A stretch of DNA of 39,938 bases from Betaproteobacteria bacterium (lineage in GTDB: Bacteria > Pseudomonadota > Gammaproteobacteria > Burkholderiales > SG8-41), in the NCBI GenBank assembly GCA_947467315.1, contig CANIID010000012.1, positions 1 to 39,938 on the forward strand, written 5' to 3'. The translations under genes were made by a program, and so were the position numbers. Shown in pieces: positions 1 to 39,938 of this stretch. How positions within the stretch are numbered: position 1 is the stretch's first letter; the number at the start of each line of letters is the position of its first letter. The notes below the pieces were generated by a model. That model had not been told where the DNA came from, ran no database searches, and saw only the letters and a list, made by a program, of their open reading frames with translations.

Positions 1-225
1 GCCTTCGATGGTGGTGATTTTTTTGCCTTCCGCCGCGCTCACCGGCATTACGCACGAGCGCACCGGCGCGCCGTCGATGTGTACCGTGCATGAGCCGCAC
101 TGCGCCACGCCGCAACCGTATTTGGTGCCGGTCAAGCCGACGTGTTCGCGTATCGCCCACAGCAGGGGCATGTTGGATTCAACATCGATATCGAAAGTTT
201 TGCCGTTCACGTTTAGTCGCGCCAT
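1..225 (-). CDS. (2Fe-2S)-binding subunit of a xanthine-dehydrogenase/CO-dehydrogenase-type oxidoreductase (N-terminal part)
   Basis: The reading frame enters from the left edge and covers the first 75 residues. It shows the plant-ferredoxin-like cysteine pattern: C38, C43 and C46 (CGVAQCGSC), then C58 in RSC. This pattern is typical of the small iron-sulfur subunit (about 150-170 aa) of molybdenum hydroxylases such as CoxS or isoquinoline 1-oxidoreductase alpha. These subunits carry electrons from the molybdopterin subunit. The second, helical [2Fe-2S] domain lies outside the window, and so do any partner subunits. The start is supported by CAGGAGG about 5 nt upstream of the ATG. The family is certain; the substrate cannot be told. 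Confidence 0.93.
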
Positions 226-413
226 GGTGCCTCCTGTTTGAAACCGGGAAAGGGAATTCAGACGAAAATTTCAACTACGGCATTATTCGTCATCACAATT
301 GGAAAAACAAGCATTTGCCGATGCTCAACGTGACAATGCGCTGAGCTGAATCTATCCCGTACAATGCCGCTTATCCAATGCAAAAAAGCGATTCAGTTCG
401 CTGAAAAAAAACC

Positions 414-1397
414 ATGAAAAAATTTCACGCCTTCAGCGTAGCCGGTTTAATGCTGGCGCTGGGCTATAACGCCGCGGCGCAAGCGCAATCGGCGGCGCCC
501 TATCCCGCCCGCCCGGTGCGCTTCATCGTGCCCTATCCGCCCGGCGGCACCACCGACATCGTGGCGCGCGGCATTGCCGGCAAAATGGGCGAACGTCTCG
601 GGCAGCAGTTTGTGATCGACAATCGCGGCGGCGCCAGCACCATGATCGGCGCTGATCTCGCGGCCAAATCCGCACCCGATGGCTACACGATGTTGCTCGC
701 CACGCAAACCACGATCTCGATCAATCCGCAGGTGTTCAAACAAGTGCCTTACGATGTGATGCGCGATTTCGCGCCCATCACCCCGGTGGTGTATTTCCCC
801 TACGTGATCGCGGCGCACCCGTCGTTTCAGGGCAAATCCGTCGCTGACTTGATCGCGCTCGCCAAAGCCAAACCCGGCAGCATCGCCTACGGCACGCCGG
901 GCACGGCCTCCACCAATCACGTGGCGGGCGCGTTGCTCGAGAATATGGCGGGCATCAAGCTGCTGCATATTCCGTTCAAAGGCGCGGGCCCGGCGCTCAC
1001 CGCCACCCTCGGCGGTGAAGTACCGCTGGTCATCACCGGCATCGCCACCGTATTGCCCCATGCGAAAACCGGTCGCGCGCGCATCCTCGCGTTCTGCGCC
1101 GAGAAACGCCACCCCAACTTTCCCGACGTGCCCTCCACCGGCGAAGCAGGATTGAAGGGCTACGACGGCGGCACCTGGTTCAGCGTACTCACCCGCGCCG
1201 GCACGCCACCCGCGATAGTCGGCATGCTAAACAAGGAAATTATCGGCGCGCTCGCCACGCAGGAAGTGAAAGAACGCTTCACCGCGATCGGTTTTGATAT
1301 CCGCACCAGCACGCCGGAAGAGTTTGCGCGGTTTATCCGGGATGATATGGCGCGGGTGGCGAAGGTGATTAAGTCTTCGGGGATTACGGCGGAGTAA
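414..1397 (+). CDS. Bug-family tripartite tricarboxylate transporter substrate-binding protein (receptor 1)
   Basis: A 327-aa exported protein with a signal peptide ending near AAAQA (residues 20-25). The mature protein opens with the Bug core YPARPVRFIVPYPPGGTTD. The 'APDGYTMLLA' and 'HIPFKGAGPAL' blocks typical of the family follow. These receptors are periplasmic Venus-flytrap proteins that usually bind a carboxylated or amide ligand through two bridging waters. No tctA/tctB genes adjoin it. No strong Shine-Dalgarno sequence precedes the ATG, only an A-run. Its TNHVAG and TVLPHAKTGR blocks resemble those of the receptor at 4537-5526, so the two are probably close paralogues. A strong hairpin follows the stop. 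The ligand is unknown. Confidence 0.95.
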   Translation: MKKFHAFSVAGLMLALGYNAAAQAQSAAPYPARPVRFIVPYPPGGTTDIVARGIAGKMGERLGQQFVIDNRGGASTMIGADLAAKSAPDGYTMLLATQTTISINPQVFKQVPYDVMRDFAPITPVVYFPYVIAAHPSFQGKSVADLIALAKAKPGSIAYGTPGTASTNHVAGALLENMAGIKLLHIPFKGAGPALTATLGGEVPLVITGIATVLPHAKTGRARILAFCAEKRHPNFPDVPSTGEAGLKGYDGGTWFSVLTRAGTPPAIVGMLNKEIIGALATQEVKERFTAIGFDIRTSTPEEFARFIRDDMARVAKVIKSSGITAE

Positions 1398-1399
1398 AA

Positions 1400-1429
1400 C
1401 GCCGGGCGTCACGAAACACGCGCCCGGCG
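1400..1429. terminator. Hairpin between convergent genes
   Basis: A perfect 9-bp inverted repeat (CGCCGGGCG / CGCCCGGCG) encloses a 12-nt loop. It starts 3 nt after the stop of the receptor at 414-1397 and lies 16 nt from the stop of the convergent GlcG-like gene. There is no U-run, so intrinsic termination is an inference. Position and symmetry suit a shared bidirectional terminator. Confidence 0.6.
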
Positions 1430-1444
1430 GATGACACATCTACG

Positions 1445-1972
1445 TTACTTGAGCTGGTCAGCTACCTTATCGATCCCCGCCTTGACGCAGGCTTCGTCCT
1501 TGTCGCCGCCCGGCGCGCCCGACGCACCGATGCCGCCTATCGTATCTTCACCCACTTTAATCGGCAGCGCGCCCTGGTTGGCGATGACGTTGTTCAGATG
1601 GATCAGCGCGAACGTGGGATCGGCCTTCAGGCGCGCCACCAGATCGCCCGACGGAATGCGAAACGTACGCGAGGAATAGGCTTTGCGCATACTGTTTTCG
1701 ATGGTGTGCGGCCCAGTGTTGTCGCCGCGCACTTGCACGATGATCTCGCCGTTGCGTCCCACCACGGTGACCGATACGTTGAAGCCGTTGGTTTTGCAGG
1801 TCTCCAACGCGGTCTGCGCCATGGTGATGGCCATCGACGCGGACAGGTCTTTGCGCTGCAACAGTTGCGCGTTGGCTGGCGAACTCACCACCACGAGGGT
1901 GCAGAGAAGGGCGCAGAGAACGGTACCGAGGCTTGCGAGCGAGCGCAAGGTCATGCGGATGGCGGATGTCAT
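1445..1972 (-). CDS. GlcG/HbpS family (heme-binding-like) exported protein
   Basis: 175 aa. A long signal peptide ends at SSPANAQ (about residue 36). A GlcG/HbpS (DUF336) domain fills the rest. Family blocks visible are the MAITMAQTALETCKTNG helix, the SVTVVGRNGEIIVQVRGD strand, KAYSSRTFRIPSG, and the glycine-rich IGGIGASGAPGGDKDEACVKAG near the C-terminus. Members bind heme or corrinoid-like ligands or accompany glycolate and propanediol metabolism; exported versions have no settled role. AAGGA lies 8 nt upstream of the ATG. The gene is 101 nt downstream of the CBS-domain gene and may be the last gene of the minus-strand run that starts at 6490. Confidence 0.9.
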   Translation of the reverse strand: MTSAIRMTLRSLASLGTVLCALLCTLVVVSSPANAQLLQRKDLSASMAITMAQTALETCKTNGFNVSVTVVGRNGEIIVQVRGDNTGPHTIENSMRKAYSSRTFRIPSGDLVARLKADPTFALIHLNNVIANQGALPIKVGEDTIGGIGASGAPGGDKDEACVKAGIDKVADQLK

Positions 1973-2073
1973 CGGGGAATTCCTTCGTAGGTGGATTGGC
2001 TGCGGGATGCAGCGAAAGAATTATACGGCACGCTTACCGCGGCTCCACACTGCCGATGCCGATGACGCGGCGT

Positions 2074-2670
2074 TTATCCGTGGGCGAGTTGCGCCTCGAT
2101 TTCCGCGAAGGTGTTTGCCATGCCGATGGTTTGAACATTTATGCCGAGTTGGCGGAATATCTGCGTGGTGGAAAAAATGCCACGCAAGCGGATGCCGGTT
2201 TTCCCGTTTTGATCCACCACCAGCACATGCTGACGTCCGGCGTGCTTTAACGTGGTCACGATATGTCCGACCTTGGCGGTGCGCACTTGTTCGTAGTTCA
2301 GCACCTGCAGGCTCGCGCAGGGCGACATGACATCCCGCACCAGCACTTCGTCGCGGTGTATGCCCTGCTGCACTGCCATTTGCACCGGCCCCTCGCCCAT
2401 CACGTCATCGGCGGTAATCACGCCCATCACCTTGCGGTCCTGATCCACCACCAGCAGCAAGCGGACGCCGCGCTGGATCATGCGCCGGTGCGCCTCATCC
2501 ACGGGATCACCGGCGAGAACGATCACCGCGGCCACACGCGTGAGATCGGTCATGGCATCGCTGGCGGGGCTGTCCAACGCCACGTGTTCCAACGCAGGCT
2601 GCGTGGGCTGCGCATAACTGGTGCCGTGCGGCAAGGCCATGAACGGCAATGGCGGATAGTTTCTGAGCAT
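2074..2670 (-). CDS. Tandem CBS-domain protein
   Basis: 198 aa from the preferred start. GGAGGAGG lies 5-6 nt upstream of this ATG. An in-frame start 23 codons further upstream has no ribosome site, so it was not used. Two CBS motifs are visible. The first, at about residues 45-95, contains RRMIQRGVRLLLVVDQD and MGVITADDVMG. The second, at about residues 112-180, contains TTLKHAGRQHVLVVDQNGK and LRGIFSTTQIFRQ. Stand-alone CBS pairs bind adenosine nucleotides and act as energy or redox sensors. There is no enzyme or channel domain attached. The partner is unknown; it sits between a Bug gene (95 nt upstream) and the GlcG-like gene. Confidence 0.92.
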   Translation of the reverse strand: MLRNYPPLPFMALPHGTSYAQPTQPALEHVALDSPASDAMTDLTRVAAVIVLAGDPVDEAHRRMIQRGVRLLLVVDQDRKVMGVITADDVMGEGPVQMAVQQGIHRDEVLVRDVMSPCASLQVLNYEQVRTAKVGHIVTTLKHAGRQHVLVVDQNGKTGIRLRGIFSTTQIFRQLGINVQTIGMANTFAEIEAQLAHG

Positions 2671-2765
2671 GCTTTCCTCCTCCGTAAGCGGTGTGGATAT
2701 CAAGCTACTCTTCACTGCTTGGCACTGTATCCCTCGCATGGAGCGTGGTCAACCACGCTTTGGGG

Positions 2766-3746
2766 TCACTCCACTTTCAATCCGGTCTGCCGGATGATTT
2801 TTTCAAAGCTGGCGATCTCGGATTTGAGGAATGCCGCGAATTCTTCAGGCTGATCGCCGACAATGAGGTAACCCAGATCGATCAGGCGCTTTTGGGTGGC
2901 GGGCTCGCTCATCGCGGCAACTGCCCCGGCGCGTATCGCCATCACGATGTCGCGCGGGGTTTTTACCGGCACAAAAATGCCGTACCAGTTGCCCGCCTGA
3001 TAACCGTCGTAGCCGGATTCCGCGATGGTGGGTAGTTGCGGAAATTGCGCCAGACGTTTCAACGTGGTGGCCGCCACCGCGCGCACGCGCCCCTGGCGCA
3101 CGTACGGCAAGATCGACGCCATCGGCGCGAAGTAGACCGACACTTCGCCGGCGATGATGGCGGTCACCGCTTCGCCACCGCCGCGATACGGCACATGCAC
3201 GATGTTCACGCCCGCCATGCCCTTGAACAGCTCGGCGGCGAGAAACGTGGCGCTGCCCGCGCCCGTCGAGGCGTAATTCATTTCGCCGGGCCGCGCGCGG
3301 GTGAGCTTTACCAGCTCGGCGACGGTTTTCACCGGCAGTGACGGATGCACCACCAGCAGCGACGGTGACGAGGCAAGCTGTGTCACCGGCGCGAAATCCT
3401 TCACCAGATCGTACGGCAGCTTGCGATACAGGCTGACATTGGTGGCGTGCGTGCTGCTCGCCTGAAACAGCGTGTAGCCATCCGCCGGCGACTTGGCCGC
3501 GATGTCAGCGCCGAGGTTTCCGGCGGCGCCGGTGCGATTATCCAGAATCATCTGCTGGCCGAACACCTGCGTCATGCCTGCCGCGACAATGCGGCCGATG
3601 GTATCGGCGCCGCTGCCGGCGGACATCGGCACGATGTAGCGCACGGTTTTTACCGGGTAGGTTTGGGCGACGGCGCTGAACGTAGACAACGCCATCAAGC
3701 CCGGCAAGGCTGATGTGACTAACCTAGCGAATGTTCTGTCCATCAT
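2766..3746 (-). CDS. Bug-family receptor 2 (AGSG-type subgroup)
   Basis: 326 aa from the ATG preceded by GAGGT at 6 nt spacing. An upstream in-frame TTG would add ten residues and lacks a ribosome site. The signal peptide ends at FSAVAQ. The usual PGGxxD loop is replaced by MSAGSGADTIGR. The later blocks STHATNVSLY, HVPYRGGGEAV, YFAPMASILP and DLGYLIVGDQPEEF match the receptor at 16662-17630 far better than other receptors in the window. The two may therefore bind related ligands. It is the last gene of the tight CMD-cupin-Bug-double-CMD-Bug run, 26 nt after the double-CMD gene, so it is probably co-transcribed with those enzymes. Confidence 0.94.
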   Translation of the reverse strand: MMDRTFARLVTSALPGLMALSTFSAVAQTYPVKTVRYIVPMSAGSGADTIGRIVAAGMTQVFGQQMILDNRTGAAGNLGADIAAKSPADGYTLFQASSTHATNVSLYRKLPYDLVKDFAPVTQLASSPSLLVVHPSLPVKTVAELVKLTRARPGEMNYASTGAGSATFLAAELFKGMAGVNIVHVPYRGGGEAVTAIIAGEVSVYFAPMASILPYVRQGRVRAVAATTLKRLAQFPQLPTIAESGYDGYQAGNWYGIFVPVKTPRDIVMAIRAGAVAAMSEPATQKRLIDLGYLIVGDQPEEFAAFLKSEIASFEKIIRQTGLKVE

Positions 3747-3772
3747 CCAAGCACCTCGCACGTGTGCAACCC

Positions 3773-4516
3773 TCAAACAAAAGTCCCCGCTTCGATCTCA
3801 TCGTGAAGCGTGTTCAGAAACGGCAGCGAATAATGCAGTATGGGAAAGCCGCCCGGCAGCGATGCGGCTTCCATGCCTTCGAGCAATTCGCGCACGCTCG
3901 CGCCTTCGCGCACCGCGCGGCGCAGATGCCCATCCAGCGTCGGGAACGTGCGATAAGCCAGCACCACGCACGCCACCAGCTCGCGAATTTTCAACGGCAG
4001 CACGGGTGCTACGGGCGTCCACACCAAGGCGGTGATGTCGCGCCGCGCGCCGTCGTACGCCGGGTCCATCTGGTCCAGCCACGCCCACTCGCGCATGCCG
4101 CGCGACACCGGGCCGGTGGTCGGTTTTTTGGTGCTGGCCGTGGCGGCCGGCGCGGCACTTTTCACGCCGAGAATGCTGTCGCCGAATTCTTCGTGCAGCG
4201 CCACCAAATACGGCAACACAAAGTGCAATGCTGGAAATCCGTCGAGCACAACCGCCGCCTGAAACGCCTCCAGCATGTCGCGCAAGGTCGCGCCTGCTGC
4301 CAGCGCGCGCCGCAGATGCGTGTCAATCGCGGGATCGCGGCGGCAGCCGAGCACGACCGCCATGATTATTTCGCGGTACTTCACTGCGAGCGCTGGCGCC
4401 GGCGTGGCGGGCGCTTCGACCCGTTGCGCCAGCTTGTGCCGCGCGTCGTCGTACGCCGGATCGATCCGCGCTAACCACTCGAATTCGTTGACCTCTGGTG
4501 GCGGCTTCTTTTCCAT
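3773..4516 (-). CDS. Tandem-duplicated carboxymuconolactone decarboxylase-like protein
   Basis: 247 aa made of two copies of one roughly 110-residue CMD/AhpD-like unit. The first copy contains KYREIIMAVVLGCRRDPAIDTH then LRRALAAGATLRDMLEAF. The second contains KIRELVACVVLAYRTFPTLDGH then LRRAVREGASVRELLEGM. An Ala/Thr/Pro-rich linker lies at about residues 118-133. Each half begins with a similar (F/W)xWLxxxDPAYDxAR segment. No CxxC is present, so a peroxidase-type AhpD function is unlikely. The conserved His of CMD (THLRRA / GHLRRA) is kept in both copies. It lies between two Bug genes with gaps of 20 and 26 nt, in the same run as a single-domain CMD. Its reaction is unknown; decarboxylation or lactone chemistry is the family expectation. 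Confidence 0.88.
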   Translation of the reverse strand: MEKKPPPEVNEFEWLARIDPAYDDARHKLAQRVEAPATPAPALAVKYREIIMAVVLGCRRDPAIDTHLRRALAAGATLRDMLEAFQAAVVLDGFPALHFVLPYLVALHEEFGDSILGVKSAAPAATASTKKPTTGPVSRGMREWAWLDQMDPAYDGARRDITALVWTPVAPVLPLKIRELVACVVLAYRTFPTLDGHLRRAVREGASVRELLEGMEAASLPGGFPILHYSLPFLNTLHDEIEAGTFV

Positions 4517-4536
4517 GATTCTTGTCTCTATCGAAA

Positions 4537-5526
4537 CTACAGCGCGTTGACGCTGATGTTCGCGTCTTTAATTAATTTACGCCACAGTTGCAACTCGGTG
4601 GCGATGAGTTCCAGAAACGCCTCGGGCGTGGAGGTGGCCGGCTCCAGGCCATTGCTCACAAAGTGCTTGACCATCGCCGGCGACTGCATGCCCTTGTTCA
4701 TCACCGCATTGAGTTTTTCGATGATGGGCCGCGGCGTGCCCAGCGGCGCGACCAGCCCCCACCAGCCGGTGTTGTTATAGCCGGGCACGGTTTCAGCGAT
4801 AGTGGGGATGTCTGGCGCGCTCTTGATGCGGCGCGTGAACCCCACGCCCAGCACCTTGAGCCGGCCGGTGGGCACATGCGGCAACACCGTGGGCAACGAG
4901 GTCACGGCCACATGCATTTGCCCGGCGATCAAATCGGTGAGCATCGGGCCGCCACCTTTGTACGGCACGTGCAGCATGTCGATGCCGGTCATTTTCATCA
5001 GCAGCACGCCGCCCACGTGATTGGGCGTGCCGGTGCCCGATGAACCGAAATTCAGTTTGCCCGGCTGTGTTTTCGCGTATGCAATGAACTCGCGCATATT
5101 GTTCGGCGGCAATCCGCCGAACGTCACCAGCGAATACGGCACATAGGTCGCGATGCCGATGGTGGCGAAATCCTTCAAGGGATCGTAAGTGAGCTTCACA
5201 CCCAGCGCGGGGCCGGAGACCATGCCGCCGGTGGTGGCGAGCAGCAGGGTGTAGCCATCCGGCGCGGCCTTCGCCACCAGGCCGTGACCGAGCGTCGCGC
5301 CCGCACCGGGGCGGCTGTCGATCACCACTTGCTGGCCGAGTGCTTCGGTGATGCGCTCGCCCAACGCGCGCGCGGTGAAATCGGTGCCCGCGCCCGGCGG
5401 ATACGGCACGATCAGGCGGATGGGTTTGGTGGGGTACGCAGCCGGTGCTTGCGCAAGCGCCGCTGCGGGCACGATCAGTGCCGCAACAGCCGTGAGTGCG
5501 GATAGAAAAAATATCAATAAAAACAT
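4537..5526 (-). CDS. Bug-family receptor 3
   Basis: 329 aa. The signal peptide is unusually hydrophobic from the first residue (MFLLIFFLSA), has no early positive charge, and ends at AAALAQ. The core reads YPTKPIRLIVPYPPGAGTD, with the second Gly of PGG replaced by Ala. APDGYTLLLATTGG, PNHVGGVLL, HVPYKGGGPML and TVLPHVPTGR follow; the last is shared with receptor 1. The ATG lies inside a copy of the 22-bp AT-rich element (5515-5536). The AT-rich base composition of that element explains the odd first residues. No Shine-Dalgarno sequence is visible. The gene is 23 nt downstream of the cupin stop and 20 nt upstream of the double-CMD gene, which indicates an operon. Confidence 0.94.
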   Translation of the reverse strand: MFLLIFFLSALTAVAALIVPAAALAQAPAAYPTKPIRLIVPYPPGAGTDFTARALGERITEALGQQVVIDSRPGAGATLGHGLVAKAAPDGYTLLLATTGGMVSGPALGVKLTYDPLKDFATIGIATYVPYSLVTFGGLPPNNMREFIAYAKTQPGKLNFGSSGTGTPNHVGGVLLMKMTGIDMLHVPYKGGGPMLTDLIAGQMHVAVTSLPTVLPHVPTGRLKVLGVGFTRRIKSAPDIPTIAETVPGYNNTGWWGLVAPLGTPRPIIEKLNAVMNKGMQSPAMVKHFVSNGLEPATSTPEAFLELIATELQLWRKLIKDANISVNAL

Positions 5527-5536
5527 ATGGTTACAC
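5515..5536 (-). promoter_or_regulatory. 22-bp AT-rich element, copy a
   Basis: Read on the minus strand it fits the consensus TAASYAWWTGTTTTTA shared by seven sites in this window. It contains the start codon of the Bug gene 4537-5526 (ATG inside CCATATGTTTTT). It stands out from the GC-rich surroundings. Function is unknown; a regulator site or start-region element is inferred. Confidence 0.5.
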
Positions 5537-5549
5537 CGATCCGCAAAGA

Positions 5550-6026
5550 CTACGCCTTGGGCGCCGGATGAATGTTATCCACCCAATGCACTTCGTCGGG
5601 TTTTTCAACCACGGGGATATCGAGATTCACCACCACCGGCTCCTGCCCGCTGCGCACCAGCACGCACGACAGCGGTTCGTCGTCGTTGGCGTTGATTTCC
5701 TGATGCGGCACATACGGCGGCACGTAAATAAAATCACCGGGGCCGGCCTCGGCGACAAATTCGAGCTTGTCGCCCCAGCGCATGCGCGCCTTGCCGCTGA
5801 CCACGTAGATCACACTCTCCACCGGGCCGTGATGATGCGCACCGGTCTTGGCTTTCGGATGAATCACCACCGTGCCGGCCCAGAGTTTTTCCGCGCCCAT
5901 CTTCGCGTGCGTGATCGCCGCCGCGCGGTTCATCCCCGGCGTTTGCGCGGTATTGGTGTCGAGCTCGTTGCTTTTCACCACGCGCACGCCGTGGAACTTC
6001 CATTTCGTTTCGGTGGGTTTTTCCAT
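5550..6026 (-). CDS. Cupin-domain protein
   Basis: 158 aa single-domain cupin. Motif 1 spans about residues 62-81 (TGAHHHGPVESVIYVVSG), with likely metal ligands H64, H66 and E70. Motif 2 spans about residues 96-109 (PGDFIYVPPYVPHQ), giving the fourth ligand H108. The start was chosen because AAGGAGAT precedes this ATG by 7 nt. Upstream in-frame extension would run into the neighbouring CMD gene. Small cupins of this type act as dioxygenases, isomerases or sugar/acid-binding proteins. It lies 71 nt after a CMD gene and 23 nt before a Bug gene, pointing to breakdown of an imported organic acid. The substrate is not known. Confidence 0.92.
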   Translation of the reverse strand: MEKPTETKWKFHGVRVVKSNELDTNTAQTPGMNRAAAITHAKMGAEKLWAGTVVIHPKAKTGAHHHGPVESVIYVVSGKARMRWGDKLEFVAEAGPGDFIYVPPYVPHQEINANDDEPLSCVLVRSGQEPVVVNLDIPVVEKPDEVHWVDNIHPAPKA

Positions 6027-6097
6027 GTCGATGATCTCCTTCGCGGGGCTACGCAATAATGCAATGCAGTATACAGCGCGTTTATTTTCGCATGCGC

Positions 6098-6490
6098 TTA
6101 TCGCTTGGCGGCCTTTTTCTCTTCCGCGAACACCTCCTGCGCCACCCGCACGGCATCGCGCATTACGGGCACGCCGGCGTAGACCGCGCATTGCTTCAGC
6201 ACGTCGCGTAACTCGGCCTTGGTGCAGCCGTTGTTACGCGCCGCGCGGATGTGCGTTTTGAGTTCCTCGCGGCATTTGAGCGCCGTGAGCAACGCCACGT
6301 TGATGAGGCTGCGCGTTTTGCGCGGCAACCCTTTACCCGACCAGAATTCGCCCCATACGTAGCGCGTGGTGAAGATGCGTAGCGGCGTTGAAAAATCATC
6401 TTCTTCACGAACAATAGCCGCCTCGCGTCCGGCCCCCAGCACTTCGCCGCGTGTTTTCATACCCTTTTTGTAGAGCGCGTCTTTTTTCAT
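6098..6490 (-). CDS. 4-carboxymuconolactone decarboxylase family protein
   Basis: 130 aa, the usual length of PcaC-type enzymes (about 120-135 aa). The CMD core is clear: YVWGEFWSGKGLPRKTRSL at about residues 44-62, then LLTALKCREELKTHIRAARNNG with H80, then TKAELRDVLKQCAVYAG. This pattern matches gamma-carboxymuconolactone decarboxylases of the beta-ketoadipate pathway. No other pca genes accompany it, so a paralogue acting on another compound is also possible. AAGGATTGAT precedes the ATG. It is the first gene of the minus-strand run and is divergent from the Bug gene at 6523 with only 32 nt between start codons, so control must be very compact. Confidence 0.88.
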   Translation of the reverse strand: MKKDALYKKGMKTRGEVLGAGREAAIVREEDDFSTPLRIFTTRYVWGEFWSGKGLPRKTRSLINVALLTALKCREELKTHIRAARNNGCTKAELRDVLKQCAVYAGVPVMRDAVRVAQEVFAEEKKAAKR

Positions 6491-6522
6491 ATCAATCCTT
6501 TTCGATACGGTAAGATGATCAA

Positions 6523-7527
6523 ATGATTATGCCACGCACCGCGCACACCGGCGCTTGCCTGATATTCGCGACGTTCGCGATATTCGCAATGGCCGCGCTT
6601 GCGACGTCAGACACGCATGCGCAGCAGTTTCCCGCCAAGCCGATACGCCTGCTGGTGGGCTTCGCCCCCGGCGGCGGCACCGATATCGTCGCACGCATAC
6701 TCGCGCCCAAACTCACGGCGGCGTGGAATCAACAAGTGGTGATCGACAACCGCACCGGCGCCACCGGCACCATCGCGGCCGGCGTAGTCGCGCGCGCGAA
6801 TCCTGATGGTTATACCTTGCTGATGGGACACGCCAGCACCAACACCATCGCCCCCGCGCTCTACGCCAAGCTGCCGTTTGATCCGCACAAGGATTTTGCA
6901 CCTATCACGCTCGCCGGCTCGGTGCCGCATCTGGTGTCGGTGCATCCGTCGGTACCGGTACGCACAATCAAGGAATTGATCGCGCTGGCAAAGGCCAACC
7001 CGGGCCAGTGGACGACGCCCTCATCCGGCCACGGCAGCATGTCGCACATCGCGGGCGAAGTGTTCAAGCACGTTACCGGCACCAACTTTACGCACGTGCC
7101 GTACAAGGGCGCGGGCTTGTCGGTGCAGGATTTAATCGCGGGCCAGGTGAAGGTCAGCTTCGATACCACGGCCGCGGTGATGCCGTTCGTGAAGTCGGGC
7201 AAGCTGCGCGCGCTGGCAGCGGCCGCACCAAAGCGGCTGAGTTCACTGCCCGATTTGCCGACGGTAATTGAAGCCGGCGTACCAGGTTACGCGATGTCGA
7301 GTTGGTACGGCGTGTTCGCGCCCGCCGGCACGCCCGCAGCCATCGTGCGCACGATACACGCAGAAGTGAATCGCGCGCAGGACTTGCCCGATGTCAAAAG
7401 CCACATGGAGCAATTAGGCTCCGACGATACGCGCACCTCTACGCCCGAGATTTTCGCCGCCATGGTAAAAGCCGATATTGTGCGATTTGCGGCGGTGGTA
7501 AAGGCGGCGGGAATCCGGATTGAGTGA
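6523..7527 (+). CDS. Bug-family receptor 4
   Basis: 334 aa. The signal region ends at SDTHAQ (about residue 34), which is long for this family. A second ATG two codons later is equally possible because neither has a clear ribosome site. The core is FPAKPIRLLVGFAPGGGTD. NPDGYTLLMG, GSMSHIAGEVF and HVPYKGAGLSV follow. It is divergent from the CMD-led operon with a shared 32-nt start region, so both may answer to the same regulator. It converges on the selenoprotein gene across a perfect palindrome. The ligand is unknown. Confidence 0.94.
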   Translation: MIMPRTAHTGACLIFATFAIFAMAALATSDTHAQQFPAKPIRLLVGFAPGGGTDIVARILAPKLTAAWNQQVVIDNRTGATGTIAAGVVARANPDGYTLLMGHASTNTIAPALYAKLPFDPHKDFAPITLAGSVPHLVSVHPSVPVRTIKELIALAKANPGQWTTPSSGHGSMSHIAGEVFKHVTGTNFTHVPYKGAGLSVQDLIAGQVKVSFDTTAAVMPFVKSGKLRALAAAAPKRLSSLPDLPTVIEAGVPGYAMSSWYGVFAPAGTPAAIVRTIHAEVNRAQDLPDVKSHMEQLGSDDTRTSTPEIFAAMVKADIVRFAAVVKAAGIRIE

Positions 7528-7540
7528 GTAAACCTACCGC

Positions 7541-7572
7541 CCCGTCATTCTGGCGCAGGCCAGAATGACGGG
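7541..7572. terminator. Perfect palindrome (solo REP unit) between convergent genes
   Basis: Two 14-nt arms (CCCGTCATTCTGGC and its exact reverse complement) enclose GCAG. The arms match the core of the palindromic repeats at 10669, 12597, 12928 and 24196. It lies between the stops of the Bug gene (7527) and the selenoprotein gene (7629), where it could end transcription from both sides. It is both a repeat-family member and a probable terminator. Confidence 0.7.
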
Positions 7573-7628
7573 TTGGGTTTGTACTTCCGCGTTCTCCATG
7601 ACCGACCTTGCGGTTTAGGATGCTCGCG

Positions 7629-9359
7629 TCAAATCCTGCACACCTCATCCCCACACCCTAAATCACGATCCGCCTCCACCAGCAATTGCTCGAAGGTTTC
7701 CGGTACGCGAATTTCCTTGCCGATGACGCGTGGGCTGTAACCCTGCAGCCAGAAGCTATTGGTCGGATGTCCACCGCCGGCGATGATGATGATGAAGTTC
7801 TCCGGCTTTAATGTAATCGGCCACGGATCGACTTTTGCGCTCGCCTGCGTTAGCGGATTGGCGTCCATCTCGATCCACGCCGTGCCGCCGTTGCGTTTGA
7901 TCTCTGCCTGCGGGATGCGTGAATGCTCGTAGAAAAACTCGCGCATCTTCGGTTTTGTCCATCCAAGTTTGGCCATGTTGTTGGCGACTACGCCCGGAAT
8001 CAGAATCGCTCCCGGCGTGCCTTTTTCGTAGCCACTCAGATTGGTGTAGTTCGGCACGCGCATGAACTCGGCCATGCGGTACATACCCTGCGTGGCATCT
8101 TCCTCGGGCGTTTCTTTTTTCGCACCGCGCCGCCGTGCGTTGGTCGCACCGTTACTGAAAAACACTGACACCGCATTGGCTTCGCGTGCAAAACCGTGGC
8201 GCTCCGTCCCATGCGTGGGCCAGCTTTCCGGCAGGTTATCCTCGTCCTCGGCAAACACCATGTTGACGCTGCGCATACCGCCGTAGTTGGCCATCGCGCC
8301 GATGCCGGGCAATGCGCCGCCGACGTTCTGCTGAATCAAGCGCAGCGCGCGCCCGATGGAAGCGCCCGCCGGACGCTGCGGGTCGGGACCCAAGCAACCA
8401 AAGCCGGAATTCAAACGAATCTGTTTCGCAATCGGCCCATTGACGACCACCACCGGAAACGCGCTGCCCGAGGCCGCCTGCAATTGTTCGGCATTGGTTT
8501 CCGGGTGCAAGAACGCTTCGACCGCCGCAATCAGCACCGGCAGATATTCAGGCCGTCCACCAGCCATCGCCAGCGACACCGCGCAGGTTTCAACAGTGGT
8601 AATGCCGCCGCGCGGCGGAAACTTGCCGACCACGTGATCACGCGGCAGCGGCGTGCCGCGCAGGATGCGATCGACACGCGACTTCGTCGCGGGCCACAAC
8701 GGCAAACCATCGCCCCACAGATTGGTGATCGCGAGATCATTCGCGCGTTGCAGCGCGTCTTCGTACGTTTCGCCTTCGACTTTGAGCATCGGCACCGCGC
8801 CGGGCGCGGCCTTGGCATACACCGACTGCCAGCGCGTGAGGCCGTCGTAGAACTCCTGCTTGCGCGTGGTGAGCGCGAGGATATCGCTGCCCGGCAAAAA
8901 CATATCGATCGGAAAGGTAATCATCGCGGCATCGGGCGCCAAGCCCAATCCCGAAATCGCGTTGGTCATCACCCCTTTGAAATCCGCCCGCGTCAGTGTA
9001 ACGGTGGGGATGCCGAGGGTTTCGATTCTAGCGGCTGCACGGCCGCAAGCTGTGGCGCAGGACCCTCAAGCCGCGTTGCCGATAATGACGGCATCGACCC
9101 CGCTTTGTTTGACCAACCGCGCGGTTTCTTCTTCGCCGATCAGCGCGTTGCCCTGCGGATACGCATCGATGGGCAGAATTTCCACATCCGGGAAATCTTT
9201 TTCAAACAATTCTTTAATCAGCGGCAGCGTGCGAAACGCCTGCCACTGTTCGTTGGTGACGAAGCCGATTTTTTTTCCCGCAATGCCATCAAGGCGTGGC
9301 GCGTGCGGCTGCGTGATCTCAATCGCGCCGGACGGATCATAGAACTCGAGTTGTACCAT
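7629..9359 (-). CDS. UGSC-family selenoprotein, read through an in-frame TGA (Sec98)
   Basis: A single 577-codon frame apart from TGA at 9068-9066, the expected selenocysteine. Sequence across it reads GNAA-U-GSCATACGRAA, the name-giving UGSC motif; C101 and C105 follow. The part before the TGA (residues 1-97, including KKIGFVTNEQWQAF and VDAVIIGNAA) and the part after it (IPTVTLTRADFKG, then a roughly 450-aa domain with VVVVNGPIAKQIRLNSGFG and QNVGGALPGIGAMANYGG) are in the same phase. A hairpin fitting the bacterial SECIS pattern starts within 20 nt of the TGA. Family members have Sec or Cys here and are probable redox enzymes with no settled reaction. The ATG has GGAG at 9-10 nt. Automatic calling would give two ORFs or a 447-aa truncated product. 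It is divergent from the acyl-CoA dehydrogenase gene. Confidence 0.88.
9028..9068 (-). promoter_or_regulatory. UGA Sec codon and bacterial SECIS-like hairpin
   Basis: On the minus strand the TGA (9068-9066) is followed by a stem GCGGC/GCCGC (9046-9042 with 9035-9031). The stem is extended by two more pairs across a T-T mismatch. The apical loop is CGTGCA. The loop begins 24 nt after the TGA and has G as its second base. The bSECIS consensus requires a G within the first two loop positions at about 16-37 nt, so this fits. Base pairing was judged by eye. Confidence 0.65.
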
Positions 9360-9455
9360 GGCATTCTCCAATGATTCGAAACGGGCAGCATCGTAGCATG
9401 CAGTCGCCGGAACGTCTCGTGATACGCTTTGTAAAATAAAATTCGGGGCATACGC

Positions 9456-10652
9456 ATGGACTACCTTATCACCGACACCCAGCGCGCTTGGCAATTAAAA
9501 GCGCGCGAATTCGCCGAAAGTGAAATTCGCCCGCTATCACTCGCGCGCGATCAGATTGCCGAACCCGCCGCTACCTTTGACTGGGAAATCATCAAAAAAG
9601 GTTCGCGGCTCGGCATTCGCACCGCCGCCGTGCCCGTCGAGTACGGCGGCCACGGCATCGACTTCACCACACAAGCGTTGATGATCACGGAAATGGCCAA
9701 GGCCGACAGCGCCATCGCAAAAACCTTCAGCCAAAGCTGGAAGTGGAGCCACCTGATTGTCGATAACGGCAACGACGAGCAGAAAAAACGTTTCTTCGAT
9801 GCCTTCGTGCATGATGACCAGTTCGTGCTCGGCGGCGGCATCACCGAACCCAACGCCGGATCGGACAACCGCCTGCCGCCGGAAGACGATCCGAAATCCG
9901 GCTTACAACTGCGCGCGACGCTCGACGGCGACACCTGGGTGTTAAACGGCGCCAAGTGCTACATCGCCAATGCCAACATTGGCAAACTGATTTTCGCCTT
10001 CACTCGCACCGACCCGAACGCGCCGGTGCAGGATGGCACGACCATCTTCGCCGTGCCGCACGACACGCCGGGACTGAAAGTCGGAAAGGTGTTCAACAAA
10101 CACGGTTGGCGCTTCTACCAAAACGCCGAGTTGTTTTTCGAGAATGTGCGCGTGCCCGACAGCAACCGCTTAGGTGCGCTGAATGGTGCGCTTAATGGCG
10201 CGCACAAAAAACACGGTGGCAAGAACAGTAAATTCGGCGATCTGGAATACGCCGCCAACGCGCTGGGCATCTGCGATGCCGCGATTGAAATGGCCACCGC
10301 ACACGGGCGCACGCACCGGCAGGCGGGCACGCGCCTAAACGAGCACCAGTTATTTCAGTTAAAGCTTTCGGAAATGCATATGCAGACCGAAGCGCTACGC
10401 TCCTTCGTAGTGCGTATCGCAGCCGAGAGCGATTGCACCGCCGACATCTCGCGCAAACACAATATGTTTCTGATGAACTTTTCGACCGATGCGATGCAGC
10501 GCGTGTGTTATCTCAATCTCGACATTCACGGTCGCGCCGCCAAGGGAGAGATCAGCGCGCGGGCAGAGAAGCTGGTGCGCGACGCGATTATCTGGACACA
10601 CATCGCGGGGGATTCGGTGCAGCGGATGAAGGCGGTTAAGGCCTTGCTGTAA
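9456..10652 (+). CDS. Acyl-CoA dehydrogenase family protein
   Basis: 398 aa with the three usual parts: an N-terminal helical domain, a beta-barrel region with GGGITEPNAGSDNR (126-139) and WVLNGAKCYIANANIG, and a C-terminal helical domain. The usual C-terminal catalytic Glu of the YEGTxEIQR motif is absent; this protein has HIAGDSVQR. A Glu at position 264 in GDLEYAA sits where isovaleryl-CoA dehydrogenase-type enzymes carry their base, so it may be active through that residue. FAD-linked alpha,beta-dehydrogenation of an acyl-CoA is the family reaction. It starts 96 nt from the divergent selenoprotein gene. No electron-transfer flavoprotein genes are nearby. Confidence 0.9.
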   Translation: MDYLITDTQRAWQLKAREFAESEIRPLSLARDQIAEPAATFDWEIIKKGSRLGIRTAAVPVEYGGHGIDFTTQALMITEMAKADSAIAKTFSQSWKWSHLIVDNGNDEQKKRFFDAFVHDDQFVLGGGITEPNAGSDNRLPPEDDPKSGLQLRATLDGDTWVLNGAKCYIANANIGKLIFAFTRTDPNAPVQDGTTIFAVPHDTPGLKVGKVFNKHGWRFYQNAELFFENVRVPDSNRLGALNGALNGAHKKHGGKNSKFGDLEYAANALGICDAAIEMATAHGRTHRQAGTRLNEHQLFQLKLSEMHMQTEALRSFVVRIAAESDCTADISRKHNMFLMNFSTDAMQRVCYLNLDIHGRAAKGEISARAEKLVRDAIIWTHIAGDSVQRMKAVKALL

Positions 10653-10668
10653 ACAACTCCACCACGAC

Positions 10669-10776
10669 CGTCATTCTGGCGAAAGCCAGAATCCAGTTTG
10701 TTCATATACGCGAAGCGTCTATACAGGGTCTTCGACCTGGTTTACGACCTGGATTCTGGCTTTCGCCAGAATGACG
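10669..10776. repeat. REPIN-like paired palindromic repeat, 108 bp
   Basis: Two perfect inverted 28-nt arms (10669-10696 and 10749-10776) flank about 52 bp of unrelated sequence. Each arm is itself palindromic (ATTCTGGC-GAAA-GCCAGAAT). The pair fills the gap between the stops of the convergent genes 9456-10652 and 10799-11803. The same arm occurs at 12597, 12928 and, with a GCAG loop, at 24196 and 24280. Size and structure match REP doublets. Confidence 0.85.
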
Positions 10777-10798
10777 ATGATGGAGGTAACGCAGTAAT

Positions 10799-11803
10799 CT
10801 ACTTCGTCAGCGCCAGATCCTTCAAAAATGCACGCAGTTGCGCATCATCACGATCCATCTGTTTGCGCGCGTCGGCGCTGGGCAGATACTCGCTGGACCA
10901 GAAATTTTCATCGAGTTCTTTTTTCCACTCCGCTGATTCGGTAAGCCGCTTAAACACACGATCCCAGTACGCGAGTTGCGCGGGCGTGAGGTTTTTAGCG
11001 CCCAAAAAAGTCCGGGAATTCGACACCACGGCGTCAAAACCCTGCTCGCGCCATGTGGGCACATTGGCCAGCACGCCGCCCAAGCGTTTGGGCGCCGCCA
11101 CAGCCACCACGCGCACCTGGTTATTGCGCAGGAGTGAAGCTGCCAATGCGGCCGTCACTGGCGCCACATCGACGTGTCCACCCATCACTGCCGTGGTCGC
11201 GGCTCCCCCAGAGGGGAAGATCACGTTGCGCGTCTTCTTGATGTCCACGCCGCCCAGATGCAGCGCCACGGCGAGCCCCTGGTGATTCGGATTGCCGATG
11301 CTGGTGGCGATGCCCAGACTCAACGAAGTCACGTCCTTTTTCAGACGATCGATAAGATCGGCGCCGCCCTTGATAGGCGAATCCGGCTTCACCGTCACCG
11401 AAATGTATTCGGTGAACAAATTGACGACCTGTGTGAATTCGGTATAACTCGGCCCGCGTCCGACGATGTTGTTGGTGAGCATCGATTTGTTGGCGAGCGT
11501 CAGGTAATGGGGATCCGCCTGCTGCGTAATGTAGTTATAGGCCATCGCGCCGCCACCGCCGGGTTTGTTGACCACTGTGACCGGCACGTCCATCGCTTTT
11601 TGATCCTGAAACACTTTCACCATCAGCCGCAGGATGCGATCCGAGCCGCCGCCGGGCGCATTGATCGCCACCAGCTCGACGGGCTTGACGGGCTTCCATG
11701 GGGGATCGGCCGCAAATGCCGGCGCGACCGGTGCGATGATAAGCATCAACGCCGCTGCCGTGCATGACCTACCGCACAGCCCGTACAAAATTTTTCGTTG
11801 CAT
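10799..11803 (-). CDS. TctC-like tripartite tricarboxylate receptor (receptor 5)
   Basis: 334 aa with a signal peptide ending APAFAAD. It diverges from the other receptors. The core is KPVELVAINAPGGGSDRILR. VVNKPGGGGAMAYNYI and VPTWREQGFDAVVSNSR resemble the classical citrate-binding TctC branch rather than the Bug branch. The YxxKPIR opening and HVPYKG block are missing; VIFPSGGAATTAVMGGH stands in for the latter. It is divergent from the ModA-like gene at 11875, with 71 nt between the starts. The REPIN-like repeat lies 22 nt past its stop. No tctBA follows. The ligand is probably a di- or tricarboxylate but this is unproven. Confidence 0.9.
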   Translation of the reverse strand: MQRKILYGLCGRSCTAAALMLIIAPVAPAFAADPPWKPVKPVELVAINAPGGGSDRILRLMVKVFQDQKAMDVPVTVVNKPGGGGAMAYNYITQQADPHYLTLANKSMLTNNIVGRGPSYTEFTQVVNLFTEYISVTVKPDSPIKGGADLIDRLKKDVTSLSLGIATSIGNPNHQGLAVALHLGGVDIKKTRNVIFPSGGAATTAVMGGHVDVAPVTAALAASLLRNNQVRVVAVAAPKRLGGVLANVPTWREQGFDAVVSNSRTFLGAKNLTPAQLAYWDRVFKRLTESAEWKKELDENFWSSEYLPSADARKQMDRDDAQLRAFLKDLALTK

Positions 11804-11874
11804 GTTCAGGTATCCTCCTGCGTGGGATTCTAGCGCGCTATCATCCGCCGCGAAACCAATTCAAGCGAGAAATC

Positions 11875-12582
11875 ATGGCCACGACTCCACCGACAAACAT
11901 TACCCTGCGCACCTCCAACAGCACGCGCCCGGTACTGGATTTGCTCCTACCCGGTTTTGAACGCGCGGCCGGCCACAAGGTTACGCTGATACTCGACACC
12001 GCGAAAAATTCTCTGGCGCGCATCAAGGCCGGCGAGCGCGCAGACGCCGCCGTGCTGCTGGATAAATCTATCGATGAACTGGCCGGCATGGGCGTGCTGA
12101 TCGCAGACAGCCGCCAACCTTTTTCGCGCTCCACCATCGGCATCGGCGTGTTGCAAGGTGCGCCCAAGCCCGACATCAGCACGGTTGCCGCCTTCAAGCA
12201 AACGCTGCTCAACGCCAAATCCATCGCGCACACCGTGCATGGCCCCAGCGGCGCGTATTTTCTGGAGCTATGTGAGCGACTCGGCATCGCAGAACAAGTG
12301 AAACCCAAAACGGTGACGCGCCCCGGCGGCTACATTGGCGTGGTGGTCACAGCGGGCGAGGCCGAGATGGCGTTTCAGCAGATTTGCGAGTTGCTGGCGG
12401 TGCCGGGCATTGAGTTGGTGGGGCCGATACCGGAAGCGGTGCAATACAACTTTGATTCCAAGGCGGCGATTTTTACCGATTCAAAGAATCAGGACGCGGC
12501 GCGGGATCTGTTGAAATATTTTGCGCGACCGGAGCATGCGGCTACGTTCATCAAGGCGGGGTTGGGACAACTACGCGATTGA
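11875..12582 (+). CDS. ModA-like substrate-binding domain protein without signal peptide
   Basis: 235 aa from the ATG after GCGAGAAATC. It is a type-2 periplasmic-binding fold similar to molybdate-binding ModA: LRTSNSTRPVLDLLLPGFERAAGHKV at the N-terminus, ADAAVLLDKSIDELAGMG, and a YFARPEHAATFIKAGL C-terminus. The secreted protein at 28236-28994 has the same architecture. Here no signal peptide is present. Starting 37 codons earlier adds only a poor, charged segment. It may therefore be a cytoplasmic ligand-binding protein, or its true start may be unusual. No modB/modC genes adjoin it. Not necessarily a molybdate protein. Confidence 0.85.
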   Translation: MATTPPTNITLRTSNSTRPVLDLLLPGFERAAGHKVTLILDTAKNSLARIKAGERADAAVLLDKSIDELAGMGVLIADSRQPFSRSTIGIGVLQGAPKPDISTVAAFKQTLLNAKSIAHTVHGPSGAYFLELCERLGIAEQVKPKTVTRPGGYIGVVVTAGEAEMAFQQICELLAVPGIELVGPIPEAVQYNFDSKAAIFTDSKNQDAARDLLKYFARPEHAATFIKAGLGQLRD

Positions 12583-12596
12583 GAAATCCTCGCCAC

Positions 12597-12624
12597 CGTC
12601 ATTCTGGCGAAAGCCAGAATCCAG
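12597..12624 (+). repeat. Palindromic REP unit, left of GIY-YIG gene
   Basis: A 28-nt unit identical to the arm at 10669-10696, with inner palindrome ATTCTGGC-GAAA-GCCAGAAT. Together with the inverted unit at 12928-12955 it brackets a small GIY-YIG gene, giving an element of about 359 bp. Confidence 0.85.
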
Positions 12625-12639
12625 TTCGTTCCTCTATTC

Positions 12640-12922
12640 TCAAACAACCTCGGCATACCGATCGAGCCAGCCCGGATTCGAGGCTTCTATCAATTCCAAT
12701 TTCCACGCGCGCTTCCAGAACTTCAAAGCCTTTTCCCTTGCAATGGCAGATTCCATCGCCTCGTGAATTTCGTACCAAACCAGCATATGCACGCCGTAGC
12801 GTTTGGTAAAACTCTCTACGAAATCATTCTTGTGCTCCCACACGCGCTTTACCAGATCGGACGTAACGCCAATGTAGAGGGTGCCGTTTTTCTTGCTTGC
12901 AAGGGTATACGCAGGGTTGCAT
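12640..12922 (-). pseudogene. GIY-YIG endonuclease-like gene with frameshift
   Basis: The frame ending at 12640 encodes the body of a small GIY-YIG protein: LASKKNGTLYIGVTSDLVKR, then YGVHMLVWYEIHEAMESAIAREKALKFWKR and a LIEASNPGW tail. The expected start (ATG at 12922, MQPCVY) is in another frame. A typical MQPCVYILASK opening would need an ATC codon where only C remains, near 12904. A 2-nt deletion therefore explains the shift. The piece between the preceding in-frame stop and the body has no ATG. Single-domain GIY-YIG proteins are nicking or repair-type endonucleases. The gene lies between two inverted REP units, which suggests a link. Sequencing error at this point cannot be excluded. Confidence 0.82.
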
Positions 12923-12927
12923 TGTCA

Positions 12928-12955
12928 CTGGATTCTGGCGTACGCCAGAATGACG
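12928..12955 (-). repeat. Palindromic REP unit, right of GIY-YIG gene
   Basis: An inverted copy of the unit at 12597-12624. It differs in the loop (GTAC instead of TTTC on this strand) but keeps both 8-nt stems and the flanking CTGG and TGACG. It begins 5 nt upstream of the GIY-YIG ATG. Confidence 0.85.
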
Positions 12956-12965
12956 GTTGGGATTA

Positions 12966-13898
12966 TTACTTCCCCAACCGCGGCGGCCCCTGCGTCAGCG
13001 TCGGTATGCGATACAACCCTTCCTGCGCGGTGATGTAGAGGACGCTCTTGCGCGGGCCAGAGAACGCGACGTTGGTGGGTTTCTTCGGCACCGCGATATT
13101 GCCGAGATAGCGCCCCATCCGGTCGAACACCTGCACGCCGGTAATCGCGGTCACATAAAAACGCCCTTCAGCATCAATCGCCATGCCGTCGCCGCCGCTG
13201 TCTTTGCCCTCGGGTATGTCGCGCAGACGCATGAACACGCGGCGGTTGCGCAGCGTGCCGTCGGGCTGCACGTCCCACGCGGGCATATCCGCCTCCACCG
13301 TGTCGGCGACGATCAGCGTTTTGCCATCGAGCGTGAGCGTTAATCCATTGGGCCGCGTCGTCGTATCGTCCACCATGATCGCCTGCGTTGCGCCGGGCGG
13401 CAGGTAATACACATGGTGCTTGCGTCCCTTGGGTATCGGGCGCGGGCCGGGATCGGTGAAGTAAAGGCCGCCTTTCGCGTCCGCGATCACATCATTCGGC
13501 AACATCATCGGCGCGGCCCCCGTGCCGCGCGTGACTTCGGTGTAATCCCCGTTGGCCGCGATGCGCACGATGCGCTTGCCGTCGCTTTCGACGCCGATCA
13601 ATTCGCCCTTGGGCGTAAACGCGAGACCATTCGTGGTGTTGGATTTTTCGCGCAACACGGCAATTTTGCCGTGCGAGTCCATGCGATAAATGCGCTGCGC
13701 CGCGCGCAGATCCGTGAAATACAAACCGCCATCCGGCGTGCCCAGCGGGCCTTCGGTGAAGAGAAATCCTTCCTGCACCAGTTGCACCTTCGCATCCGGC
13801 GCGATCACGTTCGACAGGCTGTCGCTGTGTGGCGTGGACGCGCAACCCGTGAGCAGCAAGGCCGCTGCCAGCATCATCAAAGACCCTATTTTTCGCAT
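12966..13898 (-). CDS. SMP-30/gluconolactonase-like (LRE family) lipoprotein
   Basis: 310 aa. It carries a lipoprotein signal with lipobox LTGC (C19) followed by ASTPHS, so it is probably membrane-anchored in the periplasm. The rest is a six-bladed propeller of the SMP-30/gluconolactonase type: EGPLGTPDGGLYFTD near residue 50 (with the Glu ligand), LPNDVIADAKGGLYFTD, TRPNGLTLTLDGKTLIVADT, and GDGMAIDAEGRFYV. The Glu, Asn and Asp positions expected to bind one divalent metal are present. The reaction is probably hydrolysis of a lactone or ester. GGGGGG lies a few nt upstream of the ATG, and the 22-bp AT-rich element lies 20 nt further upstream. It is 60 nt downstream of the small exported protein's stop. 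Confidence 0.9.
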   Translation of the reverse strand: MRKIGSLMMLAAALLLTGCASTPHSDSLSNVIAPDAKVQLVQEGFLFTEGPLGTPDGGLYFTDLRAAQRIYRMDSHGKIAVLREKSNTTNGLAFTPKGELIGVESDGKRIVRIAANGDYTEVTRGTGAAPMMLPNDVIADAKGGLYFTDPGPRPIPKGRKHHVYYLPPGATQAIMVDDTTTRPNGLTLTLDGKTLIVADTVEADMPAWDVQPDGTLRNRRVFMRLRDIPEGKDSGGDGMAIDAEGRFYVTAITGVQVFDRMGRYLGNIAVPKKPTNVAFSGPRKSVLYITAQEGLYRIPTLTQGPPRLGK

Positions 13899-13918
13899 GG
13901 CACCCCCCGATAAATTAT

Positions 13919-13940
13919 CAATAAAAACAGATAGTTATAA
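13919..13940 (-). promoter_or_regulatory. 22-bp AT-rich element, copy b
   Basis: The minus strand reads TTATAACTATCTGTTTTTATTG-like sequence in agreement with the TAASYAWWTGTTTTTA consensus. It lies 20 nt upstream of the SMP-30-like lipoprotein start, between that gene and the stop at 13959. Confidence 0.5.
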
Positions 13941-13958
13941 GACGCCACTCAGCAGCCA

Positions 13959-14468
13959 TCAATCGCTATTGGCTTTCTGCCACGCACCGACACTGGCATA
14001 GGTCGTGAGTCGCTCTTTTTTCTGTAGCGGCAACACCAAACGCTCCGCGTCCTTTGCGCCAAAGAAAACGTCCTTGTCGCCTGCCCACGTAAGCTTGCCG
14101 GACAGCGTGCCGTTAACGATGCGCCCCTCGAACACCGCTTGCGCCCGGCGGTTGGGTTTCAAATCTCGCCGGACGACTACCGCCTTGAATGTCACCGCGC
14201 CCGTGCGCTCATCGTAGGCGCCGTCGGCAAAGCGGCCGCGCCGACCTTCGATGTTGCCATCCCAATACACGATCTCACCCAGCAATAACCCGCCGCTGCG
14301 CCAGAGCTGCGCCCGATGCCCGTAGGTGTGATCTTCGGTAGAGCGCACTTTCGCAAACTCACCCAGGGGTTGCACCAGCGTCTTTGCCGGTTCAGCACCG
14401 TGCGCTAATGCCGCAAACAGGCTCAACACGATGCCCATGCAAAACCAAAATGCGCGCGCGGCATTCAT
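13959..14468 (-). CDS. Small exported protein of unknown function
   Basis: 169 aa from the second in-frame ATG. This start gives a classical signal peptide (MNAARAFWFCMGIVLSLFAA to ALAHGAEP). The longer start would overlap the upstream NHL gene by about 26 nt. The mature part is beta-rich with charged turns: RSTEDHTYGHRAQLWRSGG, LLGEIVYWDGNIEGRRGRFAD, and GTLSGKLTWAGDKDVFFGAK. The alternating pattern looks like a small beta-barrel or sandwich. I do not recognise the family. The gene is 13 nt after the NHL gene stop and so is probably co-transcribed. No ribosome site is obvious. Confidence 0.75.
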   Translation of the reverse strand: MNAARAFWFCMGIVLSLFAALAHGAEPAKTLVQPLGEFAKVRSTEDHTYGHRAQLWRSGGLLLGEIVYWDGNIEGRRGRFADGAYDERTGAVTFKAVVVRRDLKPNRRAQAVFEGRIVNGTLSGKLTWAGDKDVFFGAKDAERLVLPLQKKERLTTYASVGAWQKANSD

Positions 14469-14481
14469 GCGCGGCGTGCCG

Positions 14482-15354
14482 CTAATTTTTAGCCAGCTTC
14501 TGCACACGCCAGTTCAGCGGATCGGCGATGTAAATATTTTCCTGTTGATCGAGCGCGATCAAATGCGCTTCGCCGTATTGATTCGGCCCTTTGCCCTGAC
14601 TGCCGGTGATGCCCAGCACGTTGCAGTTTTCGTCGAGCTTCATCACTTTGCCCGCGTGACCGTGCGCCATCATCATGTGGCTCTGGTCGTTGCACAGGCA
14701 CAGGCCGCACGGCGTGCCGGGGTGGCTGGTCTCGCGCACATAGTTGCCGTCGGCGTCGAACACTTGGATGCGCTGGTTGGAGCGGTCGGCGATATACAGC
14801 AAACCGTTTTTGTTAATCACGATGGAGTGCGGCTGATCGAATTGCCCCGCCGCCTTGCCGGTGCCGCCCCAGGTTTTCAGGTGTGCGCCGTCGGGGGCGA
14901 ATTTATGCACCAGGGAGTTGCCTTTGCCATGGCCCTGAGTGATGTAGACCTCGCCCTTGGGGCCGAACGCGAGATCGTTAGGCTCGTCAAAACATTTGAG
15001 ATGCCCGGCCTGATGCCACTCACCCGCGCGCCCTTTCACGCCCAGCACCATGAGAATGCGCCCATCGGCGGTCATTTTCACCACGAAGTGCGCGCCGGTG
15101 TCGGTGGCCCAGATGTTGCCTTCGCGGTCGATGCGCAAGCCGTGCGGATTGGTGAACACGCCGCGCGCCATGGTTCGCAAATAGTTGCCCGCGTTGTCGA
15201 ACTCCATCAGCGCGTGTTCACCGCGATTAAACACGAGAATATTGTTTTTGGCGTTGACCGCGACGCCGGAGCAGGGGCCGAAGTTGATGCCGGCGGGCAG
15301 TTTAAAAATATCAGCGACGGGGGTGTAACCGAGATCAGGGATTTGAGTTGTCAT
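14482..15354 (-). CDS. NHL-repeat six-bladed beta-propeller protein
   Basis: 290 aa with repeated NHL blades. Each carries a P(H/N)GLRIDREGNIWATDTGAHFV-like pattern at about residues 65-90. Examples are NDLAFGPKGEVYITQGHGKG, FDQPHSIVINKNGLLYIADRSNQRIQVFD and EAHLIALDQQENIYIADPLNWRVQKL. The layout is like the lyase domain of peptidyl-alpha-hydroxyglycine amidating lyase and related bacterial proteins. There is no signal peptide, so it is likely cytoplasmic. The role is unknown. A third propeller gene (SMP-30-like) follows in the same direction after the small exported protein. It is divergent from the FAH gene across 257 nt that contain one AT-rich element. Confidence 0.88.
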   Translation of the reverse strand: MTTQIPDLGYTPVADIFKLPAGINFGPCSGVAVNAKNNILVFNRGEHALMEFDNAGNYLRTMARGVFTNPHGLRIDREGNIWATDTGAHFVVKMTADGRILMVLGVKGRAGEWHQAGHLKCFDEPNDLAFGPKGEVYITQGHGKGNSLVHKFAPDGAHLKTWGGTGKAAGQFDQPHSIVINKNGLLYIADRSNQRIQVFDADGNYVRETSHPGTPCGLCLCNDQSHMMMAHGHAGKVMKLDENCNVLGITGSQGKGPNQYGEAHLIALDQQENIYIADPLNWRVQKLAKN

Positions 15355-15490
15355 GGCGTGAGGATAGGTAGGTTGATTTTTCCGGCGGAGGTCGCCGGCG
15401 GTTTTTGCAGTGAAGCACGGAGCGTATCAGGTCTCGCTGCATCAGGCGATCACGCGCCGGCGCGCAACGCGTATGCGCACGGGAATTATG

Positions 15491-15512
15491 GCGCAAAAAC
15501 AAATGATTACCC
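15491..15512 (-). promoter_or_regulatory. 22-bp AT-rich element, copy h (weakest match)
   Basis: The minus strand reads TAATCATTTGTTTTTG within the site, keeping TAA, the central A and TGTTTTT of the consensus but not the AT-rich right flank. It lies in the divergent region between the NHL gene (start 15354) and the FAH gene (start 15612). Confidence 0.35.
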
Positions 15513-15611
15513 TCGGTCATGCCAGCCACAGCGGGCGCCCGCGACGGGGGCATCTGCTAGAATTCGCGAGCCGTAATTACCGCCCGCCTCCATCGTTTAG
15601 TGAAAGGCCCC

Positions 15612-16634
15612 ATGCGCCTCGTCAGTTTTGAAGTGCAAACCACGCTCGGCAAATTCGAGCGCATCGGCGCGTTGGCGCATGACACGATCGTCGATCTCAA
15701 CGCCGCGTGTACCGCGTATTTCGCCACGTCGCAGGAGGCCAATGCCGCGCGCCGTCAAGCGTTGGCACTGGTGCCGCCCGACATGATTGCGTTTCTGGAA
15801 GGTGGCGCCGTTGGCCGCGAGATGGCGGACAAGGCCGTCGCGTACGCGGGCGAACGGCTGCGCGGCGAAACATCGCCGCTCGGCCCTGACGGTCAACGCC
15901 TGACGTTTGACGAAAGCGAAATCCGCTGGCTGGCGCCGGTGCCGCGCCCGCCGATGATTCGCGACGGCATTTTGCTGCTCGATCATTACCGCGTGGGCAT
16001 GGAGCGTTTGTTCAAAATCGGCAAGGAAGATTTGATTCCGCCCGCCGCGCGTTCGATTCCGATTTACTGGAAGCCCAGCCGCGCCGCCGTCGCGGGCCAC
16101 CGGCAGCCGATTCAATGGCCGCGCTACAGCGAAAAACTCGATTACGAATTTGAACTGGGTTTGTATATCGGCAAGCGCGGCAAAAATATTCCCGTCGAGC
16201 GCGCGTGGGAGCACGTCGCCGGCTACACTGTGTTCAATGATCTCGGTCTGCGCGATTTGCAGCCCGCCGAAATGTCGTTGCGCCTTGGCCCGACCAAGGC
16301 CAAGGACTTCGAAACCTCCAAGGTGATGGGGCCGTGCCTGGTCACCGCGGATGAGCTGCCGGGCGTTGCCAGGGGCGAGCATTTGCGCATGACCACGCGC
16401 ATCAACCAGGAAACCTGGTTTGACGGCAAGATCAGCGGCTGGGCTTTCACCTTCGCCGAATTCATCGCGTATGTGTCGCGCGAAGAAACGCTGGAAGTCG
16501 GCGACTTTTTCGGCTCCGGCCCGCCCGCGTTCAGCGTAGGCTTTGAACTCGACCGCTGGATCAAGCCGGGCGACACGCTCGAATGCGAGATCGAAGGTAT
16601 CGGCAAGCTGGTGAATCGCATCGTGCGTGAATAA
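15612..16634 (+). CDS. Fumarylacetoacetate hydrolase (FAH) family protein
   Basis: 340 aa from the ATG. A GTG 12 nt earlier is in frame, but AAAGG sits between the two and favours the ATG. The FAH fold is evident from IPIYWKPSRAAVAGH at about residue 150, DYEFELGLYIGKRGKNI (the acidic metal-binding pair), YTVFNDLGLRDLQ (third acid), and a GDFFGSGPPAFSVGFELDRW C-terminus. Family members hydrolyse or decarboxylate C-C bonds in 2-oxo acids from aromatic degradation, using Mg2+ or Mn2+. Two Bug receptors follow within 28 nt each. This implies uptake and cleavage of one compound. The exact substrate is not determined. Confidence 0.93.
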   Translation: MRLVSFEVQTTLGKFERIGALAHDTIVDLNAACTAYFATSQEANAARRQALALVPPDMIAFLEGGAVGREMADKAVAYAGERLRGETSPLGPDGQRLTFDESEIRWLAPVPRPPMIRDGILLLDHYRVGMERLFKIGKEDLIPPAARSIPIYWKPSRAAVAGHRQPIQWPRYSEKLDYEFELGLYIGKRGKNIPVERAWEHVAGYTVFNDLGLRDLQPAEMSLRLGPTKAKDFETSKVMGPCLVTADELPGVARGEHLRMTTRINQETWFDGKISGWAFTFAEFIAYVSREETLEVGDFFGSGPPAFSVGFELDRWIKPGDTLECEIEGIGKLVNRIVRE

Positions 16635-16661
16635 CGCAGGATGCTTCTACAGGAGACTCCC

Positions 16662-17630
16662 ATGAAAACGCCGCGTTTATTCGTTGTCGTGATTGCGCTG
16701 GTTGCACTTTGCATGACCGGCGCCGCGCACGCACAAACCTATCCGTCGCGCGTGGTGCGCTACATCGTTACCGACGCCGCCGGCAGCGGCACCGATTTGC
16801 TGGCGCGCATTGTCGCGGAAGGTCTCACCGAAGCGTTCGGCCACCAGGTGATTGTCGATAACCGTCCGGGCGCGGGCGGCAACATCGGCGCGGAACTCGG
16901 CGCGCGCGCCAACGCCGACGGCTACACACTGGTGCAGGTGGCCACTACGCACGCGGTGAACGCCACGCTGTATAAAAATCTCGGCTACAACCTCACCCGC
17001 GATCTCACCGGCGTGTCGCAACTGGCGGGCGGGCCGTCGGTGGTGGTGGTGTCGTCGAATGCGCCGGCGAAGACGGTGGCCGATTTCGTCGCCGCGGCCA
17101 AGGCCAAACCCGGCGCGCTGACCTACGGCTCGGCGGGCACCGGCACGTGTTCGTTTCTCGCGGGCGAATTGTTCCGGCGGCAAGCCGCGCTGAACATGAT
17201 GCACGTGCCGTACAAAGGCGGGCCGCCGGCGGTTACCGCGGCGGTGTCGGGCGAAATCTCGGTTTATTTTTCACCGATGTCGGCGGCGCTGCCGATGGTG
17301 CGCCAGGGCCGCTTGCACGCGCTGGCGGTGTCCACCGCCAAACGTCTCGAGCAATTGCCCAACGTACCGACGGTCGCCGAAGCGGGCTTGCCCGGTTATC
17401 AATTCACCTGCTGGTACGGCCTGATGGCGCCCGCCGCCACGCCGCCCAAAGTGATCGCGGCGGTGCATGCCGCCGTGGTCAAGGTGCTGGCGAATCCGAA
17501 CGCGCAAAAGCGGCTTGCGGATTTGGGATTCATCGCCGTAGGCGACAAGCCGGAAGAATTTACCGCGCATGTCAAAGCGCAGGTCGAAGCGTTGCGGCCC
17601 ATCGTGCGCGAATTACCCTCACCCCAATAA
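16662..17630 (+). CDS. Bug-family receptor 6 (AGSG-type subgroup)
   Basis: 322 aa with AGGAGA 5 nt before the ATG and a signal peptide ending AAHAQ. The core is YPSRVVRYIVTDAAGSGTD, in which AAGSG replaces the usual PPGG. It shares this feature and the blocks THAVNATLY, YFSPMSAALP and DLGFIAVGDKPEEF with the receptor at 2766-3746. It also has an extra Cys in GTGTCSFLAG and another in FTCWYGLM, close enough in the fold to merit checking for a disulfide. The gene follows the FAH gene by 27 nt and precedes another Bug gene by 28 nt, so the three form one transcription unit. Confidence 0.94.
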   Translation: MKTPRLFVVVIALVALCMTGAAHAQTYPSRVVRYIVTDAAGSGTDLLARIVAEGLTEAFGHQVIVDNRPGAGGNIGAELGARANADGYTLVQVATTHAVNATLYKNLGYNLTRDLTGVSQLAGGPSVVVVSSNAPAKTVADFVAAAKAKPGALTYGSAGTGTCSFLAGELFRRQAALNMMHVPYKGGPPAVTAAVSGEISVYFSPMSAALPMVRQGRLHALAVSTAKRLEQLPNVPTVAEAGLPGYQFTCWYGLMAPAATPPKVIAAVHAAVVKVLANPNAQKRLADLGFIAVGDKPEEFTAHVKAQVEALRPIVRELPSPQ

Positions 17631-17640
17631 CAAAATAACT

Positions 17641-17662
17641 CAATAAAAACAAATACTTATGA
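17641..17662 (-). promoter_or_regulatory. 22-bp AT-rich element, copy c
   Basis: The minus strand reads TCATAAGTATTTGTTTTTATTG-like sequence. On the plus strand its end (ACTTATGA) contains the start codon of the Bug gene 17659-18657. It is oriented opposite to that gene, unlike copies a, b and f. Confidence 0.5.
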
Positions 17663-18657
17663 TAATATCTCGCCATGGCATTGGCTACGCTGCCGGCACA
17701 CTGGCGCTCGCGGTCTGGGTTGATGCAGCGCATGCGCAACGTAGCGACGACGCCGCGCGCGGCTTTCCCGCGCGCCCCATCCGCGTGGTGATCGGCTTCA
17801 CGCCCGGTGGCCAGCCCGACATCGTGACGCGATTGATCGCGCCCAAACTCGGCGAGCTGCTCGGCCAGCCGCTGGTGGTGGACAACCGCCCCGGCGCGGG
17901 CGGCACCGTCGGCACCAAGATCGTGGTCGATGCACAGCCCGATGGTTACACGATCTTGACCGCATCATCGTCGCACGCGGTGGCGCCAGCGATCTACGCC
18001 AAGCTGCCGTACGATTCGCTGAAAGACATCGTGGGCATTTCCATGACCTCCGCCGCCTCGTATGTGCTGGTGGCCGCACCCGCGCTCGGCATCAAAAGCG
18101 TGCAGGAGCTGGTGGCGATGGCGAAGGCAAAGCCGGGGCAGCTCAATTATTCCTCGGCGGGCACCGGCAGCGGCATGCACTTCGCGGTGGAGGTGTTCAA
18201 GCAAGCGACGCAAATCGATGCGACGCACGTACCGTATAAAGGCGTGCCCGAAGCAATGAACGACGTGGTAGGCGGTCGCGTGCAATTCACTCTGGCGCCG
18301 CTCGGTGCATCCATCGGCCTGGTGCGCGAAGGCCGGCTGCGCGGATTGGCGGTGGCCTCACCCAAGCGCGCCGGCGTGCATCCCGATATACCCACCATCG
18401 CGGAATCAGGCTATCCGGGCTTTCGCTGGGATTCCTGGAGCGGCCTCTTCGCACCCGCGAAAACCCCGCGCGCCGTCATCAACCGTTTGAATCGCGACGT
18501 GGTGCGCGTGCTCACCGAGCCCGAGATGCAACAGCGCTTTGCGACCATGGGCATGGAAACCGCGCCCACCACGCCGGAGCAAATCGATAAATTCGTCGCG
18601 GATCAACTGGCGCTGGTGATGCAGTTGGCGAAGAAGGCGGGCATACAGGCACGCTAA
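17659..18657 (+). CDS. Bug-family receptor 7
   Basis: 332 aa. The signal peptide ends DAAHAQ, followed by an unusual acidic spacer (RSDDAARG) before the core FPARPIRVVIGFTPGGQPD. QPDGYTILTASSSHAV, GSGMHFAVEVF and HVPYKGVPEAM follow. The ATG lies at the edge of an AT-rich element and has no Shine-Dalgarno sequence, so translation may rely on coupling to receptor 6, which ends 28 nt earlier. It is the third gene of the FAH-Bug-Bug unit. Two receptors with one hydrolase suggest two related ligands, or ligands at different affinity. Confidence 0.93.
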   Translation: MIISRHGIGYAAGTLALAVWVDAAHAQRSDDAARGFPARPIRVVIGFTPGGQPDIVTRLIAPKLGELLGQPLVVDNRPGAGGTVGTKIVVDAQPDGYTILTASSSHAVAPAIYAKLPYDSLKDIVGISMTSAASYVLVAAPALGIKSVQELVAMAKAKPGQLNYSSAGTGSGMHFAVEVFKQATQIDATHVPYKGVPEAMNDVVGGRVQFTLAPLGASIGLVREGRLRGLAVASPKRAGVHPDIPTIAESGYPGFRWDSWSGLFAPAKTPRAVINRLNRDVVRVLTEPEMQQRFATMGMETAPTTPEQIDKFVADQLALVMQLAKKAGIQAR

Positions 18658-18672
18658 CACGTAGGGATTTAG

Positions 18673-18840
18673 TTAGCGTGCGGCATCGGGGAGCACTTGA
18701 TCTGGCACCACGTGTCCGACTGCTATTGGAAATCTGAATGCGTCAAATCGACCCACACCTGCCATTTGATCTACTCCGAAGCAGCCGTTCAGGCCCATGG
18801 CGAACAGCAGGCGCTTTGGCGCTTGCTGCTACGACACTAA
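18673..18840 (+). other. Open stretch without a start codon, possible gene remnant
   Basis: Between two convergent Bug genes an open frame of 55 codons plus stop has no ATG. It encodes a Cys/His/Trp-rich peptide (GEHLIWHHVSDCYWKSEC, then STHTCHLIYSEAA and ALWRLLLRH). The composition is unlike the Bug genes and looks protein-like. It starts after a TAG at 18670 and ends overlapping the stop of the minus-strand receptor. It may be the 3' remnant of a lost gene. Family not recognised; a chance open frame is possible. Confidence 0.3.
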
Positions 18841-19826
18841 TCCGCCTTGATACCCGCGTCCTTGATCACCTTCGCCCACTTCGCGATTTCGATTTTAATG
18901 GCAGCGGCGAATTCCTCGGGCGAGTTGCCGATGCCCTCCAGACCGAGTGCGGCGAATTTGACGCGCACATCAGCCAGCGCAAGCGCCTTGGCCGATTCGA
19001 GATGGATCTGGCGGATGATCGTTATTGGCGTTTTGGCCGGCGCGAGTACGCCATACCAATTGGAAAAATCAAAACCCGCATAGCCCGACTCGGCAATAGT
19101 CGGCAATTCCGGGACCACCGACGAACGCTTTAACGAGGTCACTGCAAGCGCGCGCAGCTTCCCCTCACGAACCAGCGGCAAGATATTCGCTGTGGAACTG
19201 AACATCATCGTAACGCGCCCGCCAAGCAGGTCCGTCACTGCCGCGCCAGCGCCCTTGTAGGGAATGTGCCGTAGGTCAAGGTTTGCCGCGGATTTCAGCA
19301 ACTCAGCGGCGATGTGTGTGGCGCTGCCGCTGCCGGCAGAGGCGAACGTGAGTCCGCCCGGTTGTGCTTTGGCCAAGGCAACCAATTCCTTGATGCTCTT
19401 CGCCGGCACGGCATTGTGCACGGCTAGAACTGTCGGCGAAATGGCAACGGGCGACACCGGCGCGAAATCTTTCTCCGGGTCATACGCCAATTTGTACAAA
19501 CTTGGATTGATGGCGAGCTGTGATTGACCCAGCAGGCCCAGCGTGTAGCCATCCGGCGCCGCCTTCGCGACGCGGTCGGCTGCAATACTACCGCCAGCGC
19601 CAGTCACATTGTCGATCACCACCGGCTTGCCCCATGTCTCGGTTAACTTTTGCCCAAGCAAACGCGCGACAGTGTCCGGCGTATTGCCGGGCGGGAACCC
19701 GAGTACGAGGTGTATCGGCTTTTCGGGGTAAGGCGTTTGTGCGGCTGCACTGCCCGCTATCACCAGCGCCAATAGGCCAAACTTGAGTTTGAGTAACCGC
19801 GAGGAATTGCACTGAACACTTATCAT
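18837..19826 (-). CDS. Bug-family receptor 8
   Basis: 329 aa from the ATG that has AAAGG 8 nt upstream. A GTG three codons earlier is in frame but lies inside the ribosome site. The signal peptide ends AGSAAAQ. The core is YPEKPIHLVLGFPPGNTPD, with PGN in place of PGG. APDGYTLGLLGQSQLAINPSLY, HIPYKGAGAAV and FDFSNWYGVLAPAKTP follow. Its ribosome site falls in one arm of a 14-bp palindrome (19835-19848), suggesting control of initiation. It is the most downstream of five receptors reading leftward, but 274 nt separate it from the next one, so it probably has its own promoter. Confidence 0.94.
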   Translation of the reverse strand: MISVQCNSSRLLKLKFGLLALVIAGSAAAQTPYPEKPIHLVLGFPPGNTPDTVARLLGQKLTETWGKPVVIDNVTGAGGSIAADRVAKAAPDGYTLGLLGQSQLAINPSLYKLAYDPEKDFAPVSPVAISPTVLAVHNAVPAKSIKELVALAKAQPGGLTFASAGSGSATHIAAELLKSAANLDLRHIPYKGAGAAVTDLLGGRVTMMFSSTANILPLVREGKLRALAVTSLKRSSVVPELPTIAESGYAGFDFSNWYGVLAPAKTPITIIRQIHLESAKALALADVRVKFAALGLEGIGNSPEEFAAAIKIEIAKWAKVIKDAGIKAD

Positions 19827-19834
19827 ATCCGCCA

Positions 19835-19848
19835 CCTTTCGCGAAAGG
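19835..19848 (-). promoter_or_regulatory. Palindrome covering the ribosome-binding site
   Basis: CCTTTCGCGAAAGG is a perfect 14-bp palindrome. On the minus strand its second arm contains the AAAGG that serves the ATG at 19826. In RNA a CCUUU/AAAGG stem with a CGCG loop would hide the ribosome site. It could also be a dimeric protein operator. Confidence 0.4.
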
Positions 19849-20100
19849 CGCGCCGGGATACGCCAAGTTACGGGGCTGGGAGTGCGCGCTATGCGTACAG
19901 GCAGTCATCCAGTGCGCATCGTAGGCTGATATAGGGCACAGCACAACAGGCGTTAAATTGCCCTTTCAACGGGAATTGCTGGCATAGCGAAACGTAACAA
20001 GGAACGGCAGCAATTGGCCGAAAGTTGCCCGTCGCCAAGCCCAGCCATCACACGCCCTCTCCAATAAAATCTCGACTTTCACACTTGGCCCGCAAGCTAA

Positions 20101-21081
20101 TCACTCCCCCTTGATCCCCGCCGCCTTCATCAGCGGCCACCATTTGTCGATCTCGGCCTTGTGAAACACGGCGAGCGAGCGCGGCGTCTGCTCTGACACC
20201 GGCGGAATTTCCTGGCCGAGATCGGCAAAACGCTTGCGCACGGTGGGATCCGCGAGCGTATCGACGATGGCCGCGTTGAGCTTGAATTTGGCGTCGCGCG
20301 ATGTGCCCTTGGGCGCCCAGATGCCGTGCCACACTGTTGTATACAAGCCAGGCATGCCGGCTTCGTCGGTGGTGGGGATTTCCGGCGCGGCGGCCTGACG
20401 CTTGCTTGTGGTCACCATGTAGGCGCGCAGCTTGCCCGCGCGCACCTGCTCGATCGCGCCCGATATCTGCGTCATGTAAAGATCAATCTCGCCCGCCAGC
20501 AGCGCCTGCACCGCCGGCGCGCCGCCGCGATACGGCACAAAATCCATCTTCACGCCGACGCGATTCAAAAAATACAGGCCGCCGATATGTGATGAGCTGC
20601 CGATGCCGCCGGTGCCGATCTGAATCTTGCCCTGATTGGTCTTGATCCATTGCACCAGTTCCTTGAGATTCTGCGCGGGCACCACGCTGCGCGTGATGAC
20701 CATTTGCGGATTGGTCGCGATCATCGCTATCGGTTCGAGATCGGTCAGCAGGTCGTAGGTGAGTTTGTATTACGCGCCGTTCACCACGTGCGTGCCCCAA
20801 TGCCCGATGGACAGCGTATAGCCGTCGGGGGCTGAACGCACCACACGCGCCACGCCGATGCTGCCGCCGGCGCCGGTGGTGTTGTCCACGATGATGGTTT
20901 GCCCGAGAAACCGCCGCATCGGCTCGCTCATGATGCGCGCCAGCGTGTCGGTGGGGCCGCCCGCGGAAAACGGCACGACGATGGTGATCTGCCGCGTGGG
21001 CCATGGTTGGGCCACGGCGGTTGAAATCGTACCGATAGTAAAGACTGCACAAAACCAAATTACAACGAGGTGCGTTTTCAT
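20101..21081 (-). pseudogene. Bug-family receptor 9 with in-frame TAA
   Basis: The frame is collinear with a complete Bug protein (326 codons plus stop). A TAA at 20772-20770 interrupts it between HVVNGA and YKLTYDLLTDLEPIAMI. The part before holds the signal peptide (STAVAQ) and the core WPTRQITIVVPFSAGGPTD. The part after holds the remaining domains (GSSSHIGGLYFLN, DFVPYRGGAPAV). No phase change occurs, so one nonsense substitution or a sequencing error explains it. TAA cannot be read as selenocysteine. Internal initiation at 20724 would give only a C-terminal fragment without signal peptide, unlikely to work. It lies 49 nt downstream of the intact receptor 10 gene. Confidence 0.85.
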
Positions 21082-21130
21082 GCTGGCCTCCTGTCTGGCT
21101 AAGTCAGGGTTACGTCCGGGTTATTTCAGC

Positions 21131-22108
21131 TTATTTCACCTCTATCTTGCGCTCCTTCACCACGCGCCGCCACTTGGCGATTTCTTCGCTGACGTGGCGG
21201 GTCATGTCCTCCGGGCTGCCGGGGCGCATGTCGCCGCCCGCCTCGGTAAATTGTTTGATCACATCATTGCCGCCCATGACCGCGCGCAGTTCACGATTTA
21301 ATTTCGCAATAATGGGCTTCGGCGATCCGCCTGTCGCGCCCATGCCCGCGAACGACGTCACCTCATAGCCCGGCAGTATCTGCGACACCGGCGGCAGCTC
21401 CGGCATCTGCGGCGAACGCTCCTTGGAGCAGATGGCGATGCCACGGATGCGGTTGGCACGTATATGCGGTGAAGCGCCGGTGAGCGTCATGAACATGAAA
21501 TCCAGCCGCCCGCCGATCATATCGGTCAGTGCATCGGGGCTGCCTTTGTACGGAATATGCACGGTGTCCGTGCCCGCCATTGAATTAAACAACTCGGCCG
21601 CGAGATGAAACACCGAGCCGATGCCGACTGAACCATAATTTAATTTGCCGGGACTTTTTTTCGCCAGCGCGATCAACTCCGTCGTGCTGCGCGCCGGTGT
21701 ATCGTTGCGCGCGGTAAGCACAAAAGGATAGGTGACAATGGTCGTAATCCAGTCAAACTCCTTCAGCGGATCGTACGGCGTTTTTACCGACGCCGCATGC
21801 GCGGTAAACGCACCGCTGATAAATATCAGCGTGTAACCATCCGGCGTCGCTTTTGCAACGAGGTTCGCACCAATCGCACCGCCCGCGCCGGGACGATTCT
21901 CAATCACGAAGGTTTGGCCCATGCGCTCGGTGAGCCTGGGCGCGAGCACGCGCACCAGAAAATCCGAACTGCCGCCCGCCTGAAAGCCCGACACGATGCG
22001 CACCGGACGCGCCGGGTAACCCGCTGCCTCCGATGTCGCATTGGCGGCGTGCGCCGCGGGACCTGCCGCCGCGCACAGGGCCAGCACCGCCATGGTGAGC
22101 TTCTTCAT
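21131..22108 (-). CDS. Bug-family receptor 10
   Basis: 325 aa from the ATG. An in-frame GTG four codons upstream (22120) is an alternative, since it sits just 3 nt after the stop of receptor 11. The signal peptide ends GPAAHAAN. The core is YPARPVRIVSGFQAGGSSD, with QAGG rather than PPGG. TPDGYTLIFISGAFTAHAA, FHLAAELFNSMAG and HIPYKGSPDAL follow. The ligand pocket should differ from the others because SGAFTA replaces the usual TT/SS loop. Tight packing with receptor 11 indicates co-transcription and possible translational coupling. Confidence 0.93.
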   Translation of the reverse strand: MKKLTMAVLALCAAAGPAAHAANATSEAAGYPARPVRIVSGFQAGGSSDFLVRVLAPRLTERMGQTFVIENRPGAGGAIGANLVAKATPDGYTLIFISGAFTAHAASVKTPYDPLKEFDWITTIVTYPFVLTARNDTPARSTTELIALAKKSPGKLNYGSVGIGSVFHLAAELFNSMAGTDTVHIPYKGSPDALTDMIGGRLDFMFMTLTGASPHIRANRIRGIAICSKERSPQMPELPPVSQILPGYEVTSFAGMGATGGSPKPIIAKLNRELRAVMGGNDVIKQFTEAGGDMRPGSPEDMTRHVSEEIAKWRRVVKERKIEVK

Positions 22109-22123
22109 GCGCCGCTTCACGAT

Positions 22124-23104
22124 CTATTGCGGCTTGTAGCCGATCTGCTTCACCAGGTTGGCGTACAGCACGATTTCTTTCTTGATCAGGGCGGTGAGTT
22201 CTTCCGGTGTGGAACCCACGGCGTCCAGGCCCTGACTGGCGAGGCGCTCTTTGATATCCGGCAGCCGAAGTATACGCATCAGTTCCTGCGAAATTTTAGA
22301 CACCAGCGGTCGGGGCGTTTTCGCCGGCATCATCACGCTGTGCCAGACAATCTGCTCGAAGCCGGGCAGCGATTCGGCGATGGCCGGCACATCCGGTAGC
22401 ACGGGACTGCGCTTCAAGCCCGTCGCGCCCAGCGCACGCAACTTGCCCGCGTTGATCTGCGGCAAAGCCACCAGCGGACTCATAATGAACATCTGCACTT
22501 CGCCCCCGAGAATGGCATTGACCGCCTGCCCGGTGCCTTTGTAACTGATGGCGACGGTTTTAACACCCGCCATGTGGTTGAACAATTCCGCCGCCAGCAG
22601 ATTGTTGGTGCCGGTGGTCGCGTAATTGAGTTGCCCCGGTCGCGATTTGGCGAGCGCGATAAATTCGGGCACGGTCTTCGCCTGCACGCCCGGATGCACC
22701 ACCATGAAATAGGCGCCCGAGGTGATCTGCGTGATGGGCTGGTAGTCGCGCACGGGGTCATACGGCAGCTTGATATATACGCTGGGGCTGATGGTGAGCC
22801 CCGATGAGGTCGCCAGCAGCAGCGTATAGCCGTCGGGCGCGGCCTTCGCGCCGAGATCAAATCCGACGATGCCGCCGGCGCTGCCGCGATTGTCGACTAC
22901 CACCGATTGTCCCCAGCTCTCGGTGAGCTTTTGCCCCAGCATGCGCGACAGCAGATCGCTCGGCCCGCCGGCGACGAACGGCGCGATAAAGCGAATCGGG
23001 CGGTTGGGATAGCCGGTCGCGGCATCGGCCGCCACGGCACCCGTTGCGACACACGGCAAGAGTGTCAGCAGTAAACCCCGTAACCCATACGATGTGTGTT
23101 TCAT
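22124..23104 (-). CDS. Bug-family receptor 11
   Basis: 326 aa. GGGGGAGTTGCC directly precedes the chosen ATG; a longer in-frame start adds a basic stretch with no signal character. The signal peptide ends GAVAAD. The core is YPNRPIRFIAPFVAGGPSD, with VAGG in place of PPGG. VDNRGSAGGIVGFDLGAKAA, APDGYTLLLATSSGL, LLAAELFNHMAG and VAISYKGTGQAV follow; the usual HVPYKG is changed to ISYKG. It is the upstream member of a pair with receptor 10, and 94 nt separate it from the stop of receptor 12. Confidence 0.93.
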   Translation of the reverse strand: MKHTSYGLRGLLLTLLPCVATGAVAADAATGYPNRPIRFIAPFVAGGPSDLLSRMLGQKLTESWGQSVVVDNRGSAGGIVGFDLGAKAAPDGYTLLLATSSGLTISPSVYIKLPYDPVRDYQPITQITSGAYFMVVHPGVQAKTVPEFIALAKSRPGQLNYATTGTNNLLAAELFNHMAGVKTVAISYKGTGQAVNAILGGEVQMFIMSPLVALPQINAGKLRALGATGLKRSPVLPDVPAIAESLPGFEQIVWHSVMMPAKTPRPLVSKISQELMRILRLPDIKERLASQGLDAVGSTPEELTALIKKEIVLYANLVKQIGYKPQ

Positions 23105-23198
23105 GGCAACTCCCCCACGTTGACGACGAGCGAATGTTATACGCTTTTTTTGCGCAACGGCCACCGTGCCACGGTAACCGGGTGAACTGGCCTGCGCG

Positions 23199-24203
23199 CT
23201 ACTCCGCGTCCACGCTGATGCCGAGCTCTTTCACCAGCCGGCGCCACAGCGGCACCTCCTGCGCGATAAAGCGCTGAAACGCCTCGGGGCTGCTGCCCAG
23301 CGCCTCCGCGCCGTCGGCTTTGTAGCGCTCCGCGATCGCGGCGGATCGCGCGGCCCTGGCGGCGTGCGCACTTAAGGTTTGCAATATCGCCATCGGCGTT
23401 TTTGCCGGCGCGGCCCAGCCTTCAAACGCCCAGGCTTCGTATCCGGCGACGCCTTGCTCCGCGAGCGTCGGCAAATCCGGCAGCAGGCTGGAGCGCTGGG
23501 CGCTGCTCATGCCGAGCGCGCGCAGCTTGCCGATTTTTAACAGCGGCGTGGCGCTGACGATGCCCGCCATCGAAACGTCTATGCGGCCCGCCATCAAGTC
23601 GAGCAATGCCGGCGCGACGCCCTTGTAGGGCACATACGTGGTCTGCGCGCGTATGCCCGCCACCGACAAAAATCGCATCGCCACCAGATGCGTGCCGCTG
23701 CCGATGTTGGTTGCGCCGAGGGTCAGCTGGCTGGGCTGGGCTTTGGCGTACGCAATGAGATCGCCCACCGATTTAATGCCCGAGCCAGCGTAGCCCACCA
23801 AGAGATACGGCGCGCGCGTCAGTTGCGTGACCGCGGCGAAATCCTTGACCGGATCAATCACCAAATCCTTAATCAGAGCCGGTGCAAAGGTGAAACTCGG
23901 CGTCACCGCCAGCAACGTATAACCATCGGGCGCCGCCTTGGCCACGGTGGTGAGCGACGGCACGCTGCCCACGCCGCCGCTGGCGCGGTTGTCCACCACA
24001 ATTTGCTGGCCGATGCTTTCGCTGACCTTCTGCGCGAACAAGCGCATGGTGATATCGGTCGAGCCGCCCGGCGGCTGGGCGACGATGAGGCGGATGGGTT
24101 TGGTGGGGTAGCTTGTCGTGGGTTGCGCGGCGGTCGCTTGCGTAAATAGCGCAGCAATCAAAGCCGGTACGACGCTCACACTAGATGAACCCTTACCCGT
24201 CAT
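23199..24203 (-). CDS. Bug-family receptor 12, start region altered by a repeat
   Basis: 334 aa from an ATG inside the palindromic repeat 24196-24225. This gives a signal peptide with one Lys (MTGKGSSSVSVVPALIAALF to ATAAQ). A GTG at 24179 preceded by AAGGG would give 326 aa and is about equally plausible. Further upstream in-frame codons are only translated repeat (YWILACARM). The core is YPTKPIRLIVAQPPGGSTD. APDGYTLLAVTPSFTFAP, GSGTHLVAMRFL and YVPYKGVAPAL follow. A repeat insertion seems to have replaced the native start and promoter, so expression may be reduced or redirected. Confidence 0.9.
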   Translation of the reverse strand: MTGKGSSSVSVVPALIAALFTQATAAQPTTSYPTKPIRLIVAQPPGGSTDITMRLFAQKVSESIGQQIVVDNRASGGVGSVPSLTTVAKAAPDGYTLLAVTPSFTFAPALIKDLVIDPVKDFAAVTQLTRAPYLLVGYAGSGIKSVGDLIAYAKAQPSQLTLGATNIGSGTHLVAMRFLSVAGIRAQTTYVPYKGVAPALLDLMAGRIDVSMAGIVSATPLLKIGKLRALGMSSAQRSSLLPDLPTLAEQGVAGYEAWAFEGWAAPAKTPMAILQTLSAHAARAARSAAIAERYKADGAEALGSSPEAFQRFIAQEVPLWRRLVKELGISVDAE

Positions 24204-24309
24204 TCTGGCGCAGGCCAGAATCCAGTAAGTAACATGATCCGAAGGATCTGACTTCAGTATGCTGCGCATCATTAACGAACTGGATTCTGGCCTGCGCCAG
24301 AATGACGGG
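24196..24309. repeat. REPIN-like paired palindromic repeat, 114 bp
   Basis: Perfect inverted arms of 30 nt (24196-24225 and 24280-24309) flank 54 bp. The arm core is ATTCTGGC-GCAG-GCCAGAAT, with the same loop as the solo palindrome at 7541 and a different loop from the pair at 10669. The internal sequence is unrelated to that of the 10669 pair. It sits between the receptor 12 gene, whose 5' end it enters, and the stop of the alpha/beta hydrolase gene. Confidence 0.87.
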
Positions 24310-24346
24310 GCGAGATGGTCACTGACGGGGCGGAGTAGTCACGCGA

Positions 24347-25135
24347 TCAGCGATGCTGGTTCAGAAAATTGAGCGTGGCGCGCGCGCTGTTGTCCGGATC
24401 GGCACCCGCCGCGTGATAGCCATCCGTCGGCATTATTTTGAGTTCGAGATTTTTGATGTGCTGGCGATAAGCCTCGACTTCCGCTTTGTCGCGGTAGGGC
24501 GATTCGGTGGTCAGCACCAGCACCGGGCAGGTGATGTGTTCGAGGTCGGGCCGCACGTCGATGCTGCTCACCCACTTGAGGTACGCCTGCATTGTCGTCA
24601 GCGACGTGCTGCCCATGAGATCGACCCACCAGTCGATGCCGCGCTCCGGCATTTGGGTACCGAGGCGGCTGCGCATGGTGCTGCGCACCCAACTGCGCAT
24701 GCCTTGATGGGCCATGTGATCGACCCAGCCCTTGGCCTTGGGCGGCAATATCGGTGTTGAACACAGCGTGATCGTTTTCACCAGATCGGGCCGCGTCGCC
24801 GCCAGCTTGATGACATTGATGCCGCCGCTTTTGCCGCCGATGACATGCACCGGCGCATCCGACAATTGATTGATCACGCGCACAAAATCATCGACGAACA
24901 ACTCGGTGGTGTATTCAAAACCCTCCGGCACCGCGCCGGTTCTTCCAAAACCGCGTTGATCGATGCGGATCAAACGGTAGTAACGCGACAGATGCGGCAT
25001 CCAAGGCCGCCATGCGTCGGTATTCTCGTTCGCGCCATGCACAAACAGGACGGTGTCGGGCTTCGCCCAAGGGTCGGTGTAGTCATCGACGGTGTAATAG
25101 AGTTTTAAATCCGGCGGCAGATCGAGATACGGCAT
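24347..25135 (-). CDS. Alpha/beta hydrolase
   Basis: 262 aa. The start was chosen at the ATG preceded by AGGAAGAG; a longer frame continues upstream into arginine-rich non-coding sequence. The fold is shown by FVHGANENTDAW (oxyanion loop, 32-42), RIDQRGFGRTG, and the nucleophile elbow IGGKSGG with Ser103. A late DGYHAAGADPDN carries the probable catalytic His. The acidic partner is likely in LVLTTESPYRDK. The closest functional type is C-C bond or ester hydrolases of aromatic catabolism. The gene is the third of a minus-strand run after a LigB-type dioxygenase and a zinc-ribbon protein. Hydrolysis of the ring-cleavage product is the natural inference. Confidence 0.9.
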   Translation of the reverse strand: MPYLDLPPDLKLYYTVDDYTDPWAKPDTVLFVHGANENTDAWRPWMPHLSRYYRLIRIDQRGFGRTGAVPEGFEYTTELFVDDFVRVINQLSDAPVHVIGGKSGGINVIKLAATRPDLVKTITLCSTPILPPKAKGWVDHMAHQGMRSWVRSTMRSRLGTQMPERGIDWWVDLMGSTSLTTMQAYLKWVSSIDVRPDLEHITCPVLVLTTESPYRDKAEVEAYRQHIKNLELKIMPTDGYHAAGADPDNSARATLNFLNQHR

Positions 25136-25175
25136 GGCTCTTCCTAAAACACGATTGAATGGATTAAACGGCGAA

Positions 25176-25937
25176 TTACTTGCGAAACGCCTTGACCATC
25201 GCGGAAATACCACTGAGCACCAGATCTGTCGTTTGTGCCCATGAGTCGGTGTCGGGCGCCTTCGCAAGACGACGTTCGCGCGCGCGGGCGCGCGCCGGAT
25301 CATCCAGCAGCGCCTCCTTCATTGCAACGGCAATACGCACAGGATCCTTGCCGCGCGCCTTGCGCTCGGCAAGCGCCTCTAGGGTTTTCTCCACCGCCCG
25401 CGCGTCAAGCACCGACAGCGGCGCGCGGCAGTGCCCGCAGGCCGTATCCTGCGTGATATCGATCGGCCCACCGCATCCGGAGCAACGCACTTCGGCCAAA
25501 CGCTCCTTGATCGAACTCAGCTCGCGCAGGGTAAGGTTACGCACGAATTCTTTCTCGCGCAAAAAATGGAAGAACGACGTCAGTCTGCCGTGGTTCTGGA
25601 CGCAGCGGTGATAGCTCACGGGACCACTCTTCACAATGTCGTTGGTCAGCTTCAGTGTTTGCTTGCAACGCGGGCACGCCATGCGCTCGGGCAGCGCATG
25701 GCGCACGTCGGCGCGATGCACATGGATTTTTTTGAACAACTCGATCACACCGCCCGGCGCGAGCTGCGCGCTCTCCAGACTGTCGAACCAGATGACGCAG
25801 CAGGGATAACAGATTTCCACCCCCACCTCGCCACCCGTGAGGTTCTCGAAATGTTCCTGCTGCATGCACGTGCCACAGCCAGGGCAGGCGGGCCCGGCTG
25901 CAATCTGTATATCGTTGGAAGGTGTCATGCGTGCCAT
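25176..25937 (-). CDS. Multi-zinc-ribbon protein of unknown function
   Basis: 253 aa with three cysteine clusters. The first is C18/C21/C24 with C43/C46/C47; this half resembles the TFIIB-type zinc-ribbon proteins, in which CPxC and YPCCVIWFD recur. The second is C88/C91 with H110/C112 and H116. The third is C152/C155 with C167/C170 (CSGCGGPIDITQDTACGHC). An Arg/Ala-rich helical segment (RARARERRLAK) and a hydrophobic tail end (DLVLSGISAMVKAF) follow. It has no signal peptide. It lies between the LigB-type gene (31 nt) and the hydrolase gene (40 nt) and is probably co-transcribed. Metal delivery, nucleic-acid binding or a scaffold role are possible; none is shown. Confidence 0.82.
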   Translation of the reverse strand: MARMTPSNDIQIAAGPACPGCGTCMQQEHFENLTGGEVGVEICYPCCVIWFDSLESAQLAPGGVIELFKKIHVHRADVRHALPERMACPRCKQTLKLTNDIVKSGPVSYHRCVQNHGRLTSFFHFLREKEFVRNLTLRELSSIKERLAEVRCSGCGGPIDITQDTACGHCRAPLSVLDARAVEKTLEALAERKARGKDPVRIAVAMKEALLDDPARARARERRLAKAPDTDSWAQTTDLVLSGISAMVKAFRK

Positions 25938-25968
25938 TGCTCTCGTTAACTTCGCGTAAGGGCCGTTT

Positions 25969-27042
25969 TCACCGTGCCGGATAACTCGCGAAAATTTTGT
26001 TCGCCTGAAACAGATAGGTCTCGGCGTAGTCGTCGATCACCGGTTTGCGTCCTTGCGCTTCCATCGCGCCCGCGAGCAGCATCCAGTTCAGCACTTCGTG
26101 CTGACCGGCGGCTTCGAGTTGGGCCGTGGTGCGGCTACGCCAGTACGCGTAGTCGCCCGTCTTGAAAGCTTCGAGCAACTTGCGGTCGGATGCGTGATCG
26201 GGAATCATGCGCGCGGTGTTGGTCGATAGCGCCGCATGCGACCAGCTTGATGAGGCCATCAGCACCACGCGATACGGGGTGGCGGCGATGATGCCCGCGA
26301 GTTTCGCGCCGATGTCCATGCACAGCGCTGGCGACGGACCCGGCGGATCGGGAATCGCGGGCCGCGCCACATCACCCAGCAATCGCGCGCGGTGGCTGCC
26401 GCGTGAGTTGAGCACATCGCTGCCATAGCAATTCACATGAAACGGCACGATGGGGTGCGGAAACCCAACCCGGTCGTAATCCAGATACGCCAGCGTGTTG
26501 GTGAACGCGGTGGCGAGCACGCTCTGATGCAGCGTCTGGTACGCGTAAGGCATCAGCACGCCCTGCTGAATCAGCCCGGTGGTCAGTACTTTCGCGCCGT
26601 CGCGATGGCCGCGCAGCTTGAACGTCCAGTCGTTCGGCTCGCCCCATGCGTTGCCGGCCTCGGCGTAGCGCTTGCGGCTCCACGGCTGCGACTGAAAATC
26701 GTCGTCCAGCCCGAAAATGCAAAACGGCGGAATGATGTCTTCGCGAAAATTTTCGTATTGATCGTCGCCGAAAATCACGATGAAATCCGGCTTGAAGGCA
26801 TCGATCATACGGCGCTGCGCGCGAAAGTTTTCGATCAGGCGCGCGCGGTGTTTGCGTGACGACGTGGCCCCATCGTCGTCGCCGAACTCCGCGACCATCG
26901 CCGCCGGCCAATTCGCCGGATCGCGGTAACGCGGATCGGCATTCGGCGCGAGCAGCGCTTGCTTGAACATCGCCGCGCTGCCGGTGTCGGGCAAGGCCAG
27001 GGGCGGACTGTGGGTGGTGCCGATGCCGAGGATGTGTCCCAT
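25969..27042 (-). CDS. LigB-type class III extradiol ring-cleavage dioxygenase family protein
   Basis: 357 aa. The N-terminal GIGTTHSPPLALPD contains the typical His ligand H11. Other blocks of the LigB catalytic fold are DAFKPDFIVIFGDDQYENF near residue 85, the long HRDGAKVLTTGLIQQG region, PHPIVPFHVNCYGSD, and YRVVLMASSSWSHAALS near residue 260. LigB subunits bind Fe(II) and open catecholic rings between or beside the hydroxyls. No small LigA-type subunit gene was found next to it. It leads the run with the zinc-ribbon and hydrolase genes. Its start is 92 nt from the divergent receptor 13 gene. Confidence 0.9.
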   Translation of the reverse strand: MGHILGIGTTHSPPLALPDTGSAAMFKQALLAPNADPRYRDPANWPAAMVAEFGDDDGATSSRKHRARLIENFRAQRRMIDAFKPDFIVIFGDDQYENFREDIIPPFCIFGLDDDFQSQPWSRKRYAEAGNAWGEPNDWTFKLRGHRDGAKVLTTGLIQQGVLMPYAYQTLHQSVLATAFTNTLAYLDYDRVGFPHPIVPFHVNCYGSDVLNSRGSHRARLLGDVARPAIPDPPGPSPALCMDIGAKLAGIIAATPYRVVLMASSSWSHAALSTNTARMIPDHASDRKLLEAFKTGDYAYWRSRTTAQLEAAGQHEVLNWMLLAGAMEAQGRKPVIDDYAETYLFQANKIFASYPAR

Positions 27043-27134
27043 GATTAGGTGCGGTGCGTACTGTGATTAGCGCGGTTATGATTCATACTGGCATGGTAAA
27101 CCAACACCACCCCCGCTGCGATTCACAATCCAAT

Positions 27135-28109
27135 ATGCGTCCTGTCCTGGCCATCATGGCTCTGTTTTTTGCGGCAACGCTGGCCACCAGCGCCCGTGCG
27201 CAAGCCGAGCCCTACCCCACGCGCCCCGTGCGCTTTATCGTGCCCTCCACCCCCGCCGGCCCCACCGATATCCTCGTGCGGCTGCTCGCCGAAAACCTCA
27301 CCAAATCGCTGCGCCAGCAGTTCATCGTCGATAACCGTCCCGGCGCGGCGGGGCGCATCGGGCTCGACACCGTGGCTAAGGCCGCGCCGGACGGCTACAC
27401 CCTGTTTCTCGGTTCGCAGGGCAATCTGACGGTCAGCCCGTTTTTGTATCGCAAGCTGCCTTACGACACCGAGCGCGACTTCGCACCCATCGTGCTCGCC
27501 ACGCGCGTGCGCTACCTGCTGCTCGCGCACCCCGCCGTGCCGGCGAACAACCTCAAGGATTTGCTCGCGCAGATGCGCGCCAAACCGGGACAGATGAACT
27601 ACGCCTCCATCGGCGTGGGCAGCAGCAGCCACCTCGCAGGTGAATTATTCAAAAAAGCGGCGAACGTGTCGCTGCTGCACGTGCCCTACAAAGGCGCCGC
27701 GCCCGCGCTCACCGATCTGGTCGGCGGGCAGGTGCAGCTTCTATTTGCATCACCGTTGGCCGCCTCTCCGTATATCAACGGCGGTCGCATCAAGGCCATC
27801 GCGATAGCCGCGCCCACGCGCACGCCGCTGCTGCCGGATGTCGCGACATTTGATGAATCCGGATTGCCTGGATTCGAAGCGTCTACCTGGTTCGGCGTGA
27901 TGACCCGCAGTGGGGTGCCCAAAGCGGTTATCGCGACGCTGAATGAATCCATCAATCGCATACTGCGCATGGAGGATGTGCGCACCCGGCTGGCGGCGCT
28001 CGATGCCGAGCCGGCAGGCGGAACCAGCAAAGCGTTTGCCGACTTCCTGATATCCGAGCGCGTGAAATGGGGGGCGGTGGTGAAAGACGCGGGGATCAAG
28101 CCGGAGTAG
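27135..28109 (+). CDS. Bug-family receptor 13
   Basis: 324 aa. The start at 27135 was chosen because it directly opens a classical signal peptide (MRPVLAIMALFFAATL to ARAQ). Upstream in-frame starts add a polar, His-rich segment. No convincing ribosome site is visible for any of them. The core is YPTRPVRFIVPSTPAGPTD (TPAG instead of PPGG). APDGYTLFLGSQGNLTVSPFLY, SSSHLAGELFKK and HVPYKGAAPAL follow. It is divergent from the LigB-led run, so its ligand may be the substrate of that pathway. 126 nt without a gene separate it from the ModA-like gene. Confidence 0.93.
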   Translation: MRPVLAIMALFFAATLATSARAQAEPYPTRPVRFIVPSTPAGPTDILVRLLAENLTKSLRQQFIVDNRPGAAGRIGLDTVAKAAPDGYTLFLGSQGNLTVSPFLYRKLPYDTERDFAPIVLATRVRYLLLAHPAVPANNLKDLLAQMRAKPGQMNYASIGVGSSSHLAGELFKKAANVSLLHVPYKGAAPALTDLVGGQVQLLFASPLAASPYINGGRIKAIAIAAPTRTPLLPDVATFDESGLPGFEASTWFGVMTRSGVPKAVIATLNESINRILRMEDVRTRLAALDAEPAGGTSKAFADFLISERVKWGAVVKDAGIKPE

Positions 28110-28235
28110 GTGGTTCGACGCGGCAACAGCCGCATCGCAAGGTGCAAAGCAGATGTAGAGCCGTGTATATTTAATGGAGCGCGGACAGGGCCATAATTCG
28201 AGAGCGAATTTACACACTTTCAGGAAGCCATCAAA

Positions 28236-28994
28236 ATGAATACTCGCGCACTTAAAACTGCCGTAGTCGCATGGGCACTGGTTCTGACACCGGTTGCCGT
28301 GCGGGCCGCGGACGTTACCGTCCTTATTTCCAATGCATTCACATCAGCATTGGACGAACTGGCGCCGCGCTTTGAAAAGATGTCGGGGCACAAACTGCGA
28401 ATCAGCTACGGCTCGACAGGGCCGCTGAAGTCGCGCATCGAAAAAGGCGGGGCTTTTGATTTGACCCTCATCGGTGATGCGGCGCTGGATGACCTGATCA
28501 AGCAGGGAAAGTTGTCTGCGCCGACGCGAGCGGTCATCGCGAGAGCAGGTTTGGGCGTGGCGATTCGCAAGGGCGCACCCAAGCCCGACCTCGCGACCAC
28601 AGATGCGTTCAAGCGCGCGCTCATCGCCGCAAAATCCATCGCGTATAACGAGCGGGGTCTGTCCGGAATCTATCTGAAGGGATTGTTTCAGCGTCTCGAA
28701 ATCGCTGAAATCCTGAAAGCAAAGACCAAGGATGCGGCAGGCGGCGAGACGGTAGCCAAGGGTGACGCCCAGATGGGCATCACGCAGATCAGCGAAATAT
28801 TGTCCGAGGCCGGCGCGGAGTTGGCGGGCTCGCTCCCTGCTGAAATTCAGAGCTACTCCGTTTTTGTCGCGGCAGTCAGTTCCGGCACCTCGCAGGCAGA
28901 TGCCGCCGCGGCGCTGATCAAATTTCTCGCGTTGCCGGATTCGGTGAGCGTGATGAAAACCAAGGGACTTGAGTCGGTGCCCGCCAGTCGATGA
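28236..28994 (+). CDS. ModA-like periplasmic substrate-binding protein
   Basis: 252 aa with signal peptide (MNTRALKTAVVAWALVLTPV to VRAAD). The mature sequence is type-2 binding fold: VTVLISNAFTSALDELAPRF, SYGSTGPLKSRIEKGGAFDL with the Ser/Gly-rich ligand loop, and FVAAVSSGTSQADAAAALIKFLA. The pattern AAGxTxxI(E)xGxxxD of molybdate binders appears here as YGSTGPLKSRIEKGGAFD. The downstream ModB/ModC of an ABC system is missing. The signal-less homologue at 11875 shares the layout. The ligand may be an oxyanion or small organic acid. CAGGAAG precedes the ATG at a somewhat long distance. Confidence 0.9.
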   Translation: MNTRALKTAVVAWALVLTPVAVRAADVTVLISNAFTSALDELAPRFEKMSGHKLRISYGSTGPLKSRIEKGGAFDLTLIGDAALDDLIKQGKLSAPTRAVIARAGLGVAIRKGAPKPDLATTDAFKRALIAAKSIAYNERGLSGIYLKGLFQRLEIAEILKAKTKDAAGGETVAKGDAQMGITQISEILSEAGAELAGSLPAEIQSYSVFVAAVSSGTSQADAAAALIKFLALPDSVSVMKTKGLESVPASR

Positions 28995-29044
28995 GCCTCC
29001 GCGTCGCCGCGGCACGGTCGTCTCGTCGAATCTGATTTTTCCGA

Positions 29045-30022
29045 TCACTCCGCCCGCATCCCGCGCTCCTTCACCACACGCGCCCAGCGCTCCACTTCTT
29101 TTCTCAGATGCTCGCTTGCGGCATCCGGTGTGCTCCCGACAATATCCAGCCCGCGATCCGCGAAGAGCTTGATCTGATCCTGCGAGGCCAGCGTTTTTTT
29201 CACTTGTTCATTGAGATGCATGACCACGGCGCGCGGGGTTTTTGCCGGCGCCAGCAACGCAAACCACGTGACGAATTCGTAGCCTGCGATACCGCTTTCA
29301 TTCACCGTGGGCATTTGCGGAAACGCGGGCGAACGTTTCAGACTGGTCACCGCGATGCCGCGCAGTTTGTTCGCGCGCACGAAAGCAGAGGTCTCGGCGA
29401 TGTTGGTAAACGTGGCGCTGACTTCACCACTCATCGCGGCGATCAATCCCGGCCCACCGCCCTTGAAATGCACGGCGACGAGACTGGTCTTGCCAAGATA
29501 ATTAAACAGCTCGCCGGCGATGTGCGGATTGGTGCCGATGCCCGCCGAGGCGTAGTTGATCTGGCCGGGGCGCGATTTGGCGAGCGCGAGTAAATCCTTG
29601 ATAGTGTTCACCGGCACCGACGGATGCACCGTCACCACTGACGGCGACGATGACACGATGCTCACCGGCGCAAAATCATTGATCGGGTGATACGGCACCC
29701 GCGCAAAAATATTCGGGTTCACCACAAACGGCAAGGTGTTCATCAACAGCGTGTGGCCATCGGGCGCGGCGCGCGCCACCATTTCGCTGCCGATGTTGCC
29801 CGACGCGCCAGCGCGGTTGTCGACAATTACAGTCTGACCGATCCCTTCACTCAGCTTCGGCGCAATCAGGCGTGAGATCAGATCGACACTGCCGCCAGGC
29901 GCGAACGGCACCACAATACGAATGGGTTTGGTCGGATACGCATCGGTCTGGGCTGCGGCAAGGTTCGGAAGCGCGCTCGGCACCAGCAAGGCGAAACAAA
30001 ATAAGTATTTGTTTTTAAACAT
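29045..30022 (-). CDS. Bug-family receptor 14
   Basis: 325 aa. The signal peptide starts MFKNKYLFCF, encoded by the 22-bp AT-rich element (29999-30020), and ends NLAAAQ. The core is YPTKPIRIVVPFAPGGSVD. The DGYTLL block reads DGHTLLMN, and HVPYKG is changed to VAVHFKGGG; other blocks are normal. The His in the first block is also found in receptor 15. No Shine-Dalgarno sequence is seen. It converges on the ModA-like gene with a 50-nt gap. Upstream lie 328 nt without a gene. Confidence 0.94.
   Translation of the reverse strand: MFKNKYLFCFALLVPSALPNLAAAQTDAYPTKPIRIVVPFAPGGSVDLISRLIAPKLSEGIGQTVIVDNRAGASGNIGSEMVARAAPDGHTLLMNTLPFVVNPNIFARVPYHPINDFAPVSIVSSSPSVVTVHPSVPVNTIKDLLALAKSRPGQINYASAGIGTNPHIAGELFNYLGKTSLVAVHFKGGGPGLIAAMSGEVSATFTNIAETSAFVRANKLRGIAVTSLKRSPAFPQMPTVNESGIAGYEFVTWFALLAPAKTPRAVVMHLNEQVKKTLASQDQIKLFADRGLDIVGSTPDAASEHLRKEVERWARVVKERGMRAE
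29999..30020 (+). promoter_or_regulatory. 22-bp AT-rich element, copy d
   Basis: The plus strand reads AATAAGTATTTGTTTTTAAA within the site. It covers the first codons of the minus-strand Bug gene (ATG TTT AAA AAC AAA TAC), in the same opposed orientation as copy c. Confidence 0.5.
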
Positions 30023-30350
30023 AAATTTATTCCATTGCTATCGTGTTCTCGGCCTGTTCGGGCGAACAGCGCCGCAATCATACGCCGTGTGCGCAGGCAT
30101 GGCGGGGAACATTGTCGCAGCCAGACGTTCGCGCAGCGTGCCCGCTCCCTACAACGGCACTGGGCTCGCAATGCGCGGACCAATCGCCGGACAATTACAA
30201 GTGAGATTATTCAGTTTGATGACCGGCATGCCCGTACAATCCAGGGGGCCGTTTCCAGAAATGATGCGCAAGACGCGCGTTACGGCGAATTGAACTCCGA
30301 AACCGCCCACGTGTCTCTCATAGGAGAACCCTGCATTAAGGACAGCACGC
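30023..30350. other. 328-nt intergenic region
   Basis: No gene is supported here. It separates divergent genes: receptor 14 to the left and a small lipoprotein to the right. CTGTTCG-GG-CGAACAG at 30054-30069 is a perfect 16-nt palindrome 31 nt upstream of the receptor start and could be an operator. Its CTG-N10-CAG spacing recalls LexA boxes, but the GC-rich centre does not fit. TAGGAGAACC near 30322 and AAGGACAG near 30337 precede the lipoprotein; the latter fits as its ribosome site. Confidence 0.45.
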
Positions 30351-30548
30351 ATGAACAAACCTAAATCAGTTGTCGCCGTTGCCATGGCGTGCGCGATCAC
30401 GCAGCTCACCGCCTGCTCAGCCATCGTCGCCGTGGGTGACGCTGCGATCACGGTGGGCGCAACCGCGGTGAAGGTCACCGCCAAGGCGGTTGGCGTGGTA
30501 GCCGATGCGGTGATCCCCAGTTCCGACAAAAAGAAAGAGGACAAGTAG
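30351..30548 (+). CDS. Small lipoprotein
   Basis: 65 aa with lipobox LTAC (C22) after a short signal (MNKPKSVVAVAMACAITQ). The mature part is Ala/Val-rich (SAIVAVGDAAITVGATAVKV) and ends in a charged tail (SSDKKKEDK). This pattern fits a family of short proteobacterial lipoproteins with repeated AxxVxAxAVK units and unknown role. AAGGACAG lies upstream of the ATG. A hairpin and a REP-type repeat follow the stop. It stands alone between divergent and convergent neighbours. Confidence 0.82.
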   Translation: MNKPKSVVAVAMACAITQLTACSAIVAVGDAAITVGATAVKVTAKAVGVVADAVIPSSDKKKEDK

Positions 30549-30551
30549 GCA

Positions 30552-30576
30552 ACGGTTGCGACAACGTAGCAACCGT
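30552..30576 (+). terminator. Hairpin after lipoprotein gene
   Basis: ACGGTTGC and GCAACCGT form a perfect 8-bp stem with a 9-nt loop, starting 4 nt past the stop at 30548. No U-run follows. Termination is inferred from position. Confidence 0.5.
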
Positions 30577-30608
30577 AGGATGGGTGGAGCGCAGCGCAAC
30601 CCATCACC
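30576..30608. repeat. Dispersed proteobacterial REP-type repeat
   Basis: GTAGGATGGGTGGAGCGCAG followed by CGCAACCCATC. The arms GATGGGT (30579-30585) and ACCCATC (30599-30605) pair. I recognise this from memory as a widespread intergenic repeat in many proteobacterial genomes. It occurs once here. Confidence 0.6.
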
Positions 30609-30656
30609 ATCGGCATATCACGACCGAAGGCGATGGATTTCACCCACCCCGCAAAA

Positions 30657-31907
30657 TCAGATATTCATTTCCAGAATATACAAACCACCGGTAAACCGAT
30701 CCACCGTGTAAACCAGGTTGCGGTCATCGACATACACGTCGTTGATCTGCACTGATCCCTTGGGGGAGAGCGCGGGCGCGCCCGGCACGTAGTAGGCCAC
30801 TTCCTGCGGCTGATACGGATTCTTCACGTCATACACACGCAAGCCGCCGTTGAAGAAGGTGGCGAGAATAATTTCGTCCGAGCGCCAGGCCACGTCCATC
30901 GGATAGTTTTCATACAGGTTGTGCGAGCCGTAGCGTCCGCCGCGCTTGGTGAATATTTCGGCGGGCGGCAGCGGAAACGTGGAGATCGGCACCAGGTTGG
31001 TTTCGTCGGCCATGTTGACCACCCAGGTCATCTTCGGCCAATCTTTGCCGTCGTCCTGCGTGCATTCGTCGGTGACAATCAACAGGTCTTTCGAGAACAG
31101 CGGCATCGCGGTGTGGGTAAAGCCGTTCATCGGCGGCGAGTAGTTGTAGTTGGTCACCAGTTTCGGATTGGACTTGTCCTTGATATCCAGAATCACGATG
31201 CCGCCGTCGAGATAGCCGAGATAGGCGCGATCCGGGCGCTGCGGATACCACTGCGTGTTGTGCGGACGGTAGCCGTTGTCGAATTTCGGATGGCGCTTTA
31301 ACGGCGGCTCTTTGTCCTTGACGCTTTGCCCCGGAAACCACCAGCGGCCCGCCTCGACCGGCTTGGACGGATTACGCACGTCGATGATGCGATAAATCTG
31401 GTGATCGTTCGGATTGCGCGGCTCGAAGTCAGGCGCGCCGGACGACATATGCACATACTCGTTATCCACACACCACACGCAATGCACGCCCAGCGAGTGT
31501 GGGCCGGAGGCATCAAAGTGCGAAATCTTGACCGGCTTTTCGGGCGTGCTGATGTCCCAGATATCAAAACCCGCCGGGGTCATGCCGCGATCACCGCGTA
31601 TCTGGTGCGCCACATACAAACGGTCGCCGCACACTTCAAGCGAGTTTGAGCGCATCTTGTGATGCGGCAACTCGGTTTGGATGATGACTTTCGGCTTCAA
31701 CGGATCGGTCACATCCACACCGGTGAAATTTTTCGGCGCGGCCTCGTGGCCCAGCCACATGATGCGGCGGCCGTCTTTGGTTTTTTGCATGCCCATGCCT
31801 TCGCCCACACCGCCAAAACCATCCAGCGTGTTGTGCGACAGCAATTTGAAATTGTACGAAAGCGTTTGCGATGCGTTAGTGCCTGACGCGATGGGGGCTT
31901 GTGCCAT
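30657..31907 (-). CDS. LVIVD-repeat protein (putative beta-propeller)
   Basis: 416 aa. Repeated units of the form FDIWDISTPEKPVKISHFD, YRIIDVRNPSKPVEAGRWW, IVILDIKDKSNPKLVTNYNY and LRVYDVKNPYQPQEVAYYVPG mark it as an LVIVD-repeat protein, which folds as a propeller. CVWCVDNEYVHMSS contains a CxxC at about residues 149-152. No signal peptide is present even though many relatives are exported. AAGGAAAAAC precedes the ATG. An AT-rich element lies 34 nt upstream of the start. The role is unknown; proteins of this type accompany aromatic-acid catabolic clusters, which fits here as context only. Confidence 0.9.
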   Translation of the reverse strand: MAQAPIASGTNASQTLSYNFKLLSHNTLDGFGGVGEGMGMQKTKDGRRIMWLGHEAAPKNFTGVDVTDPLKPKVIIQTELPHHKMRSNSLEVCGDRLYVAHQIRGDRGMTPAGFDIWDISTPEKPVKISHFDASGPHSLGVHCVWCVDNEYVHMSSGAPDFEPRNPNDHQIYRIIDVRNPSKPVEAGRWWFPGQSVKDKEPPLKRHPKFDNGYRPHNTQWYPQRPDRAYLGYLDGGIVILDIKDKSNPKLVTNYNYSPPMNGFTHTAMPLFSKDLLIVTDECTQDDGKDWPKMTWVVNMADETNLVPISTFPLPPAEIFTKRGGRYGSHNLYENYPMDVAWRSDEIILATFFNGGLRVYDVKNPYQPQEVAYYVPGAPALSPKGSVQINDVYVDDRNLVYTVDRFTGGLYILEMNI

Positions 31908-31941
31908 GTTTTTCCTTAATGAATCGTGAATAATGATTTTT

Positions 31942-31963
31942 ATATAACCAATTGTTTTTAAAC
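31942..31963 (+). promoter_or_regulatory. 22-bp AT-rich element, copy e
   Basis: The plus strand reads ATATAACCAATTGTTTTTAA within the site, matching the consensus. It lies in the divergent region between the LVIVD gene (34 nt from its start) and the metallo-hydrolase gene (133 nt from its start). Confidence 0.5.
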
Positions 31964-32096
31964 GCTATTTTTAGAAGGGCGGAAAACTGCTGTTTGTCGC
32001 GGCGCGCAGGCGTATGCTTCATCGCGCCGCACAGCGAACATTATAATCAACTGCGGCTTCCTCATTCGCAAGTCTCACAAACAACAGGAGTCCGCC

Positions 32097-33203
32097 ATGT
32101 CGATCCATCTGAATCGCCGTAAGTTCGTAATGGGATCCGCCGCCGTGATCGCGCAAATGGGCATGGCGCAACGGGCGTTCGCGCAAGCGCCCAAGCTGAC
32201 TGTGCCCAACGTGGACAGCCTGACCATACGCGTTGTCACTGACAGCAGTTACGACACGCCGCAACCAGGAACGAATAAGTGGGTAAAGGTCCGCCGTGCC
32301 GGGATCAGAAACCTGCCGGACTGGCGCAAGACGCTGCATAGCGAATGGGGCCTGTCGCTCGCGCTGGAATCGCGTATTGGTTCCGACACTCGCAACCTGC
32401 TGCTCGATTTCGGCTACACGCCGAACGCGATGCTCAACAACATGGAATTCATGGGCATCGACGGCGCGAAGATGCAGGGACTCATCGTCAGCCACGGGCA
32501 CAACGACCATTTCGGCGGCATGCTTGGTTTCCTGGAAAAATTCCGTGATAAATTGCCCGACGATCTCACGCTCTATGTGGGCGGCGAAGACAATTTCTGC
32601 AATCGCGTGGCGCCACGAGGCGCATCGGGTCAGTTCACCGACACGGGCGTGATCGACCGCCGTGACCTGGAAAAACACCGCGTGAAAATCGTGTCGTGCG
32701 AACAGCCAACTGTCGTCATGGGCCACGCATTTACCACCGGCATGATTCAGCGACGCAGCTTCGAACGCATATTGCCAAACACAATGGTCGAGTACTTCAA
32801 ACGCAACAACGTAGGCTGCGAAATGCCCGAAGCCAACGCCAAGGCCGGCGGCAAGCCGGTTGCCGACACGCATATTCACGAGCACGCCACATGCTTCAAT
32901 GTGAAGGATCGCGGACTGGTGGTGATCTCTTCCTGCGGCCACGTCGGCATCGTCAATAGCGTACGCCAAGCGATGGAAGTTTCCGGCGTGAACAAAGTGC
33001 ATGCCGCGCTGGGAGGCTTCCACCTGTTCCCGGCACCTGCGGAATATTTGCGCCAAACCGTCGCCGAGTTGAAAGCACTCGATCCCGATGTAATTGTCCC
33101 GCTGCATTGCTCCGGCCCCGGGCTGATCGCGCTGCTGCGCACCGAACTTGCCGACCGCGTGGTCACCTCCACCACCGGCACGGAGTACACCTTCGGCGCG
33201 TGA
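32097..33203 (+). CDS. Tat-exported metallo-beta-lactamase-fold hydrolase
   Basis: 368 aa. The N-terminus has a twin-arginine signal (NRRKFVMGSAAVIAQ, cleavage near AFAQA), so the protein is probably folded and loaded with metal before export. The MBL metal motif HGHNDH is at 133-138; SSCGHVGIVNSVRQA and GGFHLF near residues 280-310 are also typical. The arrangement matches the branch that includes dihydropterin-methyl-aminobenzene phosphate synthase-like proteins rather than beta-lactamases. The reaction is unknown. AACAGGAGTCCGCC precedes the ATG. Its TGA overlaps the ATG of the SCO1 gene by one base, which implies translational coupling. Confidence 0.92.
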   Translation: MSIHLNRRKFVMGSAAVIAQMGMAQRAFAQAPKLTVPNVDSLTIRVVTDSSYDTPQPGTNKWVKVRRAGIRNLPDWRKTLHSEWGLSLALESRIGSDTRNLLLDFGYTPNAMLNNMEFMGIDGAKMQGLIVSHGHNDHFGGMLGFLEKFRDKLPDDLTLYVGGEDNFCNRVAPRGASGQFTDTGVIDRRDLEKHRVKIVSCEQPTVVMGHAFTTGMIQRRSFERILPNTMVEYFKRNNVGCEMPEANAKAGGKPVADTHIHEHATCFNVKDRGLVVISSCGHVGIVNSVRQAMEVSGVNKVHAALGGFHLFPAPAEYLRQTVAELKALDPDVIVPLHCSGPGLIALLRTELADRVVTSTTGTEYTFGA

Positions 33204-33847
33204 TGTACGCACGGTGGATTGGCGCGGCATTTACCCTGTGCGCGTCATCGTGGGTAATGCAAGCACCCGCGCAAACGGAAGTGCGTGGCACGGATGCGCC
33301 GCGCGAAGACGGGCGCGCTCGGGCGGCGCAATTCATGAACGAGTTGATGCTGGGCAAAGCGCCCGTCGGCACGCCGTTCACGCTCACCAATCAACACGGC
33401 AAACGCGTCAGTCTCGGGGATTTTCGCGGCAAGGTGGTGCTGCTTTACTTCGGCTACACCTTTTGCCCCGATGTCTGCCCGACCGATCTGCTCGCCATCG
33501 CACAAACCCTGAAGTCGCTCGGCAAGAGCGCTGATCAGGTGCAGCCGATCTTCGTGACGCTCGATCCGGCGCGCGACACGCGCGAACTGCTGCGCAACTA
33601 TGCCGCAGCGTTTCATCCGCGCATCGTCGCGCTGACCGGCAGCGAAGCTGAAATACGGCGCATCGCCACCGCCTACAAGGTGTACTACGAGAAAATAACG
33701 CCACCGGATTCGAAAACTTATTTCATCAACCATGCCGCCTATACGTTCCTGCTCGACCGCCAGGGCAAGTACGTGTTGTTCTTTCCGCCGGGCACCACGC
33801 CCACACGCATGACGGCGATGGTGCGCGACGAGTTGGCGGTAAAATAA
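33203..33847 (+). CDS. SCO1/SenC family copper chaperone
   Basis: 214 aa. A thioredoxin-fold protein with the SCO copper site: C88 and C92 in FCPDVC and H177 in NHAAYTFLLD. An N-terminal hydrophobic segment (WIGAAFTLCASSWVMQAPAQ) is a signal peptide or anchor. The family delivers copper to the CuA centre of cytochrome c oxidase or acts as a thiol reductase. No oxidase genes are nearby. Its start codon overlaps the stop of the MBL gene, and the Bug gene begins 5 nt after its stop. The context therefore suggests maturation or protection of a periplasmic partner instead of, or besides, oxidase assembly. A longer in-frame start would lie inside the MBL gene. Confidence 0.92.
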   Translation: MYARWIGAAFTLCASSWVMQAPAQTEVRGTDAPREDGRARAAQFMNELMLGKAPVGTPFTLTNQHGKRVSLGDFRGKVVLLYFGYTFCPDVCPTDLLAIAQTLKSLGKSADQVQPIFVTLDPARDTRELLRNYAAAFHPRIVALTGSEAEIRRIATAYKVYYEKITPPDSKTYFINHAAYTFLLDRQGKYVLFFPPGTTPTRMTAMVRDELAVK

Positions 33848-33852
33848 ACGCC

Positions 33853-34824
33853 ATGAAACGCCACGCACACACTCTTGCCCTAGGCTGCGCGCTGATGTGC
33901 CTGCCGGTCACCGCGCAAGCGCAGTCCCAATCTTTTCCCGCCGGCCCAATCAATATCGTGACTCCCGTGGCGCCCGGTGACGCCGCTGACATTGCCGTGC
34001 GCGCGATGGGCGAAGAAATCTCGCGGTTGCTGAAAACCCCGGTGGTCATCATCAATCGCCCTGGCGCCGGCGGCGCGGTCGGCACCAGCAGCGTGGTGCA
34101 GGCCAAGAAAGACGGCCACACGATTGTGTTTGCGCAAAACAGCGCGCTCACCATACGCGCCGTTCTCGATCCGCAAGGAGTCACCTACGATGCGCTGCGC
34201 GATCTGACGCCGCTGGGTGTCGCCACGCGCACGCCGAGCACGCTGGTGGTGCGCGCCGACGCGCCGTACAAAACTTTCGCCGAGTTTCTCGACACCGCAA
34301 AGAAGAAGCCCGGCCAGGCGCGTATGGGCCACCCCGGCCCCGGCTCGGTTGGCGAATTCTGCGTGCAATTGGCCAGCGCGCTCACCGGCGCGGAGTTCAC
34401 GGCGGTGCCTTACACGGGTGCCGCGCCCGCCGTCGTCGCATTGCGCGGCGGACACATCGACGGTGTGGTGCTGTCGATCGGCGCGTTGAGCACGCACATC
34501 AAGTCAGGCGTGTTCCGCGGCCTCGTGTCATCAAGCCGGATACCCGAGTTTGCCGACATACCCACGATGCGCGAGCTGGGCTATAAGGAAGAACTGTTCG
34601 GCGTGTGGTTCAGTTTTAACGCGCCCGCAGGGATTCCCGAAGACGCGCGCAAAGCCCTCACGGGCGCGATAGAGCAAGCGGTTAAATCGCCCGCCATCGC
34701 CGCAAGACTGGCGCCGCTCGGCATAGTGCAGAGCTACGCCACGCCAGAGCAGGCCGCCGCCGAAATTCGCGAGGAGTTCAAGCGCGTGAGCGAGATCGCC
34801 AAAAAGACCGGCCTGGCGAAATGA
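33853..34824 (+). CDS. Bug/TctC-family receptor 15
   Basis: 323 aa with signal peptide ending TAQAQ. It is divergent from most others: the core is FPAGPINIVTPVAPGDAAD (PGD instead of PGG), followed by KDGHTIVFAQNSALTIRAV and, instead of HVPYKG, AVPYTGAAPAVVALRGGH. GVWFSFNAPAGIPEDARKAL is near the C-terminus. Five nt separate it from the SCO1 gene, so it is the third gene of the MBL-SCO1-Bug unit. A receptor coupled to a copper chaperone is unusual. No ribosome site is obvious, and re-initiation after SCO1 is likely. Confidence 0.92.
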   Translation: MKRHAHTLALGCALMCLPVTAQAQSQSFPAGPINIVTPVAPGDAADIAVRAMGEEISRLLKTPVVIINRPGAGGAVGTSSVVQAKKDGHTIVFAQNSALTIRAVLDPQGVTYDALRDLTPLGVATRTPSTLVVRADAPYKTFAEFLDTAKKKPGQARMGHPGPGSVGEFCVQLASALTGAEFTAVPYTGAAPAVVALRGGHIDGVVLSIGALSTHIKSGVFRGLVSSSRIPEFADIPTMRELGYKEELFGVWFSFNAPAGIPEDARKALTGAIEQAVKSPAIAARLAPLGIVQSYATPEQAAAEIREEFKRVSEIAKKTGLAK

Positions 34825-34849
34825 TGCTAAAGGTGGTGCCGAAAGAAAT

Positions 34850-36028
34850 CTATTTCAGCAGGACTTCCGCTACGGCACGCGCTTCCGGCGCGACGTCATA
34901 AGAATAAAGTTGCTTGCGAAAATTTGCGTGCGCGACGAGCTGTGCGTCGCGGGCTGCGAGATCAGCGTCAGCGGAATCGACACGCAGTCCATTCTGACGT
35001 GCACCTAACTGCACCGCCGCCACGCGCTCGCGCCGCAGCTTTTCGTAGGCCAGCAGCGCCACTGGCACTGCCGAGGTATCGACCCGCGCGAGGATCGTCG
35101 CCAGCGCCATGCCGTCCTCTATCGACTGGTTAGCGCCCTGCCCCAGATGCGGCAACATCGGATGCGCCGCGTCGCCGAGCAGCGTGAGCCGGCCTTGCGT
35201 CCAGGTCGGCAGCGGCTCGCGGTCGTAGAGCGCCCAGCGAAAGGTTTTATCCACCTGCTTGAGCACCGCATCGATGCGCGGATCCCAGCCCTCAAACTCG
35301 CGGCGCAGCACGTCGGGGTCGCCGGGTGCGGACCACGATTCTTTCATTTCGGCGTCCGCGGGCACGAAACCGACGTAGTTAACCATTGTGCCGTGGCGTA
35401 CCGGGAACACCAGAAAATGTTTGGACGGCCCTGCCCACATTTGCCAGCGGTCCATCGGCCAGTCGGGCAGGCGTTCGCGCGCGACCAAACCGCGATACGA
35501 AATCGTGCCGTGAAACACCGGCGTCGAGGGCGGAAACACAAACGGCCGCAGTTCGGAGTGGATGCCGTCGGCGGCCACCACCCCATCGGCCTCGACGGCG
35601 GCGCCGTTGGAAAATGTGACGCGCGCGCTATCGCCGTTCTGCGCGAAGCCCACGGCGCGGTGGCCGGTATGCACCACACCGGCGGGCAGATTGGCGGCGA
35701 GGAAATCGACAAAGTCGGCACGATGCATACCAAAGCACGGGTTGCCGGCGGCGTCAGTCACCTGCACCGGAGCGATCGGCGTGCCGTCGTGGCGAAAGTA
35801 GTGGGAGTCGGCGCCGACCCGCGCGCCCCATTTCTCGACGGCAGGCCCGAGCCCTACACGCTCCAGATGACGCACCGCATTCGGTGTCACATACACCCCG
35901 GCGCCGATCTCGCCCAGCGCGGGCGCTTGTTCATACACAGCAACGCGCAGCCCCTGCGCGATCAGCGCATTGGCGGCGAACAAACCACCGATGCCGCCGC
36001 CGACAATTACGACACTGGGCGAAGCCAC
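34850..36028 (-). CDS. FAD-dependent aromatic-ring monooxygenase (salicylate hydroxylase-like)
   Basis: 392 aa from a GTG that gives the usual short lead into VVIVGGGIGG (residues 6-15, FAD-binding). A GTG seven codons earlier would overlap the GST gene by 19 nt. DGVVAADGIHSELR (the DG motif) is near residue 160, and LLGDAAHPMLPHLGQGANQSIEDG (second FAD motif) is near 280. These mark class A flavoprotein hydroxylases that use NAD(P)H and O2 to hydroxylate aromatic acids. It starts 2 nt downstream of the GST stop and is probably co-transcribed with that gene. The substrate is unknown; salicylate- or hydroxybenzoate-like acids are likely. It converges on receptor 15. Confidence 0.91.
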   Translation of the reverse strand: MASPSVVIVGGGIGGLFAANALIAQGLRVAVYEQAPALGEIGAGVYVTPNAVRHLERVGLGPAVEKWGARVGADSHYFRHDGTPIAPVQVTDAAGNPCFGMHRADFVDFLAANLPAGVVHTGHRAVGFAQNGDSARVTFSNGAAVEADGVVAADGIHSELRPFVFPPSTPVFHGTISYRGLVARERLPDWPMDRWQMWAGPSKHFLVFPVRHGTMVNYVGFVPADAEMKESWSAPGDPDVLRREFEGWDPRIDAVLKQVDKTFRWALYDREPLPTWTQGRLTLLGDAAHPMLPHLGQGANQSIEDGMALATILARVDTSAVPVALLAYEKLRRERVAAVQLGARQNGLRVDSADADLAARDAQLVAHANFRKQLYSYDVAPEARAVAEVLLK

Positions 36029-36030
36029 GT

Positions 36031-36624
36031 TTATTTGCGCTCCGGCCACTTCGGCACGGCTTCACAGCGCCTTAACCACGCCACCACATGCGGATACGCC
36101 GCCACATCAAACTCGCCTTCCGGCGATTTCGCCACGTACGGATAACACGCGATGTCGGCGATGGTGGTGCGGCCCACGGCGAGCCAGTCGTTGTGCTGCA
36201 AGTGATCGTTGAGTATTTGCAGCGCCAGCCGCCCCTGCCGCTGCATCTCCACGAAGTCGCCTGTCGTTTTCAATTTCAATACGACGCCGCGCGCCCACTG
36301 CAAGCCAAACTGCACCTGGTTCTGCGCGAACGCCATCCAGTGCATCACATCGGTCATGCCCAGCGGATCGGTCGGCAGCCATTGCTCGCCGCCCCACTTG
36401 CGTGCGATGTAGACCAGGTGCGCGGTGGAATCCCAGAAATATTTTCCTTCGATCTCCATCGCCGGCACCTGCCCGCGCGGATTGATCTGCATAAACCACG
36501 GCGACTTATGTTCACGCTTGCCGAAAAAATCCAGATCGACGCGCTCGCACGGCACGTCCAGCAGCGACAGCAGAATGCGGATTTTCCAGGAATTGCCGGA
36601 ATTGTCGGAGGCGTAGAGTTTCAT
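36031..36624 (-). CDS. Glutathione S-transferase family protein
   Basis: 197 aa. The thioredoxin-like N-terminal domain has KLYASDNSGNSWKIRILLSL with a likely catalytic Ser/Asn, NPRGQVPAMEIEGKYFWDST with the cis-Pro of VPA, and an all-alpha C-terminal domain ending DWLAVGRTTIADIACYPYV. GSTs in aromatic clusters serve as maleylpyruvate-type isomerases or thiol transferases. The FAD monooxygenase gene follows directly. A monooxygenase with a glutathione-dependent enzyme would fit a gentisate-like route, but no gentisate dioxygenase is present here. An AT-rich element lies 19 nt upstream of the ATG. Confidence 0.91.
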   Translation of the reverse strand: MKLYASDNSGNSWKIRILLSLLDVPCERVDLDFFGKREHKSPWFMQINPRGQVPAMEIEGKYFWDSTAHLVYIARKWGGEQWLPTDPLGMTDVMHWMAFAQNQVQFGLQWARGVVLKLKTTGDFVEMQRQGRLALQILNDHLQHNDWLAVGRTTIADIACYPYVAKSPEGEFDVAAYPHVVAWLRRCEAVPKWPERK

Positions 36625-36643
36625 AAGGCCTGGAATAAATATC

Positions 36644-36665
36644 GTTTAAAAACAATTAGTTATGA
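36644..36665 (-). promoter_or_regulatory. 22-bp AT-rich element, copy f
   Basis: The minus strand reads CATAACTAATTGTTTTTAAA within the site. It lies between the divergent GST gene (19 nt) and the ring-cleavage dioxygenase gene (65 nt), where it could serve both. Confidence 0.5.
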
Positions 36666-36730
36666 TACATTAACCGCGAAAGCGTATCACAGGTCATGGG
36701 CTTTAATCTCAGGCGCACAATAACCAAACG

Positions 36731-37525
36731 ATGATAAACACGCTACCCACTTTATTCCTTTCTCACGGCTCGCCGATGATGGCGCTGGCCGAATGCGCGA
36801 CCACGCAATTTTTCACCACGCTGGGCAAAGAACTGCCGCGCCCGCGCGCGATCCTCATGGTGTCGGCGCATTGGGACACCCCGCAGCCTGCCGCCAGCAT
36901 CAGCGCGCAGCCGGAAACGATTCACGATTTTTATGGCTTTCCCGCGCCGCTGTACGAACTGCGCTACGCCGCGCCCGGCGCACCGGATATCGCGCAACGC
37001 GCGGCGGCGTTGATCGATGCCGCCGGACTCGGCGTCACCGCACTGGGCGAACGCGGCCTCGATCACGGTGCGTGGACGCCGCTGCGCTTCATGTACCCCG
37101 CGCACGACATCCCCGTGACGCAACTCGCGATGCAATCGCCGCTCGGCGCAAAGCATCATTACAACATTGGCCGCGCGCTGGCACCGCTGGCGGATGAAGG
37201 CGTGATGATCGTCGGCTCCGGCGGCATCTCGCACAACCTGCGCGAGTGGCGCAGCGTGCCGCCCGGCGCGCCGCCGGCGTGGTTGACGGAATTCGTCGCG
37301 TGGGTGCGCAATGCCATCGTGACCGGCGATCATGCGGCGCTGATCGATTACGTGGCGCAAGCGCCGCATGCCATACGCAACCACCCGACGGATGAACATT
37401 TTTTGCCGTTGTTCGTGGCGCTGGGTGCCGCAGGCACAAACGCAAAGATTGCGCGTGAACTCAGAAACGAAACCGATCACGCGCTGTCGCTGGATAGCTA
37501 TGTATTCGATGCGGGCGTGGCCTGA
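36731..37525 (+). CDS. DODA/YgiD-type extradiol ring-cleavage dioxygenase
   Basis: 264 aa, normal length for the YgiD/DODA branch of the LigB superfamily. The metal ligands are visible: H12 in LSHGSPM, H47 in VSAHWDTP and H112 in GLDHGAWTP. IVGSGGISHNLREW in the C-terminal half is also typical. These enzymes open catechol-type rings with Fe(II) or Zn(II) at the site. It is a second ring-cleavage enzyme, unrelated in sequence detail to that at 25969. It is divergent from the GST-monooxygenase pair, with 106 nt between the starts. Its 3' end overlaps the ceramidase-like gene by 28 nt. Confidence 0.92.
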   Translation: MINTLPTLFLSHGSPMMALAECATTQFFTTLGKELPRPRAILMVSAHWDTPQPAASISAQPETIHDFYGFPAPLYELRYAAPGAPDIAQRAAALIDAAGLGVTALGERGLDHGAWTPLRFMYPAHDIPVTQLAMQSPLGAKHHYNIGRALAPLADEGVMIVGSGGISHNLREWRSVPPGAPPAWLTEFVAWVRNAIVTGDHAALIDYVAQAPHAIRNHPTDEHFLPLFVALGAAGTNAKIARELRNETDHALSLDSYVFDAGVA

Positions 37526-38259
37526 CGCCGCCACAACATCAAAACCAAACACAGCGGCGCCATTGCCGCCAGCAGATGCTTTACCGAATGCCCGCTGATG
37601 AGTTGCGATGTCAGCGCATAGGTTTCGGGGTCGTAGTACTCGGCCACTTTCGCCAGCGCGTAGAACAGCAGGCCATAGAGTAAATACAGCCGGTGGGTAT
37701 AGCGCGCCGGGAACATTCCGATAATAAACGGGATCGCCAGCAACGGCGCGCCCTGCACCCAGACGTAAATGCGCAGATCATCGGTGTGGCGCCACCAGAA
37801 TACGCTGGCTATGCCGATCACCAGCCCGAGTATCAACACGGGCTTTTCAAATTGCGCGCCCAGATGCTCGCCCACCAGCGCCGCGAACAGACCCATGAAC
37901 GCGATGGTCATCGGCAGCCTGTCCCACAGCAGCGTGTCGTCGTTGGGCGTGGCGTGGTAGTAGCCAGAGCCGGCAAACACCAGCGCCACGCCCGTGAAAA
38001 ATATAAACCACGACAAACGTGCACCGGTTTTCAGATTGCGGTAACACCACCACGCGCCGATCACGCCCACCAGCAGAAACGCCAGATTCGATGCCACGTT
38101 GCCGAAGTTCTGGATGCCGAGGCAAGTGCGGACATCCGCAAAGAAGTGGTAACCCTTGTCTTGCGGGATGGGTGCGTGAAGGAACAGCAGGTACAGCAGC
38201 GGCGCGAGAACAATGGCGATCAACCAAGCCACGCGGCGTTTGAATTGCGCGTCATTCAT
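37498..38259 (-). CDS. Ceramidase-like integral membrane protein (CREST superfamily)
   Basis: 253 aa with about seven hydrophobic segments. Key motifs of alkaline-ceramidase-type hydrolases are present: GYHFFADVRTCLGIQNFGNVASN near the N-terminus, SGYYHATPNDDTLLWDRLPM at about residues 97-116 (His and Asp), and LISGHSVKHLLAAMAPL near the C-terminus (two His). These His/Asp residues form a zinc site in the membrane. The substrate in bacteria is unknown. Bacteria of this order rarely contain ceramides, so another lipid amide or signal molecule is possible. The convergent overlap with the dioxygenase gene at the 3' end is notable. It is 30 nt downstream of the toxin gene stop. Confidence 0.88.
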   Translation of the reverse strand: MNDAQFKRRVAWLIAIVLAPLLYLLFLHAPIPQDKGYHFFADVRTCLGIQNFGNVASNLAFLLVGVIGAWWCYRNLKTGARLSWFIFFTGVALVFAGSGYYHATPNDDTLLWDRLPMTIAFMGLFAALVGEHLGAQFEKPVLILGLVIGIASVFWWRHTDDLRIYVWVQGAPLLAIPFIIGMFPARYTHRLYLLYGLLFYALAKVAEYYDPETYALTSQLISGHSVKHLLAAMAPLCLVLMLWRRQATPASNT

Positions 38260-38289
38260 TAACCGACCTCCGTCACAACTTGAAGCAGA

Positions 38290-38574
38290 TTACGCAGGAT
38301 ATTTTCGTGCAGTATGGATGACGTTCAGCACCGTGACGTGATCATCTTGTATCTGTATCACCACGATAAACGGCAGTCGCGCAACGACGCATTCGCGCGT
38401 TCCCGCAACACGACCCATGCGAGTGCGCTCGGGAAATTGTTGCAGGCTTTGCACCGATGACCGAATCCGGACGTAGATGCTCTGTGCGACATGAGCGCCG
38501 GCTTCATTGAAATAGTAGGTGAGGATATCTTCGAGGTCTTGCTCCGCCCTCGCCGTCCAATGAACAACAGCCAT
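38290..38574 (-). CDS. RelE/ParE-family toxin
   Basis: 94 aa. The ParE pattern is clear: VHWTARAEQDLEDILTYYFNEAG, a middle helix QSLQQFPERTRMGRV, and the closing strand ARLPFIVVIQIQDDHVTVLNVIH ending in ARKYP. ParE-type toxins block gyrase; RelE types cut mRNA at the ribosome. The ending TARKYP favours ParE. It follows the Phd-like antitoxin gene by 15 nt, the usual antitoxin-first order. Confidence 0.92.
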   Translation of the reverse strand: MAVVHWTARAEQDLEDILTYYFNEAGAHVAQSIYVRIRSSVQSLQQFPERTRMGRVAGTRECVVARLPFIVVIQIQDDHVTVLNVIHTARKYPA

Positions 38575-38589
38575 GAATAAAAGCTGATT

Positions 38590-38913
38590 TTAAGATCGGG
38601 CGGACGCTGGTTTCTTGGCGCGCGCTTGCACCCGGCTCCAAACACGCTCCGTCGCCAAATCATGTTCCGTCAATGTGGTTGTTCCCGCTTTCACGGCATC
38701 GAGGCTGCTGGTCACCTTAGCCGCGAACCACTCGTCATAGCCCTCCTCTTTCTCCATGAAAAGCTCTGGAATGAGGGTATCCGATGCATCCTTAATGGAA
38801 ATCATGATGCCGACCGGCCGGTTGTTTTTAGTCACCATGACCGGTTCCCGCTGCATGGCATCAAGCAGCTCGCCGAAATGAGTCTTAGCTTCACGCGCTG
38901 ATATAGTTTTCAC
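38590..38913 (-). CDS. Phd/YefM-family antitoxin
   Basis: 107 aa, GTG start. The N-terminal half carries the Phd/YefM DNA-binding fold: ISAREAKTHFGELLDAMQREPVMVTKNNRPVGIMIS. The C-terminal half is a longer, charged tail that should wrap the toxin (ELFMEKEEGYDEWFAAKVTSSL, then a basic ARAKKPASARS end). It is co-transcribed with the ParE-type toxin. The 120-nt AT-rich stretch upstream holds TATAAT-like sequences and should contain the autoregulated promoter. Confidence 0.9.
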   Translation of the reverse strand: MKTISAREAKTHFGELLDAMQREPVMVTKNNRPVGIMISIKDASDTLIPELFMEKEEGYDEWFAAKVTSSLDAVKAGTTTLTEHDLATERVWSRVQARAKKPASARS

Positions 38914-38984
38914 TGTCGTCGCTCAAAATTATTGTTTTGATCTTTAAAGTAATCATTTCGACCATTATAATCATATAATTTCAG

Positions 38985-39026
38985 CATGGTATATTTGTTT
39001 TTATTTTAATTATCAAATACTTATAA
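38985..39026. promoter_or_regulatory. AT-rich region with two partial copies of the 22-bp element
   Basis: On the plus strand ATATTTGTTTTTATT (about 38990-39004) matches the right half of the consensus. On the minus strand TTATAAGTATTTG (39026-39014) matches the left half. The two face each other. The site lies between the Ldh gene stop and the antitoxin promoter and also contains TATCAAATACTTA, which fits the IHF-site pattern. Confidence 0.35.
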
Positions 39027-39035
39027 AAGTTAGCG

Positions 39036-39938
39036 TTATTTTCCCAACGGCGCAATGCCCAACTCCGCCGCCAGCGTATCCAGCGCCGCCATCAGCGACG
39101 GTGGCATCGGCACGCCGTTTTTCTCGCGATCCGCGCGTGCGGCGTGCGAGCCTTCGCCGGGGATGTGAATACTATCCACGCCGGGCAGCCGCTCGGAGTT
39201 GCGCAAGTCTTTCACCAGCGCATCGACACTCTTCTTGAATTCGGCGACAGGTTGAAACGCTTCGATGTTGATGGCGACGATGCAGTGCCCGGTGTTGGTG
39301 GGGGTCACGTCGTCGGCGTTGAAGTCCACCACATCGCGGCCCATTGCCGCGCCGTTTAGCGTGCCCGCGAGCAAACCGAACATCAGCGCTAGGCCGTAGC
39401 CTTTGTATCCGCCAATCGGCAACAAGAACCCCTCATTCGAGCGCTTCGGATCCGTCAAAGGCTGGCCCTGCCGATCCATCATCCAGCCTTCGGGCATCAT
39501 CTCGCCGCGCTGCGCCTTGGTTTTGACTTTGCCGTAGGCCGCGACGGTGGTCGCCATATCCAGCACCACCGGCGCTTCGTGCTCGCCCGGCATCGCAATC
39601 GCAATCGGGTTGGTGGAGAGCAGCATGTCGAGCCCGCCCCACGCCGGCAAATGGTTGGCGTTGCCCACCGCGAGATAAAGGCCAATCATGTTGTGCGCCA
39701 CCGGCATACTGGCGTAGAGCGACGCGGGCCCCGCATGGTTGCTCCACTTCGCGCCCACCCACGCGACGCCAGCCGTCTTGGCTTTTTCAATCGCTTTTTC
39801 GGTGGCGAATTTCATCACCAGATGGCCCATGCCGTTATCACCGTTGATGAGCGCCATGCCCGCCGCTTCGCGCTCAATCGTGATGTTCGGCTTGACGTTG
39901 ACCGCGCCGCCCTTGATGCGGCGGATGTATTGCGGCAA
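39036..39938 (-). CDS. Ldh-family (malate/L-lactate/ureidoglycolate-type) NAD(P)-dependent dehydrogenase, C-terminal 300 aa
   Basis: The frame is open to the right edge, so about 40-60 N-terminal residues are missing. The Ldh-type (not Rossmann MDH) family is shown by VAWVGAKWSNHAGPASLYA, STNPIAIAMPGEHEAPVVLDMATTVAAYGKVKTKAQRGE and IGGYKGYGLALMFGLLAGTLNGA. The His of SNHAG and the Asp of LDMATT are typical active-site positions. Enzymes of this type reduce 2-oxo acids or oxidise 2-hydroxy acids (malate, sulfolactate, ureidoglycolate and others). The N-terminus and upstream neighbours are unseen; the substrate is undetermined. Confidence 0.93.
   Translation of the reverse strand: MPQYIRRIKGGAVNVKPNITIEREAAGMALINGDNGMGHLVMKFATEKAIEKAKTAGVAWVGAKWSNHAGPASLYASMPVAHNMIGLYLAVGNANHLPAWGGLDMLLSTNPIAIAMPGEHEAPVVLDMATTVAAYGKVKTKAQRGEMMPEGWMMDRQGQPLTDPKRSNEGFLLPIGGYKGYGLALMFGLLAGTLNGAAMGRDVVDFNADDVTPTNTGHCIVAINIEAFQPVAEFKKSVDALVKDLRNSERLPGVDSIHIPGEGSHAARADREKNGVPMPPSLMAALDTLAAELGIAPLGK

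Follow-up and report, generated by a model that had tools for sequence, protein, structure and literature searches.

A gene on the minus strand of a 39,938-nucleotide stretch of DNA (the window) from an uncultured Burkholderiales lineage almost certainly encodes a selenoprotein of the UGSC family, with UGA at codon 98 standing for selenocysteine (Sec) as judged from sequence comparison, and its genome carries 29 members of this one family. The best explanation of the data as a whole, to which we give a probability of roughly 0.57, is that the gene encodes a UGSC selenoprotein, for which a thioredoxin-fed reductase resembling GrdB is the tentatively proposed function. The gene occupies positions 9359-7629 of the minus strand as a single frame of 576 codons (9359..7632, followed by the stop TGA at 7631-7629) that is interrupted only by a TGA at 9068-9066, codon 98, within the motif GNAA-TGA-GSC. 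A ribosome-binding site, GGAGA (9365-9369), was placed by eye five bases 5′ of the ATG at 9359. Ordinary open reading frame calling splits the gene into a frame of 142 amino acids (TTG at 9494) and one of 447 amino acids (GTG at 8972). A preliminary description of this DNA had already recognized two frames in one phase joined by TGA at the expected motif, the 447-residue piece that standard annotation would leave, and membership in the UGSC family, and all three points stand. The Pfam UGSC model (PF24696) matches residues 7-150 (8910..9341, minus strand) at 64.2 bits against a cut-off of 25, and because this match runs across the TGA, the in-frame motif is beyond chance. The NCBIfam equivalog NF041046 gives the window protein 42.4 bits, below its cut-off of 125, which marks the protein as a divergent UGSC member.

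The window gene is a divergent, fused member of an already known family, and fusion of UGSC to an unnamed domain is known as well. It shares with the family (PF24696, NF041046) the domain and the motif, with Sec or Cys at the first position, and it differs from the typical member in its divergence, in its fusion to a 385-residue C-terminal domain (7632..8786, minus strand), and in being one of 29 copies per genome. The start motif of the C-terminal domain is D-G-[LM]-P-x-x-P-[PA]-T. The UGSC/Unknown_1 fusion of the Global Ocean Sampling selenoproteome, compared here by its description in that paper, also combines UGSC with a conserved domain without known function (PMC2398784).

Comparative analysis has added considerable weight to the earlier proposal that UGA is decoded as Sec. 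All 35 of the distinct orthologues that were fetched and aligned contain exactly one internal stop, a TGA that falls at one and the same alignment position throughout. Measured against the window gene, mean pN/pS over this set, in which contigs found twice across two locus sets were counted once, was 0.24 before the TGA, 0.16 in codons +1 to +50, and 0.25 beyond. The gene is under purifying selection on both sides of the TGA, a pattern that points to TGA being kept as a sense codon. Two lower-ranked full-length rows outside the 35 carry an extra stop: G023:C44 has two TGA codons and G018:C16 has a TGA and a TAA. Eighteen homologues from other lineages or with variant states were also read at the Sec position. 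Cys is found in nine (Natrinema, Halalkalicoccus, Halorientalis, Arthrobacter, two Variovorax, Roseovarius, G241, and one gene of G021), TGA in six (Acidovorax T1, two Paracoccus records, two genes of G237, and G406), and Met in two (Vibrio europaeus and Sporomusa termitida). The last, G372, has its motif Cys within a frame that is interrupted, and it was left out of the count of Cys homologues. The alignment at residue 98 called for in the preliminary description has thus returned Sec or Cys, with Met in two distant homologues. Within the genome of the window, Sec is invariant in 29/29 paralogues and the Cys three residues on is nearly so.

The machinery for Sec insertion, which the preliminary description had suggested looking for, is complete in the genome of origin (G000; 5.2 Mb in 412 contigs, 98.1% complete, 4.18% contaminated). 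The tRNA-Sec scores 74.5 bits and is confirmed by ARAGORN with anticodon TCA, selA (583 bits) and selB (447 bits) lie together on contig C201 beside a UGSC paralogue, and selD (423 bits) has one in-frame TGA of its own. Among the matches listed, selB also falls within 6 kb of UGSC genes in G003, G009, G017, G033, G042, and G058, and in the cultured Paracoccus ferrooxidans selB and a UGSC gene are about 4.4 kb apart. Across 100 genomes, the own genome and relatives, UGSC occurs in 63, namely in all 60 of the own family and in 3/40 of the others. Scoring selB as present when over the profile cut-off, 58 of these genomes have both UGSC and selB, five have UGSC only, nine selB only, and 28 neither, a table in which members of the same family do not count as independent. 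For genomes outside the own family the corresponding counts are 3, 0, 9, and 28 (P 0.02). The five UGSC genomes with no selB over the cut-off comprise two with a partial selB (G013 and G029) and three with none (G022, G034, and G050).

These observations bear on two other readings of the TGA. Were it a real stop, the locus would be a split gene, a pseudogene, or a source of two proteins of 97 and 447 amino acids. Start codons are indeed present for both pieces, but the TGA in 35/35 orthologues, the purifying selection on both sides, the retained hairpin described below, the Sec machinery in the genome, and the Cys homologues that read straight through make this very improbable. A pseudogene was accordingly rejected. 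Decoding of UGA as another amino acid, through a changed code or a suppressor, has a negligible probability and was rejected: nothing was found in its favor, tRNA-Sec is present, TGA terminates the window gene, the first stop beyond the motif is again TGA in 15/29 paralogous frames of the same genome, and homologues carry Cys, not Trp, at the TGA position.

A SECIS-type hairpin, GCGGC-CGUGCA-GCCGC with G as the second loop base (9031..9046, minus strand), begins 19 nt 3′ of the TGA. Codons +7 to +11 have the lowest synonymous entropy of 444 five-codon windows in the orthologues (0.09 against a median of 0.62), and the codons that flank the hairpin, +6 and +12, each occur in four synonymous forms. 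The stem is paired in 35/35 orthologues, five of them with one G-U wobble. The folding energy of the hairpin is not unusual (z +1.0 to +1.3) and is weaker than that of synonymous recodings (z +2.1). Other paralogues have a different hairpin 11 nt 3′ of the TGA, which pairs 7/7 in 14/29 and 6/7 in two more; the window gene is not among these 16. Taken together, the 29 paralogues fold better than their synonymous recodings (combined z −3.9, compared with −1.9 to +0.1 at five control offsets), and 72.9% of the cells in their shared structure are paired, compared with 59.2% in shuffles (0/500 as high) and at most 52.2% in slid registers. The covariation score of 0.286 is approached by two slid versions (0.268 and 0.236), and pairs with two-sided changes do not exceed those of shuffles (152/500). 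The case for the hairpin consequently rests on pairing and synonymous conservation and not on covariation, which does not stand clearly above the slid and shuffled controls. This paralogue hairpin pairs at 6 or 7 of 7 positions in the five TGA genes measured and at 1 to 7 of 7 in Cys homologues. Since Cys homologues also pair, the protein sequence accounts for part of the paralogue hairpin.

The multiplication of the family is the part of this work that we expect to surprise a specialist. In this genome 29 UGSC domains exceed the Pfam cut-off, every one of them containing a single TGA, and there is one weak fragment besides; 14 control genomes contained no UGSC domain. Thirteen of the 29 carry the C-terminal domain as a fusion and the other 16 are short, seven of the latter being followed directly by a separate frame for the C-terminal domain. 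No pair exceeds 67.3% identity, so these copies are not strain duplicates. Five relatives gave 58 (G014), 40 (G040), 35 (G013), 21 (G021), and 19 (G064) UGSC matches. In G014, 52 of the 58 were read and all have TGA at the motif, in the forms UGSC (31), UGGC (12), UGAC (7), and UGTC (2); their highest pairwise identity is 74.9%, two have an extra stop, and 29 have a perfect 7-bp hairpin. An even draw across the phylum found UGSC in only 4/397 other genomes, with one or two matches each. Counts per genome are lower bounds, with at most 31 candidates scored in the 100-genome set and at most eight in the phylum draw.

No report of a UGSC expansion on this scale was found in the literature searched, which excluded most subscription journals. 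A 2016 survey of more than 5200 organisms tabulates 33 UGSC selenoproteins in 26 organisms (PMC5029168), and the 255 UGSC selenoproteins given for the Global Ocean Sampling are counted over metagenome samples and not per genome (PMC2398784). The richest bacterial selenoproteomes described in a further source are those of Olavius algarvensis Delta 1, with at least 57 genes, and a Methylomirabilota MAG, with 63; by that account, the richest known are mostly from anaerobes and sum many families (PMC13188914). The likeness to these bacteria lies in the very large selenoprotein sets. The difference is that their totals cover whole selenoproteomes, whereas here one family alone supplies 29 members and, in a relative, 58 matches.

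Public annotation offers two examples of how such genes are recorded. On plasmid p2-T1 of Acidovorax sp. T1 (NZ_CP021650.1), typed as conjugative IncP, a UGSC gene with TGA and a 7/7 hairpin is annotated only as a short hypothetical protein, and a match to the C-terminal domain falls where no gene is listed. On plasmid pFER4 of Paracoccus ferrooxidans (CP038202.1), the annotation breaks a UGSC gene at the TGA into two hypothetical proteins, and genes for selB, cysteine desulfurase, TusA, and DsrE lie nearby. Because annotation can cut or split UGSC genes at the TGA in this way, the family is easily hidden. As a separate matter of labeling, 7/19 public MAG records with orthologues bear the title Bordetella parapertussis, while the titles given to their near relatives read Betaproteobacteria or Burkholderiales bacterium; the Bordetella label on these seven records is probably wrong.

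Structural modeling gave five models of the UGSC domain with mean pLDDT values of 74.4, 61.0, 56.5, 54.7, and 44.4. In the best of these (pTM 0.72), Sec is placed at the start of a helix, between a strand at residues 90-94 and a helix at 99-114. Its structural matches with Z of 8 to 9.6 are a designed protein, CheY-type receivers, B12-binding-type domains, SGNH esterases, and PurE, and the predicted alpha-beta fold can be summed up as Rossmann-like. Thioredoxin is absent from the best 50 structural matches listed for this model, and Foldseek returned no PDB match with E ≤0.001. An entry named GrdB is absent from the best 50 of either structural match list, which proves nothing. A full-length AlphaFold2 model was set aside at pLDDT 44. 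Sequence and profile searches of the PDB with the window protein and with full-length, UGSC, and C-terminal profiles yielded no credible match; the best, to a succinate dehydrogenase flavoprotein, had an E of 0.0045 over 48 positions. For the C-terminal domain, no Pfam family and no PDB relative were found. In the orthologue group of the window gene it ends in CX4C at the extreme C-terminus, and plasmids of Haloarchaea, Actinomycetota, and Pseudomonadota carry a gene for this domain together with UGSC genes. No relative turned up in two pattern scans of viral contigs.

A lead to the chemistry comes from GrdB and related proteins. Against seven GRDB-like proteins, the UGSC profile aligns Sec with the first Cys of CPxC at E values of 1.5e-4 to 2.1e-4. 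The UGSC-domain profile scores 34.0 in this comparison; among 137 unrelated single proteins the highest score is 25.3, and 60 column shuffles reach at most 20.0. Taken singly, the seven GRDB-like proteins score 19.4 to 31.4, all over the same region and only three of them above 25.3. The match is short (44-82 columns) with an hhalign probability of 46-51%, and for these reasons we treat it as a lead only. Besides UGSC, the commonest weak Pfam match among the 29 members is PF09338 (Gly_reductase), found in three with a best E of 0.0098. PF07355 (GRDB) has no match in the own genome, in the window protein at 1e-3, or in the 29 domains at E 5. The possible likeness to GrdB (PF07355) and PrdB is one of UxxC or CxxC motifs in register in a weak profile alignment, joined by a thioredoxin reductase in the gene neighborhood of some UGSC members. 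The two groups differ in the missing PF07355 match in the own genome and in the C-terminal partner domain.

The link to thioredoxin comes from plasmids. In 3/11 annotated plasmid stretches (a twelfth has no annotation), the genes for UGSC and the C-terminal domain have, at a distance of less than 2 kb, a thioredoxin reductase gene that passes the NCBIfam cut-off; these are Arthrobacter, where trxA is also present, Variovorax SRS16, and Roseovarius THAF8. In V. boronicumulans a TrxB-like gene that scores below this cut-off lies near the fused UGSC gene, and all four of these homologues are Cys forms. By tblastn, no trxB was found in 28 UGSC stretches of the own genome or in six stretches of G014 and G021. 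The clostridial grd operon for glycine reductase, as described in the source cited, carries both trxA and trxB (PMC10880999). GrdB-like proteins have also been put forward, in a paper concerned with fluoroacetate, as acting on that compound (PMC10838667), a proposal that suggests such chemistry may be diverted to other substrates.

A mechanism can be outlined on this basis. SelB and Sec-tRNA very probably read the UGA at codon 98 as Sec, guided by the downstream hairpin, and Sec is predicted at the helix start of the Rossmann-like domain, followed three residues later by Cys (U-x-x-C). Other UGSC members carry the fused C-terminal domain as a partner encoded by a separate gene, and the two domains together may resemble protein B of glycine reductase in their action. 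The selenol would attack an activated C-X bond in a small organic acid or a derivative of one, which a receptor of the TctC type may deliver, after which the UxxC pair would form a selenenylsulfide to be reduced by the thioredoxin system. The paralogues could then be versions for different substrates. Taken alone, a GrdB-like mechanism of thioredoxin-fed reductive cleavage of organic substrates is a tentative assignment, and we have held it slightly lower than we otherwise might because the scores of single GRDB-like proteins overlap the background in part.

The neighborhood of the window gene supplies further context. A TctC/Bug-type substrate-binding receptor (6523..7527, plus strand), identified with Pfam and in orthologue loci, converges on the UGSC gene, and downstream lie a carboxymuconolactone-decarboxylase-family protein (6098..6490, minus strand; Pfam and NCBIfam) and a cupin-domain protein (5550..6191, minus strand; Pfam). 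TctC genes are found in 57/215 frames near UGSC genes compared with 17/137 in 11 other stretches (odds ratio 2.5, P 0.002), where the 215 are 218 frames minus three pieces of UGSC genes, the comparison is among the families listed, and the frames were called by length with some being spurious. TctC is abundant throughout this genome, so the excess near UGSC genes is an enrichment and not an exclusive association. CoA-transferases are not enriched in the same comparison (3/215 and 4/137). Between 414 and 34821 of the window, 14 TctC/Bug-type receptor genes were counted among the 27 other window proteins scanned. Long frames of the window at 14431-15573, 25972-27042, 30660-31907, 32022-33230, and 35147-36142 have no Pfam match at 1e-10 and may be new families or spurious.

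The preliminary description had gone further in naming the divergent acyl-CoA dehydrogenase (9456..10652, plus strand; Pfam) as a possible partner, a suggestion that finds little support here. This gene lies divergently beside the UGSC gene in 8/19 orthologue loci, all at ≥88% UGSC protein identity; it is absent from three loci at 92-95% (within the available sequence) and from seven more distant ones, and one locus is too short. With three equally close loci lacking it, an obligate partnership was rejected and the gene is best regarded as a neighbor in close relatives. Near UGSC genes more widely, acyl-CoA dehydrogenases make up 3/109 frames. The label of redox protein in the same description is an inference only.

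Two other functions compete with the GrdB-like reductase. The stronger, which we still consider unlikely, is a general thiol or selenol oxidoreductase, such as a peroxide or disulfide reductase, in place of a substrate-specific C-X reductase. The UxxC motif and the trxB and trxA neighbors of some homologues would suit it, and a 2008 paper, in its remarks on the UGSC family, guessed at a thioredoxin-like fold and called the family likely Trx-like (PMC2398784). In contrast, the UGSC-domain model matches Rossmann-like folds with Z up to 9.6, and at least 29 divergent copies per genome with TctC enriched nearby suit many substrates better than redox housekeeping. An improbable further option is a lyase, hydratase, or epimerase with Sec or Cys as nucleophile or base and no redox turnover. 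Homologues with Met in place of Sec would fit such an enzyme: plasmids of Vibrio europaeus and Sporomusa termitida carry fused UGSC-like proteins of this kind near genes for aconitase X and DUF126. MmgE/PrpD enzymes, found in 6/106 of the neighboring frames scanned, would fit as well. Against it stand the trxB association in some homologues and the near-complete conservation of the Sec and Cys pair among the 29 paralogues of the own genome.

Returning to the GrdB-like reductase, its link to thioredoxin reductase and the existence of cultured carriers (Acidovorax, Paracoccus, Variovorax, and Roseovarius) make the function testable. A broader picture, which we offer as possible rather than probable, is that an uncultured Burkholderiales family has built much of its catabolism on one multiplied selenoenzyme, each genome encoding dozens of UGSC proteins, of which many have their own partner domain and uptake receptors nearby, and that these form a large unrecognized class of thioredoxin-fed, GrdB-like reductases for many organic substrates. 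If true, a single family would give one relative roughly the number of selenoproteins that all families together supply in the richest bacteria known. One family at 29-58 copies in a betaproteobacterial lineage would change the picture of the selenoproteome and would point to an unexplored class of catabolic enzymes.
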